Origin: Enterobacter vonholyi
GTDB taxonomy: Bacteria > Pseudomonadota > Gammaproteobacteria > Enterobacterales > Enterobacteriaceae
DNA: 64,000 bases
Assembly: GCF_008364555.1 (NCBI RefSeq)
Contig: NZ_VTUC01000006.1
Coordinates: forward strand, 496,001 to 560,000
Direction: 5' to 3'
Numbering within the stretch: the stretch's first letter is position 1; each line of letters opens with the position of its first letter. The position numbers and the translations under genes were made by a program. This document shows, piece after piece, positions 1 through 64,000 of the stretch. Below the pieces are notes generated by a model. The model did no database searches. It was given only the letters and a program-made list of their open reading frames with translations, and was not told the origin of the DNA.

Positions 1-342
1 GAAATAGCGGCTCTGCTGGCCATATTCAATCACGTCGCGCCACCAGGCGTTTTCCAGCGAGGTGGACATATGGTTGGGGACAATGTCCAGAATCAGCCCC
101 ATACCGGCCTGCTTAAGCGCCGCCGCCATGCGGTCAAACCCCTCTCGTCCGCCGATCGCGGGGTCGATTTCATTCGGGTTGGTCACGTCATAGCCGTGGG
201 TAGACCCCGTCGTGGCAGTGAACACGGGCGACGCGTAAAGGTGGCTGATGCCGAGGTCCTTCATATACGGCACCAGCGCCACAACGCGGTCAAAGGTCAT
301 GCCGTTACGGAACTGAATTCGGTACGTGGCGGAAGGGATCAT
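1..342 (-). CDS. treY: TreY, maltooligosyl trehalose synthase (5' part only)
   Basis: The minus strand opens with an ATG at 342 and reads open to the window edge, giving the first 114 residues of a GH13-type protein (starts MIPSATYRIQFRNGMTFD). The visible region holds the barrel start, the motif ASPVFTATTGSTHGYDVTNP and the region-I motif LDIVPNHM. These match maltooligosyl trehalose synthase, which turns the reducing-end glucose of maltodextrins into a trehalosyl unit. The ATG overlaps the treZ stop by 4 nt (ATGA), so treZ and treY are translationally coupled, with treZ first. The remaining roughly 700 residues lie outside the window. Confidence 0.9.
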   Translation of the reverse strand, partial: MIPSATYRIQFRNGMTFDRVVALVPYMKDLGISHLYASPVFTATTGSTHGYDVTNPNEIDPAIGGREGFDRMAAALKQAGMGLILDIVPNHMSTSLENAWWRDVIEYGQQSRYF

Positions 343-2126
343 AACGATGCTTCTCCATCAGCAAAGCGAACGACAATACCGTTCGGGGGTAAAACGTCAG
401 AGACTTCCGGCCAGGCAAAGCGCGTCTCACCCGCGAGATCGGGCAGCGCGACGGGCTTAATGCCGATATTAAGCGCCAGCGAGAGCGTCCCCGACGGAAA
501 GCGCCAGCACACCGCCACCATGCCGGGCGCGGTCTTGAGCACATGGCCCTCAACGGCACCGCGCGGATGCAGAAGCGGAACGATATGGCGATGGCGCAGC
601 GTCAACAGATTGCGCGTGTAGCGCAGCCACGTTTTGCCCTCGTCGGTGGCAATCTTATGCCAGTCGAGCTTTGAGCGAACAAAGGTGTTCACGTCGTTCG
701 GATCCGGAACGGCTTCATCGTGTCCGGCGTGACCGGTAAACTCTTTCGCGCGCCCTTCCCGTACCGCCTTTGCCAGATCGCCGTGAAAGTCGGTGAAGAA
801 CAGGAACGGATGCGTTTCCCCAAACTCCTCGCCCATAAACAGCAGCGGGATATGCGGGGAGAGCAGCAGCGCGGCAAGCAGCACCCGCGTCTTGTCGGCA
901 CCCGCGAGGGAGATAAGCCGCTCGCCCTGGGCGCGATTGCCTGTCTGATCGTGGTTTTGAATAAAATCGACGAAGAACTGCGGCGGCTGCGTGCGGCACT
1001 CCACCCCGCGAGATTCTCCGGTTTGCAGAGACACCTCGCCCTGGTAGACAAACCCTTCCGCCAGCGCCCGGGCGAACTTCTTCTCAGGCTCAAAGGCAAA
1101 ATCCTGGTAATACGCGTGGGTCTCGCCGGTGGCAAACACGTGGGCGGCGTTGTGGAAGTCATCGTTCCACTCGCCGGTAAACAGCGGCGCGTTGCCCTGT
1201 TCATCGCGGGGATGCAGGAAAATCACGTTGCGGCTGTCTTCCGTGGTCAGGTGAACGTGACGGTGCGGAATGGCCTCGCGAATTTTTGCGGCAATCTCCT
1301 CGAGAACATGGGGGTCCGAGCCGTCCTTAATCTGGTCGATGGCATCAAAGCGCAGCCCGTCCAGGCGGTATTCCGTCAGCCAGTAGAGCGGCGCGTCGGT
1401 GATGTACTGCCTGACCGGCTCGCGCTCGTAGGCGATGCCGTTACCCCACGGCGTCATCCGCTGTGCATCAAAAAACGCGGGCGAAAGCAGAGGCAGATAG
1501 TTTCCTTCGGGCCCAAAGTGGTTGAGCACGATATCCAGCACCACGGAAAGCCCCAGGCCGTGGGCGGCGTCGATAAAGGCGTGGAAATCCTCCGGCGTGC
1601 CGTACGCTGAGTGTGGGGCATACAGCAGCACGCCGTCATATCCCCAGCCGCGGGAACCGCCAAACTGGGAGACGGGCATCACTTCAAGCTGGGTAATCCC
1701 GAGCTCTGCCAGATACGGCAGCTTGTCGATGGCCGACCGGAAGGTGCCCTCCGGAGTGAAGGTGCCGATATGCAGTTCGTAAATGACCGTCTCTTCCCAC
1801 GGACGCCCTGCCCAGTCGCGGTTGACCGGCTGGTAAAGTCGGGGATCGATCACCACCGAGGGGCCGTTAACGTCGCCCTTTTGCGCCCGCGAGGCGGGAT
1901 CGGGCACCGCCATGCCGTCCTGAAGAACAAACTGATATTCTGCACCGTGCGTGACGCCAGGGACGTCTGCCTGGAACCAGCCGTCGCCGGTTGCCGTCAT
2001 CGGCACGTCGGTGGCGGCAAGACGTAGCGTAAGTTCTTTCTGTCCTTCTGCCCAGACGCGAAAACGTACAACGTCATCGGAAATAAACTCAGCACCCCAC
2101 TGCTTTTGAAATGTCCTGAATTCCAT
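339..2126 (-). CDS. treZ: TreZ, malto-oligosyltrehalose trehalohydrolase
   Basis: A 595-residue GH13 protein of normal family length. It hydrolyses the glycosidic bond next to the trehalosyl end of maltooligosyltrehalose and releases trehalose in the cytoplasm. The N-terminal beta domain (about residues 1-95) is followed by the catalytic barrel with region I LDIVLNHFGPEGNY, the nucleophile in DGLRFDAID (D261), the acid/base in TTEDSR (E296) and the stabiliser in QNHDQ (D393). With treY downstream in a 4-nt overlap it forms the TreYZ route of trehalose synthesis from glycogen or maltodextrin, usually tied to osmotic or desiccation stress. No T-rich terminator separates the two genes. Confidence 0.93.
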   Translation of the reverse strand: MEFRTFQKQWGAEFISDDVVRFRVWAEGQKELTLRLAATDVPMTATGDGWFQADVPGVTHGAEYQFVLQDGMAVPDPASRAQKGDVNGPSVVIDPRLYQPVNRDWAGRPWEETVIYELHIGTFTPEGTFRSAIDKLPYLAELGITQLEVMPVSQFGGSRGWGYDGVLLYAPHSAYGTPEDFHAFIDAAHGLGLSVVLDIVLNHFGPEGNYLPLLSPAFFDAQRMTPWGNGIAYEREPVRQYITDAPLYWLTEYRLDGLRFDAIDQIKDGSDPHVLEEIAAKIREAIPHRHVHLTTEDSRNVIFLHPRDEQGNAPLFTGEWNDDFHNAAHVFATGETHAYYQDFAFEPEKKFARALAEGFVYQGEVSLQTGESRGVECRTQPPQFFVDFIQNHDQTGNRAQGERLISLAGADKTRVLLAALLLSPHIPLLFMGEEFGETHPFLFFTDFHGDLAKAVREGRAKEFTGHAGHDEAVPDPNDVNTFVRSKLDWHKIATDEGKTWLRYTRNLLTLRHRHIVPLLHPRGAVEGHVLKTAPGMVAVCWRFPSGTLSLALNIGIKPVALPDLAGETRFAWPEVSDVLPPNGIVVRFADGEASL

Positions 2127-2258
2127 TCATTGTCCTCGAATGACCCACATTTTACGCGGAACGAAGTACAAGCTTAGTTCAGGATTAAAAGTACGTGAGC
2201 TCAGCGGATTTAACCGCTTCGTCTATTCTTTATGAAATAACTCACTATCGGGAATACT

Positions 2259-2786
2259 ATGCAGATTCGAAAAGGATTAAATACGGACCTCGTCCGTCTT
2301 GAATGTTGTGACTTTTCTTTCACCATTAGCCACATTGCGCGAGAGCCCTTTATCCATTGTGATTTGCATATTGAAGCCGTCGCCGAGCCCTGGATAAAAA
2401 CCTACGAACTCGACATTCAAACGCTTGAAAACCATTGCGTTAATCCGGACGCCATATTTCTTGTGGCGGAAACGGACGACGGTGAAATAGCCGGATTTAT
2501 TACCGCGTCAGTCGGCTGGAATAAGTTTATCTCGGTGGATTACATAGCCGTGGATCGCACGAAACGCAGAACCGGCGCCGCACAAAAATTGATGGCCGCC
2601 GCGCACGTGTGGGCCCGCAGCGTAAACGCGCCGGGATTACGGCTTGAAACACAAAATGTGAACGTCTCAGCCTGTCTGTTTTACCGTAACTACGGGTTCA
2701 CCCTGGGCGGATACGATCGTTATCTCTACAACGCCCTACCGGAAAAAGACGAGGTCGCCCTGTTCTGGTATTACATGCTGGTCTAG
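2259..2786 (+). CDS. GNAT acetyltransferase resembling streptothricin acetyltransferases
   Basis: A 175-residue GNAT-fold protein. The acetyl-CoA region is about residues 100-120 (VDRTKRRTGAAQKLM, an R/Q-x-x-G-x-G/A-like loop). The C-terminal part, LRLETQNVNVSACLFYRNYG followed by FTLGGYDRYLYN and the ending VALFWYYML, closely resembles the corresponding part of Sat-type streptothricin N-acetyltransferases as I remember them, and the length agrees (about 174). Those enzymes acetylate the beta-lysine chain of streptothricin/nourseothricin. I infer a related activity, but many chromosomal GNATs share this architecture and the true substrate is unknown. It is monocistronic, between treZ (divergent) and an acid phosphatase gene. 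Confidence 0.6.
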   Translation: MQIRKGLNTDLVRLECCDFSFTISHIAREPFIHCDLHIEAVAEPWIKTYELDIQTLENHCVNPDAIFLVAETDDGEIAGFITASVGWNKFISVDYIAVDRTKRRTGAAQKLMAAAHVWARSVNAPGLRLETQNVNVSACLFYRNYGFTLGGYDRYLYNALPEKDEVALFWYYMLV

Positions 2787-2876
2787 CGGAAACACATTGC
2801 CACATCGCGGTCATATTTCTGTCACTGAATTTCATTACGCTTTCGGGATTTTAACCACGGTGTTGAGGAAAGAAGC

Positions 2877-3635
2877 GTGAATTCAATGGCTAAGGCATTA
2901 CTGCTGGCATTACCTGTTTTGAGTGCAGCGGCAACCGCGACGGCTGCCGGGCGCGACCTGTGCGAACCGAAAGCGTACGAAATGGCGCTGCGCTATCAGC
3001 AGAAATCGGCAGAGATTATGGCCCTTCAGCTGCAAACCTATCGGTTTGCCACCGAGCGTTTCAACGAAAAGTTAAAGGATCTGAAAACGCCCGAAAACTA
3101 CGCCGTGGTGATGGACCTCGACGAAACGGTGCTGGATAACACCCCTCTGCTGGTGCGCGACGCGGAGCAGTGTCACGACTATACGAAATGGGACACCTGG
3201 AGCGACTGGGAGAAACAGGGTAAACCCGGCTTAATTCCGGGGGCGAAAGCGTTTCTTGACCACGTGAATCAAAGCAAAGTCCGCATCTACTACGTTTCGG
3301 ATCGTATGCAGGAAAATAAAGCCGATACGCTCAGGACGTTAAAAGCCCTGGGACTTCCGCAGGTGTCCGATGAAAGCGTGCTTCTGGACACGGTCAGCAA
3401 GGAAGAGCGTCGCCAGAGCATCCTCAAAAAGCAGCAGATCGTGATGCTGTTCGGCGACAGCCTGCCGGACTTCGCCGTGCAGTTTAAAAACAAAAAGCCA
3501 AGCGAGCAGCAGCGTGAGCTGGTTGAAGCCAGCGCCGAACGCTTCGGCAACGACTGGATTGTGCTGCCTAATGCCGCTTATGGCTCATGGTCCAAAGCCA
3601 CGCCGGACAGCTGGAACGTACCGCTGAAAAAATAA
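2877..3635 (+). CDS. Periplasmic class-C-like (e(P4)-family) HAD acid phosphatase / 5'-nucleotidase
   Basis: A 252-residue protein of the HAD subfamily IIIB acid phosphatases. The signature MDLDETVLDN contains the nucleophile and general acid (D80, D82); a later FGDSLPDF supplies the conserved Mg-binding acidic residues. The N-terminal signal peptide ends near TATAA, with no lipobox cysteine, so I expect a soluble periplasmic enzyme rather than the e(P4)-type outer-membrane lipoprotein. It would dephosphorylate nucleotides or other organic phosphates. I chose the GTG at 2877 because GAGGAAA at 2865-2871 is correctly spaced for it; an ATG at 2886 is the alternative. A strong hairpin follows the stop. 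Confidence 0.8.
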   Translation: MNSMAKALLLALPVLSAAATATAAGRDLCEPKAYEMALRYQQKSAEIMALQLQTYRFATERFNEKLKDLKTPENYAVVMDLDETVLDNTPLLVRDAEQCHDYTKWDTWSDWEKQGKPGLIPGAKAFLDHVNQSKVRIYYVSDRMQENKADTLRTLKALGLPQVSDESVLLDTVSKEERRQSILKKQQIVMLFGDSLPDFAVQFKNKKPSEQQRELVEASAERFGNDWIVLPNAAYGSWSKATPDSWNVPLKK

Positions 3636-3642
3636 TGTCTAC

Positions 3643-3676
3643 GGGCCGGGAAAGCTATCGCGCGCCTTCCCGGCCC
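3643..3676 (+). terminator. Hairpin after the acid phosphatase gene
   Basis: GGGCCGGGAA pairs perfectly with TTCCCGGCCC (10 bp) across a 14-nt loop, directly after the stop. Only a short, broken T stretch follows, so termination strength is uncertain. Confidence 0.55.
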
Positions 3677-3776
3677 TTCGGTTTCCTATCCATCCCGTTT
3701 ATAGGTCCTATCATTTCTGGGCAGGTTCTTATAATTTTACGGAGCAGTAAGATGAGCACTTTCAAAGGAGACTCGT

Positions 3777-4763
3777 ATGCTTACCGTGAAAAAACTTGCT
3801 CTTTCCACGCTGATTTCCAGTTCACTGTTTTTTTACCCTGCGCTCCAGGCCTCGGCGGAGACGCCGCAGCACGTCGTTAAACAACCTGCGGGCGGTTACA
3901 GCGTGCAGGTCGGCGACGTTCTGGTCACCTCGTTTACCGACGGGACCGTCGCGCAGGATCTGCACAAGCTGCTGCGCCGGACAACGCCGCAAAACATTGA
4001 TGCGCTGCTCGCGAAAAACTTTCAGACCAACCCGGCTGAGGTCTCCATCAACGCTTTTCTGATTGCGATACCCGGACATAAAATCCTGGTGGATACCGGC
4101 TCGGGCCAGCTCTTTGGCCCTGATACCGGCGGACGTCTGGTTGAAAGCCTCGCCACGCAGGGGATAAAACCCGAAGACATTACTGAAGTCCTGCTGACCC
4201 ACGCCCACTCCGATCATGCCGGTGGCCTGGTGAAGGATGGAAAAGTGGTGTTCAGCAACGCGCGCGTTTTCGTTGGCAAACCGGATATCGACTTTTTCTT
4301 TAATGACGACAACCAGAAGAAAACCGGCTACGGCAAGAACTACTTTGACGTCGCGCAGAAGACCTTAAAACCCTATCTGGATGCGGGAAAAGTGGTGCCG
4401 TTTAGCGGCACATCGGAGATTCTACCGGGGCTGACCGGCACGGTTCATCCCGGACACACGCCGGGCTCAGCCTTCTACACGCTGACAAGTAAAGGCGAGA
4501 AGATCACCTTTGTCGGCGACATCATTCATGCCGCGGCGGTTCAGTTCCCGCAGCCTGCGGTGACCATCACCTACGATGAAGATCAGAACAAAGCGGCAAC
4601 CGTTCGCGAGCATGCGTTCGCTGACTTTGTGAAAAACAAGGACCTGGTTGCCGCCCCGCACCTGCCTTTCCCGGGCATCGGCTATGTGACGAAAGGCGAG
4701 AAAGGGGGCTATGCCTGGGTCCCTGTGACCTATACCAACCGTGACGCCAGCAGCGCGAAATAA
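3777..4763 (+). CDS. Secreted metallo-beta-lactamase-fold hydrolase
   Basis: A 328-residue MBL-fold protein with an N-terminal signal peptide (hydrophobic about residues 8-24, ending near LQASA). It has the full zinc motif H142-x-H144-x-D146-H147 (THAHSDHAGG), a later GHTPGS and a GDIIHA segment that supplies the bridging Asp. It therefore looks catalytically competent and periplasmic. The substrate cannot be read from sequence; related enterobacterial proteins are annotated only as MBL-fold hydrolases (lactonase- or sulfatase-like). It has a good ribosome site (AAAGGAG before the ATG). The LysR gene that follows starts 1 nt after the stop, so the two are probably cotranscribed. Confidence 0.75.
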   Translation: MLTVKKLALSTLISSSLFFYPALQASAETPQHVVKQPAGGYSVQVGDVLVTSFTDGTVAQDLHKLLRRTTPQNIDALLAKNFQTNPAEVSINAFLIAIPGHKILVDTGSGQLFGPDTGGRLVESLATQGIKPEDITEVLLTHAHSDHAGGLVKDGKVVFSNARVFVGKPDIDFFFNDDNQKKTGYGKNYFDVAQKTLKPYLDAGKVVPFSGTSEILPGLTGTVHPGHTPGSAFYTLTSKGEKITFVGDIIHAAAVQFPQPAVTITYDEDQNKAATVREHAFADFVKNKDLVAAPHLPFPGIGYVTKGEKGGYAWVPVTYTNRDASSAK

Positions 4764-4764
4764 G

Positions 4765-5676
4765 ATGACGCCCATCTCTGATATGGACATAGACCTGATC
4801 CTGACCCTGGACGCCCTGCTTCAGGACAGGAATATCACCCATGCGGCCGCGCGGCTGGGCATCAGCCAGCCCGCGCTGTCCGCCCGTCTGGCGCGTCTGC
4901 GCACGCTGTTTGGCGAACCGCTGTTTATTCCCTCCCCGCATGGACGCGGGGTATTGCCCACGCCGCGAGCGGAAGCGCTCAGGCCGCAGGTGGCAAGCGT
5001 GCTGCGCGGCATCAGCGCGATGTTTGCGCCCACCGCGTTTGATGCGCAAACCAGCAGCCGGACCTTTGTTATCGCGCTGCATGAGAATCCGGCGCTGATG
5101 CTCGGCACCGGGCTACTTAACCAGATTAGAACCGATGCCCCCGGTATCCGCCTGCGCTTCGCCCTGCCGGAGATAGCTGACCTGCCGCAGCAGCTGGAAA
5201 ACGGGGATGTGGATATCTACATTGGCGTGAGCGCAGGAGCCCATGACGGATGGGTGAGGCGCAAACTCCTCGACGACGCGTTTGCCACCGCCCAGCGTAA
5301 AGGCCATCCGCGCGGAACGGGTCCGTTAGATCTGGATAGCTACTGCGCGCTTTCCCATCTGGTGGTGTCGTCGGCGGGGGATCCGTTTAGCGGCTTTGTT
5401 GACCAAACCCTCGCCGGGCTGGGCTACCAGCGACACGTCGCCATGTCCACCCAGAGCTACGCCGTAGCGCCTGCGCTGGTTGCCGGTACCGACCTGGTGT
5501 GCACCCTGCCGGAACGGATGCTGAAGCAGTTTGCCTGCACGCTGGATCTCTTTGCACCACCGCTGCCGCTCCAGCCGATTACCATCAACATGTACTGGCA
5601 CCCGAAAAACAGCCAGGATCCGGCGAATGCCTGGCTGCGCGAACAGCTGCTGCGGGCCGCCGGACGTCAGGTGTGA
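4765..5676 (+). CDS. LysR-family transcriptional regulator
   Basis: A 303-residue LysR protein. The N-terminal winged helix-turn-helix reads NITHAAARLGISQPALSARL, and the rest is the usual effector-binding domain. I chose the ATG at 4765, 1 nt after the upstream MBL-hydrolase stop; ATG 4783 (MDIDLILTLDALLQ) is an equally plausible start and a GTG at 4741 would need a 23-nt overlap. Its position suggests it regulates or is coexpressed with the MBL hydrolase, which is unusual because most LysR genes are divergent from their target. Its end overlaps the 3' end of the next, convergent LysR gene by 10 nt. Confidence 0.82.
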   Translation: MTPISDMDIDLILTLDALLQDRNITHAAARLGISQPALSARLARLRTLFGEPLFIPSPHGRGVLPTPRAEALRPQVASVLRGISAMFAPTAFDAQTSSRTFVIALHENPALMLGTGLLNQIRTDAPGIRLRFALPEIADLPQQLENGDVDIYIGVSAGAHDGWVRRKLLDDAFATAQRKGHPRGTGPLDLDSYCALSHLVVSSAGDPFSGFVDQTLAGLGYQRHVAMSTQSYAVAPALVAGTDLVCTLPERMLKQFACTLDLFAPPLPLQPITINMYWHPKNSQDPANAWLREQLLRAAGRQV

Positions 5677-6551
5677 TCGAGCGTTACCAGAAACTTTTTA
5701 AGCACCTCTGAGCGAATAATCCGGTGGCAAACCAGGGTGAGTTCGCTCTCCCGCAGCCGGTCGAGGATGTCCACGTAGACGACATTCTCGACGCTCACCG
5801 CCTTTGCCGACGCGGGGAGCAGCGCCAGCCCAAACCCCGCCGAAACCAGGCTTATCACCGTGGGCACGTCGGTCGCGTTCTGCACGACGTCCGGCTGAAA
5901 GCCCGCTCCGCTGCAGGCATCATAGAAGTACTGCTCCAGCCCCATTCCCTCCGGATCGCGCAGGGAGATCCATTTTTCGTCTTTCACCGACGAAAGCGTC
6001 AGCGCGGCGGATCCGGCCAGCGGATGCTGACGATACAGCGCCAGCACCGTTTTCTCCGAGGCGAACGGGCGGCTTTGCAGATCGTCCGGCAGCGACGGCA
6101 GCGGCGCGCGGATGATGGCCACATCCAGCTGGTTGCTCTGCACGGCGGCGTAGAGCGTCTGCACGTTTCCGGTCATCAGGGACATGGTAATGGCCGGCCA
6201 GCGGGTGTGCATCTGGCGCAGCGCGGCGGGCAGCCTGCCGTCAAACATCGCGCTCGACACGCACCCGAGGTTTAACACACCCTGCTCGCCCCGTGCCGTT
6301 TGTCTGGCGTCCAGCACCGCCTGTTCGGTCAGCGAGATGGCGAGCCGGGCTTTCACGAGAAATGCTTCGCCCGCGGGCGTCAGGGTCAAGCGGCGGTTCG
6401 CCCGGCTGAAAAGCGTGACGCCTAAACGTTCTTCCAGGGCCTTTATCTGCTGGCTCAGCGCCGGCTGCGCCATGTTCAGACGCTCGGCGGCCCGGTGCAT
6501 GTGGAGCTCTTCGGCCACGACGATGAAGTGGCGCATCTGACGAAACTGCAC
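5667..6551 (-). CDS. LysR-family regulator divergent from ubiD-like gene (HudR-like arrangement)
   Basis: A 294-residue LysR protein beginning MQFRQMRHFIVVAEE, with the helix-turn-helix MHRAAERLNMAQPALSQQI and a standard effector domain. It is transcribed away from the UbiD-family decarboxylase across a 113-bp AT-rich gap, the classical LysR/target layout. In Pseudomonas aeruginosa a LysR gene (hudR) sits beside and controls the UbiD homologue hudA; the same pairing here suggests equivalent control. That link is inference from layout, not from the regulator's sequence. Confidence 0.82.
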   Translation of the reverse strand: MQFRQMRHFIVVAEELHMHRAAERLNMAQPALSQQIKALEERLGVTLFSRANRRLTLTPAGEAFLVKARLAISLTEQAVLDARQTARGEQGVLNLGCVSSAMFDGRLPAALRQMHTRWPAITMSLMTGNVQTLYAAVQSNQLDVAIIRAPLPSLPDDLQSRPFASEKTVLALYRQHPLAGSAALTLSSVKDEKWISLRDPEGMGLEQYFYDACSGAGFQPDVVQNATDVPTVISLVSAGFGLALLPASAKAVSVENVVYVDILDRLRESELTLVCHRIIRSEVLKKFLVTLDHT

Positions 6552-6664
6552 GAGACGTCCCCCTGTATTGATATAAATTTCCTTATCAATTTAACAGTAA
6601 TGATGCAATTGATGCTATTGGTCATTGCCATAAAAATGGAGGGATTCAACCGAGGGAGGAAAAT

Positions 6665-8155
6665 ATGGAAAACAAGATTAACGATCTTCGCAGCGCCATC
6701 GCCTTACTGCAGCGCCACGACGGGCAGTATATTGAAACCGATCGTCCGGTCGACCCCAACGCCGAACTGGCGGGCGTCTATCGCCATATCGGCGCAGGCG
6801 GCACGGTCAAACGCCCAACCCGCACGGGCCCGGCCATGATGTTCAACAGCATCAAGGGCTATCCGCACTCCCGCATCCTGGTGGGCATGCACGCCAGCCG
6901 CGAGCGCGCGGCGCTGCTGTTAGGCTGCGAGCCTTCTGAACTGGCAAAGCACGTCGGCCAGGCGGTGAAAAAGCCGGTCGCGCCGGTTGTCGTTCCGGCT
7001 GCGCAGGCTCCCTGTCAGGAGCAGGTCTTCTATGCTGACGATCCTGACTTCGATCTGCGCAAGCTGCTTCCGGCCCCGACCAACACGCCGATTGATGCGG
7101 GTCCGTTCTTCTGTCTGGGACTGGTGCTGGCAAGCGATCCGGAAGACAGCTCGCTGACGGATGTCACCATTCACCGCCTCTGCGTGCAGGAGCGCGACGA
7201 GCTTTCCATGTTCCTTGCCGCCGGGCGCCATATCGAAGTGTTCCGCAAAAAGGCAGAAGAGGCAGGAAAGCCGCTGCCGGTGACGATCAACATGGGTCTC
7301 GACCCCGCCATCTACATCGGCGCGTGCTTTGAGGCCCCCACCACGCCGTTTGGCTACAACGAGCTGGGCGTCGCCGGGGCGCTGCGCCAGCAGTCGGTCG
7401 AGCTGGTGCAGGGCGTGGCGGTCAAAGAGAAAGCCATCGCGCGGGCGGAAATCATCATCGAAGGTGAACTGCTGCCGGGCGTGCGCGTGAGAGAGGATCA
7501 GCATACCAACACCGGCCACGCGATGCCGGAGTTCCCGGGCTACTGCGGCGAGGCGAACCCCTCCCTGCCGGTGATTAAAGTGAAAGCCGTGACCATGCGA
7601 AACCACGCGATCCTGCAAACGCTGGTGGGACCGGGGGAAGAACATACCACGCTGGCCGGACTGCCGACGGAGGCCAGCATCCGTAATGCCGTTGAAGAGG
7701 CAATTCCGGGTTTCCTGCAAAACGTCTATGCCCATACCGCGGGCGGCGGCAAGTTCCTCGGGATACTGCAGGTGAAAAAACGCCAGCCGTCAGACGAAGG
7801 ACGTCAGGGCCAGGCGGCGCTTATCGCCCTGGCCACCTATTCGGAGCTGAAAAACATTATTCTTGTCGACGAAGACGTGGATATTTTCGACAGCGACGAC
7901 ATCCTCTGGGCGATGACCACCCGCATGCAGGGCGATGTCAGCATCACCAATATTCCTGGGATCCGCGGCCACCAGCTGGATCCGTCCCAGTCGCCGGATT
8001 ACAGCACCTCGATTCGCGGAAACGGCATCTCCTGCAAGACCATCTTCGACTGCACGGTGCCGTGGGCGCTGAAGGATCGCTTCGAGCGCGCGCCGTTTAT
8101 GGAGGTGGATCCGCGTCCGTGGGCGCCGGAGCTGTTTGCTGGCAACACAAAATAA
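6665..8155 (+). CDS. UbiD-family prenylated-FMN decarboxylase (HudA / pyrrole-2-carboxylate decarboxylase type)
   Basis: A 496-residue UbiD-family protein, the same length as P. aeruginosa HudA. UbiD enzymes use prenylated FMN made by UbiX to (de)carboxylate aromatic, heteroaromatic or alpha,beta-unsaturated acids. Family traits visible are the N-terminal GGTV/PTRTGPAMMF region, the central prFMN-binding DVTIHRLCVQ and ITINMGLDP-like stretch, and AEIIIEGELLPG, which carries the conserved acidic residues. A GAGGGAGGAAA Shine-Dalgarno precedes the ATG. It lacks a linked ubiX-like gene, so the cofactor would come from the housekeeping UbiX. HudA converts pyrrole-2-carboxylate; the substrate here is inferred only. 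Confidence 0.75.
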   Translation: MENKINDLRSAIALLQRHDGQYIETDRPVDPNAELAGVYRHIGAGGTVKRPTRTGPAMMFNSIKGYPHSRILVGMHASRERAALLLGCEPSELAKHVGQAVKKPVAPVVVPAAQAPCQEQVFYADDPDFDLRKLLPAPTNTPIDAGPFFCLGLVLASDPEDSSLTDVTIHRLCVQERDELSMFLAAGRHIEVFRKKAEEAGKPLPVTINMGLDPAIYIGACFEAPTTPFGYNELGVAGALRQQSVELVQGVAVKEKAIARAEIIIEGELLPGVRVREDQHTNTGHAMPEFPGYCGEANPSLPVIKVKAVTMRNHAILQTLVGPGEEHTTLAGLPTEASIRNAVEEAIPGFLQNVYAHTAGGGKFLGILQVKKRQPSDEGRQGQAALIALATYSELKNIILVDEDVDIFDSDDILWAMTTRMQGDVSITNIPGIRGHQLDPSQSPDYSTSIRGNGISCKTIFDCTVPWALKDRFERAPFMEVDPRPWAPELFAGNTK

Positions 8156-8164
8156 AAACACCAC

Positions 8165-8188
8165 GCGTATGGCCCGCGGGTCATACGC
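8165..8188. terminator. Bidirectional hairpin between ubiD-like gene and partner-switch operon
   Basis: GCGTATGGCCC and GGGTCATACGC can form an almost perfect stem (one G-T pair, very small loop). On the plus strand TGATTTTCTTTT follows, giving a terminator for the ubiD-like gene. It overlaps the last codons and stop of the RsbW-like gene, and on the minus strand a T-rich stretch follows a few bases later, so it can serve both genes. Confidence 0.65.
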
Positions 8189-8606
8189 TGATTTTCTTTT
8201 CAAGCGTGGCGATGTTTTCACCCGTCACGCGTTCCACAGTGAAACGATCGACGCTCAGCAAAATGAGCATCAGCCCCCTGCCGCTCTCCAGCAGCGGCGA
8301 GATTTCACAAAAACGGTCTCGCCTGGCGGCCTCAAGCCGCTCCAGCGGGAACGCGTCACCCGCGTCGGTAAAAACAATGCAGACATCGCTGTCGCGGATG
8401 TCGAACCGTACGCTGAATGCGCGCGAGGCATCCTCATGCAGCGCGTGGCGGATGATATTCGTCGCCACCTCACAGACGGCGAGATCGAGCGCGAAACGCC
8501 ACTCGTCATCTACGGGAAGCGCCCTCAGCCGCTCTTCCAGCCAGCCGGCCAGCGGCGTCAGGGAACCGAGCACCGCCGGAAATTCTGCCTGCACCGGCGT
8601 CTGCAT
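8181..8606 (-). CDS. RsbW-like anti-sigma/anti-target serine kinase (HATPase_c_2)
   Basis: A 141-residue GHKL-type ATPase matching the RsbW/SpoIIAB serine kinases. Visible boxes are the N box EVATNIIRHA, the G1 box TDAGDAFPL and the G2 box ESGRGLMLIL. There is no His-kinase dimerisation helix, so it should phosphorylate a serine on its STAS partner, not a histidine. It is the last gene of a five-gene operon and starts immediately after the STAS gene stop with no gap. In Bacillus such kinases bind sigma-B or sigma-F; Enterobacteriaceae lack these, so its real target is unknown. The neighbouring glucan genes suggest control of their synthesis. Confidence 0.85.
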   Translation of the reverse strand: MQTPVQAEFPAVLGSLTPLAGWLEERLRALPVDDEWRFALDLAVCEVATNIIRHALHEDASRAFSVRFDIRDSDVCIVFTDAGDAFPLERLEAARRDRFCEISPLLESGRGLMLILLSVDRFTVERVTGENIATLEKKISV

Positions 8607-8945
8607 CTACTGCCCCAGCTGCGCAAGCGCGCTGCTTTTATCCGGATAGATACGGAATATGCGATCCATGCGGGTCAGGGTGAACATATTCATTATCCCG
8701 GGGTTCAGGGAGCACAGCGCCATGTCGCCTTTCCCGTTCATCAGCTTAAACAACGACACCAGCATTCCCAGCCCGCTGCTGTCGATAAAATCCACTTTGC
8801 TGAAGTCGACAATCAAAGCCTTGCGATCGTCGCCAATTTCTTCCGTGACGGACGCTTTAAACGTCGCGGCAACGGAGGCATCCAGCCGCCGGACCGCGGG
8901 CGTGAGAATGTTGGCATGCGGTAGTCGTTCGGTGTTAATAATCAT
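8607..8945 (-). CDS. STAS-domain anti-anti-sigma-like protein (RsbV/SpoIIAA type)
   Basis: A 112-residue single STAS domain with the canonical phosphorylation loop VDFIDSSGLGMLVSL; S56 (just after D55) is the residue equivalent to the phosphorylated serine of SpoIIAA. It is expected to be phosphorylated by the RsbW-like kinase encoded next and dephosphorylated by the PP2C phosphatase encoded just before. Its ATG lies 11 nt inside the end of the phosphatase gene, and its stop abuts the kinase ATG. All three parts of a partner switch are thus encoded contiguously in order phosphatase-STAS-kinase. Confidence 0.87.
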   Translation of the reverse strand: MIINTERLPHANILTPAVRRLDASVAATFKASVTEEIGDDRKALIVDFSKVDFIDSSGLGMLVSLFKLMNGKGDMALCSLNPGIMNMFTLTRMDRIFRIYPDKSSALAQLGQ

Positions 8946-10149
8946 TCTGTTCTCCCTGACGCTCGATCACGAGCAGTGAAACGTCATCGGTTAAGGCGGT
9001 CGGTTCATCACGATTTGCGTTGCGCCAGCCGGTCAGGTGGTCACCGAACCGCGGCAGGAGCTGGTCAACCGGAAGTCGGGCATGGTCATGAAGCCAGCGT
9101 TCGAGACGCTGCGGGCCAAACTGCTCGCCGCTGACGTTCTCACACTCCGTGATACCGTCACTGAATAAGCATAAGCGATCCCCCGAATTGAGGGTAAACG
9201 CGACGTCCTCCCAGCTGAGGTCAGGCATCAGCCCGACCGGCGGGCCGCCGTTGCCCACGGACGTGACGGCGCTGTTTGCGTTCACAATGACGGGAGTTGG
9301 ATGCCCGGCCTGACACAACACCCCTCGTCCGCTCTCGGGGTCGATCACCCCGTAGATAATGGTGAAATAGCTGGTAATGTCGCTCTCTTCACTGCAAAAG
9401 CGGCTGTTCAGGATCCTGATCACCTCCGCAGGCGACTGAATGCCGCCCCGATCGGTAAACAAAAAACGGTCTACCACCCGACCATGTAAGAACTGGCGCG
9501 CCACCGCGAGGGACATCATCGCGGCCCCCACGCCGTGACCGGACACATCCACGCAATAGAACCCAATGTGAGAATCGAGTGGAAAAATATTGAACACATC
9601 GCCTGAGACCCACGCAGACGGCAAGAAAAGCCAGTCGGAAAAGTAGTTCCCAAAGCGTAAGCGGTGCGATGGCAGCACCGAGTGCTGAACGCGCGCCGCG
9701 AGTTCAAGATCCTGTTCAATCTGATGCAACGCTTCACTCAGGCGCTTGTTGTGCGCCGCGAGGGTCGCCTCCAGGGTCAAAATACGGACCCCGGCGTGGA
9801 GCCGCGCCCGCAGTTCATCCTGCTCGACCGGCTTGCTTAAAAAGTCGTCCGCCCCGGCATCAAAGCCCTGCGTTAAATCCCCGGCATTTTCGCGTGCCGT
9901 GAGCAGAATGACATAGACGTAGTGGCCAAACTGACGGTTGCGGATGGTCTGACAGAGCGTGAGTCCGTCCATTTCCGGCATGTCCCAGTCGCTTATCACC
10001 ATGCTGATCGGCTGGCTGGACAGTATTTCCAGCGCGGCGACGCCGTTTTCCGCCTCGCTCACGATATACCCCCACTGGGTGAGCATTCGGGAGAGTAACC
10101 GACGATAAATCAGCGAATCTTCAACGATTAACACGTGCAGCGCTGACAT
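8935..10149 (-). CDS. Response-regulator PP2C phosphatase (REC-SpoIIE, RsbU/HsbR-like)
   Basis: A 404-residue two-domain protein. Residues about 1-120 are a CheY-like receiver with phosphoacceptor D54 in SDWDMPEMDG and the lysine in FLSKPVEQDE. A short coiled linker (about 125-155) leads to a SpoIIE/PP2C domain whose metal-binding motifs are visible: GDVFNIFPL, CVDVSGHGVGAAMMS, LFSDGITE and TDDVSLLV. It should dephosphorylate the STAS protein when the receiver is in the right state. HsbR of P. aeruginosa also joins a receiver to PP2C. A strong AGGAGGG site precedes the ATG. No kinase is encoded in this operon; the hybrid kinase of the divergent operon is the obvious candidate donor. Confidence 0.88.
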   Translation of the reverse strand: MSALHVLIVEDSLIYRRLLSRMLTQWGYIVSEAENGVAALEILSSQPISMVISDWDMPEMDGLTLCQTIRNRQFGHYVYVILLTARENAGDLTQGFDAGADDFLSKPVEQDELRARLHAGVRILTLEATLAAHNKRLSEALHQIEQDLELAARVQHSVLPSHRLRFGNYFSDWLFLPSAWVSGDVFNIFPLDSHIGFYCVDVSGHGVGAAMMSLAVARQFLHGRVVDRFLFTDRGGIQSPAEVIRILNSRFCSEESDITSYFTIIYGVIDPESGRGVLCQAGHPTPVIVNANSAVTSVGNGGPPVGLMPDLSWEDVAFTLNSGDRLCLFSDGITECENVSGEQFGPQRLERWLHDHARLPVDQLLPRFGDHLTGWRNANRDEPTALTDDVSLLVIERQGEQNDY

Positions 10150-10158
10150 ACATCCCTC

Positions 10159-11058
10159 CTAAAGCGGTAAGAACCAGATGAGGCTCACGGTCCCTTCCCT
10201 GAATTTTGCATTCCCGTTGCCGTGCCCCGGATAGCGCGTCCCCGCATAGTTCGCGTACTGGATGGAGAACGAACCCGGCGTATAGCCGGCATAACCGAAG
10301 CTGTAGCTGTAATCGCCGTTCCAGGGCTGCTGCTGGCTGCTGTCCGGGAACCAGAATGCCGTCGCGCGAACGAAGAAATGTTGTTTGAAGGTGTAGCCGC
10401 AGCCGCCGAGCATGACGTTTTTATTTTTGCGAATGTCATCGCTGCTGAGATCGTAGTAGCGCGGCACCCAGCTGTACCCGACCTGGCAAATGATGGAATC
10501 CCCTTTATTAATCAGGAGCGTGTTTTCGACCGGTTTCGGTAGCGAAAACTTGTAGGCCAGCGTAAAGGCGCCCTGTTCGAAATAGGTATGTCGTCGGCTA
10601 CCCGACGTCCAGAAGTGGTTATCGCCGTAGTTGCTGTAAACCAGGCTCACCGTGTTGGCGTGCCAGTCATCGTAGCCGAAGCTGTAGCGAAAATCGGCGG
10701 TGTAGCGGCTGGTGTCTCTGACCGGCAGTCGGGACGTGATGTTGGCAAACCAGAAGCTGTAGGGGGAATACTGAAGGCTGAGATTTAGCGTCTGGTTAAA
10801 CTTTTTCTTTTCCGTAGCGGTGTCTGAACTGTTCGGAATGCTCATCCACTGCTCTTTCAGTCCCGAGCTAAAGCTCAGCGCACCTGAGAATTTCTTGTCG
10901 TTACCCGAGAACAGGCGCCCCCAGCGGCTGGTAAAGACGCCAGCCTGAACGGGTTCACCGTTCTTATCGCGCAGGGATTCATTTTCACTGCTTTTCGCCG
11001 CCTCCGCGGCGGGTATCGCGGCGAGCAGCACGCCCGCCATAAGCCATTTTTCGCGCAT
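10159..11058 (-). CDS. Outer-membrane beta-barrel protein of unknown function
   Basis: A 299-residue protein with a signal peptide (MREKWLMAGVLLAAIPAAEA) and a mature part rich in alternating aromatic strands (for example SFGYAGYTPGSFSIQYANYA), ending in the hydrophobic WFLPL typical of beta-barrel outer-membrane proteins. I do not recognise a characterised family. In the operon it lies 11 nt after the OpgC-like acyltransferase gene and 9 nt before the REC-PP2C gene, so an export or surface-anchoring role for the product of the divergent glucan genes is plausible but inferred. I chose ATG 11058 because AAGGA is well spaced; ATG 11067 is possible. Confidence 0.6.
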   Translation of the reverse strand: MREKWLMAGVLLAAIPAAEAAKSSENESLRDKNGEPVQAGVFTSRWGRLFSGNDKKFSGALSFSSGLKEQWMSIPNSSDTATEKKKFNQTLNLSLQYSPYSFWFANITSRLPVRDTSRYTADFRYSFGYDDWHANTVSLVYSNYGDNHFWTSGSRRHTYFEQGAFTLAYKFSLPKPVENTLLINKGDSIICQVGYSWVPRYYDLSSDDIRKNKNVMLGGCGYTFKQHFFVRATAFWFPDSSQQQPWNGDYSYSFGYAGYTPGSFSIQYANYAGTRYPGHGNGNAKFREGTVSLIWFLPL

Positions 11059-11069
11059 AACCGCCATCC

Positions 11070-12287
11070 TTAGTTAGGTATCCAGCGTGCGCCGACGTCG
11101 TATTTTGCCATCAGCCACAAAATACCCAGTGCCGCCGCATGCACTAACGTGTTCTCTATCCAGGCGTGACGCCATAAGTCGAAGGTGATGAACTGGCTCA
11201 CCAGCAGCACCACGTACACATGCAAAATAAAGGTATAAAGCGAGTGCTGGCCGAGCGGGATCAGGAACCATCCCAGCAGGCGATTGAGCGGCGTCCAGCA
11301 ATACGTCAGCACCAGGTAGACGGTGACCATCAGGGCGATATCGTTTAACACCCTCACCGGGCCCAGCCCGTTCTTCGCCGCCCAGGTGTGATAAAACGAA
11401 TTGAAGCTGTCAGGCGGGATGACGTGCATCAGCAGCGCGGGCGGCATAAACGGGTTGGTATGGTTCTGGGCGACAAATCCCAGCACCAGCGACACCATGA
11501 CTAGCGCCACTACCACCCCTTTCCCCGGCGGCGTCCGGGCGAAAGAGAGCAGTTCGGCTTTATACCAGCCGCTGGCCATGCCCAGCACAAAGATGAACTG
11601 CCAGGCGAGCAGCGGGAAGGCAAATTCGAATTCCGACGGCGTCAGCCGAAGCGGCCAGCGCTGCCACAGGCCGTACACCAGCAGCGACAGCCCCAGCAGC
11701 CACCAGACTTTTCCTTTCTGCAGCATCCCCAAAAATAGCGGGCTGAGTAGCAGCAAAAAGATATACAGCCCCAGAATTTGCGTCTGATGGGGGCCAATCT
11801 GCAAATAGAGGATAATGTTGAACCAGGTCTCTTTAATTTGCGGCGTAACAGGATAAAGCGACCAGCTTTGGCCCGAAAAGCGGTCGGTAAAATGGGTGAC
11901 CTCGAAAACGTTAATATGCGGGATATAGGCCAGGAGAATAAAGGACACTATGATAATGATATTTACACGATATATTTTCCACGCCCTGAGATAAAGCCCC
12001 CAGGAAACCGTGAGCAAAACCACTTTTTGCAAACGCGCGCGGTTCAGCATGCCCAGCATAAACCCCGAGAGAATAACAAAACCTTCTGCACCGGTTGTTA
12101 ACCCAAAACGCTCCCAGGAGAATATATTAAATACCGACATCACCTCCGTATGCGCCACGACCATCATGACGAGGGCAATGCCGCGCATAAAGTCGATTCT
12201 CAGGTCCCTGGCACCTGCAACGGCATACCTCCATGCTGTTGATTTAGCGTCATCTTCTTGCGCTACCGACGGCGCAACATGGCTCAT
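11070..12287 (-). CDS. OpgC-like integral-membrane acyltransferase
   Basis: A 405-residue polytopic membrane protein with about ten hydrophobic segments. The start RDLRIDFMRGIALVMMVVAH and GAEGFVILSGFMLG, followed by the C-terminal GQHSLYTFILHVYVVLL, are the hallmarks of the OpgC/acyltransferase-3-like family. OpgC adds succinyl groups to osmoregulated periplasmic glucans. It is the first gene of the leftward operon and is divergent from a glucan-synthase-like gene, so I infer that it decorates that polymer. It is not next to opgGH, so it is probably not the housekeeping OpgC. Confidence 0.78.
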   Translation of the reverse strand: MSHVAPSVAQEDDAKSTAWRYAVAGARDLRIDFMRGIALVMMVVAHTEVMSVFNIFSWERFGLTTGAEGFVILSGFMLGMLNRARLQKVVLLTVSWGLYLRAWKIYRVNIIIIVSFILLAYIPHINVFEVTHFTDRFSGQSWSLYPVTPQIKETWFNIILYLQIGPHQTQILGLYIFLLLLSPLFLGMLQKGKVWWLLGLSLLVYGLWQRWPLRLTPSEFEFAFPLLAWQFIFVLGMASGWYKAELLSFARTPPGKGVVVALVMVSLVLGFVAQNHTNPFMPPALLMHVIPPDSFNSFYHTWAAKNGLGPVRVLNDIALMVTVYLVLTYCWTPLNRLLGWFLIPLGQHSLYTFILHVYVVLLVSQFITFDLWRHAWIENTLVHAAALGILWLMAKYDVGARWIPN

Positions 12288-12331
12288 AGGGTGTCTTTTG
12301 CCTGAAAACGAAAATTAAGGTCTAAATAAAG

Positions 12332-12360
12332 TAGATAGCCTAAAGGAATAGTAACCGCAA
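12332..12360 (-). promoter_or_regulatory. Candidate promoter of the leftward OpgC/partner-switch operon
   Basis: On the minus strand TTGCGG (-35) and TATCTA (-10) are separated by 17 bp, ending 44 bp upstream of the OpgC-like ATG. Found by eye only. Confidence 0.4.
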
Positions 12361-12438
12361 TTTATCGTCAGCAGATGAAAGATATTAAGCAGAATTTAAG
12401 CTGAATTAACCACTGCTAAATATTAATAAAAACGTGGC

Positions 12439-12467
12439 TGGACACTTTTATTCGGCGTTCTACACTT
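12439..12467 (+). promoter_or_regulatory. Candidate sigma-S-type promoter of the glucan operon
   Basis: TGGACA and TACACT are separated by 16 bp, and the -10 lies within CTACACTT, which is close to the sigma-S extended -10 (CTATACTT). The start would fall near 12473, leaving a leader of about 95 nt before the glycosyltransferase ATG. The 280-bp region 12288-12567 between the two divergent operons is AT-rich and holds nothing else that I can identify. Confidence 0.4.
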
Positions 12468-12567
12468 ATCTTAAATCTTGTTTAATCGCTATTTTCTTTC
12501 GCTTTTGGGCAACTGTCTGCGCAGCAGAATGGGTCTGCATTTTCACGGAATCAGGAACGCCGGAACT

Positions 12568-14385
12568 ATGGATTTTTATTTTTCCCGTTTTGAACATCGT
12601 CGTCCTCCGGAACCGTTAACAACACCGCGCTGGGTCATGTTCACCTGGCAGGTGTTAGCGGTCGCGGCGCTTATTCTGGGTGCCAATTATATTTACTGGC
12701 GCTGGACCGCCTCCCTGAATACTGACGCATTATGGTATGCCATTCCGCTGGTCCTCGCCGAAACCCTGGCCTGGATAGGGACCGTGCTGTTTACCATCAA
12801 TTTGTGGAAAGAACAGGATCCTCCTCAGAGTCCGCCGCCCGGCGAAATTAACGAATGTCTGTCGCCTGAGGAGGCCGTTGAGCCCCGTCCCGTAAAAGTG
12901 GATATGTTCATTGCCACCTACTCGGAAGACACCGAGCTGGTCAGGCTGTCCATTCGCGATGCCCTGAAGATGGCGTACCCGTTCCCGATTGACTACCGCA
13001 TCCACGTGCTTGATGACGGCCGCCGCCCGGAGATGAAAGCCGTTTGTGAAGAGGAAGGCGTTAACTATATCACTCGCCAGACCAACATCGGCTTTAAGGC
13101 CGGCAACCTGCGCAACGGCCTTGAGCAAACCGACGGCGATTTCATTGTTATCTGCGACGCCGACACCCGGGTATTTCCCACCCTGCTTAGCCATACGCTG
13201 GGCTACTTCCGCGACCCGGACGTGGCCTGGGTGCAGACGCCGCAGTGGTTCTTCGATCTTCCGGAAGGAGAAAATCTGTCGCGCTGGGGCCAGCGAAAGG
13301 CCGGAAAAGTGGGCTACGGTCTGGGCTGGCTGATTCAAAAGTGTGTTGGCCCGGTCACCGTAGGCCGCGACCCGTTTTTTAACGATCCGCGCATGTTCTA
13401 TGACGTGATCCTGCGGCGGCGCAACTGGGCGAACGCGGCTTTCTGCTGTGGCGCGGCGTCCATTCACCGTCGCGAGGCGGTCATGCAGGCCGCGCTGAGA
13501 AGCTACGTCTGGTCCGTTGAAGAGGAGATCCATCGTCACACGCGCGATATTCGCGATGAGGAGACCCGGGACGCGCTGCAGAATGCAATGCGTCCGCACG
13601 TGGCGTTTGACACCGAGCTTACCCCCTACAAATTCCACGTCTCGGAAGATATTTACACCTCGGTGCTGCTGCACGGTGACGCCGCACGACGCTGGCGCTC
13701 GGTTATGCATCCGCGGGTTGAGTCGAAGATGCTCTCTCCGCAGGATATGCTCACCTGGATGATCCAGCGCTTTAAGTACGCCGCCGGCTCGCTGGATATT
13801 TTGTTTCATGACAACATCTTCAGCCGTCGCCGCTTCAGGCTCTCTCTGCCCCAGACGCTGATGTATGCCACCACCTTCTGGTCATACATGGCCTGCGTAT
13901 GGAACACGGTGTTTTTGATTTCACCCATTATCTATCTGTTCACCGGCATTCCGCCGGTGTCCGCCTGGTCGACGCCGTTCTATCTGCATTTTCTCCCGTT
14001 TTTTATTTTCTCCGAGCTGGCCTTTATGTTCGGCACCTGGGGGATCTCGGCCTGGGACGGCAGGGCCTCATACCTCTCCTTCTTTTCCATGAACCTGCGC
14101 GCGCTCAATACGGTGCTGCGGGGCGAACAGATCAAATTTCACGTCACGCCAAAAGAGCGGCAGACGGGCCGTTTTCTCTACCTGGTGAAGCCGCAGATTG
14201 CCATCGTGGTGCTCACCCTCGCAGGGCTTATCTGGGGCGGTATCCAGGTGGCGCGTGGACAGGTGGACGACCCCTCCGGCTATGTCATCAATATTTTCTG
14301 GGGAGGGGTGAACATCGCCGCCATGCTGCCGCTGATTTTCGCGGCCATGTGGACGCCCGCTGAAGAGGACGAGGTCACCCAATGA
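12568..14385 (+). CDS. Cellulose-synthase-like family 2 glycosyltransferase
   Basis: A 605-residue membrane GT2 of the BcsA/CrdS type. Two N-terminal membrane segments (about 27-47 and 55-75) precede the cytoplasmic catalytic domain with FIATYSED, the nucleotide-binding DDGRRPE, the D197-A-D199 motif (CDADTR), TPQWFFD, FCCGAAS and SED 359-361 in place of the usual TED. The QxxRW motif is replaced by Q400-R-F-K-Y404. Four or more C-terminal membrane segments follow. There is no PilZ domain, so direct c-di-GMP control as in BcsA is not expected. The polymer is probably a beta-glucan, but linkage cannot be read. I chose ATG 12568; an upstream TTG (12478) would add 30 poorly matching residues. 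Confidence 0.8.
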   Translation: MDFYFSRFEHRRPPEPLTTPRWVMFTWQVLAVAALILGANYIYWRWTASLNTDALWYAIPLVLAETLAWIGTVLFTINLWKEQDPPQSPPPGEINECLSPEEAVEPRPVKVDMFIATYSEDTELVRLSIRDALKMAYPFPIDYRIHVLDDGRRPEMKAVCEEEGVNYITRQTNIGFKAGNLRNGLEQTDGDFIVICDADTRVFPTLLSHTLGYFRDPDVAWVQTPQWFFDLPEGENLSRWGQRKAGKVGYGLGWLIQKCVGPVTVGRDPFFNDPRMFYDVILRRRNWANAAFCCGAASIHRREAVMQAALRSYVWSVEEEIHRHTRDIRDEETRDALQNAMRPHVAFDTELTPYKFHVSEDIYTSVLLHGDAARRWRSVMHPRVESKMLSPQDMLTWMIQRFKYAAGSLDILFHDNIFSRRRFRLSLPQTLMYATTFWSYMACVWNTVFLISPIIYLFTGIPPVSAWSTPFYLHFLPFFIFSELAFMFGTWGISAWDGRASYLSFFSMNLRALNTVLRGEQIKFHVTPKERQTGRFLYLVKPQIAIVVLTLAGLIWGGIQVARGQVDDPSGYVINIFWGGVNIAAMLPLIFAAMWTPAEEDEVTQ

Positions 14386-15701
14386 GGATACGTGATGCCC
14401 TGCTGCCCGCGCGCAGCTACCTCACCATTTTGCTCGGCTTCCTGATCGGCTTTGCCATTGTGGTCTGGGTGGAGAAACAGATGCCCACGCGCGTGGAAAG
14501 CAGCGGCGGCATCGCGCTCAGTAAAGACTTTCCGCCGCTGCCCACAAAACGGGCGCTGACCTATGACGAAGCCATCTGGGCGCGGGTCGCCTGGCAATAC
14601 TACGTGAATAATACTCAGCCAAACGGGCTGGCGAACGCCAGCGACGGTGAACCCTGGCTGAGCCTCTGGAGCGTGGGAAGCTACCTCTTTGCGACCGCTG
14701 CCGCAGAGCAGCTCAACATTATTTCCGCCGATGAGTTTGACGAGAGGGTCAGCACCGCCGTGTTCACGCTGGGGCAACTGCCGCTCAATGACAAAGGTCT
14801 CCCCGCCGCCTATTACCATGCGGACACGCTCAAGATTCTGGGCAAGCCTGACGCCTCCGCAATCGGTCTGAGCCGGCTGCTGACGGCATTACAGACCCTG
14901 CTGTGGCGCTATCCCCAGCACGCGGCGGCTATCCGCGATTTGTTGAGCGTTTGGCGCACCGCGGCGCTGATTGAAAATAACACCCAAAGCCAGGCTGCGG
15001 TGCCGCTCCACCACTGGACGCTGACCGACGACGAACAGCGGGACAGCTTTGGCTACCGTCTCTATGCCAGCCATACGCTGCGCCTGATAGACAGCGCGGC
15101 AGGACTCGCGGTGACCAACCCGCCTGAAGGGCAAAAGATGATCGATCTGGATGGCGTAATGGTGCCCGATGAAGGGCTTCGCACGCCCTGGGGCAAGCAA
15201 ACCTCGCTGATCAGTCTCCCCTATCTTTTAACCGGTCTTGAGCTGGGTTTTGATGCGCAGAGCGCTGAAATTGCGTGGCGAATTATGCAGATCCAGCAGC
15301 GGCGCCACGGCCTGCGCGCGCCAAAACCGCCGATCAGCACGGATTATGCCGAACCCGCGCCGGATTACGTTAACGATCTGCCGGACAGGCAGCCGGTACA
15401 GGTGCGTAACCTGCGCGACGAGGTGCCGGAGAAAGTGGCGATTACCTCCACCCGCACCGCGTTTGCCTGGTATGCCCTGTTCCGCAACAGCTGGAGCGAA
15501 GCGTTGCGCCAGCAGGTTCTGGCCCTTCAGGTGCCGGGTAAAGGCTGGCAGCGCGGGTTAAATCTCAACAACAGCGTGAATGGCGTCGTGGACGCCGATA
15601 CCAACGCCATTGTGCTGGAAAGTCTGTCTTACATCGCACATGGCCAGATGCTCTGTCTGGCCTGCCTCTACACATCCCCCTCAGCAGGAGCAACGCCATG
15701 A
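14382..15701 (+). CDS. DUF3131 protein A, membrane-anchored
   Basis: A 439-residue protein with one N-terminal membrane anchor (about 12-32) and a periplasmic domain starting at WARVAWQYYVNNTQPN, the signature shared with the two following genes. DUF3131 proteins resemble the alpha/alpha-barrel glycoamylase-like domains found with bacterial glucan synthases; function is unproven. This copy is the most diverged of the three: it lacks the WNFC/WDFS and QLWGF blocks of the others and ends in a Cys-containing segment (LCLACLYTS). The ATG overlaps the glycosyltransferase stop by 4 nt, and its own stop overlaps the next ATG by 4 nt, so the genes are translationally coupled. Confidence 0.7.
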   Translation: MRIRDALLPARSYLTILLGFLIGFAIVVWVEKQMPTRVESSGGIALSKDFPPLPTKRALTYDEAIWARVAWQYYVNNTQPNGLANASDGEPWLSLWSVGSYLFATAAAEQLNIISADEFDERVSTAVFTLGQLPLNDKGLPAAYYHADTLKILGKPDASAIGLSRLLTALQTLLWRYPQHAAAIRDLLSVWRTAALIENNTQSQAAVPLHHWTLTDDEQRDSFGYRLYASHTLRLIDSAAGLAVTNPPEGQKMIDLDGVMVPDEGLRTPWGKQTSLISLPYLLTGLELGFDAQSAEIAWRIMQIQQRRHGLRAPKPPISTDYAEPAPDYVNDLPDRQPVQVRNLRDEVPEKVAITSTRTAFAWYALFRNSWSEALRQQVLALQVPGKGWQRGLNLNNSVNGVVDADTNAIVLESLSYIAHGQMLCLACLYTSPSAGATP

Positions 15702-17245
15702 AGCCACGATCCCCGATCCTTTTCCACCTGCTCACGGGAATAACGATCTGCTGGCTGGCGCTATCGACCGTGCGTGCGGATACCGAGCTCCCTGCATCAG
15801 GTTACTCCCCGCGCAGCGGCGAGCTGACCGCTCGGGAGATGACCATCGCGAAAAACGCCTGGCAGTATTTCGTCACCAACTATCAGCCCACGACGGGCCT
15901 GGTGAATGCGGTCAACAAATATCCCTCCACCACCATGTGGGACAGCGCCTCCTATCTGGCCGCCCTGACGGCGGCGCGCGAGCTGGGGATGATTGATAAA
16001 GCGGAATTTGACCGCCGGATGCTGAAGTTTCTCGCCACGTTAAACACCCTGGTACTGTTCCGCAACGAGCTGCCCAACAAGGCCTATAACACCATCAGCG
16101 GCCAGAAGGTGGACTACACCAATAAGCCCGGCGAAATTGGCTTCTCGGCGCTGGATATCGGGCGAATGCTGGTCTGGCTGAAAATCATCAAGGAGCGTTA
16201 CCCGGAATACGGCAACAGCATTGATAACGTGGTGCTCGGCTGGGATTTCAGCCACGCGATCGACCCCTGCGGCACGCTGTACGGGGCCTATCTGGAGAAC
16301 GGCCAGCCGAAGTACGTTCAGGAAGGTCGACTGGGCTATGAAGAGTACGGCGCGGCCGGTTTCCAGCTGTGGGGATTTAATACCTGCAAAGCCAGCCGTC
16401 CGCAGCCTTACGAGCTGGCCGAGATCTACTGCGTGCTGGTCCCGTACGATACGCGCGATCCACGCAACACGTCGCAGCATAACTACGTGGTGACAGAATC
16501 CTACCTGCTCTACGGGCTGGAGTTCGGCTTTGACAAACCGACCGACCGGGATAACGCCCCGCGCGACTACTCCCTGACGTGGATGAAAAACTTTGCCGAC
16601 CGCGTTTATCAGGCTCAGGAGAACCGCTATACCATTACTGGCGTCCTCACCGCGCGCTCCGAGCACCAGCTCGATAAGGCCCCTTACTTCGTCTATGACA
16701 CCGTTTTCAGCGACGGGTACAACTGGAACACCATTACCGATAAGGGACAGTTCGTCCCTAACGCTGCCGCGATTTCGCTGAAGGCGGCGCTGGGCATGTG
16801 GGTGCTGTGGAACTCCCCTTATACCGACCGCCTGCTGAATACCATTGAGAATGCCAATGAAGAGGGAAAAGGCTACTACGAAGGGCTGTATGAAAACGGC
16901 GACGGGCCGATCAAAGAGTTCACCGCGAACAACAACGGCATCATGCTGGAGGCCCTGTTGTTCAAAAAAGAGGGAAAACTGCTGGCCTTCAACACCGACA
17001 ATCCGAAGAGCAAGGATTTTGCCCCGTCGCTGTGGGATCAAAAGCTGCTCGATCAGTTTGAAGAGAACAACACGCTGCGCAGCCGTCCGTTCCTGACCAG
17101 CACACCGGCCGTAAAAAGCTGGTGCGACCGGACCGGCGTCACGCAGCGCACCAAACCCGCCTGCCAGGCCTGCCAGTGCGCGTCATGCAGCGCGGACGAG
17201 CCCGTTAAACTGCCTCCGGTGACTGCGCAATGCTTAAAACCTTAG
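15698..17245 (+). CDS. DUF3131 protein B, secreted, with Cys-rich tail
   Basis: A 515-residue protein with a cleavable signal peptide (MKPRSPILFHLLTGITICWL, cleavage near VRA). The DUF3131 domain opens at KNAWQYFVTNYQPTTGLVN and includes MWDSASYLAAL, EEYGAAGFQLWGF, DTVFSDGYNWN and KGYYEGLYENG, blocks repeated in protein C. After about residue 470 comes a short tail with CQACQCASC (C-x2-C-x-C-x2-C), plus further cysteines, which is unusual for a periplasmic protein and may bind metal or form disulfides. The acidic residues in YYEGLYENGDG are candidates for catalytic or sugar-binding roles. The following gene starts 16 nt before its stop. Confidence 0.72.
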   Translation: MKPRSPILFHLLTGITICWLALSTVRADTELPASGYSPRSGELTAREMTIAKNAWQYFVTNYQPTTGLVNAVNKYPSTTMWDSASYLAALTAARELGMIDKAEFDRRMLKFLATLNTLVLFRNELPNKAYNTISGQKVDYTNKPGEIGFSALDIGRMLVWLKIIKERYPEYGNSIDNVVLGWDFSHAIDPCGTLYGAYLENGQPKYVQEGRLGYEEYGAAGFQLWGFNTCKASRPQPYELAEIYCVLVPYDTRDPRNTSQHNYVVTESYLLYGLEFGFDKPTDRDNAPRDYSLTWMKNFADRVYQAQENRYTITGVLTARSEHQLDKAPYFVYDTVFSDGYNWNTITDKGQFVPNAAAISLKAALGMWVLWNSPYTDRLLNTIENANEEGKGYYEGLYENGDGPIKEFTANNNGIMLEALLFKKEGKLLAFNTDNPKSKDFAPSLWDQKLLDQFEENNTLRSRPFLTSTPAVKSWCDRTGVTQRTKPACQACQCASCSADEPVKLPPVTAQCLKP

Positions 17246-18624
17246 CCAGAGGGCTTGCGGGATTACTCCTTGCAGGCGCGATCGTCTTTGCGCTGTTTGC
17301 CCATCAGGGCGCAGGCTGGCGCTGGCTCATCAGTGGCGGCTGGCACTCGAGCGCGCGTATTGCCGCCCTGACGCCGGAAGAGCGGACGTGGGCGGCGATC
17401 GCCTGGCGCTATTTCGTCAATAATACCCAGCCGCAAACCGGGCTGGTCAACGGCAGCGACAAACAGCCCCGCGTCACGCTCTGGCAAATGGGCGACACGC
17501 TTATCGCCCTGCTGGCGGCCAAAGAGCTGGGGCTGATTGACGACGCCGAATATGACGCTCGCCTGACGCGGCTGATGGGCACCCTTAACCGCCTGATGCT
17601 GACCGAGGCCCGGACGCCGGGTCGACTCTATTCCAGCCAGACGGCGACGCCGATCGACTTTAGCGGCAAGCCCGTTAAAAATGGCTGGTCCGCACGCGAT
17701 ATGGCGCGTCTGATGCTCGCCCTGCGCCTCACCGCTGAGCGGGAACCGCAGTACAGCGAATACCTGGATAAAATCATCCTGCGCTGGAATTTCTGTCCGG
17801 TCATCGATCGTGAAGGCGAACTGTGGTCCTCTTCCCTGCAAAACGGCCAGCCGGTGGTGCGCGAGGAGCTGCGCCTGGGCGAGAGCGAATATGCCGCAAC
17901 GGCGTTTCAGCTGTGGGGGTTTTCCCCGGAGAAAGCGTTTACGCCCCCGGCGCACCACGTCATCATCGCCCAGCGGCGTCTGGCCGTCGATGCCAGGGAT
18001 CCGCGCACCACGTGGCAGCCCTCTGTGATTTCCACCCTTCCCTATATGCTGCCGGGCCTGGAGTTTGGCTGGGAGCCCGAAGGCGTTGCGGCCGCTCGGC
18101 AAAAGCACCTGCGCAAGCAGGCCGAAAACGTCTGGCTGAGCCAGAAGAGCCGCTGGGAGACCGATAAGATCCTGACGGCCAGGGCAGATTTCTCGCTTCC
18201 GCAGGCGCCCTGGCATATCCAGGATACGGTCTGGGGAAATGGCTATGCCTGGAACTCTGTCGGTGACGATGGTCGGGACTACACCCGTTTCGCGCAGGTA
18301 TCGACCAAAGCGGTCTTTGCCCTGTGGGCCCTGTGGGACACCCCTTACACCGACGTGCTGATGGCGGTGACAAAGCATCTTAACGATCCGCAAAAAGGCT
18401 GGTACGAAGGCCGCCAGGAAGCCACGGGCGATACTAACGCTGCGCTCACCCTCTCCACCAATGCCACGGTGCTGGAAGCCCTGTTCTTCAAACACAACGC
18501 GGGCCCCCTGTTTGACGCCCGCCGGGCCAAAAAAGAGAGCTACTTTACGCGCCGTGTGGCAGATGAATATACGCCCGTCGGGCACTGTCTACCGGGCGAA
18601 AACGCCGTAAGGAGGACGCCGTGA
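17230..18624 (+). CDS. DUF3131 protein C, membrane-anchored
   Basis: A 464-residue paralogue of protein B with an uncleaved N-terminal anchor (about 5-25). The block order is the same: WRYFVNNTQPQTGLVNGSD, LWQMGDTLIALLAAKELGLI, ESEYAATAFQLWGF, DTVWGNGYAWN and KGWYEGRQEATGDTN. The tail of B is absent. It overlaps B by 16 nt and its stop overlaps the GTG of the globin-like gene (GTGA). Proteins B and C look like a tandem duplication, with A an older copy. They may process, bind or export the product of the glycosyltransferase. Confidence 0.72.
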   Translation: MLKTLARGLAGLLLAGAIVFALFAHQGAGWRWLISGGWHSSARIAALTPEERTWAAIAWRYFVNNTQPQTGLVNGSDKQPRVTLWQMGDTLIALLAAKELGLIDDAEYDARLTRLMGTLNRLMLTEARTPGRLYSSQTATPIDFSGKPVKNGWSARDMARLMLALRLTAEREPQYSEYLDKIILRWNFCPVIDREGELWSSSLQNGQPVVREELRLGESEYAATAFQLWGFSPEKAFTPPAHHVIIAQRRLAVDARDPRTTWQPSVISTLPYMLPGLEFGWEPEGVAAARQKHLRKQAENVWLSQKSRWETDKILTARADFSLPQAPWHIQDTVWGNGYAWNSVGDDGRDYTRFAQVSTKAVFALWALWDTPYTDVLMAVTKHLNDPQKGWYEGRQEATGDTNAALTLSTNATVLEALFFKHNAGPLFDARRAKKESYFTRRVADEYTPVGHCLPGENAVRRTP

Positions 18625-19046
18625 AATTTTACCGCGATCTGTTTGAATCCAGCCTGAACCGCGTCTTTCCGGATAATGATAAAACGGCGTTTTTTCAGAC
18701 GTTTTATGACGCCTTCGTCCATATGTCACCCGAGACGGAGCAGCATTTTTCTCGCCTGCCGGATAGCGAGGGTCAGCAGACTCTGTTTAAGAGTTTCTTC
18801 GCCATGCTTGCGGTAGACGGCGCGTTAATCGTGCCTGATTTTCTCGAGCGCCTGGCGCGGGAGCAAAGCGACGACGGTCTCCACCTCCCCCCGCGTTTTT
18901 TCGCCCTGTGGCGCGAAGCGATGTTGAACACCGTGAGCCTGCGCGATCCGCAGTGCGACGATGAGATCCTGACGGCCTGGGCCATGGCGATCGCGCCCGG
19001 GCTGGAATACCTGCGCCGGCAGGCAGAACTGCACTACCGCGCGTAG
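18621..19046 (+). CDS. Globin-fold-like protein, probably without haem
   Basis: A 141-residue, largely helical protein. The pattern [20 protein letters not shown] resembles helix A-B of bacterial globins, and [17 protein letters not shown] followed by [19 protein letters not shown] resembles helices G-H (compare the DDILDAWGKAYG type of end in Vitreoscilla haemoglobin, from memory). At the position where the proximal haem histidine should stand, about nine residues before RFFALW, I see Ser/Gln rather than His. Non-haem globin domains occur in RsbR-type stressosome proteins, which feed partner switches, so a sensory role is possible. The GTG start overlaps the DUF3131-C stop, and the kinase gene begins 10 nt downstream. 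Confidence 0.5.
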
Positions 19047-19056
19047 GAGGATCACG

Positions 19057-21723
19057 ATGAGCGCATTCACGAACGATCTTAACGCGCTGCCGGCCGCCGT
19101 CATGATTTATGACTCCGAGGAACGCCTGCAGGCCTGGAATCACAACGTGGCCCTTTTTTATCCGGTCATTACCCCGTGGCTGAAGGCGGGCACAACGCTG
19201 GAGTCGCTGGCGGAACGCTTTATCGACGCCGTTTACAACGTCGACCCCGGCCTGCGTCAGACGCTGCGCGAGTCGATCGTGCGCAACTGTCGGCAGGATA
19301 AACACTGCGAAGTGCGGCAGGCGGGCCAGCGGCGCATCTTCGTCCAGCATCAGCGGCTTGCGGACGGCGGCATTGTCAGCCTGCACAGCGATATTACCGA
19401 GCTGGATGAAGCACAGCGGGCGCGGCACCAGCTGCATGACGATTTTCTGCTGACGGCGGAATCCATCCATATCGGGATCTGGGACTGGCAGGTTTCCGGC
19501 GACACGCTCCAGGTGAACGACACCCTGCTTGCCATGCTGGGCCAGTCGCGCACCCAGTGGCGATATCCGGTGCGTTTTTTACTTAACCAGGTTCACGAGG
19601 ACGATCGCGCAGCGCTGCGCAAGGCTCTACAGGCTTCGAAGCAGGATCATCGCCCGGTCTTTGAATGTGAAATTCGCGTGCATCACCCTACCGAAGGACT
19701 GCGCTGGATGCTGCTCTCCGGCCAGGTGGTCACGCTCTCTATTGAGGGAAACGCCGAGCGCGTGATTGGCACGCTGCAGGATATTACGCGCCGCAAGGAG
19801 GCTGAAATTCAGGCGTTCGCCTCGGCCATTGAGGCACAAAAAGCCAATGAGGCGAAAAGCGCGTTCCTGGCGAATATGAGCCATGAAATTCGCACCCCCA
19901 TGAACGGCATTATTGGCATGACCCAGCTGTGCCTGGATACGGCGCTCAGCGCCGATCAGCGCGATTACCTGACGCTGGTAATGAGTTCTGCCCAGTCTTT
20001 GCTGCACATCATTAACGATATTCTCGACTTTTCCCGGATTGAAGCCGGAAAAGTGGAGCTGGAGGCGGAGCCCGTCCCGGTCCGCCCCTTTATTCAGTCG
20101 CTTATTCGCCCGCACATGCCGGGAGCCAGCGAAAAAGGCATCGAGCTGCTGGTCGATATTGCGCCCGACGTTCCCGACGTGCTGCTGGTCGACGGCGCGC
20201 GGCTGCGCCAGATCCTGACCAATCTGCTGGGCAACGCGCTGAAGTTTACCCATAAGGGGGAAGTGATCCTGATTGTTGAGCCCGGCGATAGCGCGGATCG
20301 ATGGCGTTTCCGGGTGTGCGACAGCGGCATTGGCATACCGGCAGATAAGCAGAAAGCCATTTTTGAAGCCTTCAGCCAGGCGGATAACTCAACCACGCGC
20401 CGCTATGGCGGTACGGGGCTCGGGCTAACCATCTCTGCGCGACTGGTCGCGGCGATGGGCGGCGAATTAACGGTATCCAGCGAGCCGGGGAAAGGCAGCG
20501 AATTTTCCTTCGCGCTGCCGCTTGCGGCCCAGGCGCCTGGCCCGGAGGAACGCCGGCATAGCCATCGCTTTAACGGGGAGCCCGTGCTGGTGGTTGATGA
20601 TAACGCGACCAACCTGCGGCTATTGGCCGCCATGCTTAGCCAGATGGGGCTGAAACCCACCTGCGTTAATAACGCCAGCGAGGCCATCAACCGGGTTAAA
20701 ACCGGGACGGCATGGCCGCTGATCCTGCTGGACGCGCAGATGCCGGATATGGACGGCGTGTCGCTGGCTCTCGAACTTTCGGTGCTGCCGCAGGTTGCTG
20801 AGAGCCACATCATCATGCTGAGCTCCATGAGCCGACATTTTGATATCAATATGCTGAAGCGGATCGGTATCCAGAACTACCTGCATAAACCTATCGCCCA
20901 GAATGAATTGCATCAGGCGATTGCTGCGGCGTTTGAACGTGCGCCGAAGACGGTGAGTGAAAGCGCGCCCGCGCCCACCGTCGCGCCGGACACAGCCGGG
21001 CTCAGGGTCCTGCTTGCGGAAGATAATCTGGTCAACCAGAAGGTCGCTGCGCGCCTGCTCGAGCGGCTCGGGCACACCTGTCAGATCGTCGATAATGGCG
21101 TCGCGCTGCTGGAACGCTGGCGCGCGGGCGTGTGGGACGTTTTGCTGATCGATCTTCAGATGCCAGAGATGGACGGTGAAACCGCCATTCGCCTGCTGCG
21201 TGAAGAAGAACGCGCCCGCCCCGGCCCGGCTCAGCCCACCGTCGCCATGACGGCACACGCCATGCAGGGGGATAAAGAGCGCTGTCTTCAGATGGGTTTC
21301 GACGGCTACATTGCCAAACCCATCAGCCAGGAGCGTCTCGCTGAAGAGATTGCTCGCGTGCTTCCGCGCCACGATGCCCCTTCCGACTTCCCGGATGAAG
21401 CACGCCTGCTGAAGCAGTGCGCTGACGACCCTGCGCTGGTTCAGGAGCTGCTGGCCCTGTTTGGCGAAGGGCTGGAGGAGGCCATGAAGGCCATCACCCG
21501 GGCTATCGACAGCGACGATCGTGAAGCGCTGCGCCGCGCGGCCCACAAGCTGCGAGGAGAAGCCGTCACCCTGGACTTCAGCACGCTCGCACAGCAACTA
21601 CAGGTGCTGGAGAGCGAGGCGCACACGCTGGAGGGGCAACAGCTTGCGACGCTAAACCAGCAGCTTCAGAAGGAATCGCTGCGCCTGATGGCGTGGCTCA
21701 ACGCGCGCGGGGTAAACGCATGA
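19057..21723 (+). CDS. Hybrid sensor histidine kinase (PAS-HisKA-HATPase-REC-REC-HPt)
   Basis: An 888-residue cytoplasmic-looking hybrid kinase with no membrane segment. PAS-like regions occupy about 1-250 (second one with [20 protein letters not shown]). Next come HisKA with H276 in [15 protein letters not shown], HATPase motifs ([28 protein letters not shown]), a first receiver (D559, [11 protein letters not shown]), a second receiver (D699, [11 protein letters not shown]) and an HPt domain (H830 in AAHKLRGEA). It starts after AGGAGG. The terminal HPt makes it a phosphorelay able to feed a separate receiver, and the REC-PP2C protein of the divergent operon is the natural candidate. The ligand is unknown. 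Confidence 0.9.
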
Positions 21724-23894
21724 ACGCTCGCAACTGCGCGCTGCTCTTTGCCCTGTTGACCACCCACACTGTGGCTAACTCTGCACCGGTCAGCTGGTCT
21801 CTTGCTGGAGAATGGCAGGTTCAGGACGCCAATAATAGCGCGCATCCTGCTGCATCAGGCTGGCGCCCGCTTCACGTCCCCGCCAACTGGTACAGCGCCG
21901 GATACGATCATCAGGGCGCGCTGTGGTACAAGCACGCCTTTTCCCTGCCCGTGCAGCCGCCCGACGTAATGAGCACCCTGGTTTTTGACGGCGTCGATTA
22001 CCTGGCCGAGGTCACCCTGAACGGCCAGCAGCTCGGCCAACATGAGGGCTATTTTCAGCGCTTTTCGCTGGATGCCAGCCAGGCGTTACAACGTCACAAC
22101 CGACTGGTGGTCAGGGTGGACAGCCCTTACGAAGATCCCAATAAGGTCTGGCCGCTGCATAAAACGCTCATGAAAGGGATCCTTAACCAGCATGACACGC
22201 GTCCCGGCGGGGCCTGGTCGCCGCAAGGACAGGACGCCAACTCGGGCGGCATCTGGGCACCGGTGAGGCTGCATCTTAGCCGGGGCGCTACCCTGGATGA
22301 GACCATCCTGCGACCAGACTGGTCACAGGGGCTGACGCACCCCGCGCTGAAAGCAGATATTCGCTATCGGGCGCTCGGCCAGGGCCCAGCGACCGTGCGG
22401 CTCACCGCCACGCCCGCCAATTTCAGCGGCAATCGCTTCCAGGCTGACTTTCCGGTTACCCTCGAAAGCGGCGCCCATTCCGTGCAGGTGACGCTGCCTA
22501 TGCCGAAGGCAAAACTGTGGTGGCCCGTCGGTACCGGAAAACCCCACCTGTATACCATTCGCGTGGCATTGCGGGATGAAAACGGCCTGATGGATACGGC
22601 GGTCACCCGCACCGGGCTGCGCAAGATCGTCGAGCAGCCCGACAATAAGGGCTGGCTCATTAACGACAAACGCCTTTTCATTAAGGGCAGCAATTACATC
22701 GGCTCCCCCTGGCTCAGCACCATGACGCGAGAAAAATACCGTCGCGATCTTCGTCTGGTGGAAGCCATGAACGCCAATGCCATACGCGTGCACGGACACG
22801 TTGCCGGACGTGCGTTGTATGACGTGGCCGATGAGATGGGCATGATGATCTGGCAGGATGTTCCGCTGCAGTGGGGCTACAACAACAGTGCGGCTTTCAC
22901 GGAAAATGCGGTTCGACAGACGCGGGAGATGATCGAACAGTTCGGTAATTCCCCCGCCATTATCGTCTGGGGCGGGCATAACGAACCGCCGTGGAACTCG
23001 CCCTGGATGGAAAAACGCTTCCCGGACTGGAATAAAAACCTCAACCGCGAACTCACGCAAAAGGTAGCGGATACGCTTTCCGAAGATACTTCGCGCATCG
23101 TGCATCGCTTTTCCGCCGTTGAGGAGCATTACTGGGCGGGCTGGTACTTTGGTACCGTACGCGACCTGCTTGCTCCGGCCAAAACGGGGATCATCACCGA
23201 GTTCGGCGCGCAGGCGCTTCCCCGCCTGTCAACGCTAAAAACCATCATCCCGGCGGCGTCGCTCTGGCCAAAAACGACCGCCGCTGACGATCCCGGCTGG
23301 ACCGTCTGGAAATACCATAATTTTCAGCCCTTCCAGACCTTTAAGTTTGCCGGTATTCCGCGCGGGAAGAACATTCAGGCGATGATCCGCAATACTCAGG
23401 CGTACCAGTCTCAGCTGGTGGCCACGGCGGCAGAGAGCTACCGTCGACAGCGATACCAGCCGGTGACGGCCCTGTTCCACTTCATGTTTGTAGAAACCTG
23501 GCCCTCCATCAACTGGGGCGTGGTGGACTACCTGCGTAAGCCTAAAGCCGGGTTTTACGCCTTAAAACGCGCCTACCAGCCTGTTTTGCCGTCCATTGAA
23601 CCGGTGACGGCGCAGTGGCAATCCGGGGCGGCGGGGAGCGTGCGTCTGTGGGCCATCAACGACACCTGGAAACCGTGCCGCGAATGCCGCCTGAGCTGGC
23701 GCATCACGCAGCGCGACAAGGTGCTGGCAAAAGGCACGACAACGATGACGATCGCAGCAGATTCGGGAGCGATGGTTAAAACGCTTACGGCTACGCCCGA
23801 GGGCCAGGATGACGTGTCGATTCGGTTTACGATTGAAAACAGCGCGGGAAAAATTATCGGTGAAAATCAGCGCACGGAGTCCGTTATAAGATGA
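21720..23894 (+). CDS. Secreted GH2-family glycoside hydrolase
   Basis: A 724-residue protein with a signal peptide ([20 protein letters not shown]) and a GH2 layout: sugar-binding jelly roll (about 30-190), immunoglobulin-like domain (about 200-310) and a catalytic barrel. Acid/base E422 lies in WGGHNEP and the probable nucleophile E494 in ITEFGAQ. It resembles the beta-mannosidase/exo-glycosidase branch of the family; the exact linkage is unknown. The ATG overlaps the hybrid kinase stop (ATGA), making it the last gene of the rightward operon. It may trim or recycle the polymer made by the upstream glycosyltransferase. Confidence 0.82.
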
Positions 23895-23897
23895 GCG

Positions 23898-23926
23898 AGG
23901 GGAAAAGGAAAATTGCCGCTTCCCCT
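23898..23926 (+). terminator. Possible hairpin ending the glucan operon
   Basis: AGGGGAA and TTCCCCT pair across a 15-nt loop just after the GH2 stop, followed by GCTTTCTTGT. The T-tract is poor, so this is a weak call. Confidence 0.35.
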
Positions 23927-23988
23927 GCTTTCTTGTACCCTTTCAGCGTTTATCCCAATCACCTAAAAATCGAGACATCCGGACGCCT

Positions 23989-24276
23989 ATGACTGCACAT
24001 ATTTCCAAAGATCCTTTGCATGGCGTAACGCTGGAGATGATGGTCAACGCCCTGGTGGCGAAATATGGCTGGAGCGAATTGGGCGACCGAATCAAAATTA
24101 ACTGTTTCAGAAAAGACCCCAGCGTTAAATCGAGCCTGAAATTTCTGCGCCGTACCCCGTGGGCGCGCGCGGAGGTCGAAGCCCTGTATCTGGACTCTCT
24201 CGATGATGAGGGAAATACAGAGCAGGCGGCGCCCGCATTTAATCCCTGGGCCAACAGCAGGATTATCAAGAGCTAA
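23989..24276 (+). CDS. VF530-family (DUF2132) small DNA-binding protein
   Basis: A 95-residue protein whose core matches the VF530/DUF2132 family: [20 protein letters not shown] then [29 protein letters not shown] and VEALYLDSL. The family prototype from Vibrio fischeri was studied structurally and suggested to bind DNA; its cellular role is unclear. The C-terminal 25 residues are acidic then hydrophobic and variable. The gene is followed after 7 nt by digH on the same strand, so the two may be cotranscribed. Confidence 0.75.
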
Positions 24277-24283
24277 TACGCAA

Positions 24284-25576
24284 ATGACGCGACACGTAAA
24301 ACGGATTGGTGCGCTGGCTGCCTGCGCACTTTTACTTGTAAGCTGCTCCTCAAAACCACCCAAATCACTGGTTACCCCTCTTCCCACCGTCAATAAACCG
24401 ACGCCGCAGGCAAACGAGCCGATGCGCGGGATCTGGCTGGCGACCGTCTCGCGTCTCGACTGGCCGCCGGTGGCCTCGGTGAATGGCCGCAGCGCGGACC
24501 AGCGCATCGCGATGCAAAAGCAGGCGCTGATTGCAAAGCTCGACAACCTTAAGCAGCTCGGCATCAACACGGTATTTTTCCAGGTGAAGCCGGACAGCAC
24601 GGCGCTCTGGTCATCTAAAATTTTACCGTGGTCAGATATGCTGACAGGCAACATCGGTGAGTATCCGGGATACGATCCGCTGCAGTTTATGCTTGATGAA
24701 GCGCACAGGCGCGGCATGAAGGTCCATGCCTGGTTTAACCCCTATCGCGTATCGACCAACACCAAGCCGTCCACCATCGCCGCCCTTAACCGGACGTCAT
24801 ACCAGACGCCGTCCAGCGTTTATGTCCAGCACCCGGAATGGATCCGCATCTCGGGCGACCGCTTTGTGCTCGACCCGGGTATTCCCGACGTGCGGGACTG
24901 GATAACCAAAGTGGTGACCGAAGTGGTGGCGAACTACCCGGTAGACGGCGTGCAGTTTGATGATTACTTCTATGCCGAATCGCCGGGATCCGCGCTCAAT
25001 GACGCGCAGAGCTGGCGGCAGTACGGCCAGGGGTTTGCCTCAAAAGCCGACTGGCGTAGACACAATACGCAGCAGCTGATTGTCCAGGTCTCCCGCGCGA
25101 TCAAGCAGACAAAGCCCAACGTGGAGTTTGGCGTCAGCCCGGCGGGCGTGTGGCGTAACCGCTCCTTTGACCCGGCAGGCTCCGACACCCGCGGCGCCGC
25201 GGCCTATGATGAATCCTACGCCGATACGCGTCAGTGGGTGCAGCAGGGCCTGCTGGACTACATCGCGCCGCAGATTTACTGGCCCTTCTCCCGGGATGCC
25301 GCGCGCTACGACGTGCTGACCAGATGGTGGGCCGACGTCGTCAAGCCGACCCACACTCGCCTGTATATCGGCATTGCGTTCTATAAGGTGGGCGAGCCGT
25401 CGAAAAAAGAGCCGGACTGGACGGTTCAGGGCGGCGTGCCGGAGCTGAAAAAACAGCTCGATCTCAACGATTCGCTGCCCAACGTCAACGGCACCATCCT
25501 GTTCCGGGAAGATTACCTGAACCAGCCGCAGACCCAGCAGGCGGTAAACTATCTCCGTGGACGCTGGGGTAGCTGA
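24284..25576 (+). CDS. digH: DigH (YddW), glycan-cleaving outer-membrane lipoprotein
   Basis: A 430-residue lipoprotein: MTRHVKRIGALAACALLLVS then C, with lipobox LVSC placing Cys21 at the mature end. The body is the DUF187/GHL10 barrel (ANEPMRGIWLATVSRLDWPP, MKVHAWFNPYRVS, VDGVQFDDYFY, FGVSPAGVWRN, APQIYWPF), strongly like E. coli YddW. That protein, now called DigH, cleaves denuded peptidoglycan glycans and acts with Tol-Pal during cell separation. I chose the ATG at 24284 because it places the lipobox correctly; an upstream ATG at 24203 would bury it. A strong terminator follows. Confidence 0.88.
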   Translation: MTRHVKRIGALAACALLLVSCSSKPPKSLVTPLPTVNKPTPQANEPMRGIWLATVSRLDWPPVASVNGRSADQRIAMQKQALIAKLDNLKQLGINTVFFQVKPDSTALWSSKILPWSDMLTGNIGEYPGYDPLQFMLDEAHRRGMKVHAWFNPYRVSTNTKPSTIAALNRTSYQTPSSVYVQHPEWIRISGDRFVLDPGIPDVRDWITKVVTEVVANYPVDGVQFDDYFYAESPGSALNDAQSWRQYGQGFASKADWRRHNTQQLIVQVSRAIKQTKPNVEFGVSPAGVWRNRSFDPAGSDTRGAAAYDESYADTRQWVQQGLLDYIAPQIYWPFSRDAARYDVLTRWWADVVKPTHTRLYIGIAFYKVGEPSKKEPDWTVQGGVPELKKQLDLNDSLPNVNGTILFREDYLNQPQTQQAVNYLRGRWGS

Positions 25577-25582
25577 GTGACC

Positions 25583-25618
25583 ACCAGGCAGAAACGCCCC
25601 GTTTCTGCCTGGTCTTTT
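25583..25618 (+). terminator. Rho-independent terminator of digH
   Basis: ACCAGGCAGAAACG pairs perfectly with CGTTTCTGCCTGGT around a 3-nt loop, followed by CTTTTAC. It lies between the convergent digH and dsbG genes and touches the dsbG stop. Confidence 0.88.
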
Positions 25619-26375
25619 ACGGCTTCGGCCCGAACATCGCCTCAAGCTGCTGGGCATCCGGCATACCCACCACCTGCTGCAGCTCGTTTTCCGCATTCAG
25701 ATAGTAAATGGCCGGCGTGGCGTTTGCGCCCAGGCTGTCCATCAGCGCCTGATGTTTTTGCAGGATCTCAACCGTTTCGCGAGAAGCGTCCCCTTCAGGC
25801 TTGGGCAGTTTTTTGCCGCCGGAAAGCTCGTATTCGCGCCAGGCAGCAACCGGATCTTTCGCGTTCAGTATAGCGGCGGCGTTGCGTCCGCTGTTGGGGT
25901 TGAGGAACGCCACCAGCAGCGTATTGAGCTGCACCTTACCGGCCTTCACCCACGGCTGCGCCTCGGACCAGAACTGCTTGCAGTACGGACAGAACGGATC
26001 GGCAAAGACAAAGACCTTACGCGGGGCGTTATCCGCCCCTTCCTTCAGGGGATGCGCCGCGTTGAGGTTTTTCCACATCTCGCGTCCCATCGGGGCGTAA
26101 ATCTCTTTCTGGAAGTAGCCCTCGCTGAGGTTCTTCCCTTTGTCATCATAAAGATAGCCTGAGATCACGTGCTTGCCGTCCGGCGTGAGAAAGAGCGTCA
26201 CGCCCATATCCTGATACTGCCCGAGCCAGGCTGGCGCTCCGCCCGGCGCATCCAGCTTCTTGATGATTTTGATCTGCTGCTGCTCGCTGAACTGCTTCAC
26301 CACGTCCGGTATGGCTTCAGCCGCCTGTACCAGCCCTGACGTCGCCAGCGCCGAAAGTAACAGTAATTTTTTCAT
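25617..26375 (-). CDS. dsbG: DsbG, periplasmic disulfide isomerase / sulfenic-acid reductase
   Basis: A 252-residue protein with a signal peptide (MKKLLLLSALATSGLVQA), an N-terminal dimerisation domain (about 25-100), a helical linker and a thioredoxin-fold domain with the active site FADPFCPYCKQF and the cis-proline loop NATPAIYYLN (Thr before Pro, as in DsbG). Length agrees with E. coli DsbG (248). DsbG protects single cysteines from sulfenylation and is reduced by DsbD. In E. coli dsbG sits near ahpCF; here it follows scsC on the same strand by 41 nt, so it may take the thiol-reductant electrons delivered by ScsB. Confidence 0.88.
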   Translation of the reverse strand: MKKLLLLSALATSGLVQAAEAIPDVVKQFSEQQQIKIIKKLDAPGGAPAWLGQYQDMGVTLFLTPDGKHVISGYLYDDKGKNLSEGYFQKEIYAPMGREMWKNLNAAHPLKEGADNAPRKVFVFADPFCPYCKQFWSEAQPWVKAGKVQLNTLLVAFLNPNSGRNAAAILNAKDPVAAWREYELSGGKKLPKPEGDASRETVEILQKHQALMDSLGANATPAIYYLNAENELQQVVGMPDAQQLEAMFGPKP

Positions 26376-26416
26376 TTCCCTCTCCGGTTTATCGGGGGCA
26401 TTACGCCCCCTTCAGG

Positions 26417-27028
26417 TTAGCGGTTTTTCAGTGCTTCACTGACCATTTCGTCGAACTGTTCGAACGGCACCCAGCCGGGAAGCAATCCCTCGCCGATAAG
26501 CGTGGCGGGCGTGCCCTGGATCCCCATTTTTTCCGCCACAATGAGGCTTCGCCTGATCGTCAGAAAACTCTCCTCATCCGGCGTCGTCACGCTCACGCCC
26601 GCCCGCTTTTGCGCCTCCTGAATGCTGGCGTCATCGTGGTACCCCTTTTTCGCCATCAGGGTATGGTTCAGCTTCATAAACTGCTCAGGATGCGCACGCC
26701 AGACGGTTAACGCGTCTCGTGCGGCGGTCAGCGAACTTTCCGAGCGGAAAGGTAAAAACTTAAAGACCACCGCCACGTCCGGGTGTTTTTCGACAATCTT
26801 CTCCAGGTACGGATCGAATTTTTTACAGTACGGGCAGTTGTAGTCGGTAAACACCACCAGGGTGAGCTTTGGGTTTTTCGCACCGATGCGCGGGGAGTTC
26901 GGATCGTTAAACAGGAAATCAGCGATCATCTTTTGCGCACGCTGCTCCTGGTCCGGCGTCAGCGGCTGCGCGGCGAATACCTGAAGCGGGGCCAGCAGGA
27001 GCAGCAGCGTAATAAAGAGTTTTTTCAT
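26417..27028 (-). CDS. scsC: ScsC, periplasmic DsbA-like thiol oxidoreductase (copper stress)
   Basis: A 203-residue protein with a signal peptide (MKKLFITLLLLLAPLQVFA) and a DsbA-type thioredoxin fold interrupted by a helical insert. The active site is CPYC in VFTDYNCPYCKKFDPY and the cis-Pro loop is QGTPATLIG. The length fits the monomeric Salmonella ScsC rather than the longer trimeric Proteus form. ScsC is kept reduced by ScsB and protects periplasmic thiols from copper or oxidants. The scsB stop lies 7 nt upstream of its ATG, and dsbG follows. Confidence 0.85.
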   Translation of the reverse strand: MKKLFITLLLLLAPLQVFAAQPLTPDQEQRAQKMIADFLFNDPNSPRIGAKNPKLTLVVFTDYNCPYCKKFDPYLEKIVEKHPDVAVVFKFLPFRSESSLTAARDALTVWRAHPEQFMKLNHTLMAKKGYHDDASIQEAQKRAGVSVTTPDEESFLTIRRSLIVAEKMGIQGTPATLIGEGLLPGWVPFEQFDEMVSEALKNR

Positions 27029-27035
27029 GACACAG

Positions 27036-29060
27036 TTAGCCTTTTGCGTTGTTCAGGGTGGTGACCAGGGTGCGCTTGTCCAGCAGCGGCGAGAGGATCT
27101 CGCCATCAGGCTGGCCGGGGCCATACACCGCGTTAAACGGAATGGCGTAGCGGTTTCGCTTCGTCAGAAAATCCGCGATAAACGCGGACGGCTGGCTCCA
27201 GTCTCCGCGCAGGGCCACCACGTCCGGCTGGCGCAGCGCGGCAATCACGTCCGGCTGGCTGAGCACCCGATGCTCGTTAACTTTGCAGGTCACGCACCAG
27301 TCCGCGGAAATATCCACAAACACCCGTTTCCCCTGCGCCAGCGCGTTCTCGATAGCCTTTTCACTGAGCGGCTGCCACGGGATAGTCTGCGCAACGTTTT
27401 GTGCCGGAGCGTCAGGCGCCGCGTTAAGCAGACCGCGCACCTGATACCCGCCGAACGCCGACAGCGCGATGACCACCAGCCAGAACAGCGGCGAAGATTT
27501 TTGCCCCTTTAGCGCAAACAGCACCAGCGCGACGGCAGTCAGCCCCAGCATCACGATCTGGCTGACCGCCTCGCCCAGATGCACGCTCAACAGCGTCGCC
27601 AGCCAGAGGCTGGAGGCCAGCATCATCAGGCCGAGGATGACCTTGAGCGTGTTCATCCAGCGGCCGGGTTTTGGCAGCAGCATGGCCGTTTTCGGCACCA
27701 GGGCAACGAACAGCCACGGCAGGCTCATGCCCACGCCCAGCATCAGGAAGATAAGCCACAGGGCGTGCAGCGGCGCGCCAAGGGCAAAGGCGACCGCGGT
27801 ACCGAGGAACGGCGCGGAGCACGGCGTCGCCAGCAGAGTGGCGAACATCCCTTCGCAAAAGCTGCCGCCGATCCCCGATCCCCCTGCCGTCGCCAGCCGT
27901 CCTGCGGCAGAAGAAGGCAGCAGCATTTCAAATGCTCCAAACAGGTTCTGCGCAAACAGGAAGGTCACGGCGACCATCAGGCCGATAAACCACGGGTTCT
28001 GGAACTGAATGCCCCACCCCAGCGACGCTCCGGCCAGCTTCAGCGCGGTGACCATCCCGGCCAGCAGCATAAAGGAGGTGAGGATCCCGGCGCTGGTGGC
28101 GAAGAAGCGTAGCCGGATGGTACGCCTGTCCGATCCCGCCTGAAGGATGCTGTTAAGCTTCATGCCCATCACCGGCAGCACGCAGGGCATCAGGTTCAGG
28201 ATCAGCCCGCCCAGCAGCGCAAAGAGCACCATTTTTCCCGTCCCGCCCGGCGCGGAGGTCTCTTCGGGCGTTGTCCCAACGGTCATGGTGGTTTGCTGCG
28301 CCCGATCGCCGTTGGTCAGCACAAACGACAGCCTTTTGCCTGCCAGCGAGGCGGGTTTGTCTCCCCATTCGTCGGTCACGGGTACCGTCACCCGAAGCGC
28401 AGTGCCGTCATGTTTAATAACCGGCTCGCCGGGCAGAATATCGCCCTCCAGCGGATCAAAGTAGATCCCCGGATTGTCCCATTTCCCATCCGTGGTGCCG
28501 GTAATCACCAGCTTGTCGCCAGAGAGCCAGGCGGAGAGATCCGTGGATACGCCAGACGTGCCTGGAACGGCGCGCATCGCTTGCTCGAAGTCGCTGCGGA
28601 AGCCCTCATCCACCGGCTGGGTAAAATCGAGATGCAGCGGGTAGTCCGTCAGCAGGCAGACGTTGCTGCACGTAGAGAGCGTCAGCGTCCCATCGAGCGT
28701 GTCGCCCTTCACCCCGTCGAGAACGATCGGGATAGTGACCTTATCGTGATAGCCCTGCGTCGTCATGCCGGAGATATCGAAACGCGACGGAACCGGCCAG
28801 GACCAGCTGTCCGTTATGCCGTCCGGCCAGCTGATTTTCGGCGCCACGCCGCCCTCGCCCGGCGATCGCCAGTAGGTTTTCCAGCCGGGCTTTAGCTCAA
28901 CGGTGAGCAGACCCTTAATGTGCGTTTGTTCCCTCTCCGCCTGAAAGCGGATGCGGGCGTGATCGTTTTGTGGGGAGACCAGCCAGCCGGTGTCCGCCGC
29001 ATGGACAATGCCAATGCAGGACAGCCACAGGAAGACGAATCCCCTGAAGAGGTTAACCAT
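27036..29060 (-). CDS. scsB: ScsB, DsbD-like transmembrane thiol reductant transporter
   Basis: A 674-residue three-part protein. Signal peptide (ends VHA), a long N-terminal periplasmic domain (about 20-270), an eight-helix membrane domain with the redox cysteines in MPCVLPVMG and ATPCSAPFLG, and a C-terminal thioredoxin domain with DWCVTCKVNE. This is the ScsB arrangement: it carries electrons from cytoplasmic thioredoxin across the membrane to ScsC. It is the second gene of a scsA-scsB-scsC-dsbG row, 48 nt after scsA. Confidence 0.9.
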   Translation of the reverse strand: MVNLFRGFVFLWLSCIGIVHAADTGWLVSPQNDHARIRFQAEREQTHIKGLLTVELKPGWKTYWRSPGEGGVAPKISWPDGITDSWSWPVPSRFDISGMTTQGYHDKVTIPIVLDGVKGDTLDGTLTLSTCSNVCLLTDYPLHLDFTQPVDEGFRSDFEQAMRAVPGTSGVSTDLSAWLSGDKLVITGTTDGKWDNPGIYFDPLEGDILPGEPVIKHDGTALRVTVPVTDEWGDKPASLAGKRLSFVLTNGDRAQQTTMTVGTTPEETSAPGGTGKMVLFALLGGLILNLMPCVLPVMGMKLNSILQAGSDRRTIRLRFFATSAGILTSFMLLAGMVTALKLAGASLGWGIQFQNPWFIGLMVAVTFLFAQNLFGAFEMLLPSSAAGRLATAGGSGIGGSFCEGMFATLLATPCSAPFLGTAVAFALGAPLHALWLIFLMLGVGMSLPWLFVALVPKTAMLLPKPGRWMNTLKVILGLMMLASSLWLATLLSVHLGEAVSQIVMLGLTAVALVLFALKGQKSSPLFWLVVIALSAFGGYQVRGLLNAAPDAPAQNVAQTIPWQPLSEKAIENALAQGKRVFVDISADWCVTCKVNEHRVLSQPDVIAALRQPDVVALRGDWSQPSAFIADFLTKRNRYAIPFNAVYGPGQPDGEILSPLLDKRTLVTTLNNAKG

Positions 29061-29108
29061 GTTGTACTCCGTGAACAGTGAAAAATTATCGTGTGAGGAC
29101 GATGTTTA

Positions 29109-29477
29109 TCATTCACGGAAAACGCAGTTTTTCAGGTGTATTCGGGGAGGCGGTGCCTGAACGGGCTGTTCCGCGGGAGCCAGTGCCCGCCCTTGCGTAA
29201 ACAGCTGCAGCAGCGCGAAGAAGATAATAATGGCCGGTAACGCACCGTCGAAGAACAGCGGCTGGGCGCAGAGAAGCGAGTGAGCGCCTAGCTGACAGGG
29301 CGATGGCCCGGACTGCTCGGTGCTGGTTTGCGTTGGGGCATCAGCACTCAGAGAAATCTGCGGATCCAGTCCCTGTAAAAAATGGTTGAGCATCACCGCA
29401 CGCTGCACGAGGCAAAGCGCCATCGCAAGACAGGTGATAATCAAAAGCCATTTTCCGAGGAGCTGACGGTTGCGCAT
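29109..29477 (-). CDS. scsA: ScsA-like small membrane protein, copper tolerance locus
   Basis: A 122-residue protein with an N-terminal membrane segment (about 10-32), a Cys pair in SPCQLGAHSLLCAQ, a second membrane segment (about 80-98) and the tail PPPRIHLKNCVFRE. Size (Salmonella ScsA is about 120), membrane layout and position directly before scsB support ScsA. Its biochemical role is not established; it is associated with copper and peroxide tolerance. I chose ATG 29477; an in-frame TTG at 29495 would add six residues. Confidence 0.7.
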   Translation of the reverse strand: MRNRQLLGKWLLIITCLAMALCLVQRAVMLNHFLQGLDPQISLSADAPTQTSTEQSGPSPCQLGAHSLLCAQPLFFDGALPAIIIFFALLQLFTQGRALAPAEQPVQAPPPRIHLKNCVFRE

Positions 29478-29564
29478 AACATTCCAGAGTGACAAGACGC
29501 CCCGATCATAAACGATAGTGATGAATCTACAAGTGCCGGAAGTGTAAGGTTTTGTCTGTCGCCG

Positions 29565-30134
29565 CTATTCGCCCGTCAGCGCGTCATAGACGTCCCGCAG
29601 CCGCGTGCGCAGAAACAGCACCGCCTTGTGCTTGCGGGATAACAGCGCCTGTTCGCTGGCGCCGGTCTCCTCTGCCAGCATTTTGATGCTGTAGCCGTGG
29701 AGCTCGGTCTTTTCAAATACCTCCCGCTGCGGCGGAGGAAGTTCAGACAGCGCCTGCCCCAGTTCTTCCCACAGCAGCGTCTTGAGGTACTCCTCTTCCG
29801 GCGTGTGCGGTACGCCGAACAGGGTTTCGGCCAGCTCGTCTTCCGGAAAACCCTCGTCGTCTTCGCCCGTAAAATAGCCGGAGAGCGACACCTCACGCTT
29901 TTTGCGCGCCCGGTCGGTCATCTCGTTACGCGCCGCGCGGAACAGCCAGGCGGCGACGTTTTCGACCGGCTGCTCCACTTTCATCAGCTGATACGTCACT
30001 TCCTGCAAAATGTCGTCGGCATCATCGCGCACGGAGATCCGTCCGCGAATGAAGGCTTTCAGCCGGGCGCGGCAGGCATTGAGCGCCGACATCAGCATGG
30101 ATCCGCCCGTCTCCCCGGCTTTCATCTCGCTCAC
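29565..30134 (-). CDS. ECF-type RNA polymerase sigma factor
   Basis: A 189-residue sigma-70 family protein with only regions 2 and 4. Region 2 includes DDADDILQEVTYQLMKV and VENVAAWLFRAARNEMTD; region 4 includes ELPPPQREVFEKTELHG and SIKMLAEETGASEQALLSRK. An acidic linker (GEDDEGFPEDELAETLFG) joins them. It is coupled by a 4-nt overlap to the upstream His-rich membrane protein gene, the usual place for an anti-sigma or sensor. The scsA gene lies about 90 nt downstream on the same strand, so the scs genes are a plausible part of its regulon. Confidence 0.85.
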   Translation of the reverse strand: MSEMKAGETGGSMLMSALNACRARLKAFIRGRISVRDDADDILQEVTYQLMKVEQPVENVAAWLFRAARNEMTDRARKKREVSLSGYFTGEDDEGFPEDELAETLFGVPHTPEEEYLKTLLWEELGQALSELPPPQREVFEKTELHGYSIKMLAEETGASEQALLSRKHKAVLFLRTRLRDVYDALTGE

Positions 30135-30550
30135 TCTGCATCCGGCGCTTTTGGCGTGGCTTCATCGCGCTTATCGTCACGATGACCGTGCCAGCCGCAG
30201 TGCCCGCGACCGTGGCGACCAAACCCTTCGCGACGCTGCTGAATAAACGCCTCGCGCTGTTCGGGCGTCATGTTCATCCAGCGCTCGTGCATCCGGCGGT
30301 GCGCGCCAAACATCCCGGGGCGGAAACCTAAGCCGCCAAACAGAATGCGGCTCAGCACCAGAATGCCCAGCGCCTGCCAGAATCCGATGGCCTTCACGCC
30401 CAGGATCGCCGGGAGCAAGGCGTTCCACAGGGACATCACCAGCAGGCCGAGCACGATGAAAATCACCGCGCCGATGACTAAGCCCTTGCCCATACGGTGA
30501 CGACCGAATCCGCGCCCGTGACCTCTGCCGTGCATTTCAAAATCTCTCAT
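30131..30550 (-). CDS. His-rich small membrane protein, candidate metal sensor/anti-sigma
   Basis: A 139-residue protein with a basic, His/Gly-rich start (MHGRGHGRGFGRHRMGKG), two hydrophobic segments (about 22-42 and 54-74), then MTPEQREAFIQQRREGFGRH followed by another His-rich stretch. The MTPEQR phrase is reminiscent of Spy/ZraP-like metal-responsive proteins, but there is no signal peptide. It comes first in the operon, with the ECF sigma ATG overlapping its stop (ATGA). I infer that it senses a metal and holds the sigma factor, but it does not match a defined anti-sigma family that I recognise. Confidence 0.6.
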   Translation of the reverse strand: MRDFEMHGRGHGRGFGRHRMGKGLVIGAVIFIVLGLLVMSLWNALLPAILGVKAIGFWQALGILVLSRILFGGLGFRPGMFGAHRRMHERWMNMTPEQREAFIQQRREGFGRHGRGHCGWHGHRDDKRDEATPKAPDAE

Positions 30551-30699
30551 GGTGTTTACCTCGTTTACAGTAACTGATTATGGCTTGTGATGAGGTAGAC
30601 GGATGAGGGAGGCAAATATTGCTTGGGGGAATGAATAATTTTGCGGGGAGCGTATTTTCACACGCCCCGTGAAAGCCATTGCTGGCGCTTGTTCACCGT

Positions 30700-31212
30700 T
30701 TAAGGCCGGTTTAGAGCGTTCTTAATTTCCAGGATTTTATCTGCACACTCTGCAGCTGATAACAGGGCGGTATCCAATATGAGATGTTCTCTTTCCCAGG
30801 TTTCGTACTCACGGTTTTTAACCTGTTCCCAGTCAGGATGCGTGAGCCCTGGAATATCAGAGACTCTGTTCTCTACGCGAAAACGATGTTCTTTTTCGTC
30901 TGAGCAGACAATTTCAACTTCCAGGAAAGGCACCTTCAACGACAGAGCAATATTGCGGAAAGCATCTCGCACAAGGTTAATATCATTAACGGAATCGGTC
31001 ACAACGGTGGAGCCCAGCTTAAGATTCTCACTTGCTAAGCCATAGAGGGCAAAATAGCCCTCCGGACCCGTTTTCTGGCCGGGTTCAGAAACTGAACGAA
31101 TGGCCTGCTCAACGGTATCAACCCGCAGATAAACAGCCCCCAGCCTTTGAGCAACAATTTTTGCAACGGTACTTTTACCGCTGCCGGGTAGCCCACTAAA
31201 AATGATTAACAT
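30700..31212 (-). CDS. P-loop kinase-like ATP-binding protein
   Basis: A 170-residue protein starting directly with a Walker A motif (MLIIFSGLPGSGKST), followed by VYLRVDTVEQAIR and a CSDEKEHRFRVENR segment that resembles the lid of small-molecule kinases of the AAA_33/adenylylsulfate-kinase-like group. The phosphate acceptor is unknown; similar proteins phosphorylate aminoglycosides, chloramphenicol or nucleosides. It is monocistronic and noticeably less GC-rich than its neighbours, which hints at later acquisition. Confidence 0.7.
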   Translation of the reverse strand: MLIIFSGLPGSGKSTVAKIVAQRLGAVYLRVDTVEQAIRSVSEPGQKTGPEGYFALYGLASENLKLGSTVVTDSVNDINLVRDAFRNIALSLKVPFLEVEIVCSDEKEHRFRVENRVSDIPGLTHPDWEQVKNREYETWEREHLILDTALLSAAECADKILEIKNALNRP

Positions 31213-31296
31213 AACTTTCCCTGGTGATAGTTAATATTAGATTTGTGCTGCCTGTAGAGATCTCCTGAATTATACAGTTACGGTTATGCCAGGTAC

Positions 31297-31318
31297 AAAA
31301 AAGGCTCCTTGCGGAGCC
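31297..31318 (-). terminator. Rho-independent terminator of the chemoreceptor gene
   Basis: On the minus strand GGCTCC-GCAA-GGAGCC is followed by TTTTTT, starting 13 nt after the chemoreceptor stop. Compact and canonical. Confidence 0.9.
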
Positions 31319-31330
31319 TCCCTCATTCAA

Positions 31331-32881
31331 TCAAGCCTGCACCGGCAACCTAAAACTCGAAATACTCCGTGAAAGCTGCTGCGCCTGCTCTTCCAGCGAG
31401 GCCGCTGCCGCGGCGGACTGCTGCACCAGCGCGGCGTTCTGCTGGGTCACGCCGTCCATTTCGGTCACCGCCTGCCCGACCTGGCCGATCCCGCGGCTCT
31501 GCTCTTCAGATGCGACGGAGATCTGCTCCATCAGAGTATTCACTTTATTCACCGACGTAATGATCGAGTCAATCACCTCGCCCGAGCGGCTCACCAGCTC
31601 CGCACCGTTTTTCACGCTGGATACCGACTGCGCGATCAGGCTTTCAATGTCCTTAGCCGCCACCGCGCTTTTCTGCGCCAGAGTGCGCACTTCGCTGGCC
31701 ACGACCGCAAAGCCGCGACCCTGCGTACCGGCGCGCGCCGCTTCAACCGCCGCGTTCAGCGCCAGGATGTTGGTCTGGAAGGCGATGCTGTTAATCACGC
31801 TGGTGATGTCTTCAATGCGCTTCGAGTTCGCCGCGATGGTATTCATCGTGTCGATGACTTCACGAGTCACCGCTTCACCGGTGTGGGCATTTTTCACCGC
31901 GTCCTGCACCAGTTTACCGGCCTGATAAACGTTGTCGGTATTGTTCGCCACCGTCGCGCTCAGCTCTTCCATGCTGGCCGCCGTCTGGGTTAACGCCGAA
32001 GCCTGCTGTTCGGTGCGTGACGCCAGGTCGATATTTCCGGAGGCAATCTCCTGCGCTGCGTGCGTTACGGTATGGCTCGCATCGCGCACCTGGGCGATTG
32101 TCGCCAGCAGTGCCTGACGCATCTGCTCCATCGAGCCCATCAGATGGTCGATTTCGTTGCTTGTACTCCCCTTCACCGGCACCGGAATGTCCAGCTTGCC
32201 TGCCGCAATCTGGCTGCAGTGCTCGCGCGCCAGGTTGATCGGCGCAAAGACAAAGCGCTTCATCAGCAGGCTGACGGCGATAATCACCACCACAAACAGG
32301 CTGGCGATAGCGGCAACGATCGCCAGGCCAGAGACGAAGTTACTGCTCGCATCTTCGTTCAGGCTTTTGGCGTATTTCTGGTGGACGGAAAGCACCTGGT
32401 CGAGAACGATCTCGTACTGGCGGTCAAGGCGGGAGACTTCCGGGATCAGCGCGTTGAATTTAGCCACATCGTGCGCCTCGGCGGCGTCGATCAGCGGCGC
32501 CAGCCCCTGGTTGCGGTAGTTTTGCCAGCCGTCCTGATAGGCTGTCACCAGCGGCGCTTCATCCGGCAGACGCGGCGACGCCATAAAGGCCGCAAAGGCG
32601 TGGTCCGCTTTGGTCAGCGCCTCTTTCACGGCGGCAAGCTTGGCAGCCTCGTCGGCAGTATTACCCGCTTCCACCATCTTCACATACTCCATAACCCTCA
32701 CGCGTAGCGTACGGCTGTGGTTGATGGGGTCAATAATGGACAGCACAACCTGGATCTCTTTGTTGACGTTATCCAGCGAATTATTACTTTTAATGATGAG
32801 GCCAACGCTGGTGACGGTGCTGACAACAAAGAAGAAAAGCAGCGAGAACAGGACAATCAGGGACGACTTTTTCAACGACAT
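31331..32881 (-). CDS. Methyl-accepting chemotaxis protein
   Basis: A 516-residue transmembrane chemoreceptor: TM1 about 7-30, periplasmic four-helix TarH-type domain with [11 protein letters not shown] near the expected ligand-contact arginines, TM2 about 185-208, HAMP, methylation helices and the invariant tip ([20 protein letters not shown]). The C-terminus ends SFRLPVQA without the NWETF-type pentapeptide, so it depends on other receptors for efficient methylation. The ligand is unknown. I chose ATG 32881 because GAGG lies 9 nt upstream; a TTG at 32896 is the longer alternative. It sits beside the sucrose operon but has its own terminator. Confidence 0.9.
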
Positions 32882-32970
32882 AAACCAATACCTCAAGGAG
32901 AATTATTCCTTATGGTTATCGGCGCTTCCAAAACTTAAATTAATTAAAGTTATTGAAGTATCCTGTCGGG

Positions 32971-33987
32971 CTATTTAGATGACTTATAGCGCCGCTGCAG
33001 GGTGGCAGACAGCTTGCGTTGCAACGGTTCCGGGGTCTCCCCCTCGATCAGTTTGCTAATCAAATCAAAGCAGTGCCACGCCAGCTGTCGGTTATCCTGG
33101 CGGATGGTATCCACCGGGATCGTCAGCGAATCGTAGAGATAGTGATCGTCAAAACTGGCTAACCTGATATCGCTTTGCAGCAGGTTATGCTGGCCCATAT
33201 AGCGCAGCACCCCTTCCAGCAGCCCGCAGGCGGCGGCGAAGAGCGCTTTTGGCGGACGCCCCAGGCGGGCGCAGAGTTCAGCAAACATCTCGTATCCGGA
33301 GCTCGGGTGATAGTTGCCGTGAATGATCCACTCGGGGCGCAGCTCCACGCCGGCCTCACGCAGCCCTTGCTTAAACCCTTCCAGTCGGTCGCGCGTCGGG
33401 GATAAGCGGGGCTGCCCGCCGAGGAAGTAGAACTCATCAGGATGCTGACGCGCAATGTCGGCCACCAGTTCGGTCGTCGGGGTAATGGAATCGGTGATCA
33501 CCAGCGGCAGCGCGCTGTCGTTGATGTGACGGTCAAACAGGACCACCGGCAGCTGCTCGCTGAGCTTATGGTAGTCCGCATCGTTGAGCATGCTGGAAGC
33601 CACAATCAGCCCGTCCACCTGACGCGCCACCATGTTGTTCACCACTACCGTCTCCTGCCCCGGGTTTTCATCGCTGCAGGAGATCAGCAGCTGAACGCCC
33701 GCCTCGCGGCACAGCGTTTCCAGCTCGTGAGAAAAGACGGCAAAACCGTAGTTGGTGATCTCCGGGACCACCAGACCAATGGTGTGGCTGCGGTTATCGC
33801 GCAGCGACCGGGCGTGAATGCTGGGCTGATAGTGGTGCTCTTTTGCAATTGCCAGCACGCGCTCGCGCGTCTCCTCCGCCACGCGAAGCTCTTTGCTGCG
33901 CCCGTTGAGGACCAGGCTGGCGGTGGCTTTTGATACGCCCGCCAGCTCCGCGATGTCTTTAATGGTGACGCGTTTTGTTTTTCTCAC
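32971..33987 (-). CDS. scrR: ScrR, LacI-family repressor of the sucrose operon
   Basis: A 338-residue LacI/GalR protein with the N-terminal helix-turn-helix ([20 protein letters not shown]) and a periplasmic-binding-like effector domain. The sequence closely resembles Klebsiella ScrR, and it closes the scrKYABR row, 28 nt after scrB. It should bind the CTAAACC-GGTTTAG type palindromes found upstream of scrY and scrK and be induced by fructose or fructose-1-phosphate, as described for Klebsiella. The start codon is GTG. Confidence 0.92.
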
Positions 33988-34015
33988 AACGACTTAGATC
34001 CGGCTGCCAAAACCC

Positions 34016-35422
34016 TCATTCTATCATGCAGGCGCGCAGCGACCAGTAGCGTAATGTGATATCGGACGCACCTTCGAATCGCACCCGGGACGGATGGTCA
34101 GGAAAATAGCGGCTGCTCATCACTCCTTCACCGTGGTTGATGAAGATTTCAACGCTGGAGCGGTCGCAGAGAACGCGTAAATGAGTGACGTCGCCCTGCC
34201 AGTAGCGGGTCAGCGTTTCACCGGTTTTCAGGCTCGCGCGTTCCAGACGCAAGCCCTGCTCATCGACCATAAGACGCAGCGCGCCGGCAAAATCGACGTT
34301 CACGCGCGCGGCGCTAAGCTCAAACTCCAGGCGCGTCGCGTCCAGCTCAGGCGCCTCGAGAGCGCGCCCCTGCCAGCGCTGCTCATCTTCACGCAGCGCC
34401 GCCAGCTCGCGCGCCGGGATCTGCCAGAGCCTGCCGTCGCGGTACCGTAATTCGCGCGGGCAGGTCATCTGGTGCATCCAGCCGTTCGCCCGGGTTGGCT
34501 GAAGCATCTCTTCCCCGTCCGGTACGCCCATCCAGCCGATCAGAATGCGGCGTCCGTCTTCCGCCAGCGTGGTTTGCGGTGCGTAAAACTCAAAGCCCGC
34601 GTCCAGCTCGTGGAGCTCGCCGTGATCGAATGCGGCGCTGGCGTAATCAAACGCCCCGCTCATCCAGGTAGCCGGATAGGTATTGAGGTAGCGATACGGC
34701 TCGCGCGCCAGCCCCTGCGGACAGCTGATCAGAACATGCGTTCCGTCGAGGTCAAACAGGTCCGGACACTCCCACATATAGCCCGCGTCCGTCAGGCCGT
34801 TAACCCCGTGACCGGCGATCTCCCCGCAGGACGTCCAGGCGTGCAAATCGGCTGACTTAAAGAGCAGCACCTTGCCGCGCTTTTGCACATCCTGCGCGCC
34901 GAGCGCCATGTACCACTCCCCTTCGTGCTGCCACACCTTCGGGTCGCGCACGTGTCCGGTGTAGCCTTCCGGCAGCGCCAGCACCGGCCCCAGCTTCGTA
35001 AACGTTCCGTCCGGCTGCTCCACGGCCAGGCACTGCCAGGCGGTGCGGCTGCCGTCATCGAACTTGACGTTGCCGGTGTAGCACAGTGTCAAAACGCCCT
35101 GGTTTACCACGGCGCTGCCGGAGTAGCAGCCGTTGCGGTCATACTCTTCGTCGGGCATCAGCGCCAGCGGCTCATGCCGCCAGTGCACGAGGTCCGCAGA
35201 GCTCCAGTGCCCCCAGCACTTGAAGCGATGCTCGCAGTCCAGCGGGTTCCACTGATAGAACAGGTGGTAGCGGCCGGCAAACCAGATAAACCCGTTCGGG
35301 TCGTTCATCAGCCCCGTCACCGGCGCGGCGTGCCATTGCGGATAGTGGCTATCCGCCAGCGCCCGCGGCTGACCTTTCATAACGGCCTGCAGGATCGCAG
35401 GCCAGCGGGAAGGTAACGTCAT
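34016..35422 (-). CDS. scrB: ScrB, sucrose-6-phosphate hydrolase (GH32)
   Basis: A 468-residue GH32 invertase-type enzyme. The nucleophile is D41 in MNDPNGFIWF, the transition-state Asp lies in HVRDPKVW, and the acid/base in WECPDLF. A C-terminal beta-sandwich follows. It splits sucrose-6-phosphate imported by ScrA into glucose-6-phosphate and fructose. Its ATG shares one base with the scrA stop (TAATG), indicating translational coupling. Confidence 0.95.
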   Translation of the reverse strand: MTLPSRWPAILQAVMKGQPRALADSHYPQWHAAPVTGLMNDPNGFIWFAGRYHLFYQWNPLDCEHRFKCWGHWSSADLVHWRHEPLALMPDEEYDRNGCYSGSAVVNQGVLTLCYTGNVKFDDGSRTAWQCLAVEQPDGTFTKLGPVLALPEGYTGHVRDPKVWQHEGEWYMALGAQDVQKRGKVLLFKSADLHAWTSCGEIAGHGVNGLTDAGYMWECPDLFDLDGTHVLISCPQGLAREPYRYLNTYPATWMSGAFDYASAAFDHGELHELDAGFEFYAPQTTLAEDGRRILIGWMGVPDGEEMLQPTRANGWMHQMTCPRELRYRDGRLWQIPARELAALREDEQRWQGRALEAPELDATRLEFELSAARVNVDFAGALRLMVDEQGLRLERASLKTGETLTRYWQGDVTHLRVLCDRSSVEIFINHGEGVMSSRYFPDHPSRVRFEGASDITLRYWSLRACMIE

Positions 35423-36792
35423 TATTCAGAATCCGTTTTATATTTCAGCAGCAGCGAGACGGTAAACGCCACGCCGAAGGCAATCACCATGCCGATAATA
35501 TAGTTCAGCAGCGAGCTGGCCTGCACGATGGCCATGCCCGGGATGGCGGTCAGCCCGACGGCAGTCATGTATACATGTACGGAGACCACCCAGGCCCCGC
35601 CCACCGCGCCGCCAATCAGCGCGGCGATAAACGGCTTAACGAAGCGCAGGTTGATACCAAAAATGGCCGCTTCGGTGATGCCCAGCATCGCAGAGAACGC
35701 CGACGGTAAGGTAATGGCTTTGATTTTGGCATCTTTGGTTTTGAACCACACCGCCAGACAGGCGCCGCCCTGCGCCACGTTCGCCATGGCCCAGATCGGC
35801 AGCAGGAAGTTAACGCCAATCGACGGGTTACCCAGCAGCCCGGCTTCAATCGCGTGGAAGCTGTGGTGAATACCGGTGATCACAATTACCGAGTAAAGCC
35901 CGCCGAACAGTAGCCCGGCCAGCCAGCCCGCGTGGGCGATCAGCGTGCTCAGAATAAAGGAGATACCGTCCCCCAGAGCGCGCCCCGCCGGGCCGATAAT
36001 CAGCAAGGCGATAAAGCCGGAGATAACGACGGTGAGGAACGGGGTCAGGATCAGGTCTAACGCATCCGGGATCGCGCGGCGCAGGTTTTTCTCGACGATG
36101 CTCATAAACCAGACGGCCAGCAGCACCGGGAATACCGTGCCCTGATAGCCAATCATCGCAATCTCAAGACCGAAGAAGTTCATGGTGTGGAAGCCCGACG
36201 CCACGCCCCAGGCGTTGGTCAGCGCCGGGTGGGTCAGAATGCCGCCCAGCGTCGCGCCGAGGTACGGGTTACCGCCAAATTCGCGCGCGGCGGTGAAGCC
36301 AATCAGAATAGGCAGGATGATGAACGCCGCGGAGCTGCACATGTCCAGCATGATGTAGATGGCGTTATCCGCATTGACCCAGCCGTAGGTTTTCACCATG
36401 CCGAGAAGGCCCATCAGCAGACCGGACGCCACAATCGCGGGGATGATTGGCACAAAGATGTTGGAGAGCAGACGGGCAATGCGCTGGAACGGGTTCAGCT
36501 TGCGCGCCGCCAGATCTGCGGCTTCCGACTTGCTGGACTCACTTATCCCGGCCGCCTGAATAAACGCGGCATAAACCTTGTTGACCACGCCCGTACCAAA
36601 AATCACCTGCATCTGCCCGGCGTTACGGAAGCAGCCTTTTACGCCGTCGACCTTGCCGATGGCCTGCTGATCCGCCAGCGCGTCATCGACCAGCACCAGA
36701 CGAAGACGCGTTGCGCAGTGCGCCGCGCTGGCGATATTTTCCTTGCCACCGAGCAGCGGAATAAGCTCGCGGGCGATTTGATTAAAATCCAT
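35422..36792 (-). CDS. scrA: ScrA, sucrose PTS permease EIIBC
   Basis: A 456-residue PTS protein. The EIIB domain (about 1-90) carries the phosphocysteine in SAAHCATRLRLVL; the EIIC domain has about ten membrane segments with GITEAAIFGINL near the end. There is no EIIA domain, so the phosphate must come from the glucose EIIA (Crr), as known for ScrA in enteric bacteria. It follows scrY after a strong intercistronic hairpin. Confidence 0.94.
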   Translation of the reverse strand: MDFNQIARELIPLLGGKENIASAAHCATRLRLVLVDDALADQQAIGKVDGVKGCFRNAGQMQVIFGTGVVNKVYAAFIQAAGISESSKSEAADLAARKLNPFQRIARLLSNIFVPIIPAIVASGLLMGLLGMVKTYGWVNADNAIYIMLDMCSSAAFIILPILIGFTAAREFGGNPYLGATLGGILTHPALTNAWGVASGFHTMNFFGLEIAMIGYQGTVFPVLLAVWFMSIVEKNLRRAIPDALDLILTPFLTVVISGFIALLIIGPAGRALGDGISFILSTLIAHAGWLAGLLFGGLYSVIVITGIHHSFHAIEAGLLGNPSIGVNFLLPIWAMANVAQGGACLAVWFKTKDAKIKAITLPSAFSAMLGITEAAIFGINLRFVKPFIAALIGGAVGGAWVVSVHVYMTAVGLTAIPGMAIVQASSLLNYIIGMVIAFGVAFTVSLLLKYKTDSE

Positions 36793-36829
36793 AGATACCT
36801 CTGCCTGACTTCTTTTTATGATGTACGAA

Positions 36830-36852
36830 ACGCTCCCGCCAGGCGGGAGCGT
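36830..36852 (-). other. Intercistronic hairpin between scrY and scrA
   Basis: ACGCTCCCGCC and GGCGGGAGCGT are perfect complements separated by one base (effectively an 8-bp stem with a 7-nt loop). It lies 7 nt after the scrY stop and 37 nt before the scrA ATG, with TTTCG after it on the transcript. It probably stabilises scrY mRNA or attenuates read-through, giving more porin than permease. Confidence 0.7.
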
Positions 36853-36858
36853 GATGGG

Positions 36859-38388
<1,530 letters not shown>

Positions 38389-38418
38389 CTAAAAGAAGTC
38401 ATTAAACGTGCTAAATTG

Positions 38419-38432
38419 CTAAACCGGTTTAG
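38419..38432. promoter_or_regulatory. ScrR operator upstream of scrY (1)
   Basis: CTAAACCGGTTTAG is a perfect 14-bp LacI-family palindrome, 43 bp upstream of the scrY ATG. Confidence 0.8.
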
Positions 38433-38478
38433 GTTGCTGATACTAAACCTGTGAATTTTGGATCGGCAATCTTTTTTG

Positions 38479-38492
38479 CTAAACCGTTTTAG
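38479..38492. promoter_or_regulatory. ScrR operator upstream of scrY (2)
   Basis: CTAAACCGTTTTAG matches the first operator with one change. The two centres are 60 bp apart, close to six helical turns, so cooperative binding or looping by tetrameric ScrR is possible. Confidence 0.75.
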
Positions 38493-38549
38493 TAAGTGTG
38501 ATCGAGGCGACAATTCAGGCCGCCGGATGGCGGCCAGTGAAGGGAGGAA

Positions 38550-39440
38550 TTACAGTTCGTGCTGCCACGGCAAGGCGGTCATCGCCCCTTTGGCCGTGGT
38601 GGCTAATGCGCCGCAGCGCTGGGCTAAGGCGATGACCGGCGTCAGGTCCTGCCCGGCAGCCAGCCCGTAGAGCAGCCCCGCCACAAAGGCATCGCCCGCG
38701 CCGGTGGTATCGACACACTCAACGGGCGTTGCCGGATAGTGCTCCACGGCGCCGTCATGCCAGGCGATGACGCCCTCTTTACCCTGAGTGACCAGCACCA
38801 GACGCGCCGGGCAGCGCTCCATCAGCACTTCCAGACCGACGTTGACCTCCGCGCTGCCGGTGAAAAAGGCCAGCTCTTCTACCGAAAGTTTCACCACGTC
38901 GGCGCTTTGCAGGGCCTGCTCCAGGCAGCCATGCAGTGTGTTCTCATCCGGCCAGAGGTCCGGGCGAATATTGGGGTCGAAGCTGACGTAACCGCCCGCT
39001 TCACGGATGGCGGCCATCGCCTCAAATGTCGCCGTACGGCTCGGCTCTGCGCTTAGCGCGATAGAGCAGACGTGCAGCCACTCTCCGGCGCTAAACGGTG
39101 GCAGATCGGCGGGTTCCAGAAACAGATCGGCGCTCGGGCGCACCATGAACGTAAACGAGCGCTCGCCATGGTCGTCCAGATCGACCACTACCGTTGAGGT
39201 GCGGTGCGCCGGGTCAAGGCGCATCCACGTCACGTCAACCCGCTCGTCAGCGAGCGTTTTCGCCATAAAGCGCCCGAAAGGATCGTCGCCAACCCTGCCG
39301 ATAAAGGCGCTCTGGCCGCCGAGCCGGGCAATTCCGACCGCAACGTTTGCCGGTGCGCCGCCGGGACACTGCAACAATCTGCCTTCTCCATCGGGCAGCA
39401 AATCCACTACCGCATCGCCAAGTACCCAGATTTTCTTCAT
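38550..39440 (-). CDS. scrK: ScrK, fructokinase (PfkB family)
   Basis: A 296-residue PfkB/ribokinase-family sugar kinase. The N-terminal signature GGAPANVAVGIARLGGQSAF and C-terminal DTTGAGDAFVAGLLYGL (anion hole and catalytic Asp) are intact. It phosphorylates the fructose released by ScrB to fructose-6-phosphate. It is the first gene of scrKYABR, with AGAGGAT before the ATG and a ScrR operator just upstream. Confidence 0.94.
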   Translation of the reverse strand: MKKIWVLGDAVVDLLPDGEGRLLQCPGGAPANVAVGIARLGGQSAFIGRVGDDPFGRFMAKTLADERVDVTWMRLDPAHRTSTVVVDLDDHGERSFTFMVRPSADLFLEPADLPPFSAGEWLHVCSIALSAEPSRTATFEAMAAIREAGGYVSFDPNIRPDLWPDENTLHGCLEQALQSADVVKLSVEELAFFTGSAEVNVGLEVLMERCPARLVLVTQGKEGVIAWHDGAVEHYPATPVECVDTTGAGDAFVAGLLYGLAAGQDLTPVIALAQRCGALATTAKGAMTALPWQHEL

Positions 39441-39463
39441 GTGATCCTCTTAGCTAAACTATG

Positions 39464-39477
39464 TTAAACCGTTTTAG
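39464..39477. promoter_or_regulatory. ScrR operator upstream of scrK
   Basis: TTAAACCGTTTTAG resembles the two scrY operators and lies 24 bp before the scrK ATG. It sits inside a wider inverted repeat, TAGCTAAA...TTTTAGCTA (39451-39480). Confidence 0.7.
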
Positions 39478-39528
39478 CTATTTAAGCACAGGCCGTGCAA
39501 AGGGGAAATAACGGGAGGGAAAATTGCC

Positions 39529-40740
39529 TTACCGCACCAGATGCGGCCAGTAGATATCGCCGACGCCATTAAGCTGCGGCCGGGCAAACAGGAAGCCCTG
39601 GAAACGACGGATACCGGCGGATTCAAGCCAGCACCACTCTTCTATTTTCTCAATGCCTTCAGCCACCAGGGTGATTTCCAGATCGGAGCAACAGCTGATG
39701 ATGGAGCGCACGATCGCCTGCTTCGGGCCGCTCAGGTGGATGTTGCTGACAATTTCGCGGTCGATTTTAATTTTGTCAGGCTGGAAGCGGGTCAGCAGCG
39801 AAAGCCCGGCATAGCCCGAACCAAAATCATCGATCGCCAGGCCAATCCCCTCGCCGCGAAGCTGCTTAATGGCGCTGTTAAACTGGTTGAACCCGGAGAT
39901 CATCTCGTTTTCAGTGACTTCAATGACCACCTGCTCCGGCTGAAGGCCATGCTTTTTAATCTGATTGACCAGAAATTCCACCGCGCCAGGGACATTAACC
40001 AGCGACATGGGTAGCAGGTTTACCGCGATTTTATGGCTGCCAATGCCCAGCTTTTCCGCCAGCGCAAAGGCATACGCTTTTGTCTGGAGATCGACTTCGT
40101 AGACGTTGTCCGGGTTGACAGTGCTGAAGAAATGCTCCGGGCTGCCGCCGTCGTTGCCGCGGATAAGCGCCTCAAGGGAGCTGATCTTCCCTTCCGAGGG
40201 CTCGACAATAGGCTGCAGCGCAAACTGGCAGGTTTGCCCGACAATCAGGCCCAGATGCTCACCAAAGGGTAACGTTTCGGTCGAGAGCGTCCATTTGTCC
40301 GGGGTGTAGCGTGCCCCCGACGGGGCCGGACGTTTACCGGTTATAAAGGTCTGAATAAATTTGAACACCCGATCGTCGGAGGTCAGATAGCTCTCCAGCT
40401 TGCTGTAGCGCAGCACCGACTGCAGCACCTCTTTCGGCGACTGCATTTGCAGATCGAACAGCAGCATGCCGACGTTTTCGAAGCGTCTGCGCGGACCATA
40501 GTCCCGCAGCAGTTCAACCACCCCGCTGTGCCGCTTGTCCTCACGGATGGTGTGGAACAGTTTGACCACACTCTCTTCCGACCCTTCGAGGATCTGCAGA
40601 ACGTCGTTCCCTTTAGCAAGGAGGACGCCGGTGATATTCAGTTTTGCATTGCGGCCCCTGGCGCGCTCCACCAGCTCCCGCAGTTCAGTGGTCGGGGGGG
40701 ATAAATTCAACTGGCTTCGGTAGATCAGAGTCGTCAGCAC
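39529..40740 (-). CDS. BLUF-EAL blue-light-regulated c-di-GMP phosphodiesterase (BlrP1-like)
   Basis: A 403-residue protein. The BLUF domain (about 1-95) starts LTTLIYRSQLNLS with the flavin-site Tyr and includes ITGVLLAKGNDVLQILEG. The EAL domain (about 170-400) keeps SLEALIRG, the INLLP-type NLLPMSL, EVTENEM, AIDDFGSGYAGLS, DKIKID and VAEGIE, so the metal-binding and catalytic residues appear intact. It is very similar throughout to Klebsiella BlrP1 (405 residues, light-activated PDE), and unlike E. coli BluF, whose EAL domain is inactive. The start is GTG with a weak ribosome site. It would lower c-di-GMP in blue light. Confidence 0.88.
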   Translation of the reverse strand: MLTTLIYRSQLNLSPPTTELRELVERARGRNAKLNITGVLLAKGNDVLQILEGSEESVVKLFHTIREDKRHSGVVELLRDYGPRRRFENVGMLLFDLQMQSPKEVLQSVLRYSKLESYLTSDDRVFKFIQTFITGKRPAPSGARYTPDKWTLSTETLPFGEHLGLIVGQTCQFALQPIVEPSEGKISSLEALIRGNDGGSPEHFFSTVNPDNVYEVDLQTKAYAFALAEKLGIGSHKIAVNLLPMSLVNVPGAVEFLVNQIKKHGLQPEQVVIEVTENEMISGFNQFNSAIKQLRGEGIGLAIDDFGSGYAGLSLLTRFQPDKIKIDREIVSNIHLSGPKQAIVRSIISCCSDLEITLVAEGIEKIEEWCWLESAGIRRFQGFLFARPQLNGVGDIYWPHLVR

Positions 40741-40835
40741 AAAAATGGGTTCCGATGAGAAAGAGAGGTGCTTTGAAGCTTCTATTTAACATACTTAATC
40801 AATGCGACCTAACTTATTCACACCACAAAGGAACG

Positions 40836-42317
40836 TTACTTTCCCCCGTCGCCAATCCGGCTGTCGATCCTCTCCTGCATATAGTCGTAGAACGGGTTCG
40901 AGGTGACCCGCATCAGCGCTTCTTTTCCGACGCTCAACACGGACGTTTCTCCCCAGAGCGCAATCGTCCCGAGGCTGATGCCGTAGCGGTTTTTCACTGC
41001 AGGTTCACGACCATAAAGATCGTCATCCGGCGGGAACGGCACCGCAACGTGCGACAGGGAATAGACATCCTGCGGCCAGGACTGCGCAAGCGGCACGACC
41101 GTCTCCTGCGTGCTGCCTGCTGGAGTGATTTTCGCCACCGTCGAGAAACTGTGCTCGCCAGCATTGGTAATAATAGTGACACTGTAACGCCTTTGCGCAA
41201 CCGGCAGTAGGGCCGAGGTAGCCGTCCACGACGACGGTTTGAACAGCGGGCGGAAGCTCGCCGCCTGGTTGATGTCAAACACCACCAGCTCGCTGCCGTT
41301 TGCGGGAAGCTGGTCGAACAGGCCGGTCACCACCGCGCGGGTGCTGACCGTAGAATCCATGACCGACTGGAACGCCAGCACCGGCGGCAATTTCGCCAGC
41401 CTGTTTACCCGCGCCTCACGGCCAATCTGCTCCTGCAGGGCCTTCGTCAGCAGCCACGACTGGCGAGCGGCGTTAACCGGGAAAGAATTGTATTTATACG
41501 GGTTATATTCCGGCGCAATATTCAGCCAGGCTGCTTTAGCAAACGCCGGCAGCAGCGCCGGTAACCCGGCGAAACCGGCAAAGCGCGCAAAGGACGTCAC
41601 GCCGATCATCGGTGAGAGCAGGATCACCTGCTGGGGTTTACGCAGCGCAGAAGTGTCAAGCGCATCGAGGGTATATTTCATCGCCAGCGCCCCGCCGTTG
41701 GAGTAGCCCACCAGATGCAAAGGCACAGCCTCACCCGCCAGGCGCGTGGCTTCCCGCACCGCAAGACGCGTCGCCGCCAGCCACATTTCCCAGTCAACGT
41801 CCGTCAGCGCACCGGGCGCGGTGCCGTGCCCGGGTAGACGCGGGACCACGGCCACAAAGCCGTGCTGTTGATAGTTCACGGCAAGGCGTCGGACGCTGTA
41901 AGGCGAGTCCGTCAAACCGTGCAGCAGCACCACCGCGCCGCGTGGCTTTCCGGCCGGCATCAGCACAAAGGAGCGGTTGGCATCGGGGGCAAACTGACCG
42001 GGCCACACCAGGCTCTGGCGGTAGTAGCGGTTTAACGGGGTTTGTTCCTCGCCCGCTGTTTTCGCCGTCACCGCGTTATCCAGATCGGTGAAAATCGACT
42101 TTTCCCGGGCCTGATACCCGGCAAAGTCGGTGTTGTCCATCTCGCGCGCGGACATCTCATTGGCCCGCCAGGTGTGCCACAGGTGCAGTTCCGGCCCCTG
42201 CTGCGAGAGATAGACCCGCACCGCCAGCAGGACGACCAGTACGATCCCCACGACCATTCCTGTTTGCTTTGCAAGCGCGATCAGGCGCACGCTGACTCGC
42301 CAGGGCAGATTTGCCAT
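40836..42317 (-). CDS. Membrane-anchored alpha/beta hydrolase
   Basis: A 493-residue protein with one N-terminal membrane segment (about 17-38) and an alpha/beta-hydrolase domain: oxyanion region VVLLHGLTDSPYSVR, nucleophile elbow HLVGYSNGGALAM, and a later candidate acid near VFDINQ. It resembles serine aminopeptidase-S33/lysophospholipase-like proteins. The substrate is unknown. I chose ATG 42317, preceded by AAGGGAT; an upstream ATG at 42347 is possible. It is divergent from the RpiR-ddp operon across 266 bp. Confidence 0.72.
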   Translation of the reverse strand: MANLPWRVSVRLIALAKQTGMVVGIVLVVLLAVRVYLSQQGPELHLWHTWRANEMSAREMDNTDFAGYQAREKSIFTDLDNAVTAKTAGEEQTPLNRYYRQSLVWPGQFAPDANRSFVLMPAGKPRGAVVLLHGLTDSPYSVRRLAVNYQQHGFVAVVPRLPGHGTAPGALTDVDWEMWLAATRLAVREATRLAGEAVPLHLVGYSNGGALAMKYTLDALDTSALRKPQQVILLSPMIGVTSFARFAGFAGLPALLPAFAKAAWLNIAPEYNPYKYNSFPVNAARQSWLLTKALQEQIGREARVNRLAKLPPVLAFQSVMDSTVSTRAVVTGLFDQLPANGSELVVFDINQAASFRPLFKPSSWTATSALLPVAQRRYSVTIITNAGEHSFSTVAKITPAGSTQETVVPLAQSWPQDVYSLSHVAVPFPPDDDLYGREPAVKNRYGISLGTIALWGETSVLSVGKEALMRVTSNPFYDYMQERIDSRIGDGGK

Positions 42318-42412
42318 GCCGGGATCCCTTTTATATTCACAGTACATCTATCTTATCAAAAATGTGAACGGACTGACGTATTCACCAAATTCATACCTGC
42401 CCGCTCAGCCAG

Positions 42413-42427
42413 TGCACCAAAAGTGAA
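42413..42427. promoter_or_regulatory. Possible NtrC-like half site upstream of the ddp operon
   Basis: TGCACCAAAAGTGAA keeps the left half (GCACC) of the NtrC consensus about 100 bp upstream of the sigma-54-like promoter; the right half is poor. A second weak candidate begins at TGCACAAATG (42434). Suggestive only. Confidence 0.25.
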
Positions 42428-42511
42428 CTACGCTGCACAAATGTTGATCATTGGTTAACTAAATATTGCATGAAGTTTACTGCGCAGCGGGTTTTCGCCC
42501 GCCTGTGAATA

Positions 42512-42527
42512 TGGCACGCGTCATGCA
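42512..42527 (+). promoter_or_regulatory. Sigma-54-type promoter of the RpiR-ddp operon
   Basis: TGGCACGCGTCATGCA has GG and GC exactly ten bases apart and matches TGGCAC-N5-TTGCA at all but one position. It lies 56 bp before the regulator ATG. The E. coli ddp operon belongs to the NtrC regulon, which fits an RpoN promoter here. Confidence 0.7.
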
Positions 42528-42583
42528 TTGTTAATTGGGTAACACAAAATCAGCTTTTGACAGCCTGTTAACAGCGAGGCGGT

Positions 42584-43438
42584 ATGACGACGAAACCTGA
42601 GATGTTGAGCCGTATCGAAGCGACCTTCAGCCAGCTCACGCCCAGCGAAAAGCGGGTCGGAAGCTGGCTGCTGGCGCACGCCGCGCAAATCCCGTTTGAA
42701 ACGGCGGAAAGTGTGGGTCAGGCGAGCGGGACCAGCGGAATTACCGTCGGACGCTTCCTGCGCAAGCTGGGGTACCGCAACCTGGAAGATGCCAAAAAAA
42801 GCCTGCGCGATCCGTATCAGCCCTGGGGCATGAACGAGCGGCTCGACTCCTGGCAGCAGCAGCGCCCTCTTTCCAGCCGCCTTCAGCACGCCCTGTCGCT
42901 GGAAGTGGATGCCATCACGCAGGTGTACCAGCTGGCGCAAACGGACGCCTTCCGCCAGGTGGTACACCATCTGGCCCACGCGGACGCGGTCTTTGTGCTG
43001 GGGATCCAGTCCACGCGCGGGATCGCCAACGCCTTCTTCAGCCACCTTGAATACCTCCGCCCGCGGGTGAGCTACTCCGAAGGGGCATCCGGCAGCTGGG
43101 TGGAATCCCTGAACTCGGGGTTCTCGCACCCTTATGTCGTGCTGACAGATACGCGTACCTACTCCGCAATGGCGCGCCAGTACTGCCGCGTCGCGAGCGA
43201 GAAAGGCATTCCGCTGGCCTTAATCACCGACATCTGGTGCCCGTGGGCGCGGGATTACCCGATGGATTTGCTGCAGGTGAAAACCGATACCGGTCATTTC
43301 TGGGATTCACTTGCCCCCGTAAGCTGCCTGTTCAACCTGCTGCTGTCGGGCGTGGTGGAAGCGCTGGGTGATGCGCTTCCGGCTCGTCTGGCGGTAAACC
43401 GACAATTACAACAAGAGTTTGGTCAATTCGAACGCTAA
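42584..43438 (+). CDS. MurR/RpiR-family regulator of the ddp operon
   Basis: A 284-residue protein with an N-terminal HTH_6 domain (about 1-75: LTPSEKRVGSWLLAHAAQIP, TSGITVGRFLRKLGY) and a C-terminal SIS sugar-isomerase-type domain (about 115-260: VFVLGIQSTRGIANAFFSHL). RpiR proteins usually bind phosphosugars. The ddpX ATG is 12 nt downstream on the same strand, so the regulator is cotranscribed with its likely targets. E. coli K-12 has no such gene at the head of ddp. The ligand may be a cell-wall-derived amino sugar, but this is inference. Confidence 0.82.
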   Translation: MTTKPEMLSRIEATFSQLTPSEKRVGSWLLAHAAQIPFETAESVGQASGTSGITVGRFLRKLGYRNLEDAKKSLRDPYQPWGMNERLDSWQQQRPLSSRLQHALSLEVDAITQVYQLAQTDAFRQVVHHLAHADAVFVLGIQSTRGIANAFFSHLEYLRPRVSYSEGASGSWVESLNSGFSHPYVVLTDTRTYSAMARQYCRVASEKGIPLALITDIWCPWARDYPMDLLQVKTDTGHFWDSLAPVSCLFNLLLSGVVEALGDALPARLAVNRQLQQEFGQFER

Positions 43439-43450
43439 AGGAGCGGAGCT

Positions 43451-44026
43451 ATGCCCGTAGAGAGTGAACTGATTGATGTGGCGAAGACATTCCCCACGCT
43501 GCATATCGATCTGAAATACGCCACCGCCGACAACATCACCGGCCGCCCGATCTATCAGGAGGCGCTGTGCCTGCTGCATACCGATGCCGCTACCGCGCTG
43601 GCAAAAGCCATCAGCATTGCCACGCTGGCCGGGCTGAAGCTGGTGGTCTACGACGCCTATCGGCCGCAGCAGGCGCAGGCTCAGCTGTGGGAGGCCTGCC
43701 CCAACCCGGAATACGTGGTCGACGTGGCGATTGGCTCCAACCACAGCCGCGGCACGGCCATCGACGTCACCCTGATGGACGAACATAACGCCGTGCTGGA
43801 TATGGGCGCCGGTTTTGACGAAATGCATGACCGATCGCATCCGTATCACCCCTCCGTACCGCCGCACGCCCAGCGTAACCGTCTGCTGCTGAACGCCATC
43901 ATGTTTGGCGGCGGTTTTGTGGGTATCAGCAGCGAATGGTGGCACTTCGAACTGCCGAACGCCGCCAGCTACCCGCTGCTTGACGACCGTTTTGCCTGTT
44001 TTCCCCTGACGCACACCTCTCTTTGA
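43451..44026 (+). CDS. ddpX: DdpX, D-alanyl-D-alanine dipeptidase (VanX family)
   Basis: A 191-residue zinc dipeptidase. The VanX/DdpX zinc ligands are visible: SNHSRGTAIDVTLMD (His and Asp) and EWWHFEL (catalytic Glu and His); the Arg that orients the substrate lies in YDAYRPQQAQ. It splits D-Ala-D-Ala imported by DdpABCDF so that D-alanine can serve as carbon or nitrogen source. There is no signal peptide, so it is cytoplasmic. It starts after AAAGGAG and is followed by ddpA after 15 nt. Confidence 0.93.
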   Translation: MPVESELIDVAKTFPTLHIDLKYATADNITGRPIYQEALCLLHTDAATALAKAISIATLAGLKLVVYDAYRPQQAQAQLWEACPNPEYVVDVAIGSNHSRGTAIDVTLMDEHNAVLDMGAGFDEMHDRSHPYHPSVPPHAQRNRLLLNAIMFGGGFVGISSEWWHFELPNAASYPLLDDRFACFPLTHTSL

Positions 44027-44041
44027 ACCTGGAGCACTGCC

Positions 44042-45574
44042 ATGAAAACATCGCTTCTCTCGACCATCATTGCCGCCACGCTGGCCCTGAGCGCACCGCT
44101 GGCGCTGGCTGCCGTCCCGAAAGACATGCTTGCGATCGGTAAAGCCGCCGACCCGCAAACGCTCGATCCGGCCATCACCATTGATAACAACGACTGGACC
44201 GTCACCTATCCGTCCTACCAGCGTCTGGTCAAGTACAAGCCAGGCTCTACCGAGGTGGAAGGCGATCTGTCGACGGGCTGGAAAGCTTCCGACGACCAGA
44301 AAGAGTGGACCTTCACCCTGGCGGATAACGCCAAATTTTCCGACGGCACGCCGGTTACCGCCGAGGCGGTCAAACTATCCTTTGAGCGCCTGCTAAAGCT
44401 CAGCCAGGGGCCGTCTGAAGCCTTCCCGAAAGATCTGAAAATAGATGCCGTTGATGACCATACGGTGAAGTTCACCCTCAGCCAGCCGTTCGCGCCTTTC
44501 CTCTACACCCTGGCAAACGACGGGGCGTCCATCATTAACCCGGCGGTGCTGAAGGCCAATGCCGCAGACGATGCGCGCGGTTTTCTGGCGCAAAACACCG
44601 CCGGTTCCGGGCCGTTTATGCTCAAAAGCTGGCAGAAAGGCCAGCAGCTGGTGCTGGTACCAAACCCGCACTGGTCTGGCGACAAGCCGCACTTTAAGCG
44701 CGTCTCGGTAAAAATTATCGGTGAGAGCGCGTCGCGCCGTCTGCAGCTTTCCCGCGGTGACCTGGACATTGCCGACTCCCTGCCGGTCGATCAGCTGGCG
44801 GCCCTGAAGCAGGAAGGCAAAGTCGCCGTCGCCGAATACCCGTCCCTGCGCGTGACCTACCTCTACCTCAACAACAGCAAAGCGCCGCTCAATCAGGTGG
44901 ATTTACGCCGCGCGGTCTCCTGGGCGACGGACTATCAGGGGATGGTGAAAGGCATTCTGAGCGGCAACGGCAAGCAAATGCGCGGCCCGATCCCGGAAGG
45001 CATGTGGGGTTTTGACGCCGCGGCTATGCAGTACAGCCTCGACGAGGCCAAAGCTAAAGCAGCCCTGGAGAAGGTCAAAGACAAGCCCGCCAGCCTGACC
45101 TTCCTCTACTCGGACAACGATCCAAACTGGGAGCCTATCGCCCTCTCAACCCAGGCCAGCCTTGGCAAGATCGGCATTAACGTCAAGCTGGAGAAACTGG
45201 CCAACGCCACCATGCGCGACCGCGTCGGCAAAGGCGATTACGACATCGCCATCGGCAACTGGAGCCCGGACTTTGCCGACCCGTATATGTTCATGAACTA
45301 CTGGTTCGAATCGGATAAAAAAGGGCTGCCGGGCAACCGCTCGTTCTATGAGAACAAAGAGGTCGATTCCCTGCTGCAGGCCGCGCTGAAAACCACCGAC
45401 CAGGCGGAACGCACCAAAGATTACCAGCAGGCGCAAAAGGTGGTTATCGACGAAGCGGCATACGTTTATCTGTTCCAGAAGAACTACCAGCTGGCGATGA
45501 ACAAAGAGGTCAAAGGCTTCACCTTTAATCCGATGCTCGAGCAGGTGTTCAACATCGCCACCATGAGCAAGTAA
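44042..45574 (+). CDS. ddpA: DdpA, periplasmic dipeptide-binding protein
   Basis: A 510-residue SBP_bac_5 family protein with a signal peptide (MKTSLLSTIIAATLALSAPL, cleavage near ALA). Family features are LAIGKAADPQTLDPAI at the mature start, FSDGTPVTAEAVKLSFERLL and NFKYNP-like VKGFTFNPMLEQVFN near the end. As first transport gene after ddpX it should capture D-Ala-D-Ala or related peptides for the DdpBC permease. Confidence 0.9.
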   Translation: MKTSLLSTIIAATLALSAPLALAAVPKDMLAIGKAADPQTLDPAITIDNNDWTVTYPSYQRLVKYKPGSTEVEGDLSTGWKASDDQKEWTFTLADNAKFSDGTPVTAEAVKLSFERLLKLSQGPSEAFPKDLKIDAVDDHTVKFTLSQPFAPFLYTLANDGASIINPAVLKANAADDARGFLAQNTAGSGPFMLKSWQKGQQLVLVPNPHWSGDKPHFKRVSVKIIGESASRRLQLSRGDLDIADSLPVDQLAALKQEGKVAVAEYPSLRVTYLYLNNSKAPLNQVDLRRAVSWATDYQGMVKGILSGNGKQMRGPIPEGMWGFDAAAMQYSLDEAKAKAALEKVKDKPASLTFLYSDNDPNWEPIALSTQASLGKIGINVKLEKLANATMRDRVGKGDYDIAIGNWSPDFADPYMFMNYWFESDKKGLPGNRSFYENKEVDSLLQAALKTTDQAERTKDYQQAQKVVIDEAAYVYLFQKNYQLAMNKEVKGFTFNPMLEQVFNIATMSK

Positions 45575-45596
45575 CCGTTTCGCCGGGGGAAAGCGT

Positions 45597-46619
45597 ATGA
45601 CGTTCTGGAGCATAGTGCGCCAGCGCTGCTGGGGGTTACTCCTGGTGGTGGCCGGTGTCTGTATTATCACCTTTATTATTTCGCACCTGATCCCCGGCGA
45701 TCCGGCCCGTCTGCTGGCCGGCGATCGCGCCAGCGACGACATCGTGCAGAACATCCGCCAGCAGTTAGGGCTGGACCAGCCCCTGTACGTTCAGTTTGGC
45801 CGCTACGTTGACGCCCTGGCCCACGGTGATTTAGGCACGTCCATCCGTACCGGTCGTCCGGTTGCGGAAGACCTGAAGGCCTTTTTCCCCGCCACGCTGG
45901 AGCTGGCCTTTTGTTCACTCCTGCTGGCGCTGGTCATCGGCGTGCCGCTGGGGATTTTATCGGCGGTGTACCGCAACCGCTGGCTGGATCACCTGGTACG
46001 TTTAATGGCGATGACTGGCATCTCCACCCCGGCCTTCTGGCTTGGGCTGGGCGTCATCGTGCTGTTCTACGGGCACCTGCAAATCCTGCCGGGCGGCGGC
46101 AGGCTGGACGACTGGCTCGATCCACCGACGCACATCACCGGCTTTTATCTGCTGGACGCGCTCCTTGAGGGCAACGGCGAGGTCTTTTTCAATGCGCTGC
46201 AGCACCTGATTTTACCCTCGCTGACGCTGGCATTTGTCCACCTGGGCATCGTCGCACGCCAGGTCCGTTCGGCGATGCTGGAGCAGCTTAGCGAGGACTA
46301 CATTCGCACGGCCCGCGCCAGCGGCCTGCCCGGCTGGTATATCGTCCTGCGCTACGCCCTGCCGAATGCGATGATCCCGTCGATTACCGTGCTCGGGCTG
46401 GCGCTGGGGGATCTGCTGTACGGCGCCGTACTGACCGAAACCGTCTTTGCCTGGCCGGGCATGGGCGCCTGGGTGGTGACGTCCATTCAGGCGCTCGATT
46501 TCCCTGCCGTGATGGGCTTTGCCGTCGTTGTTTCGCTGGCCTACGTGCTGGTTAATCTGGTGGTCGATCTGCTTTACCTGTGGATTGACCCGCGAATCGG
46601 GCGCGGAGGTGCCGAATGA
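45597..46619 (+). CDS. ddpB: DdpB, dipeptide ABC importer permease
   Basis: A 340-residue DppB-type permease with about six membrane segments and the ATPase-contacting EAA loop (EDYIRTARASGLPGWYIVLRYALPNAM). Starts 22 nt after ddpA and its stop overlaps the ddpC ATG (ATGA). Confidence 0.92.
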   Translation: MTFWSIVRQRCWGLLLVVAGVCIITFIISHLIPGDPARLLAGDRASDDIVQNIRQQLGLDQPLYVQFGRYVDALAHGDLGTSIRTGRPVAEDLKAFFPATLELAFCSLLLALVIGVPLGILSAVYRNRWLDHLVRLMAMTGISTPAFWLGLGVIVLFYGHLQILPGGGRLDDWLDPPTHITGFYLLDALLEGNGEVFFNALQHLILPSLTLAFVHLGIVARQVRSAMLEQLSEDYIRTARASGLPGWYIVLRYALPNAMIPSITVLGLALGDLLYGAVLTETVFAWPGMGAWVVTSIQALDFPAVMGFAVVVSLAYVLVNLVVDLLYLWIDPRIGRGGAE

Positions 46620-47509
46620 TGTTAACGCAGGAAACGCCCGTCCCGGTTAAAACCGCCAGACAACGCATCAACTGGGCAAAGCTGTTCTGGATGCTGCGTC
46701 AAAGCCCGCTCACGATCGTTGGCGGCATCATTATGCTCGTGATGCTTTTCATTATGGTGGCCGCGCCGTGGATAGTGCCGCACGACCCGAACGCGCTGGA
46801 TCTGACCGCCCGCCTGCAGGCGCCTTCTGCACAGCACTGGTTTGGCACCGACGAGGTGGGCCGCGATCTGTTCAGCCGCGTGCTGGCGGGCAGCCAGCAG
46901 TCCATTACCGCCGGGCTGGCGGTGGTGGTAATTGCGGGCGGCATCGGCTCGCTGCTGGGCTGTCTGTCCGGCGTGCTGGGCGGACGCGGCGACGCCGTCA
47001 TCATGCGGGTAATGGACATTATGCTCTCCATTCCTTCCCTGGTGCTGACCATGGCGCTGGCCGCCGCGCTGGGGCCGAGCCTGTTTAACGCCATGCTGGC
47101 AATTGCGATTGTCCGCATTCCGTTCTACGTCCGCCTGGCGCGCGGCCAAACCCTGGTGGTGCGCCAGTTTACCTACGTGCAGGCCGCCCGCACCTTTGGC
47201 GCCTCCCGCTGGCATTTGATCCGCTGGCATATCCTGCGCAACGCCCTGCCGCCGCTGATCGTGCAGGCGTCGCTGGACATCGGCAGCGCCATCCTGATGG
47301 CCGCCACGCTGGGGTTTATTGGCCTGGGGGCGCAGCAGCCGACCGCCGAATGGGGCGCGATGGTGGCCGTCGGCCGTAACTACGTTCTGGACCAGTGGTG
47401 GTACTGCGCCTTTCCCGGTGCGGCGATTTTGATAACCGCCGTGGGCTTTAACCTGTTTGGAGACGGTATTCGCGATCTGCTGGATCCGAAGTCAGGAGGG
47501 AAACAGTGA
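46616..47509 (+). CDS. ddpC: DdpC, dipeptide ABC importer permease
   Basis: A 297-residue DppC-type permease. A cytoplasmic N-terminus precedes the first membrane segment (about 35-55), followed by HWFGTDEVGRDLFSRVL, typical of this family, and the EAA loop (YVQAARTFGASRWHLIRWHI). It forms the heterodimeric channel with DdpB. ddpB and ddpC overlap by 4 nt. Confidence 0.92.
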   Translation: MMLTQETPVPVKTARQRINWAKLFWMLRQSPLTIVGGIIMLVMLFIMVAAPWIVPHDPNALDLTARLQAPSAQHWFGTDEVGRDLFSRVLAGSQQSITAGLAVVVIAGGIGSLLGCLSGVLGGRGDAVIMRVMDIMLSIPSLVLTMALAAALGPSLFNAMLAIAIVRIPFYVRLARGQTLVVRQFTYVQAARTFGASRWHLIRWHILRNALPPLIVQASLDIGSAILMAATLGFIGLGAQQPTAEWGAMVAVGRNYVLDQWWYCAFPGAAILITAVGFNLFGDGIRDLLDPKSGGKQ

Positions 47510-48495
47510 TGACCGACCCGGTACTCAAGATTGAAGACCTGCACCTGAGCTTCCCGATTTTTCGCGGCGAGGTCCACGCGCTTAACCACGTCTCGCTGGA
47601 GATCGGCAGGGGTGAAATTGTCGGCGTGGTGGGCGAATCCGGTTCCGGTAAATCGGTGACCGCCATGCTCGCCATGCGTCTGCTGCCGGAAGGCAGCTAC
47701 CGCATTCATCACGGCCAGGTGAAATTACTCGGCGAAAACGTCCTGACGGCGTCCGAGAAACAGCTTCGCCAGTGGCGCGGCGCAAAGGTGGCGATGATTT
47801 TTCAGGAGCCCATGACCGCCCTTAACCCGACGCGGCGGATTGGCAAACAGATGGTGGAGGTAATTCGCCAGCATCAACCGCTTTCCAGGCGTGAGGCGCA
47901 GCAGAAGGCGATTACCCTTCTGGAAGAGATGCAAATACCCGACGCGAAGCAGGTCATGGCGCGCTATCCGTTTGAACTGTCCGGCGGCATGCGCCAGCGG
48001 GTGATGATCGCCCTTGCCTTCTCCTGCGAGCCGGAGCTGATTATCGCCGACGAACCGACCACCGCGCTGGACGTCACCGTCCAGCTGCAGGTGCTGCGCC
48101 TGCTGAAGCACAAGGCGCGGGCCAGCGGCACCTCGGTGCTGTTTATCAGCCACGATATGGCCGTGGTGTCCCAGCTCTGCGACAGAATGTACGTGATGTA
48201 TGCGGGCAGCGTGATCGAGAGCGGCACCACGCAAACGCTGATCCACCAGCCTGTGCATCCTTACTCCATCGGCCTGCTGCAGTGCGCGCCGGAAAACGGC
48301 CAGCCGCGCGCCCCGCTTCCCGCCATCCCCGGCACGGTGCCCAACCTCAGCCAGCTTCCGCAGGGTTGCGCGTTCCGCGAGCGCTGCTTTGCCGCCGGGG
48401 CGAAATGCAGCGAAACCCCACGCTTAGCGCCCACTGGCGCAGAAGGCCAACAGGCCGCCTGCTGGTATCCACAACGGGAGAAAGCCCATGTCTGA
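47509..48495 (+). CDS. ddpD: DdpD, dipeptide ABC importer ATPase
   Basis: A 328-residue ATPase of the DppD type: Walker [10 protein letters not shown]-loop IFQEPM, signature [12 protein letters not shown], Walker [13 protein letters not shown], switch His in FISHDMAVV, and the C-terminal oligopeptide-transporter domain with the four-Cys Fe-S-type region ([14 protein letters not shown] plus a later C). I chose ATG 47509 because AGGAGG is 9 nt upstream and the E. coli protein starts equivalently; GTG 47506 adds one residue. Confidence 0.92.
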
Positions 48496-49417
48496 TGTAC
48501 TGCTGGAACTGGATAGCGTGCACGTCAATTTTGCAGCGCGGAAAAACTGGCTGGGGCGCGTGAAGGAAAAGGTCCATGCGCTTAACGGGCTCGACCTTGA
48601 GATCCGTCGGGGAGAAACGCTCGGTATCGTCGGGGAATCGGGCTGCGGGAAAAGCACGCTGGCCCAGCTGCTGATGGGCATGCTTAAGCCCAGCACCGGC
48701 GCCTGCCAGCGGGCGCACCATGCGGGCGGCATGCAGATGGTGTTTCAGGATCCGCTCTCCTCGCTCGACCCGCGCCTGCCGGTCTGGCGCATCATCACCG
48801 AGCCGGTGTGGGTACAAAAGCGCAGCAGCGAGCGCGACCGCCGTCAGCTGGCTGAAAACCTGGCGCTGCAGGTGGGCATTCGCCCGGAGTATCTCGACCG
48901 GCTTCCGCACGCCTTCTCCGGCGGGCAGCGTCAGCGCATTGCCATCGCCCGGGCGCTCTCGTCCGATCCGGATATCATCGTGCTTGATGAACCCACCAGC
49001 GCGCTGGACATCTCCGTGCAGGCGCAGATCCTCAACCTGCTGGTGACCCTGCAGCAGCAGCGTAATCTGACCTACGTGTTGATCTCGCATAACGTCTCGG
49101 TGGTCCGGCACATGAGCGACCGCGTGGCGGTGATGTACCTTGGGCAGATTGTGGAGCTGGGCAGCGCCGCTCAGGTGCTTGGGGAGCCGCGCCATCCTTA
49201 CACCCGTCTGCTGCTCGATTCGGTTCCCCGCACCGGTGAACCGCTGGATGAGACGCTGGCCTTACGCAAAACGGAGCTTCCCGGCAACCGTCATCTGCCC
49301 GAAGGCTGTTTTTTCCGTGACCGATGCCCGATGGCCGCGCAGGGGTGCGAACAGCCCCAGCCGTTACAGCCCTCTCGTGAGGGCCGTGACGTCCGCTGCT
49401 GGCGCAGTCTGGGTTAA
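48488..49417 (+). CDS. ddpF: DdpF, dipeptide ABC importer ATPase
   Basis: A 309-residue DppF-type ATPase: Walker A GESGCGKST, Q-loop VFQDPL, signature FSGGQRQRIAIARAL, Walker B IIVLDEPTSALD, H-loop LISHNVSVV and a C-terminal domain with CFFRDRCPMAAQGC. It partners DdpD. It begins 8 nt before the ddpD stop. Its own stop overlaps the convergent SDR gene stop, so the operon ends here. Confidence 0.92.
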   Translation: MSDVLLELDSVHVNFAARKNWLGRVKEKVHALNGLDLEIRRGETLGIVGESGCGKSTLAQLLMGMLKPSTGACQRAHHAGGMQMVFQDPLSSLDPRLPVWRIITEPVWVQKRSSERDRRQLAENLALQVGIRPEYLDRLPHAFSGGQRQRIAIARALSSDPDIIVLDEPTSALDISVQAQILNLLVTLQQQRNLTYVLISHNVSVVRHMSDRVAVMYLGQIVELGSAAQVLGEPRHPYTRLLLDSVPRTGEPLDETLALRKTELPGNRHLPEGCFFRDRCPMAAQGCEQPQPLQPSREGRDVRCWRSLG

Positions 49418-50163
49418 ATTTGCGCCATCCCACCGTCCACGAACAGCTCGGTGGCGTTAATAAAGCTGGCCGCGTCGGAGGCCAGAAACGCCACCGCTTT
49501 ACCCACCTCACCCGGCGCGCCTAAACGGCCGAGCGGCACCTGTGCGGCCAGCGCGTCGTACAGCCCCTGACGATGTTCTTCCGGCACCAGATCGCCGAGG
49601 CCTGGCGTTTTGATCGGGCCCGGGCTGACCACGTTGACCCGGATCCCACGGCCCTGCAAATCCAGCGCCCAGGAGCGGGCAAAGTTGCGCACGGCGGCCT
49701 TGCTGGCGCTGTAGACGCTAAAGTTTGCCGTCCCCTTAATGGAGACCGTCGAGCCGGTCAGAATAATCGACGATCCGGCGGAGAGCAGAGGCAGCGCCTT
49801 CTGCACCGTAAACAGCACCCCGCGGACGTTGGTGCCGAAAATCCGGTCAAACTGCTCTTCGGTGATCGCGCCCAGCGGCAGCATATCCCCGCCACCCGCA
49901 TTGGCGAACAGAATATCGAGGCGGCCTTCTTCTTTGGCTATCCGGGCATAGACCTCGTCCAGATCCGCCAGTTTTGACACGTCCGCGCGAATGCCCACTG
50001 CCGTTGAAGCAATTTCTGCGACCGCCGCTTCAAGCTCGGCCTGACGGCGTCCGGTGATATACACCTTCGCGCCCTGCGCTGCCAGCTCCTGCGCCGTGGC
50101 AAGACCAATGCCGGTGCTGCCGCCGGTGACCAGTGCAATTTTTCCTGAAAGAGTCGTGTTCAT
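49414..50163 (-). CDS. SDR-family NAD(P)-dependent oxidoreductase
   Basis: A 249-residue classical short-chain dehydrogenase: cofactor motif TGGSTGIGLATA, NAG motif (LFANAGGG), catalytic Ser in LTGSTVSI and YSASK with Tyr and Lys. The Gly/Arg-rich start (ITGRRQAELEA) suggests NADP use. The substrate is unknown. I chose ATG 50163 because the fold starts just after it; an in-frame upstream extension has no domain similarity. It is divergent from a LysR gene that probably regulates it. E. coli K-12 lacks this pair between osmC and ddpF. Confidence 0.85.
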   Translation of the reverse strand: MNTTLSGKIALVTGGSTGIGLATAQELAAQGAKVYITGRRQAELEAAVAEIASTAVGIRADVSKLADLDEVYARIAKEEGRLDILFANAGGGDMLPLGAITEEQFDRIFGTNVRGVLFTVQKALPLLSAGSSIILTGSTVSIKGTANFSVYSASKAAVRNFARSWALDLQGRGIRVNVVSPGPIKTPGLGDLVPEEHRQGLYDALAAQVPLGRLGAPGEVGKAVAFLASDAASFINATELFVDGGMAQI

Positions 50164-50278
50164 GTCATTTACCTTTTGTTGGGTTTGCGTTGGACAAACT
50201 TTATCCCTTGCAGGATTAGTGAAAAACCAGCAAAAATGAAAATGACTATTCACATACAGAAATAATCGGGGAAACCTC

Positions 50279-51184
50279 ATGGACCAGCTAATGGCGATGC
50301 GCGCTTTTACCCGGGTGGTGGAAACCGGCAGCTTTACCCGCGCGGCGGACTCGCTGAATATGCCGATCGCCACCCTGAGCAAGCTGGTCAAATCACTTGA
50401 GGCGCATCTGGAGATACGTCTCCTGCACCGGACGACTCGCCGTGTGGTCGCGACGCCTGAAGGGACGGAATACTATGAAAAAGCGCTCAGGGTCTTGATA
50501 GATATCGAAGATATCGACACCGCGTTTCGCGTTTCCCGCGCGACGCCCAAAGGGCATTTACGGGTTGACGTGGGCGGCTCCACCGCTCGGGACGTGCTTA
50601 TCCCCCTGCTGCCGGATTTTATGCAGCGCTACCCGGAGATCCGCATCGACCTTGGGGTAGCCGATCGTCCGGTGGATCTCATCAGCGGTAACGTTGACTG
50701 CGTCATCCGCGGCGGGCCGCTGAACGACTCTACCCTCATCGCCCGCCATATTGGCAACGCCGAAATGGTCACCTGCGCGACGCCGGGTTACCTGAAAAAC
50801 CATGGCGTTCCGGCCTATCCCCAGGAGCTGTGCAACGGCCACAAGCTGATCAGCTACCTTTCGCCCGTCACCGGGCGGGCATTTCCGTTTCGCTTCAGAA
50901 AGAACGGCGAGGCGCTGGAAATCAATATTCCGCACTATCTCGGCGTCAATGAAAGTAATGCCCATCTGGCGGCTGCCGCAGCGGGATTGGGGATCGTTCA
51001 AACCTTTGAGTATTCGGCAAAGTCGTATTTGCAGGCGGGAACGCTGACGGCGATCCTGGGCGACTGGCGCCCTGCCGCCTATCCGTTTCATGTAGTTTAC
51101 CCGCAGAACCGGCATCTGACGCACCGTCTTAAGGTGTTTATTGCGTGGCTGGCGGAGGTGTTCCCCGCCGCGCTGAAGGGGTAG
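50279..51184 (+). CDS. LysR-family regulator, divergent from SDR gene
   Basis: A 301-residue LysR protein beginning MDQLMAMRAFTRVVETGSFT with the helix-turn-helix TRAADSLNMPIATLSKLVKS, a sequence style typical of LysR proteins that control adjacent oxidoreductase genes. The 115-bp AT-rich gap to the SDR gene would hold the shared operator. Confidence 0.85.
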   Translation: MDQLMAMRAFTRVVETGSFTRAADSLNMPIATLSKLVKSLEAHLEIRLLHRTTRRVVATPEGTEYYEKALRVLIDIEDIDTAFRVSRATPKGHLRVDVGGSTARDVLIPLLPDFMQRYPEIRIDLGVADRPVDLISGNVDCVIRGGPLNDSTLIARHIGNAEMVTCATPGYLKNHGVPAYPQELCNGHKLISYLSPVTGRAFPFRFRKNGEALEINIPHYLGVNESNAHLAAAAAGLGIVQTFEYSAKSYLQAGTLTAILGDWRPAAYPFHVVYPQNRHLTHRLKVFIAWLAEVFPAALKG

Positions 51185-51202
51185 CCGGGCGCGAACCCGG
51201 CT
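51183..51202. terminator. Hairpin between LysR gene and osmC (convergent)
   Basis: AGCCGGG and CCCGGCT (7 bp, 6-nt loop) begin at the LysR stop and end 6 nt before the osmC stop. No T-run on either strand, so it may be only a transcript-end stabiliser. Confidence 0.4.
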
Positions 51203-51207
51203 GGGGC

Positions 51208-51636
51208 TTAGTTAAGCTTATAGTCCAGGGTAATCTCGGCTTTCAGGAGCTGCGATACCGGACAGCCCGCTTTTGCTTTCTGAATAATGCCATCGAACTG
51301 CTGGGGGGCGATGCCTGGAACGGTGACCTTGCTTTTCAGGGCAACCTTTGTGATGGCAAAGCCGCCGTCGGTTTTATCCAGAGAGACGTCCGCCGTGGTA
51401 TCAATAGAGTCAGCGGTATAGCCCGCTTCACCGAGCATCAGCGACAGCGCCATCGAAAAACAGGCCGCATGTGCCGCGCCAATCAGCTCTTCGGGGTTGG
51501 TCCCCTTTTCACCCTCAAAGCGGGTATTGAAACCATAAGGCTGTTGATTAAGAACGCCGCTCTCGGTGGAAACCGTTCCTTTACCGCGCTTAATGTCGCC
51601 AGACCAGTGTGCCGAACCGTGCTTATGAATAGTCAT
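51208..51636 (-). CDS. osmC: OsmC, organic hydroperoxide reductase
   Basis: A 142-residue OsmC/Ohr protein, equal in size to the E. coli protein. The two redox cysteines are in HAACFSM (about 60) and AGCPVSQLL (about 125). It reduces organic hydroperoxides and is induced by osmotic and stationary-phase stress. AAGGAGAG precedes the ATG. Upstream is a perfect sigma-S-type -10. In E. coli osmC lies beside bdm; here three genes separate them. Confidence 0.95.
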   Translation of the reverse strand: MTIHKHGSAHWSGDIKRGKGTVSTESGVLNQQPYGFNTRFEGEKGTNPEELIGAAHAACFSMALSLMLGEAGYTADSIDTTADVSLDKTDGGFAITKVALKSKVTVPGIAPQQFDGIIQKAKAGCPVSQLLKAEITLDYKLN

Positions 51637-51666
51637 TCTTGCTCTCCTTTTGGCTTACAAAGGGTT

Positions 51667-51674
51667 AAGTATAG
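51667..51674 (-). promoter_or_regulatory. Sigma-S -10 element of osmC
   Basis: On the minus strand CTATACTT, the consensus sigma-S extended -10, lies 31 nt upstream of the osmC ATG. E. coli osmC has a sigma-S promoter in the same place. An upstream TGGAATTGTCTG has partial similarity to an RcsB box, but too weak to list. Confidence 0.65.
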
Positions 51675-51751
51675 ACTACGCATCTGACCCACTCTGGAAC
51701 ACAGACAATTCCAGGACTTTCACCTGCTGAACCGACAAAAAGGATAATGAT

Positions 51752-52711
51752 ATGGCGCTAAAAATCAGCATGGCCGTTGCCCTGACCACACTGGCGGTAT
51801 CGCTGTCTTCACTGGCGAAAACGCCGGAGAATTTTATCTACACCAGCTCCGGCGAGCTCGACGCGGTGTTTCCGCTCGTTGCGCGAAGCGATATCGGCGG
51901 CGTGCAGATCGTTTACAACTGGCGCGCGCTTGAGCCTGAGAAGGATCGCTACGATTTCTCGCGCATTGAAAGAGATCTCGCGCGTCTTAAGGCTGCCAGG
52001 AAAAAGCTCTTCATCCAGATTCAGGACCGTTTCTTTGAGGCGGATGCGCGCTACGTGCCGGACTATCTGATGCACAATAAGCAATACGGTGGGGGGATTG
52101 CGCCGCAGTTCGATAACCCCGGCGAAGGCAAGCCTGTCGGTTCAGGATGGGTGGCTCGTCAGTGGGATCCCGCCGTGCGCCAGCGCTACCAGGCTTTGCT
52201 GGCCGCCCTCGCGAAACGCTTTGATGGCGAGGTGTATGGCGTAAACCTGCCCGAAACCGCCATCGATCTCGACGAAAAAAATCCGCCCGCCGGGTTTACC
52301 TGCGACAGCTATTTCGCTGGAGAAATGGAAAATCTGGCCTTTGCGCGAAAGGCTTTTAAGAAATCACACGTGGTGCAATACGTGAACTTCTGGCCGTGCG
52401 AGTGGGATAATGACCACAACTACATGGGGCGTCTGTTTACGTATGCCAGCGCCAACAATGTCGGTCTGGGTGGGCCGGACATTGTTCCCAACCGCAAGGC
52501 ACACATGAAGAATGCCTATCCCTTCTTCCATAAAAATAAACAGACGCTGCCGCTCATCGCCATGGCGGTTCAGGAACCGACCCTGACCTATAAAAATCCT
52601 GAGACCGGCAAGCCCTTCACCAAAGCAGAATTTGATCGGTTCGCGGAAAATTATCTCGGGGCGGATATTATTTTCTGGAGCACATCCTCTCCCTGGCTAA
52701 AGGCAAAATAA
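51752..52711 (+). CDS. Secreted glycosidase-like TIM-barrel protein of unknown substrate
   Basis: A 319-residue protein with a signal peptide (MALKISMAVALTTLAVSLSS, ending near SLA). The domain starts VFPLVARSDIGGVQIVYNWR and continues with the W..LEPEKDRYDFS phrase typical of GH42/GH5-like clan A barrels. Glu in YGVNLPETAID and in MAVQEPTLTY are candidate acid/base and nucleophile at the expected strand ends. I do not recognise a characterised family. It stands alone on the plus strand between osmC and a LysR gene, and is absent from this place in E. coli K-12. Confidence 0.6.
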   Translation: MALKISMAVALTTLAVSLSSLAKTPENFIYTSSGELDAVFPLVARSDIGGVQIVYNWRALEPEKDRYDFSRIERDLARLKAARKKLFIQIQDRFFEADARYVPDYLMHNKQYGGGIAPQFDNPGEGKPVGSGWVARQWDPAVRQRYQALLAALAKRFDGEVYGVNLPETAIDLDEKNPPAGFTCDSYFAGEMENLAFARKAFKKSHVVQYVNFWPCEWDNDHNYMGRLFTYASANNVGLGGPDIVPNRKAHMKNAYPFFHKNKQTLPLIAMAVQEPTLTYKNPETGKPFTKAEFDRFAENYLGADIIFWSTSSPWLKAK

Positions 52712-52730
52712 TCACCCGTCAACCCTGCTC

Positions 52731-53606
52731 TTAAGCCAGGTAGCGGGCCAATTCGTCGAGAAACACGCGCAGCGCGGCAGGCTGATATTCCCGTGACTGA
52801 TAAATGCCATGGATGGCAAGCGGTTTCGGCTCCAGCGTTTCCAGTATCGGTACCAGCAATCCCTGATCCAGCGCGGCACGCGCCTCGCGCTCCGGCAGCA
52901 TGGCAATACCACAGTGCTTAATCGCCGCGTCCATCAACAGCGAAGAGATGCTGGCGCTCAGGTTGCCGCTGACTGCCACGCTCAGGCTTTCTCCTTCCGG
53001 CGTCAGGAAGTGCCAGGACTGCCCGGCAAAAAAGCTGTAATGCAGGCAGTTATGCCGGGCTAATTCTTCGGGGCTGACGGGGATACCGTGTTGTGTCAGA
53101 TACTCCGGCGAGGCGCAAAGCACCGAGCGGCACTCCCCCAGCCGGCGGGCAATCATGCCGGGTTCAGGGTTATCGGTAATACGTACGGCGACATCAATGC
53201 GCTCTCCCACCAGGCTAACCGGGTGGTTATTCACGTCCAGCTCGATGCGCAGCTGCGGGTAGCGCGCGAGCAGACCGGGCAGCACCGGCGCAATCAGATG
53301 CATGGCGGTAAAGTGCGCGCATGCCACCCGCAGGGTGCCGGACGGCAGATCTTTTTCAGACTGGCCTTCAATTTCCTGAGAGATCTGCGAGAGGGTCCGC
53401 GTTTTTTGCAGCACCTTTTCGCCTGCTGCGGTCAGCGTCAGCTTGCGCGTGGAGCGGTTTACCAGCCGCGTGCCCGCCCACTTCTCCATTTGTTCAAGGT
53501 ACCGGCTGACCATCGGTCGGGAAATACCCAGCGCGCGGGCTGCAGCGCTCAAACTCCCCAGCTCGCATATCCGGTTGTAAACCTGAGCGGCAATAACGCG
53601 ATCCAT
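52731..53606 (-). CDS. LysR-family regulator, divergent from MBL-fold gene
   Basis: A 291-residue LysR protein from ATG 53606 (MDRVIAAQVYNRICELGS), with the helix-turn-helix LSAAARALGISRPMVSRYLE. A longer reading to 53693 would add 29 residues without domain similarity and would leave only 23 bp before the divergent gene, so the shorter start is preferred. It probably controls the MBL-fold gene across the 110-bp gap. Confidence 0.82.
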   Translation of the reverse strand: MDRVIAAQVYNRICELGSLSAAARALGISRPMVSRYLEQMEKWAGTRLVNRSTRKLTLTAAGEKVLQKTRTLSQISQEIEGQSEKDLPSGTLRVACAHFTAMHLIAPVLPGLLARYPQLRIELDVNNHPVSLVGERIDVAVRITDNPEPGMIARRLGECRSVLCASPEYLTQHGIPVSPEELARHNCLHYSFFAGQSWHFLTPEGESLSVAVSGNLSASISSLLMDAAIKHCGIAMLPEREARAALDQGLLVPILETLEPKPLAIHGIYQSREYQPAALRVFLDELARYLA

Positions 53607-53716
53607 ATAAGCTCCATTTGCTCGATTTATGAAACTAAGCATGTCTTGTTTCAGGAATTCTGGCAAATGCGAATTTCCGTACAATAGAGACATTCCTGAA
53701 CAACAGAGACAACAGC

Positions 53717-54568
53717 ATGAAATTAACTCACCTTGCCCTGCTTTCCACCCTTTTCACACCCGCTGTTTTTGCCGCGCCGTTGACCATTGACACCTATAAC
53801 CCGCAGGAGAAAGGCATTTTCGCTGTCTCCTCCACCCTGGTTTCCGGCCCGAAAGAAGCCGTACTGTTTGACGCGCAGTTCAGCGTGAAGGATGGCGAAG
53901 CGCTGGTAGAGAAAATTCGCCGCAGCGGTAAAACCCTGAATAAGATTGTGATCACCTCCGGCGATCCGGATTTCTATTTTGGCCTGCAGCCGCTGGTTAA
54001 AGCCTTCCCGAACGCCAAAGTCGTGGCCACGCAGCACGTGGTTGACCACATCAAGGCCACCAAAGACGCCAAGCTCGCCTTCTGGGGTCCACAAATGAAA
54101 GACGGCGCACCGACCGAGCTGGTCGTCCCACAGGTGCTCGCCTCCACCACGTTTATGGTTGACGGTGAGAAGATCGACATCGAACAGCCTGACTGCTACG
54201 CGGCCTATGTGTGGATCCCGTCAGCGAAAACCATCCTCGGCGGCACCGGGGTAGCCTGGGGGATTCACGTCTGGACGGCAGACACCCAGACGGCGGAAAG
54301 CCGTAAGCAGTGGCAGGAAACGCTGGTGAACATGGCGGCGCATAAACCCGAGCGCGTGATTCCGGGTCACTATCTGGGTACCCCGCCAGCCGGGACAGGG
54401 GCGATTGATTTTACCCGCGACTATCTGCAGCATTTTGAACAGGCGTTATCGGCACATAAAGATTCTGCGGGCGTCATCAGCACCCTGAAAAAACAGTATC
54501 CAAACCTGGCCGAAGAGAGCTCGCTGGAATTAAGCGCTAAGGTGAATACCGGCGAAATGAAGTGGTAA
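53717..54568 (+). CDS. MBL-fold protein with degenerate zinc motif (Vmh-like)
   Basis: A 283-residue MBL-fold protein with a signal peptide (MKLTHLALLSTLFTPAVFA). The usual HxHxDH position reads IVITSGDPDFYFG, so two of the zinc histidines are missing, as in the Vmh-type group of MBL proteins. Later motifs of the fold are kept: ILGGTGVAWG at the second-metal region and VIPGHYLG with one His. It may bind one metal or have lost hydrolase activity. AACAGCATG start with a weak ribosome site. A strong hairpin follows. Confidence 0.72.
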   Translation: MKLTHLALLSTLFTPAVFAAPLTIDTYNPQEKGIFAVSSTLVSGPKEAVLFDAQFSVKDGEALVEKIRRSGKTLNKIVITSGDPDFYFGLQPLVKAFPNAKVVATQHVVDHIKATKDAKLAFWGPQMKDGAPTELVVPQVLASTTFMVDGEKIDIEQPDCYAAYVWIPSAKTILGGTGVAWGIHVWTADTQTAESRKQWQETLVNMAAHKPERVIPGHYLGTPPAGTGAIDFTRDYLQHFEQALSAHKDSAGVISTLKKQYPNLAEESSLELSAKVNTGEMKW

Positions 54569-54578
54569 TTTAAATTCT

Positions 54579-54609
54579 GCTCCTGCTATATTTTCGTGAT
54601 AGCAGGAGC
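54579..54609 (+). terminator. Hairpin after the degenerate MBL gene
   Basis: GCTCCTGCTAT pairs perfectly with ATAGCAGGAGC (11 bp, 9-nt loop), 10 nt after the stop. No clear T-run follows (ACCGTTATAAT). Confidence 0.55.
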
Positions 54610-54697
54610 ACCGTTATAATATCCTCTCAACAGCACTTCGATTAACCCCCACATTTCAAAAGCGCATAAAAGCATGCACTTATGTCATTTTTATTTC

Positions 54698-54711
54698 TAA
54701 GATGAATCTGA
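54698..54711 (+). promoter_or_regulatory. Candidate RcsB box upstream of bdm
   Basis: TAAGATGAATCTGA matches the RcsB consensus KMRGAWTMWYCTGM at 13 of 14 positions and lies 89 nt before the bdm ATG. E. coli bdm is an RcsB-activated gene, so conservation of the site is expected. Confidence 0.6.
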
Positions 54712-54800
54712 ACCACAACCGGGAAAATATTTGCCATTCTGTTTATGAATTAAATTTTTTGCGAGCCGTACCATTAAACAGAAAACGACACGGAGGCAGC

Positions 54801-55016
54801 ATGTTTACTTATTACCCGGCTAATACCGCAGCAGCACAACCTGAACTCGTTAACGCGATTGCGCAGGGTCTTCACGCCGAGCACGGTGCTGTGACTGAAG
54901 ATGACATTTTGATGGAACTGACCAAGTGGGTGGAATCCACAGATAATGACATCCTCAGTGACATCTACCAGCAGACCATTAACTACGTCGTCAGCGGGCA
55001 AAACGCACCCTTGTAA
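54801..55016 (+). CDS. bdm: Bdm, biofilm-dependent modulation protein
   Basis: A 71-residue protein nearly identical in its second half to E. coli Bdm (EDDILMELTKWVESTDNDIL, then SDIYQQTINYVVSG). It starts MFTYYPAN at the ATG preceded by GGAGGC; an in-frame upstream reading (from 54702) is less likely. Bdm is an osmotically and Rcs-regulated protein linked to flagellar and biofilm control and a known RNase III target. sra follows 95 nt downstream. Confidence 0.93.
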   Translation: MFTYYPANTAAAQPELVNAIAQGLHAEHGAVTEDDILMELTKWVESTDNDILSDIYQQTINYVVSGQNAPL

Positions 55017-55111
55017 AAACCTGCTAAGCTGGATCTGCAACCTAAGGGGTTACATTTCGTTTGCGTCAGCAAACTGGTCCTTAAAACTATCAACAGGATT
55101 GAGGAGTTAAC

Positions 55112-55249
55112 ATGAAATCGAACCGTCAGGCACGCCATATTCTGGGACTGAACTACAAGCTTTCGAATCAGCGTAAAGTGGTGATTGAAGGCGACCACGA
55201 AACGCAAGTCACGCACGCCACCGGCAGAAAACGCCACGCCGGCAAGTAA
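55112..55249 (+). CDS. sra: Sra (S22), stationary-phase ribosome-associated protein
   Basis: A 45-residue basic protein, [20 protein letters not shown] then [12 protein letters not shown] and TGRKRHAGK, clearly the E. coli Sra/RpsV orthologue (also 45 residues). It binds 30S subunits in stationary phase. AGGAG precedes the ATG. It is too short for most automatic calls. A terminator follows. Confidence 0.95.
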
Positions 55250-55269
55250 GTTCCAGACTGAGATCCAGA

Positions 55270-55299
55270 ACACCATCGGTAATCCCGGTGGTGTTTTTG
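55270..55299 (+). terminator. Rho-independent terminator of bdm-sra
   Basis: ACACCATCGG and CCGGTGGTGT form a 10-bp stem (one G-T pair), followed by TTTTGTTT. Confidence 0.85.
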
Positions 55300-55425
55300 T
55301 TTATGTGTTGCGGTAATTAATATTTAGCTCCTTTATAATACCGTCGGACCGCACCCCATCGCACAGGCCAGAAAGATGACAAACAGCAGTGTCAGGGACG
55401 GATCTTCATAAAAAGAGTGAGTGAC

Positions 55426-57123
55426 ATGGACAACAAACTGAAAAAACATCGTTCCTTATACATCCCATACGCCGGACCGGTTTTACTCGAATTCCCCCTG
55501 CTCAACAAAGGCAGCGCCTTCAGTATGGAAGAGCGCAGCAGCTTTAACCTGCTGGGTTTACTGCCAGAAGTGGTTGAAACCATCGAAGAACAGGCAGAGC
55601 GCGCGTGGATCCAGTACCAGGGTTTCAAAACTGAAATCGACAAACACATTTACCTGCGCAACATTCAGGACACCAACGAAACCCTCTTCTATCGCCTGGT
55701 GCAGAACCATCTCGAAGAGATGATGCCGGTGATCTACACCCCTACGGTGGGTGCGGCCTGCGAGCGCTTCTCAGAGATCTACCGTCGCTCCCGCGGGGTA
55801 TTCATCTCCTATCAGAACCGTCACAACATGGACGATATTCTGCAGAACGTGCCGAACCACAATATCAAAGTCATTGTGGTGACCGACGGCGAACGTATTC
55901 TCGGCCTCGGCGACCAGGGCATTGGCGGGATGGGGATCCCAATCGGTAAACTCTCTCTCTATACTGCCTGCGGCGGCATCAGCCCGGCTTATACCCTGCC
56001 GGTCGTGCTGGACGTCGGCACCAACAACCAGCAGTTGCTAAACGACCCGCTCTATATGGGCTGGCGCCATCCGCGTATTACCGACGACGAGTACTATCAG
56101 TTTGTCGACGACTTCATCCAGGCAGTGAAGCACCGCTGGCCGGACGTTCTGCTGCAGTTTGAAGACTTCGCGCAGAAAAACGCGATGCCGCTGCTGAACC
56201 GCTATCGCGATGAGATCTGCTCCTTTAACGACGATATCCAGGGCACCGCAGCCGTGACGGTGGGTACGCTTATCGCCGCCAGCCGCGCAGCCGGCAGCCA
56301 GCTGAGCTACCAGAAAATCGTCTTCCTGGGCGCAGGCTCTGCGGGCTGCGGTATTGCCGAGCAGATTATCGCCCAGACGCAGCGCGAAGGCTTAAGCGAA
56401 GAGCTGGCCCGCTCCCGCGTCTTTATGGTTGACCGTTTCGGCCTGCTGACCGACGGCATGCCGAACCTGCTGCCGTTCCAGACGAAGCTGGTGCAGAAAC
56501 GCGAAAACCTGAAAAACTGGGATACCGACAACGAAGTCCTTTCCCTGCTGGACGTGGTGCGCAACGTGAAGCCGGATATTCTGATCGGCGTTTCCGGGCA
56601 AACCGGTCTCTTCACCGAAGAGATTATTCGCGAGATGCACAAGCACTGCGAGCGCCCTATCGTGATGCCACTTTCCAACCCGACCTCGCGCGTGGAGGCA
56701 ACGCCGCAGGACATCATTGCCTGGACCGAAGGTAACGCGCTGGTTGCGACCGGCAGTCCATTCGACCCGGTGGTGTGGAAGGATAAAACCTATCCGATTG
56801 CGCAGTGCAACAACTCCTATATCTTCCCGGGCATTGGACTGGGCGTGATCGCCTCCGGCGCGTCCCGCATTACCGATGAGATGCTGATGTCGGCGAGCGA
56901 AACCCTCGCGGGCTACTCTCCGCTGGTCAACAACGGTGAAGGGCTGGTGCTGCCGGAGCTGAAGGACATTCACAAGGTGTCGCGCGCGATCGCGTTTGCG
57001 GTAGGTAAAATGGCGCAGCAGCAGGGCGTGGCGGTGAAAACCTCTGCCGACGCGCTGCAGCAGGCCATCGACGACAACTTCTGGAAGCCTGAATACCGCA
57101 GCTATCGACGTACGTCGATTTAA
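55426..57123 (+). CDS. maeA: MaeA (SfcA), NAD-dependent malic enzyme
   Basis: A 565-residue malic enzyme, the same length as E. coli MaeA and near-identical in long stretches. Catalytic Tyr in [12 protein letters not shown], metal ligands in FEDFAQKNA and FNDDIQGTA, and the NAD fold [12 protein letters not shown] are visible. It converts malate to pyruvate and CO2 with NAD. I chose ATG 55426, which gives the E. coli length; the GTG at 55417 adds three residues. Confidence 0.96.
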
Positions 57124-57131
57124 TCCGCTCC

Positions 57132-57157
57132 GCCCGGTGGCACTTCGCTTACCGGGC
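57132..57157. repeat. REP-like palindromic element
   Basis: GCCCGGT and ACCGGGC flank CACTTCGCTT in the style of enterobacterial REP/PU elements, with the usual trailing CTACGGGCC. It lies 8 nt after the maeA stop and probably protects or ends its mRNA. Confidence 0.65.
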
Positions 57158-57175
57158 CTACGGGCCGGGTGTTTT

Positions 57176-57208
57176 CCCTCTCCCTGTGGGAGAGGGTCAG
57201 GGTGAGGG
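57176..57208. repeat. CCCTCTCCC/GGGAGAGGG intergenic repeat
   Basis: CCCTCTCCC-TGT-GGGAGAGGG is a perfect 9-bp palindrome, followed by TCAGGGTGAGGG. This motif is a common intergenic repeat in Enterobacter/Klebsiella-type genomes. Confidence 0.6.
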
Positions 57209-57235
57209 CAACAGACCGCACCATCGAATACCCAC

Positions 57236-57264
57236 TAGCCAAACCCCTTTTCCCCCGCTACACT
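57236..57264 (+). promoter_or_regulatory. Weak candidate promoter of the leader/ABC-F unit
   Basis: TACACT within GCTACACT (57259-57264) could be a -10, with a poor -35 (TAGCCA, 57236-57241) 17 bp upstream. The start would be near 57271, just before the leader ORF ribosome site. Confidence 0.3.
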
Positions 57265-57306
57265 CCATTCATCCATTAACCCACTGAATATATAAGGAGG
57301 CCAATT

Positions 57307-57390
57307 ATGCTGTATCGTGAAATTTTCAATGTTTCACATACATTTGGTGATCGCACCAGCTCAAGCGTTATCGGTATCGTGCTGCGATAA
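57307..57390 (+). CDS. 27-residue leader peptide upstream of ABC-F gene
   Basis: A short ORF with an ideal ribosome site: AAGGAGG at 57294-57300, six bases before the ATG. It reads MLYREIFNVSHTFGDRTSSS then VIGIVLR and stop. The last nine codons and the stop lie inside a 15-bp hairpin (57359-57403), and the ABC-F gene starts 115 nt later with a weak ribosome site. This is the layout of regulatory leader peptides such as those of erm and msr genes, in which a stalled ribosome refolds the RNA. The peptide is not one I recognise. The ending IVLR is hydrophobic plus Arg, as in some drug-dependent arrest peptides, but this is only suggestive. Confidence 0.7.
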   Translation: MLYREIFNVSHTFGDRTSSSVIGIVLR

Positions 57391-57484
57391 CTTCTGCTTG
57401 AGCGAAGACACCAACCCCTGAAATCCCTTCTCTCGGGCTTACTGAGTTATCGTCAGCGATGTTTGACGAGGCATAAACATGCCT
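57359..57484 (+). promoter_or_regulatory. Candidate attenuator with alternative hairpins before ABC-F gene
   Basis: Arm 1 GCTCAAGC-GTTATCG (57359-57373) pairs with arm 2 CGATAAC-TTCT-GCTTGAGC (57385-57403), 15 bp with a 4-nt bulge. A second copy of GTTATCG at 57446-57452 can pair instead with arm 2. Further down CGTCA/TGACG (57451-57468) and AGGCAT-AAAC-ATGCCT (57469-57484) form smaller stems just before the ABC-F start. A ribosome stopped at the leader end would cover arm 1/arm 2 and favour the alternative fold. The 382-nt region 57124-57505 otherwise holds the two repeats listed. Confidence 0.6.
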
Positions 57485-57505
57485 GTAACTCTTGGGTAAG
57501 CAACA

Positions 57506-59218
57506 ATGAGCACTTTACTCACTGCACAATCTTTACGCGTTGATACGGCGTTTGGCACGCTCTTCGACTCACTCTCCTTTACGCTGAAAAAAGGCGACCG
57601 CATTGGTCTGCTGGGCGACAACGGCTGCGGCAAAAGTACGCTGCTGAAGGTGCTGGACGGCACGGATTCCCCTGCGGCCGGAACGGTAGCGTTGGCCGGG
57701 CACTGCCTGATGGCGCGGGTGGAGCAACATCTCCCGGACGCTATTTTTCCGCTGACCATGCTGGATGCCGTCCTGGCCCAGTTGCCCTCAACTGAACGGG
57801 ACAGCCTGCGCTGGAAAGCCGAAACGCTGCTGGCAAGCATGGGCTTCACGCCGCAGGATATGTTGCTGCAATCCTCCACGCTGAGCGGCGGACAGCACAC
57901 CCGCCTGCTGCTGGCGCGGGCGTTGATTCACGAGCCAGACCTGCTTCTGCTCGATGAACCCAGCAACCACCTTGATTTGCCGACCATGCTCTGGCTGGAA
58001 TACTTTCTACAGAACTGGTCGGGTAGCTTTGTGCTGGTCTCGCATGACAGACAGCTGCTGGATGCCGTCACCAACGGTAGCTGGATCCTGCGCGATAAAA
58101 CGCTGCACTACTTTGCCCTTCCCTGTACGGCAGCACGGCAGGCGCTTGACGCCAAAGATGAAAGCGACGCGCAGCGCCATAAGGCGGAGCAAAAGGAGAT
58201 CGACCGCGTAACCGCAAGCGCCAAACGCCTGGCGACCTGGGGCAAGGTTTACGACAACGAAGACCTGGCCCGCAAAGCCAAACAGATGGAAAAACAGGTC
58301 GAACGGCTCAAAGAGAGCCAGACCGCGCTCACGGCGGGCAGCCCGTGGACGTTAACTCTGCGCGGCGACGCGCTGCGGGCGGACCGTCTACTGGAGATGG
58401 AAAACATCGGCGTCCCGCCCGCGCCTGGGCTACCGCCGCTGTTTAACATCGAAACGACGCGGCTGAAAAGCGGCGATCGCGTGGCGATTGTTGGTCGTAA
58501 CGGCTGCGGCAAATCGTCACTGATGAAGCTTATCTGGCGACATTTTACGGATGAACCGGCGGAAAGCGGGCTGAAAATCCATCCGCGCGTGTCGCCTGGC
58601 TACTACGACCAGACGCTTCATCAGCTTACAGACAACGCCACGCTTCTCGACGCGCTGGAGCCTTTCGCACCGGATCCGCAGAATCGCAAAATGGCCCTGA
58701 TAAGCGCCGGGTTCCCGTGGTCCCGCCACGGGCAGAAAGTCAGCACGCTCAGCGGCGGCGAGCGTTCGCGCCTGCTGTTCGTGGGCCTGACGCTTGCCCG
58801 CTACAGCCTGCTGATGCTGGATGAGCCAACTAACCACCTTGACATGGAAGGCAAAGAGGCGCTGGCGCAAACCCTTCAGCAGTTTGAAGGCGGCGTTCTG
58901 CTGGTCAGCCATGACCGACAGTTAATTAGCCAAAGCTGCAACCGTTTCTGGCTGATTGAAGAGGAAAAGCTGAGCGAGTGGCACGATGCAGAAGCGGTCT
59001 TTGAGCGTCTGCGTGAAAGCGCGGGGCTGGTGACATCCACCGCACCTGCTATCACCGCTTCGGCGGTTCAATCCTCGCCGTATGACGATCTGCTCGAACG
59101 GTTGGTCGCACTGGAAACGCTGCTGGAAGACGATCTGGCGCGTAAGCCTAAGCATCAAAAGCCGCAGCTGCAGGCTCAATGGCGTAAAGAGATTAAGGAG
59201 ATAGAAGCACAGCTGTAA
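57506..59218 (+). CDS. ABC-F family ATPase (ribosome-associated type)
   Basis: A 570-residue protein with two ABC ATPase domains in one chain and no membrane segments. Domain 1: GDNGCGKST, signature LSGGQHTRLLLARAL, LLLLDEPSNHLD; domain 2: GRNGCGKSS, LSGGERSRLLFVGL, LMLDEPTNHLD. A charged linker (about 190-275, rich in Lys/Glu) joins them, as in ABC-F factors that act on the ribosomal E site. The extra C-terminal coil (about 535-570) is present. It is not Uup, EttA, YbiT or YheS. Function, whether translation factor or antibiotic resistance, is unknown; the leader peptide suggests induction by slowed translation. It is absent between maeA and adhP in E. coli K-12. Confidence 0.85.
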   Translation: MSTLLTAQSLRVDTAFGTLFDSLSFTLKKGDRIGLLGDNGCGKSTLLKVLDGTDSPAAGTVALAGHCLMARVEQHLPDAIFPLTMLDAVLAQLPSTERDSLRWKAETLLASMGFTPQDMLLQSSTLSGGQHTRLLLARALIHEPDLLLLDEPSNHLDLPTMLWLEYFLQNWSGSFVLVSHDRQLLDAVTNGSWILRDKTLHYFALPCTAARQALDAKDESDAQRHKAEQKEIDRVTASAKRLATWGKVYDNEDLARKAKQMEKQVERLKESQTALTAGSPWTLTLRGDALRADRLLEMENIGVPPAPGLPPLFNIETTRLKSGDRVAIVGRNGCGKSSLMKLIWRHFTDEPAESGLKIHPRVSPGYYDQTLHQLTDNATLLDALEPFAPDPQNRKMALISAGFPWSRHGQKVSTLSGGERSRLLFVGLTLARYSLLMLDEPTNHLDMEGKEALAQTLQQFEGGVLLVSHDRQLISQSCNRFWLIEEEKLSEWHDAEAVFERLRESAGLVTSTAPAITASAVQSSPYDDLLERLVALETLLEDDLARKPKHQKPQLQAQWRKEIKEIEAQL

Positions 59219-59224
59219 GTCTGC

Positions 59225-59249
59225 GCCCGGCGAGTCTCTCTCGCCGGGC
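59225..59249 (+). terminator. Hairpin after ABC-F gene
   Basis: GCCCGGCGAG pairs perfectly with CTCGCCGGGC (10 bp, 5-nt loop) 7 nt after the stop; CAGTATTTTCC follows. Terminator or REP-like. Confidence 0.6.
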
Positions 59250-59416
59250 CAGTATTTTCCCCCTAAATTATTAGAGGAACGCCGTATTCTTATTCTGAAA
59301 ATGGATTAAATAATGACATTATGTTGCCGTTGCCTTGCATTACAGCGCCAAACCACTAATCCTTGAGGAGTATTACACCTGCTATGCAGATACTCATCAT
59401 GAACAAGGAGATACAC

Positions 59417-60427
59417 ATGAAGGCTGCTGTTGTCACTCAGGATCATCAGGTTAATGTCACCGAAAAAACCTTGCGCCCGCTAAAGCACGGGGAAGCTCTG
59501 CTGAAGATGGAGTGCTGTGGCGTATGCCATACCGACCTCCACGTGAAGAACGGTGATTTTGGCGATAAAACCGGGGTTATCCTGGGCCATGAAGGGATTG
59601 GTATCGTAAAAGAAGTCGGCCCAGGCGTGAAATCGCTGAAAGTCGGCGACCGCGCAAGCGTGGCCTGGTTCTTTGAAGGCTGCGGGCACTGCGAATATTG
59701 TAATACCGGCAACGAAACCCTGTGCCGTGACGTGAAAAACGCCGGTTACTCCGTTGACGGCGGCATGGCGGAAGAGTGCATCGTCACCGCGGATTACGCG
59801 GTAAAAGTGCCGGACGGTCTGGATTCGGCGGCGGCCAGCAGCATCACCTGCGCCGGGGTCACCACCTACAAAGCGGTGAAGGTGTCCGAAATCAAACCAG
59901 GCCAGTGGATTGCGATTTACGGTCTGGGCGGTCTGGGCAACCTCGCGCTGCAGTACGCCAAAAACGTCTTTAACGCCAAAGTCATCGCCCTTGACGTTAA
60001 CGACGAACAGCTGAAGCTTGCGGCCAGCATGGGTGCGGATCTCACCATCAACTCCCGCAGCGAAGATGCCGCTAAAATTGTGCAGGAGAAAACCGGCGGC
60101 GCGCATGCTGCAGTCGTCACTGCCGTCGCAAAAGCCGCCTTCAACTCGGCGGTAGATGCCGTACGTGCCGGTGGCCGCGTGGTCGCGGTTGGCCTGCCGC
60201 CGGAAGCGATGAGCCTGGATATTCCGCGTCTGGTGCTGGACGGTATTCAGGTGGTGGGTTCGCTGGTTGGCACCCGTCAGGATCTGCAGGAAGCGTTCCA
60301 GTTCGCCGCTGAAGGCAAGGTCGTGCCGAAAGTCACGATGCGTCCTATCGAGGACATCAACGCCATCTTTAAAGAGATGGAACAGGGCCAGATCCGTGGC
60401 CGTATGGTGATTGACCTGCGTTCATAA
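59417..60427 (+). CDS. adhP: AdhP, zinc-dependent ethanol dehydrogenase
   Basis: A 336-residue medium-chain alcohol dehydrogenase, equal in length to E. coli AdhP and highly similar. Catalytic zinc ligands are in CGVCHTDLH and GHEGIG; the structural zinc Cys set is in [15 protein letters not shown]; the NAD fold is [16 protein letters not shown]. It oxidises ethanol or reduces acetaldehyde. AAGGAG lies 7 nt before the ATG; the longer in-frame reading from 59363 contains no domain and is rejected. Confidence 0.95.
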
Positions 60428-60444
60428 TCACCCACCGTTCAATT

Positions 60445-60471
60445 ACCGCTCCTGACAGGGGCGGTTTTTTT
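60445..60471 (+). terminator. Rho-independent terminator of adhP
   Basis: ACCGCTCC and GGGGCGGT form an 8-bp stem (one G-T pair) with a 5-nt loop followed by seven T residues. Confidence 0.92.
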
Positions 60472-60577
60472 ATAGCCATTTTCCGGCAATCCTTATCTTA
60501 ATTCCTTTGTTCCCTTGTTTTCCCCCGCGCCCGATGATGAATCCGACGCTAACAAGAAGATAACAAAGGAATTCACC

Positions 60578-62197
60578 ATGCAAACCCCATTTCGTCTGCC
60601 GCTGCTGACGGCGCTGATTCTGACGACCACCGCAGCGTGGGCAGCAGATGCGCCCGTCAAAGGCGGCACGCTGATTTATCTGGAGCAACAGGCGCATACC
60701 AACCTTTACCCGCCTGCCGGGGGCTTCTACCCGAACGGCGGCATTCTGAACCAGATCACCGACAAACTGACGTGGCAGAACCCGAAAACGTTACAGGTGG
60801 AGCCCTGGGTAGCCGAAAGCTGGACCACCAACGCCGATAAAACCGAATACACCTTTAAGCTGCGTCCCGGCATCACCTTCTCCGACGGCACGCCGCTGGA
60901 CGCCAACGCCGTAGCGAAGAACTTTGATACCTACGGCTTAGGCAACAAAGCGCAGCGTCTGCCGGTGTCAGAAGTGATCAATAACTACGATCGCAGCGAA
61001 GTGGTCGACCAGCTGACCGTGAAGTTCTACTTCAAAAAACCGTCGCCGGGATTCCTGCAGGGCACCGCCACGATTGGCTCGGGCCTGGTCTCGCTCAGCA
61101 CGCTGAAGCGCAACTTTGAAGAGCTGGGTGACGCCCGGCATATCATTGGCTCCGGCCCGTTTGTGGTGAAGGACGAGAAGCTGGGTCGCGAAGTGACGCT
61201 GGAAGCGCGTAAAGACTACCAGTGGGGACCGAAAAAACTGGCGCAGCAGGGGCCGGCCAATCTGGACGGCATCAAGTTTATCGTGACCCAGGAAGACAGC
61301 GTGCGCGTCGGCGCCCTGCTGGCCGGTCAGGCCGACTTTATTCGCCAGGTACAGGCGTATGACGAAAAGCAGGCGACAGACCAGGGCTATAAAATCTACG
61401 CCGCCCCAACGCGCGGGGTGAACGACAGCATCAGCTTCCGCCCGGATAACCCGCTGGTCTCCGATATTCGCGTCCGCCAGGCGCTGCTGCATGCCACCAA
61501 CGCAAAACAGGTGGTCGAGACCCTCTTCTCGGCCAACTATCCGCAGGCGAAGTCGGTAATTGCCGATTCTGCCGCCGGTTTTGTCGATCTCAGCGACAAA
61601 TTGACCTTTGACCCGGCAAAAGCCAACCAGCTGCTGGACGAGGCGGGCTGGAAAGCGGGCAGCGACGGGATCCGCGCCAAAGACGGCCAGCGGCTGGCGC
61701 TGACGGTATATGAATCCCTGCCGCAGCCGCAAAACAAAGAGGTGCTGCAGCTGGTTGCCCAGCAGTGGCGTCAGGTGGGCGTGGCGCTGAGCGTGAAGGC
61801 CGGCGACGCAGGCAGCCGCACGCTGGATAACCTTGATCCGCTGAAAACCCCGTTAACCGTCTCCGAAGTGGGACGCGCCGATCCGGACGTGGTGAAAAGC
61901 ATGTTCTACCCCGCTAACCGCGACGCGCTGCTGCAAAAAGGCGGCTCCAGCGACAAGGTCAAAAGCTTCCGTGACGACAAGCTGAATGCGCTGCTGGTAA
62001 ATATCTCCTCAGAGGTCGATCCGCAAAAACGCCTGCAGCTGACCGGCGACGCCCAGCGCTACCTGCTGGATAACGCCTACGTCATTCCAATTTTCGAGGA
62101 GCCGCAGGTCTTTGCCGGTGCGCCGTGGCTAAAAGGCGTCAATTTTGAAGCGGTCGGCCGCCCGTCGTTCTACGGCGCGTGGATTGAGAAACACTGA
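60578..62197 (+). CDS. ABC importer substrate-binding protein (TIGR04028-like)
   Basis: A 539-residue SBP_bac_5 protein with a signal peptide (MQTPFRLPLLTALILTTTAA, cleavage near AWA). The mature protein begins APVKGGTLIYLEQQAHTNLY, then ITFSDGTPLDANAVAKNF, and ends in PIFEEPQVFAGAPWLKGVNF. It resembles the subgroup TIGR04028, known mainly from Klebsiella/Enterobacter, whose ligand is not established. I chose ATG 60578 (AAAGGA upstream); the upstream reading from 60515 would hide the signal peptide. Two permease genes follow. Confidence 0.82.
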   Translation: MQTPFRLPLLTALILTTTAAWAADAPVKGGTLIYLEQQAHTNLYPPAGGFYPNGGILNQITDKLTWQNPKTLQVEPWVAESWTTNADKTEYTFKLRPGITFSDGTPLDANAVAKNFDTYGLGNKAQRLPVSEVINNYDRSEVVDQLTVKFYFKKPSPGFLQGTATIGSGLVSLSTLKRNFEELGDARHIIGSGPFVVKDEKLGREVTLEARKDYQWGPKKLAQQGPANLDGIKFIVTQEDSVRVGALLAGQADFIRQVQAYDEKQATDQGYKIYAAPTRGVNDSISFRPDNPLVSDIRVRQALLHATNAKQVVETLFSANYPQAKSVIADSAAGFVDLSDKLTFDPAKANQLLDEAGWKAGSDGIRAKDGQRLALTVYESLPQPQNKEVLQLVAQQWRQVGVALSVKAGDAGSRTLDNLDPLKTPLTVSEVGRADPDVVKSMFYPANRDALLQKGGSSDKVKSFRDDKLNALLVNISSEVDPQKRLQLTGDAQRYLLDNAYVIPIFEEPQVFAGAPWLKGVNFEAVGRPSFYGAWIEKH

Positions 62198-62207
62198 GGA
62201 GCTGACG

Positions 62208-63152
62208 ATGCGCCACGCACTTCTTCAACGCTTTGGTCACGGGCTGCTGGTACTGTGGGCCGCCTTTACCCTCTCGTTCGTGTTGCTCCAGGTGCTGCCG
62301 GGCGACGCGGTGCTGATTAAATTTCAGAACCCGGACCTGGGCTTAAGCCCGGCGCAAATTGAGGAGATGCGCGTGGCCTACGGCGCGGACAGCCCGCTGT
62401 GGCAGCAATACGGCCATACGCTGCTGGCGATGCTGCGCGGGGATTTCGGCTATTCGTTACAGGCCGGGGTGCCGGTCAGCGAGCTGATTGCCAGCAATCT
62501 GCCGGATACCCTGAGCCTCGCCCTGCCCGCCTTTTTACTCGCGGTTCTGCTGGCGTTTGCGCTGGCCTTTGCGTCGCGTCTGCCGGGTCTGCGCTGGCTG
62601 AGCAATACCCTCCAGTCTCTGCCGGTCCTGTTTATCTCTTTACCGACGTTCTGGCTGGGGATTGCCCTCATCCAGCTCTTTTCTTTTCAGCTGCGGCTGA
62701 TCCCGGTGATTAACCCGACGCCGCTGCAGGGGCTGATCCTGCCGATCGTGACCGTCGCGATCCCGATCTCCGCCCCGCTGGCACAAATCCTGATGCGCAG
62801 CCTCGACCAGGTGGCGACGCAGCCGTTTGTTGCCGTAGCCCGGGCCAAAGGGCTGAGTGAAACCGCCGTGCTGTGGCGTCACGTGACCCGCAACGCCCTG
62901 CTGCCTGTCCTGAACATTGCCGGGCTGCTGCTGGGCGAGCTGATTGCCGGGGCGCTGATCACGGAAACCGTTTTTGGCCGCAGCGGGCTCGGGCAGCTGA
63001 CCCAGCAGGCGGTGAATAACCAGGATATTGCCGTGCTTCAGGCGGTAGTAATGATTTCCGCCCTCGGCTTTGTCCTGATCAACCTGCTGGTGGACCTGCT
63101 TATGCCGCTGCTGGATCCCCGTCTGCAAACCGTTACCGGAGGTGCATCATGA
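62208..63152 (+). CDS. ABC importer permease, DppB type
   Basis: A 314-residue permease with about six membrane segments, the N-terminal LLQVLPGDAVLIKF phrase and an EAA loop (FVAVARAKGLSETAVLWRHVTRNA). It begins 10 nt after the binding-protein stop, after GAGGAG. Together with the next gene it forms the channel of the second peptide-type importer in this window. Confidence 0.9.
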   Translation: MRHALLQRFGHGLLVLWAAFTLSFVLLQVLPGDAVLIKFQNPDLGLSPAQIEEMRVAYGADSPLWQQYGHTLLAMLRGDFGYSLQAGVPVSELIASNLPDTLSLALPAFLLAVLLAFALAFASRLPGLRWLSNTLQSLPVLFISLPTFWLGIALIQLFSFQLRLIPVINPTPLQGLILPIVTVAIPISAPLAQILMRSLDQVATQPFVAVARAKGLSETAVLWRHVTRNALLPVLNIAGLLLGELIAGALITETVFGRSGLGQLTQQAVNNQDIAVLQAVVMISALGFVLINLLVDLLMPLLDPRLQTVTGGAS

Positions 63153-64000
63153 GCCTGGTCGATTACGCTGCCGCCGCGCGAAAACGCGTTCCCGGCTGGC
63201 AGGGCGTCGCGTGGCAGCCCGGACTGTGGCTGGCATGGGCGGTAATTATCATTGCGATTTTCGCCGCCGTGGCGCCCGGCCTGTTAACCCACTACAGCCC
63301 GATTGAGGGCATCGCCGGAGCGCAACGTCTGGCGCCGCAGGCGGGACACTGGCTCGGCACCGATCAGCTTGGCCGCGATGTTTACACCCGTATTGTGTAC
63401 GGTGCGTCCCACTCCCTGAGCGCGGCGCTAGCTGCCGTCACGATGGGGCTGGTGGTCGGCACAGGTCTGGGGGTCATCGCCGGAGCGTTCGCCGGACGCG
63501 TCGAGTCTTTCCTGATGCGTTTTGTCGACGTGCTGTTGTCCATTCCGTCACTGCTGCTCTCGCTGACGGTTATTATTCTGCTCGGGTTTGGCACCGTTAA
63601 CGCCGCCATTGCCGTCGGCGTGGCCTCTATCGCCAGCTTCGCCCGCCTCGCGCGCGGTGAAGTGGTGCGCATCCGCCATACGGATTACGTCGAAGCGGCG
63701 TTTGGCAGCGGCGGGACGTTTTTCGCCGTGCTGTGGCGACACATCCTGCCCAACGCGTTAACCGCCGTTCTTGCCTTTGCCACGCTCCAGTTTGGTCAGG
63801 CTATCCTGGCCCTTTCAACGCTGAGCTTTCTCGGCTATGGCACCCCGCCGCCCGTGCCGGAATGGGGATTATTGATCGCCGAAGGCCGTAACTATCTCTC
63901 TACCGCCTGGTGGTTAACCACCTTCCCCGGCGTGGTCGTCATCGCCGTCGTGCTTGCCACCAACCGTATCAGCCAGCAGTTCAGCGGAGGCCTGAAATGA
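63149..64000 (+). CDS. ABC importer permease, DppC type
   Basis: A 283-residue permease of the DppC family: HWLGTDQLGRDVYTRIVYGA, EAA loop (DYVEAAFGSGGTFFAVLWRHI) and FLGYGTPPPVPEWG. Its ATG overlaps the previous stop by 4 nt. The stop codon is the last three bases of the window, and an ATG overlapping it (63997) could start the next gene, probably the ATPase. Confidence 0.9.
   Translation: MSLVDYAAAARKRVPGWQGVAWQPGLWLAWAVIIIAIFAAVAPGLLTHYSPIEGIAGAQRLAPQAGHWLGTDQLGRDVYTRIVYGASHSLSAALAAVTMGLVVGTGLGVIAGAFAGRVESFLMRFVDVLLSIPSLLLSLTVIILLGFGTVNAAIAVGVASIASFARLARGEVVRIRHTDYVEAAFGSGGTFFAVLWRHILPNALTAVLAFATLQFGQAILALSTLSFLGYGTPPPVPEWGLLIAEGRNYLSTAWWLTTFPGVVVIAVVLATNRISQQFSGGLK

Follow-up and report, generated by a model that had tools for sequence, protein, structure and literature searches.

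An scs cassette ending in dsbG and its neighbouring, probably independent ECF sigma factor pair in Enterobacter

Does an ECF sigma factor that is encoded directly upstream of an scs locus control this locus, and why does the locus end in dsbG instead of scsD? We investigated both questions in a window of 64 000 nt of Enterobacter vonholyi, which is the whole stretch of DNA analyzed. A first-pass annotation had listed a His-rich membrane protein, an ECF sigma factor, scsA, scsB, scsC and dsbG in this order on the minus strand, and a list of open reading frames together with a check of the sequence bore this out, placing all six reading frames on that strand as annotated. The first gene (30131–30550) encodes a His-rich two-helix membrane protein of 139 aa, which belongs to an unnamed family and is probably an anti-sigma-like regulator of the sigma factor. 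Its stop overlaps by 4 nt with the GTG start of the ECF sigma gene (29565–30134, 189 aa), whose product matches Pfam Sigma70_r2 and Sigma70_r4_2 above their cut-offs, TIGR02937 and ECF sigma factors in the PDB; with sigma regions 2 and 4 only and a length of about 190 aa it is a member of the ECF group. The scsA-like gene (29109–29477, 122 aa from the ATG, with a TTG start at 29495 also open) was assigned from its reading frame and position, and shares this position and a C-terminal CVFRE with scsA of the scsABCD loci L235 and L236. The scsB gene (27036–29060, 674 aa) encodes a DsbD-like membrane reductase with the Pfam domains DsbD_N, DsbD_TM and Thioredoxin_7 that mark ScsB in an scs locus, and it is adjoined, as in such loci, by scsC (26417–27028, 203 aa) for a periplasmic thioredoxin-fold protein (Pfam DSBA; PDB 4gxz, E 1.6e-68). 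The last gene of the cassette, dsbG (25617–26375, 252 aa), stands in the scsD position and was identified by the NCBIfam equivalog NF008657 (339 bits versus a cut-off of 124), the DsbC/G N-terminal and thioredoxin domains (PF10411 and PF13098) and PDB 1v57 (E 1.9e-85). No Pfam or NCBIfam model matched ScsA or the His-rich protein at E 0.001.

Two hairpins were found on the minus strand around dsbG. The one between scsC and dsbG (26394–26410) is weak (fold z −1.4) and without a T run; by eye, a G/C-rich inverted repeat precedes dsbG in the window and in 14 of 15 cassette loci. The other, with a stem of 14 pairs (25583–25613, fold z −4.3), lies between dsbG and the convergent gene at 24203–25576 and is possibly the transcript end; it has no T run and is absent from the list of the terminator scan. 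The order of sigma, scsB and dsbG within about 5 kb recurs in 19 of the 60 genomes of the genus, including the window's own (a six-gene map was drawn for 9 of the other 18, L177–L185), so that the arrangement is not due to chance.

Upstream of the His-rich gene, alignment and scans revealed an ECF-type promoter on the minus strand, GCAATATT-N7-CTCATCCGTCTAC (30595–30622), which is near-invariant in an alignment of 33 upstream regions that vary elsewhere. CGTC is typical of ECF −10 elements, and the promoter predicted before the sigma factor's own operon has a −10 of this type. An ECF promoter shared by the starts at 30550 and 29477 had been proposed earlier; the motif search found the former only, with a single site in the window, a single site in the window's genome at up to 3 mismatches, and none at scsA or dsbG within the window. 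In a scan of 55 genomes a site with 0–2 mismatches was observed upstream of sigma in all 45 sigma-bearing genomes, whereas none of the 10 genomes without sigma had one at up to 2 mismatches (at 3 mismatches the strict motif also occurs in 4 of these 10). The site at the His-rich gene is the only one in 44 of the 45. The second site was seen in G070 alone, where it is strong and precedes a transporter-like gene. A larger sigma regulon was rejected as a candidate, as a looser motif gave, among the matches listed, fewer sites than a reversed-pattern control in 16 of 16 genomes; a diverged ECF target motif would escape such a search.

The sigma factor and its two-helix partner are an old module. 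For 79 of 80 relatives of the sigma factor the partner was found in the vicinity, and in locus L303 both are fused in one reading frame. Its structure was predicted at low confidence (mean pLDDT 58) as a two-helix hairpin with short helices, and the best match to solved structures (E 0.039) was taken as chance. With no Pfam match, the window's protein carries no recognized anti-sigma domain, and its 22 relatives matched seven Pfam families, each through one or two relatives and none of them anti-sigma (best match E 1.3e-4, an abhydrolase N-terminus). Of the two His-rich ends noted in the first-pass annotation, the N-terminal one is not conserved; L230, L232 and L233 are examples of relatives that lack it. 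Among 22 family members no His column is invariant, though at least 90% of them keep H117, a residue of the tail. Outside Enterobacterales the tails contain 4.1% His compared to 2.1% in the background set, an only about twofold enrichment, with at least three His in 25 and Cys in 54 of 72 tails (the L303 fusion left out). These results weaken the case for metal sensing through two His-rich ends. A partner without an anti-sigma domain, preceded by the only strict motif in 44 of 45 sigma-bearing genomes, could instead be the effector of the pair, that is, a membrane metal-binding or stress protein whose expression the sigma factor only amplifies. We regard this as rather unlikely, since conservation in the family lies in the membrane hairpin and in a C-terminal helix with charged residues and not in a metal site, and since sigma precedes its partner in 52 of the 65 loci placed outside Enterobacterales, an order common for sigma/anti-sigma pairs. 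The partner most likely keeps the sigma factor inactive at the membrane, and the freed sigma factor would, judging from the motif, switch on its own promoter at 30595–30622.

The scs genes appear to have a start site of their own. On the minus strand just upstream of scsA we found a probable promoter (29505–29556) composed of the box GACAAAACCTTACA (29556–29543), TTGTAG (29532–29527), 16 nt and TATGAT (29510–29505); its hexamers are poor but sigma-70-like, and a generic promoter scan did not list it. It was aligned in the window and 15 cassette loci, six of which have no adjacent sigma gene, and it is recognizable in all of these six, namely in five genomes without sigma and in G142, where sigma is located on a contig other than the cassette's. 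The box is one base off in L196, and L197, L198 and L213 deviate in their hexamers. Two genomes without scsABC have dsbG directly behind a recognizable scsA promoter according to local alignments whose score was reached by 0 of 500 single-base shuffles; L201, a third genome of this kind, gave no match. Allowing one mismatch in CAGAC, we observed the box CAGAC-N5-YTTACA in front of scsA in 15 of 36 rows, most of them classical, compared to a mean of 0.05 and a maximum of 1 in shuffles. CpxR and scsABCD are reportedly the subject of a paper by Lopez in 2018. The full CpxR box is given as GTAAA-N5-6-GTAAA in a section of PMC9600279, and a passage of the review PMC11790278 touches on CpxR and scsABCD; at the window's scsA the full box was not seen, and by eye only one half resembles it.

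Could the sigma factor nevertheless drive the cassette? Given the lack of an ECF promoter at scsA, metal bound to the His-rich protein would have to free a sigma factor that drives scsABC-dsbG by read-through from 30595–30622. Where both units adjoin, such read-through is possible, since the sigma stop and the scsA ATG are separated by 87 nt on the same strand and the scan found no terminator-like site in between. The adjacency in 19 genomes of the genus, a co-occurrence of cassette and sigma beyond chance (19 of 28 sigma-bearing versus 5 of 32 other genomes, p=5e-5, relatedness ignored) and a copper role of scs in Salmonella, as described in part of PMC3672137, agree with this reading as well. 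However, the scsA promoter is also found where sigma is absent, 9 of the 28 sigma-bearing genus genomes lack scsABC-dsbG, the pair occurs in other genera in loci with a convergent next gene (such as L217 and L219–L222), and the His pattern described above fits a metal sensor poorly. Taken together, we consider this route unlikely, and the suggestion of the first-pass annotation that sigma drives the thiol-repair genes is left unsupported. As 5 of 24 cassette genomes in turn lack sigma, each of the two units comes and goes without the other.

The place of dsbG in the scsD position proved to be conserved across the genus: among the 60 genomes, 24 carry scsABC-dsbG, 22 classical scsABCD, 9 a diverged scsAB-dsbG and 5 none. 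No two of the three types were observed together in any genome (Fisher p=3e-7 for scsABC-dsbG versus scsABCD, relatedness ignored). The report of a missing scsD holds for the operon but not for the genome, as a ScsD homologue is encoded elsewhere in all 24 scsABC-dsbG genomes; the window's own (G000:C33:389067-389555) is 55% identical to the classical ScsD of G144. That dsbG was already at the site and scsABC landed in front of it, with no joint function, is suggested by 16 mapped loci with dsbG at the same site without scs (L186–L194, L200–L206 and others), but we think this improbable given that scsABC-dsbG occurs together at a different site in G142 (L213), that another lineage has a deeply diverged DsbG encoded immediately behind scsAB and that dsbG still stands behind an scs-type promoter in the two genomes without scsABC.

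In the DsbG tree as well as in the ScsB tree, the two types that bear dsbG are placed in different groups. We have withdrawn the claim of two separate joinings of dsbG and scs that these trees suggested, because a tree with a single joining was not rejected (AU p 0.22–0.31): p-AU was 0.265 for DsbG and, with 30 of 49 rows, 0.219 for ScsB (0.308 with L035 added). The DsbG copies encoded next to ahpC cluster apart from the others (21 rows, SH-aLRT 99). Spread of the cassette by plasmids was rejected, as coverage of the query stayed below 80% in every plasmid record; all 306 best ScsB matches are below 60% identity. Megablast gave no match in E. coli.

We therefore favor, as the likely explanation, independent modules side by side, namely a self-regulating sigma pair and a scsA-scsB-scsC-dsbG cassette for periplasmic thiol repair with its own promoter. 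The sigma factor is most likely the controller of its own two-gene operon only, a neighbor rather than a switch of scs. Transcription of the cassette would start from the sigma-70-type promoter that immediately precedes scsA, probably with the help of an activator of a kind that also acts on scsABCD. From the protein families, ScsB is expected to pass cytoplasmic electrons to ScsC and, considering the place of dsbG in the operon, probably reduces DsbG too, which may repair wrong disulfides or oxidized cysteines under copper or oxidative stress. ScsD could be supplied in trans by the homologue at the other locus. A broader reading is offered tentatively: in two scs lineages that have diverged deeply, whether dsbG joined scs once or twice, DsbG may have become a client dedicated to ScsB, with scsD, and in one lineage also scsC, displaced from the operon and the ScsB pathway feeding an isomerase/sulfenic-acid reductase, while the sigma factor may represent an undescribed ECF class over several phyla, having a minimal two-helix membrane partner, often with Cys in its tail, and its own operon as the only strict target.

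In the titles and opening abstract lines of the papers listed from a limited open-access literature we found no description of dsbG in an scs locus or of this sigma pair, and an excerpt of PMC8900818 says that little is known about ScsA and ScsD. Within one genus, three alternative scs operons exclude one another, one of them including ScsD and the other two DsbG, and this offers a natural experiment on which protein ScsB serves. The survey further illustrates that adjacency to a sigma gene can mislead, as this pair is an old unit complete in itself. Its predicted promoter is exact enough for searching, so that the sigma class is directly testable.

Compared to known systems, the sigma pair resembles ECF sigma factors with a membrane anti-sigma in having domains 2 and 4 only, its own promoter motif and a co-encoded membrane partner, but no known anti-sigma domain is present in this partner, which a low-confidence prediction renders as a two-helix hairpin with short helices. 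With CnrYXH-type systems it shares an ECF sigma factor and a partner that may bind metal; the PDB relatives include CnrH (E 4.5e-6), although SigL, SigH, RpoE and others match better. The Cnr system consists of three genes, in contrast to two here, and no periplasmic sensor domain was seen. As in the periplasmic DsbG/DsbD reducing system of E. coli, the window encodes DsbG proper (1v57 is the thiol:disulfide interchange protein DsbG), with the DsbD-like ScsB as its operon partner. E. coli dsbG lies beside ahpC, whereas the window's dsbG is linked to scs and falls outside the ahpC-side group in a tree with no E. coli row. With Salmonella scsABCD (suppressor of copper sensitivity) the locus shares the order and families of scsA, scsB and scsC; the best solved relative of its ScsC, 4gxz, is a suppression of copper sensitivity protein, and a similar box precedes scsA in scsABCD loci. 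It differs in ScsB, whose identity to the scsABCD counterparts within the genus, which were compared in place of Salmonella's, is 49–53%, in its fourth gene, which is dsbG and not scsD, and in the orphan ScsD encoded elsewhere; with dsbG in the place of scsD, the locus is a variant of scs rather than scsABCD proper.

We found all six minus-strand genes where the first-pass annotation had placed them: the cassette scsA-scsB-scsC-dsbG (25617-29477), with dsbG in the scsD position, and upstream of it the sigma pair, composed of genes for an ECF sigma factor (29565-30134) and its His-rich two-helix partner (30131-30550). Pfam and NCBIfam models assigned four of the six products to families, and ScsA and the His-rich protein matched no model in either collection. 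Relatives of solved structure were 4gxz for ScsC, 1v57 for DsbG and several ECF sigma factors for the sigma profile. The sigma start codon and the stop of the His-rich gene overlap by 4 nt, which makes the proposed translational coupling plausible. Past dsbG lies a convergent gene (24203-25576), and the gap between the two contains a strong hairpin (fold z -4.3). The arrangement is real and conserved, and had been seen correctly.

We analyzed 60 genomes of the genus, evenly drawn from a larger group and including that of the window. The scsABC-dsbG type was observed in 24 of them (one, G162, without scsC), scsABCD with a ScsB of 49-53% identity in 22, and a diverged ScsB (45-46%) with dsbG immediately after it in nine (in pieces in G202); five genomes have no scs type and none has two, distant DsbD-like matches (about 30-35%) being kept out of the ScsB count. 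Both mapped loci of the diverged scsAB-dsbG type (L211 and L212) contain scsA. Mapping the genes of 60 loci, fetched from the genus and its wider family, revealed a common site before the convergent gene, usually behind a chemoreceptor-like gene; dsbG is retained there, and the sigma pair, scsABC, both or neither may be present beside it. In G153 and G203 (loci L193 and L194) other genes occupy the space between sigma and dsbG that holds scsABC in the window: both carry a 194-residue gene, whose L194 copy, the one scanned, is cytochrome b561-like, and L194 alone adds a VIT-family transporter gene.

Using ScsD of genome G144 as query (cut-off E 1e-10) we obtained matches in 46 of the 60 genomes and none in the other 14. 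ScsD lies inside the operon in the 22 scsABCD genomes, about 0.6 kb from ScsB by coordinates in every one, and at a distant place in all 24 scsABC-dsbG genomes (53-60% identity); therefore, what had been described as a missing scsD is a relocation. The first-pass annotation had named scsD elsewhere, combined with a non-conserved position of dsbG, as speaking against its reading; scsD was found elsewhere, while the position of dsbG proved to be conserved. The orphan scsD is flanked by the same two genes, which we take to be an aminotransferase and a decarboxylase gene, in all eight neighbourhoods fetched (L272-L279, 8 of the 24), and is there away from scsB by coordinates. Orphan scsD and cassette could simply both be marks of one lineage. 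A broken second scsD copy was seen at the orphan place in one scsABCD genome (G180, L280). We consider it of particular interest that dsbG is placed in scs operons, ScsD having moved in trans.

For the history of this placement we calculated a DsbG tree (58 rows, quick method) and a ScsB tree (49 rows). The DsbG copies linked to ahpC form one group (21 rows, SH-aLRT 99), the genus copies at the common site form a second together with the cassette copy of G142 (25 rows, SH-aLRT 100), and the scsAB-linked copies fall into a third (6 rows, SH-aLRT 100), three of whose six rows are scsAB-linked and cover two of the nine genus genomes of that type. ScsB of scsABC-dsbG makes up one group (12 rows, support 100) and ScsB of scsAB-dsbG a separate one (3 rows, support 100) on a long branch, at which treekit warned of long branches meeting. 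Together, the trees suggest that dsbG may have joined scs twice; the AU test does not reject a single joining, either with the DsbG data (p-AU 0.265) or with the ScsB data (p-AU 0.219 and 0.308, 30-row subset). In locus L085 (G027) scsA is directly followed by dsbG. Before dsbG, L200 (G189) and L208 (G177), both from genomes with scsABCD elsewhere, have a sequence in which a copy of the scsA promoter can be recognised; none of 500 single-base shuffles per locus matched as well, so dsbG can remain under a scs-type promoter without scsABC; no such copy was found before dsbG in L201, a locus of the same kind (24 of 500 shuffles reach the score). In L202-L204, dsbG is preceded by a stretch of 73-76 nt that matches L187 from the final 20 nt or so of the sigma gene, including its stop codon, onward into the following sequence. 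This putative remnant is as expected from loss of the sigma pair; comparison with L187 gave no such match before dsbG in L205 and L207.

Close relatives of the sigma factor (E 1e-97 or better, two weaker matches left out) occur in 28 of the 60 genus genomes, 19 with scsABC-dsbG, 8 with scsABCD and 1 with neither; the 32 genomes without a counted sigma comprise 5 with scsABC-dsbG, 14 with scsABCD, 9 of the diverged type and 4 with none. The 33 aligned regions upstream of the His-rich gene have GCAATATT-N7-CTCAT(C/T)CGTCTAC in common and little else (30595-30622 in the window), with single-base departures in some rows, including L221, L222, L224-L226, L229 and L231. Allowing at most two mismatches, we found this motif upstream of sigma in all 45 sigma-bearing genomes and in none of the 10 sigma-less ones, in a 55-genome scan that left out two sigma-bearing genus genomes (G151, G197) and one with a broken pair (G028). 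The sole extra site in the 45 genomes, near-perfect, lies in G070 (L269, C6:114253-114279), some 110 nt upstream of a transporter-like gene of 430 residues. In G014 (L270) the sigma pair has decayed and its promoter is kept with zero mismatches.

Among 320 genomes of the class besides that of the window, only G447, from another family, has a sigma relative at E 1e-12, with the motif directly before it. A profile search of named genomes gave at least 194 relatives, the best 80 of which belong by title mostly to Bacteroidota, and also to Paraburkholderia, Treponema and others; 79 of these 80 loci contain a partner-profile match (the exception is L338), located about 2 kb away in two Treponema loci. 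In L303 (231-1025), from a Porphyromonadaceae metagenome-assembled genome, partner and sigma form one open frame of 264 residues, as if fused, possibly an assembly artefact. Sigma comes first in 52 and the partner in 13 of the 65 non-enterobacterial loci placed by script, eight more with an unclear sigma ORF having been dropped. A small gene (product about 70-86 residues) lies downstream of both in 14 loci (L292, L293, L299, L300, L302, L322, L328, L337, L340, L343, L345, L346, L348 and L358), and one such product shows a sub-threshold likeness to PF00403, the heavy-metal-associated domain (E 0.16). In the partner, the conserved core reads LWNALLP...IGFWQALG.L.L.RILFGG, and a region with MTPEQR comes after it; a poor model (mean pLDDT 58) predicts two long and two short helices. 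The two His-rich ends described earlier did not hold generally, the N-terminal His stretch being absent in L230, L232 and L233. His makes up 4.1% of the 72 non-enterobacterial tails (L303 fusion excluded) compared to a background of 2.1%; at least three His occur in 25 and Cys in 54 of the 72, a count that includes eight proteins whose core the first pattern missed, six of them with at least three tail His by eye. As a guess, the tail Cys might have a redox or metal role. The sigma pair is a wide, self-contained module and likewise one of the interesting parts.

The sequences themselves demonstrate conservation, promoter motifs, gene content and tree grouping. Beyond these, we propose that ScsB would reduce both ScsC and DsbG, that the partner would restrain the sigma factor and that an activator would drive scs. 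According to PMC8900818, ScsB has been shown to reduce ScsC in Proteus, Salmonella and Caulobacter.

Between the sigma stop and scsA we observed GACAAAACCTTACA ... TTGTAG-N16-TATGAT, the candidate scsA promoter (29505-29556), which is alignable in all 15 mapped scsABC-dsbG loci and the window; L196 has a single base change in the upstream box, and L197, L198 and L213 have altered hexamers. No sigma gene neighbours six of these 15 promoters, five in sigma-less genomes and one in G142, whose sigma is on another contig than its cassette (L213). In the form proposed in the first-pass annotation, the circuit from sigma to scs is not supported. A generic sigma-70 scan did not list the candidate because its first hexamer is poor, and poor first hexamers are common at activated promoters. 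Similar boxes precede scsA in 15 of 36 rows (two genomes twice, one scsABC-dsbG locus) compared to at most 1 row in any of 500 shuffles, the remaining 21 rows having no box of this form. Transcription from the ECF promoter could run on into scs, and this is the largest open risk to our reading, because a terminator scan found no terminator-like site between the two modules and, with relatedness left out of account, sigma and scsABC-dsbG occur together more often than chance predicts. Just before scsB, at 29085-29112, we noticed a promoter-like ATGATA-16-GATAAT, one of three such matches in the scanned region versus 1.3 (sd 1.3) in shuffles, which would fit separate scsA and scsBC units as in Salmonella. 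In that organism scsA and scsBCD are transcribed as two separate units according to PMC3672137, and scsABCD is reportedly raised by the Cpx response (PMC11790278); by analogy with both, a Cpx-like activator of scs would be more likely than the ECF sigma factor.
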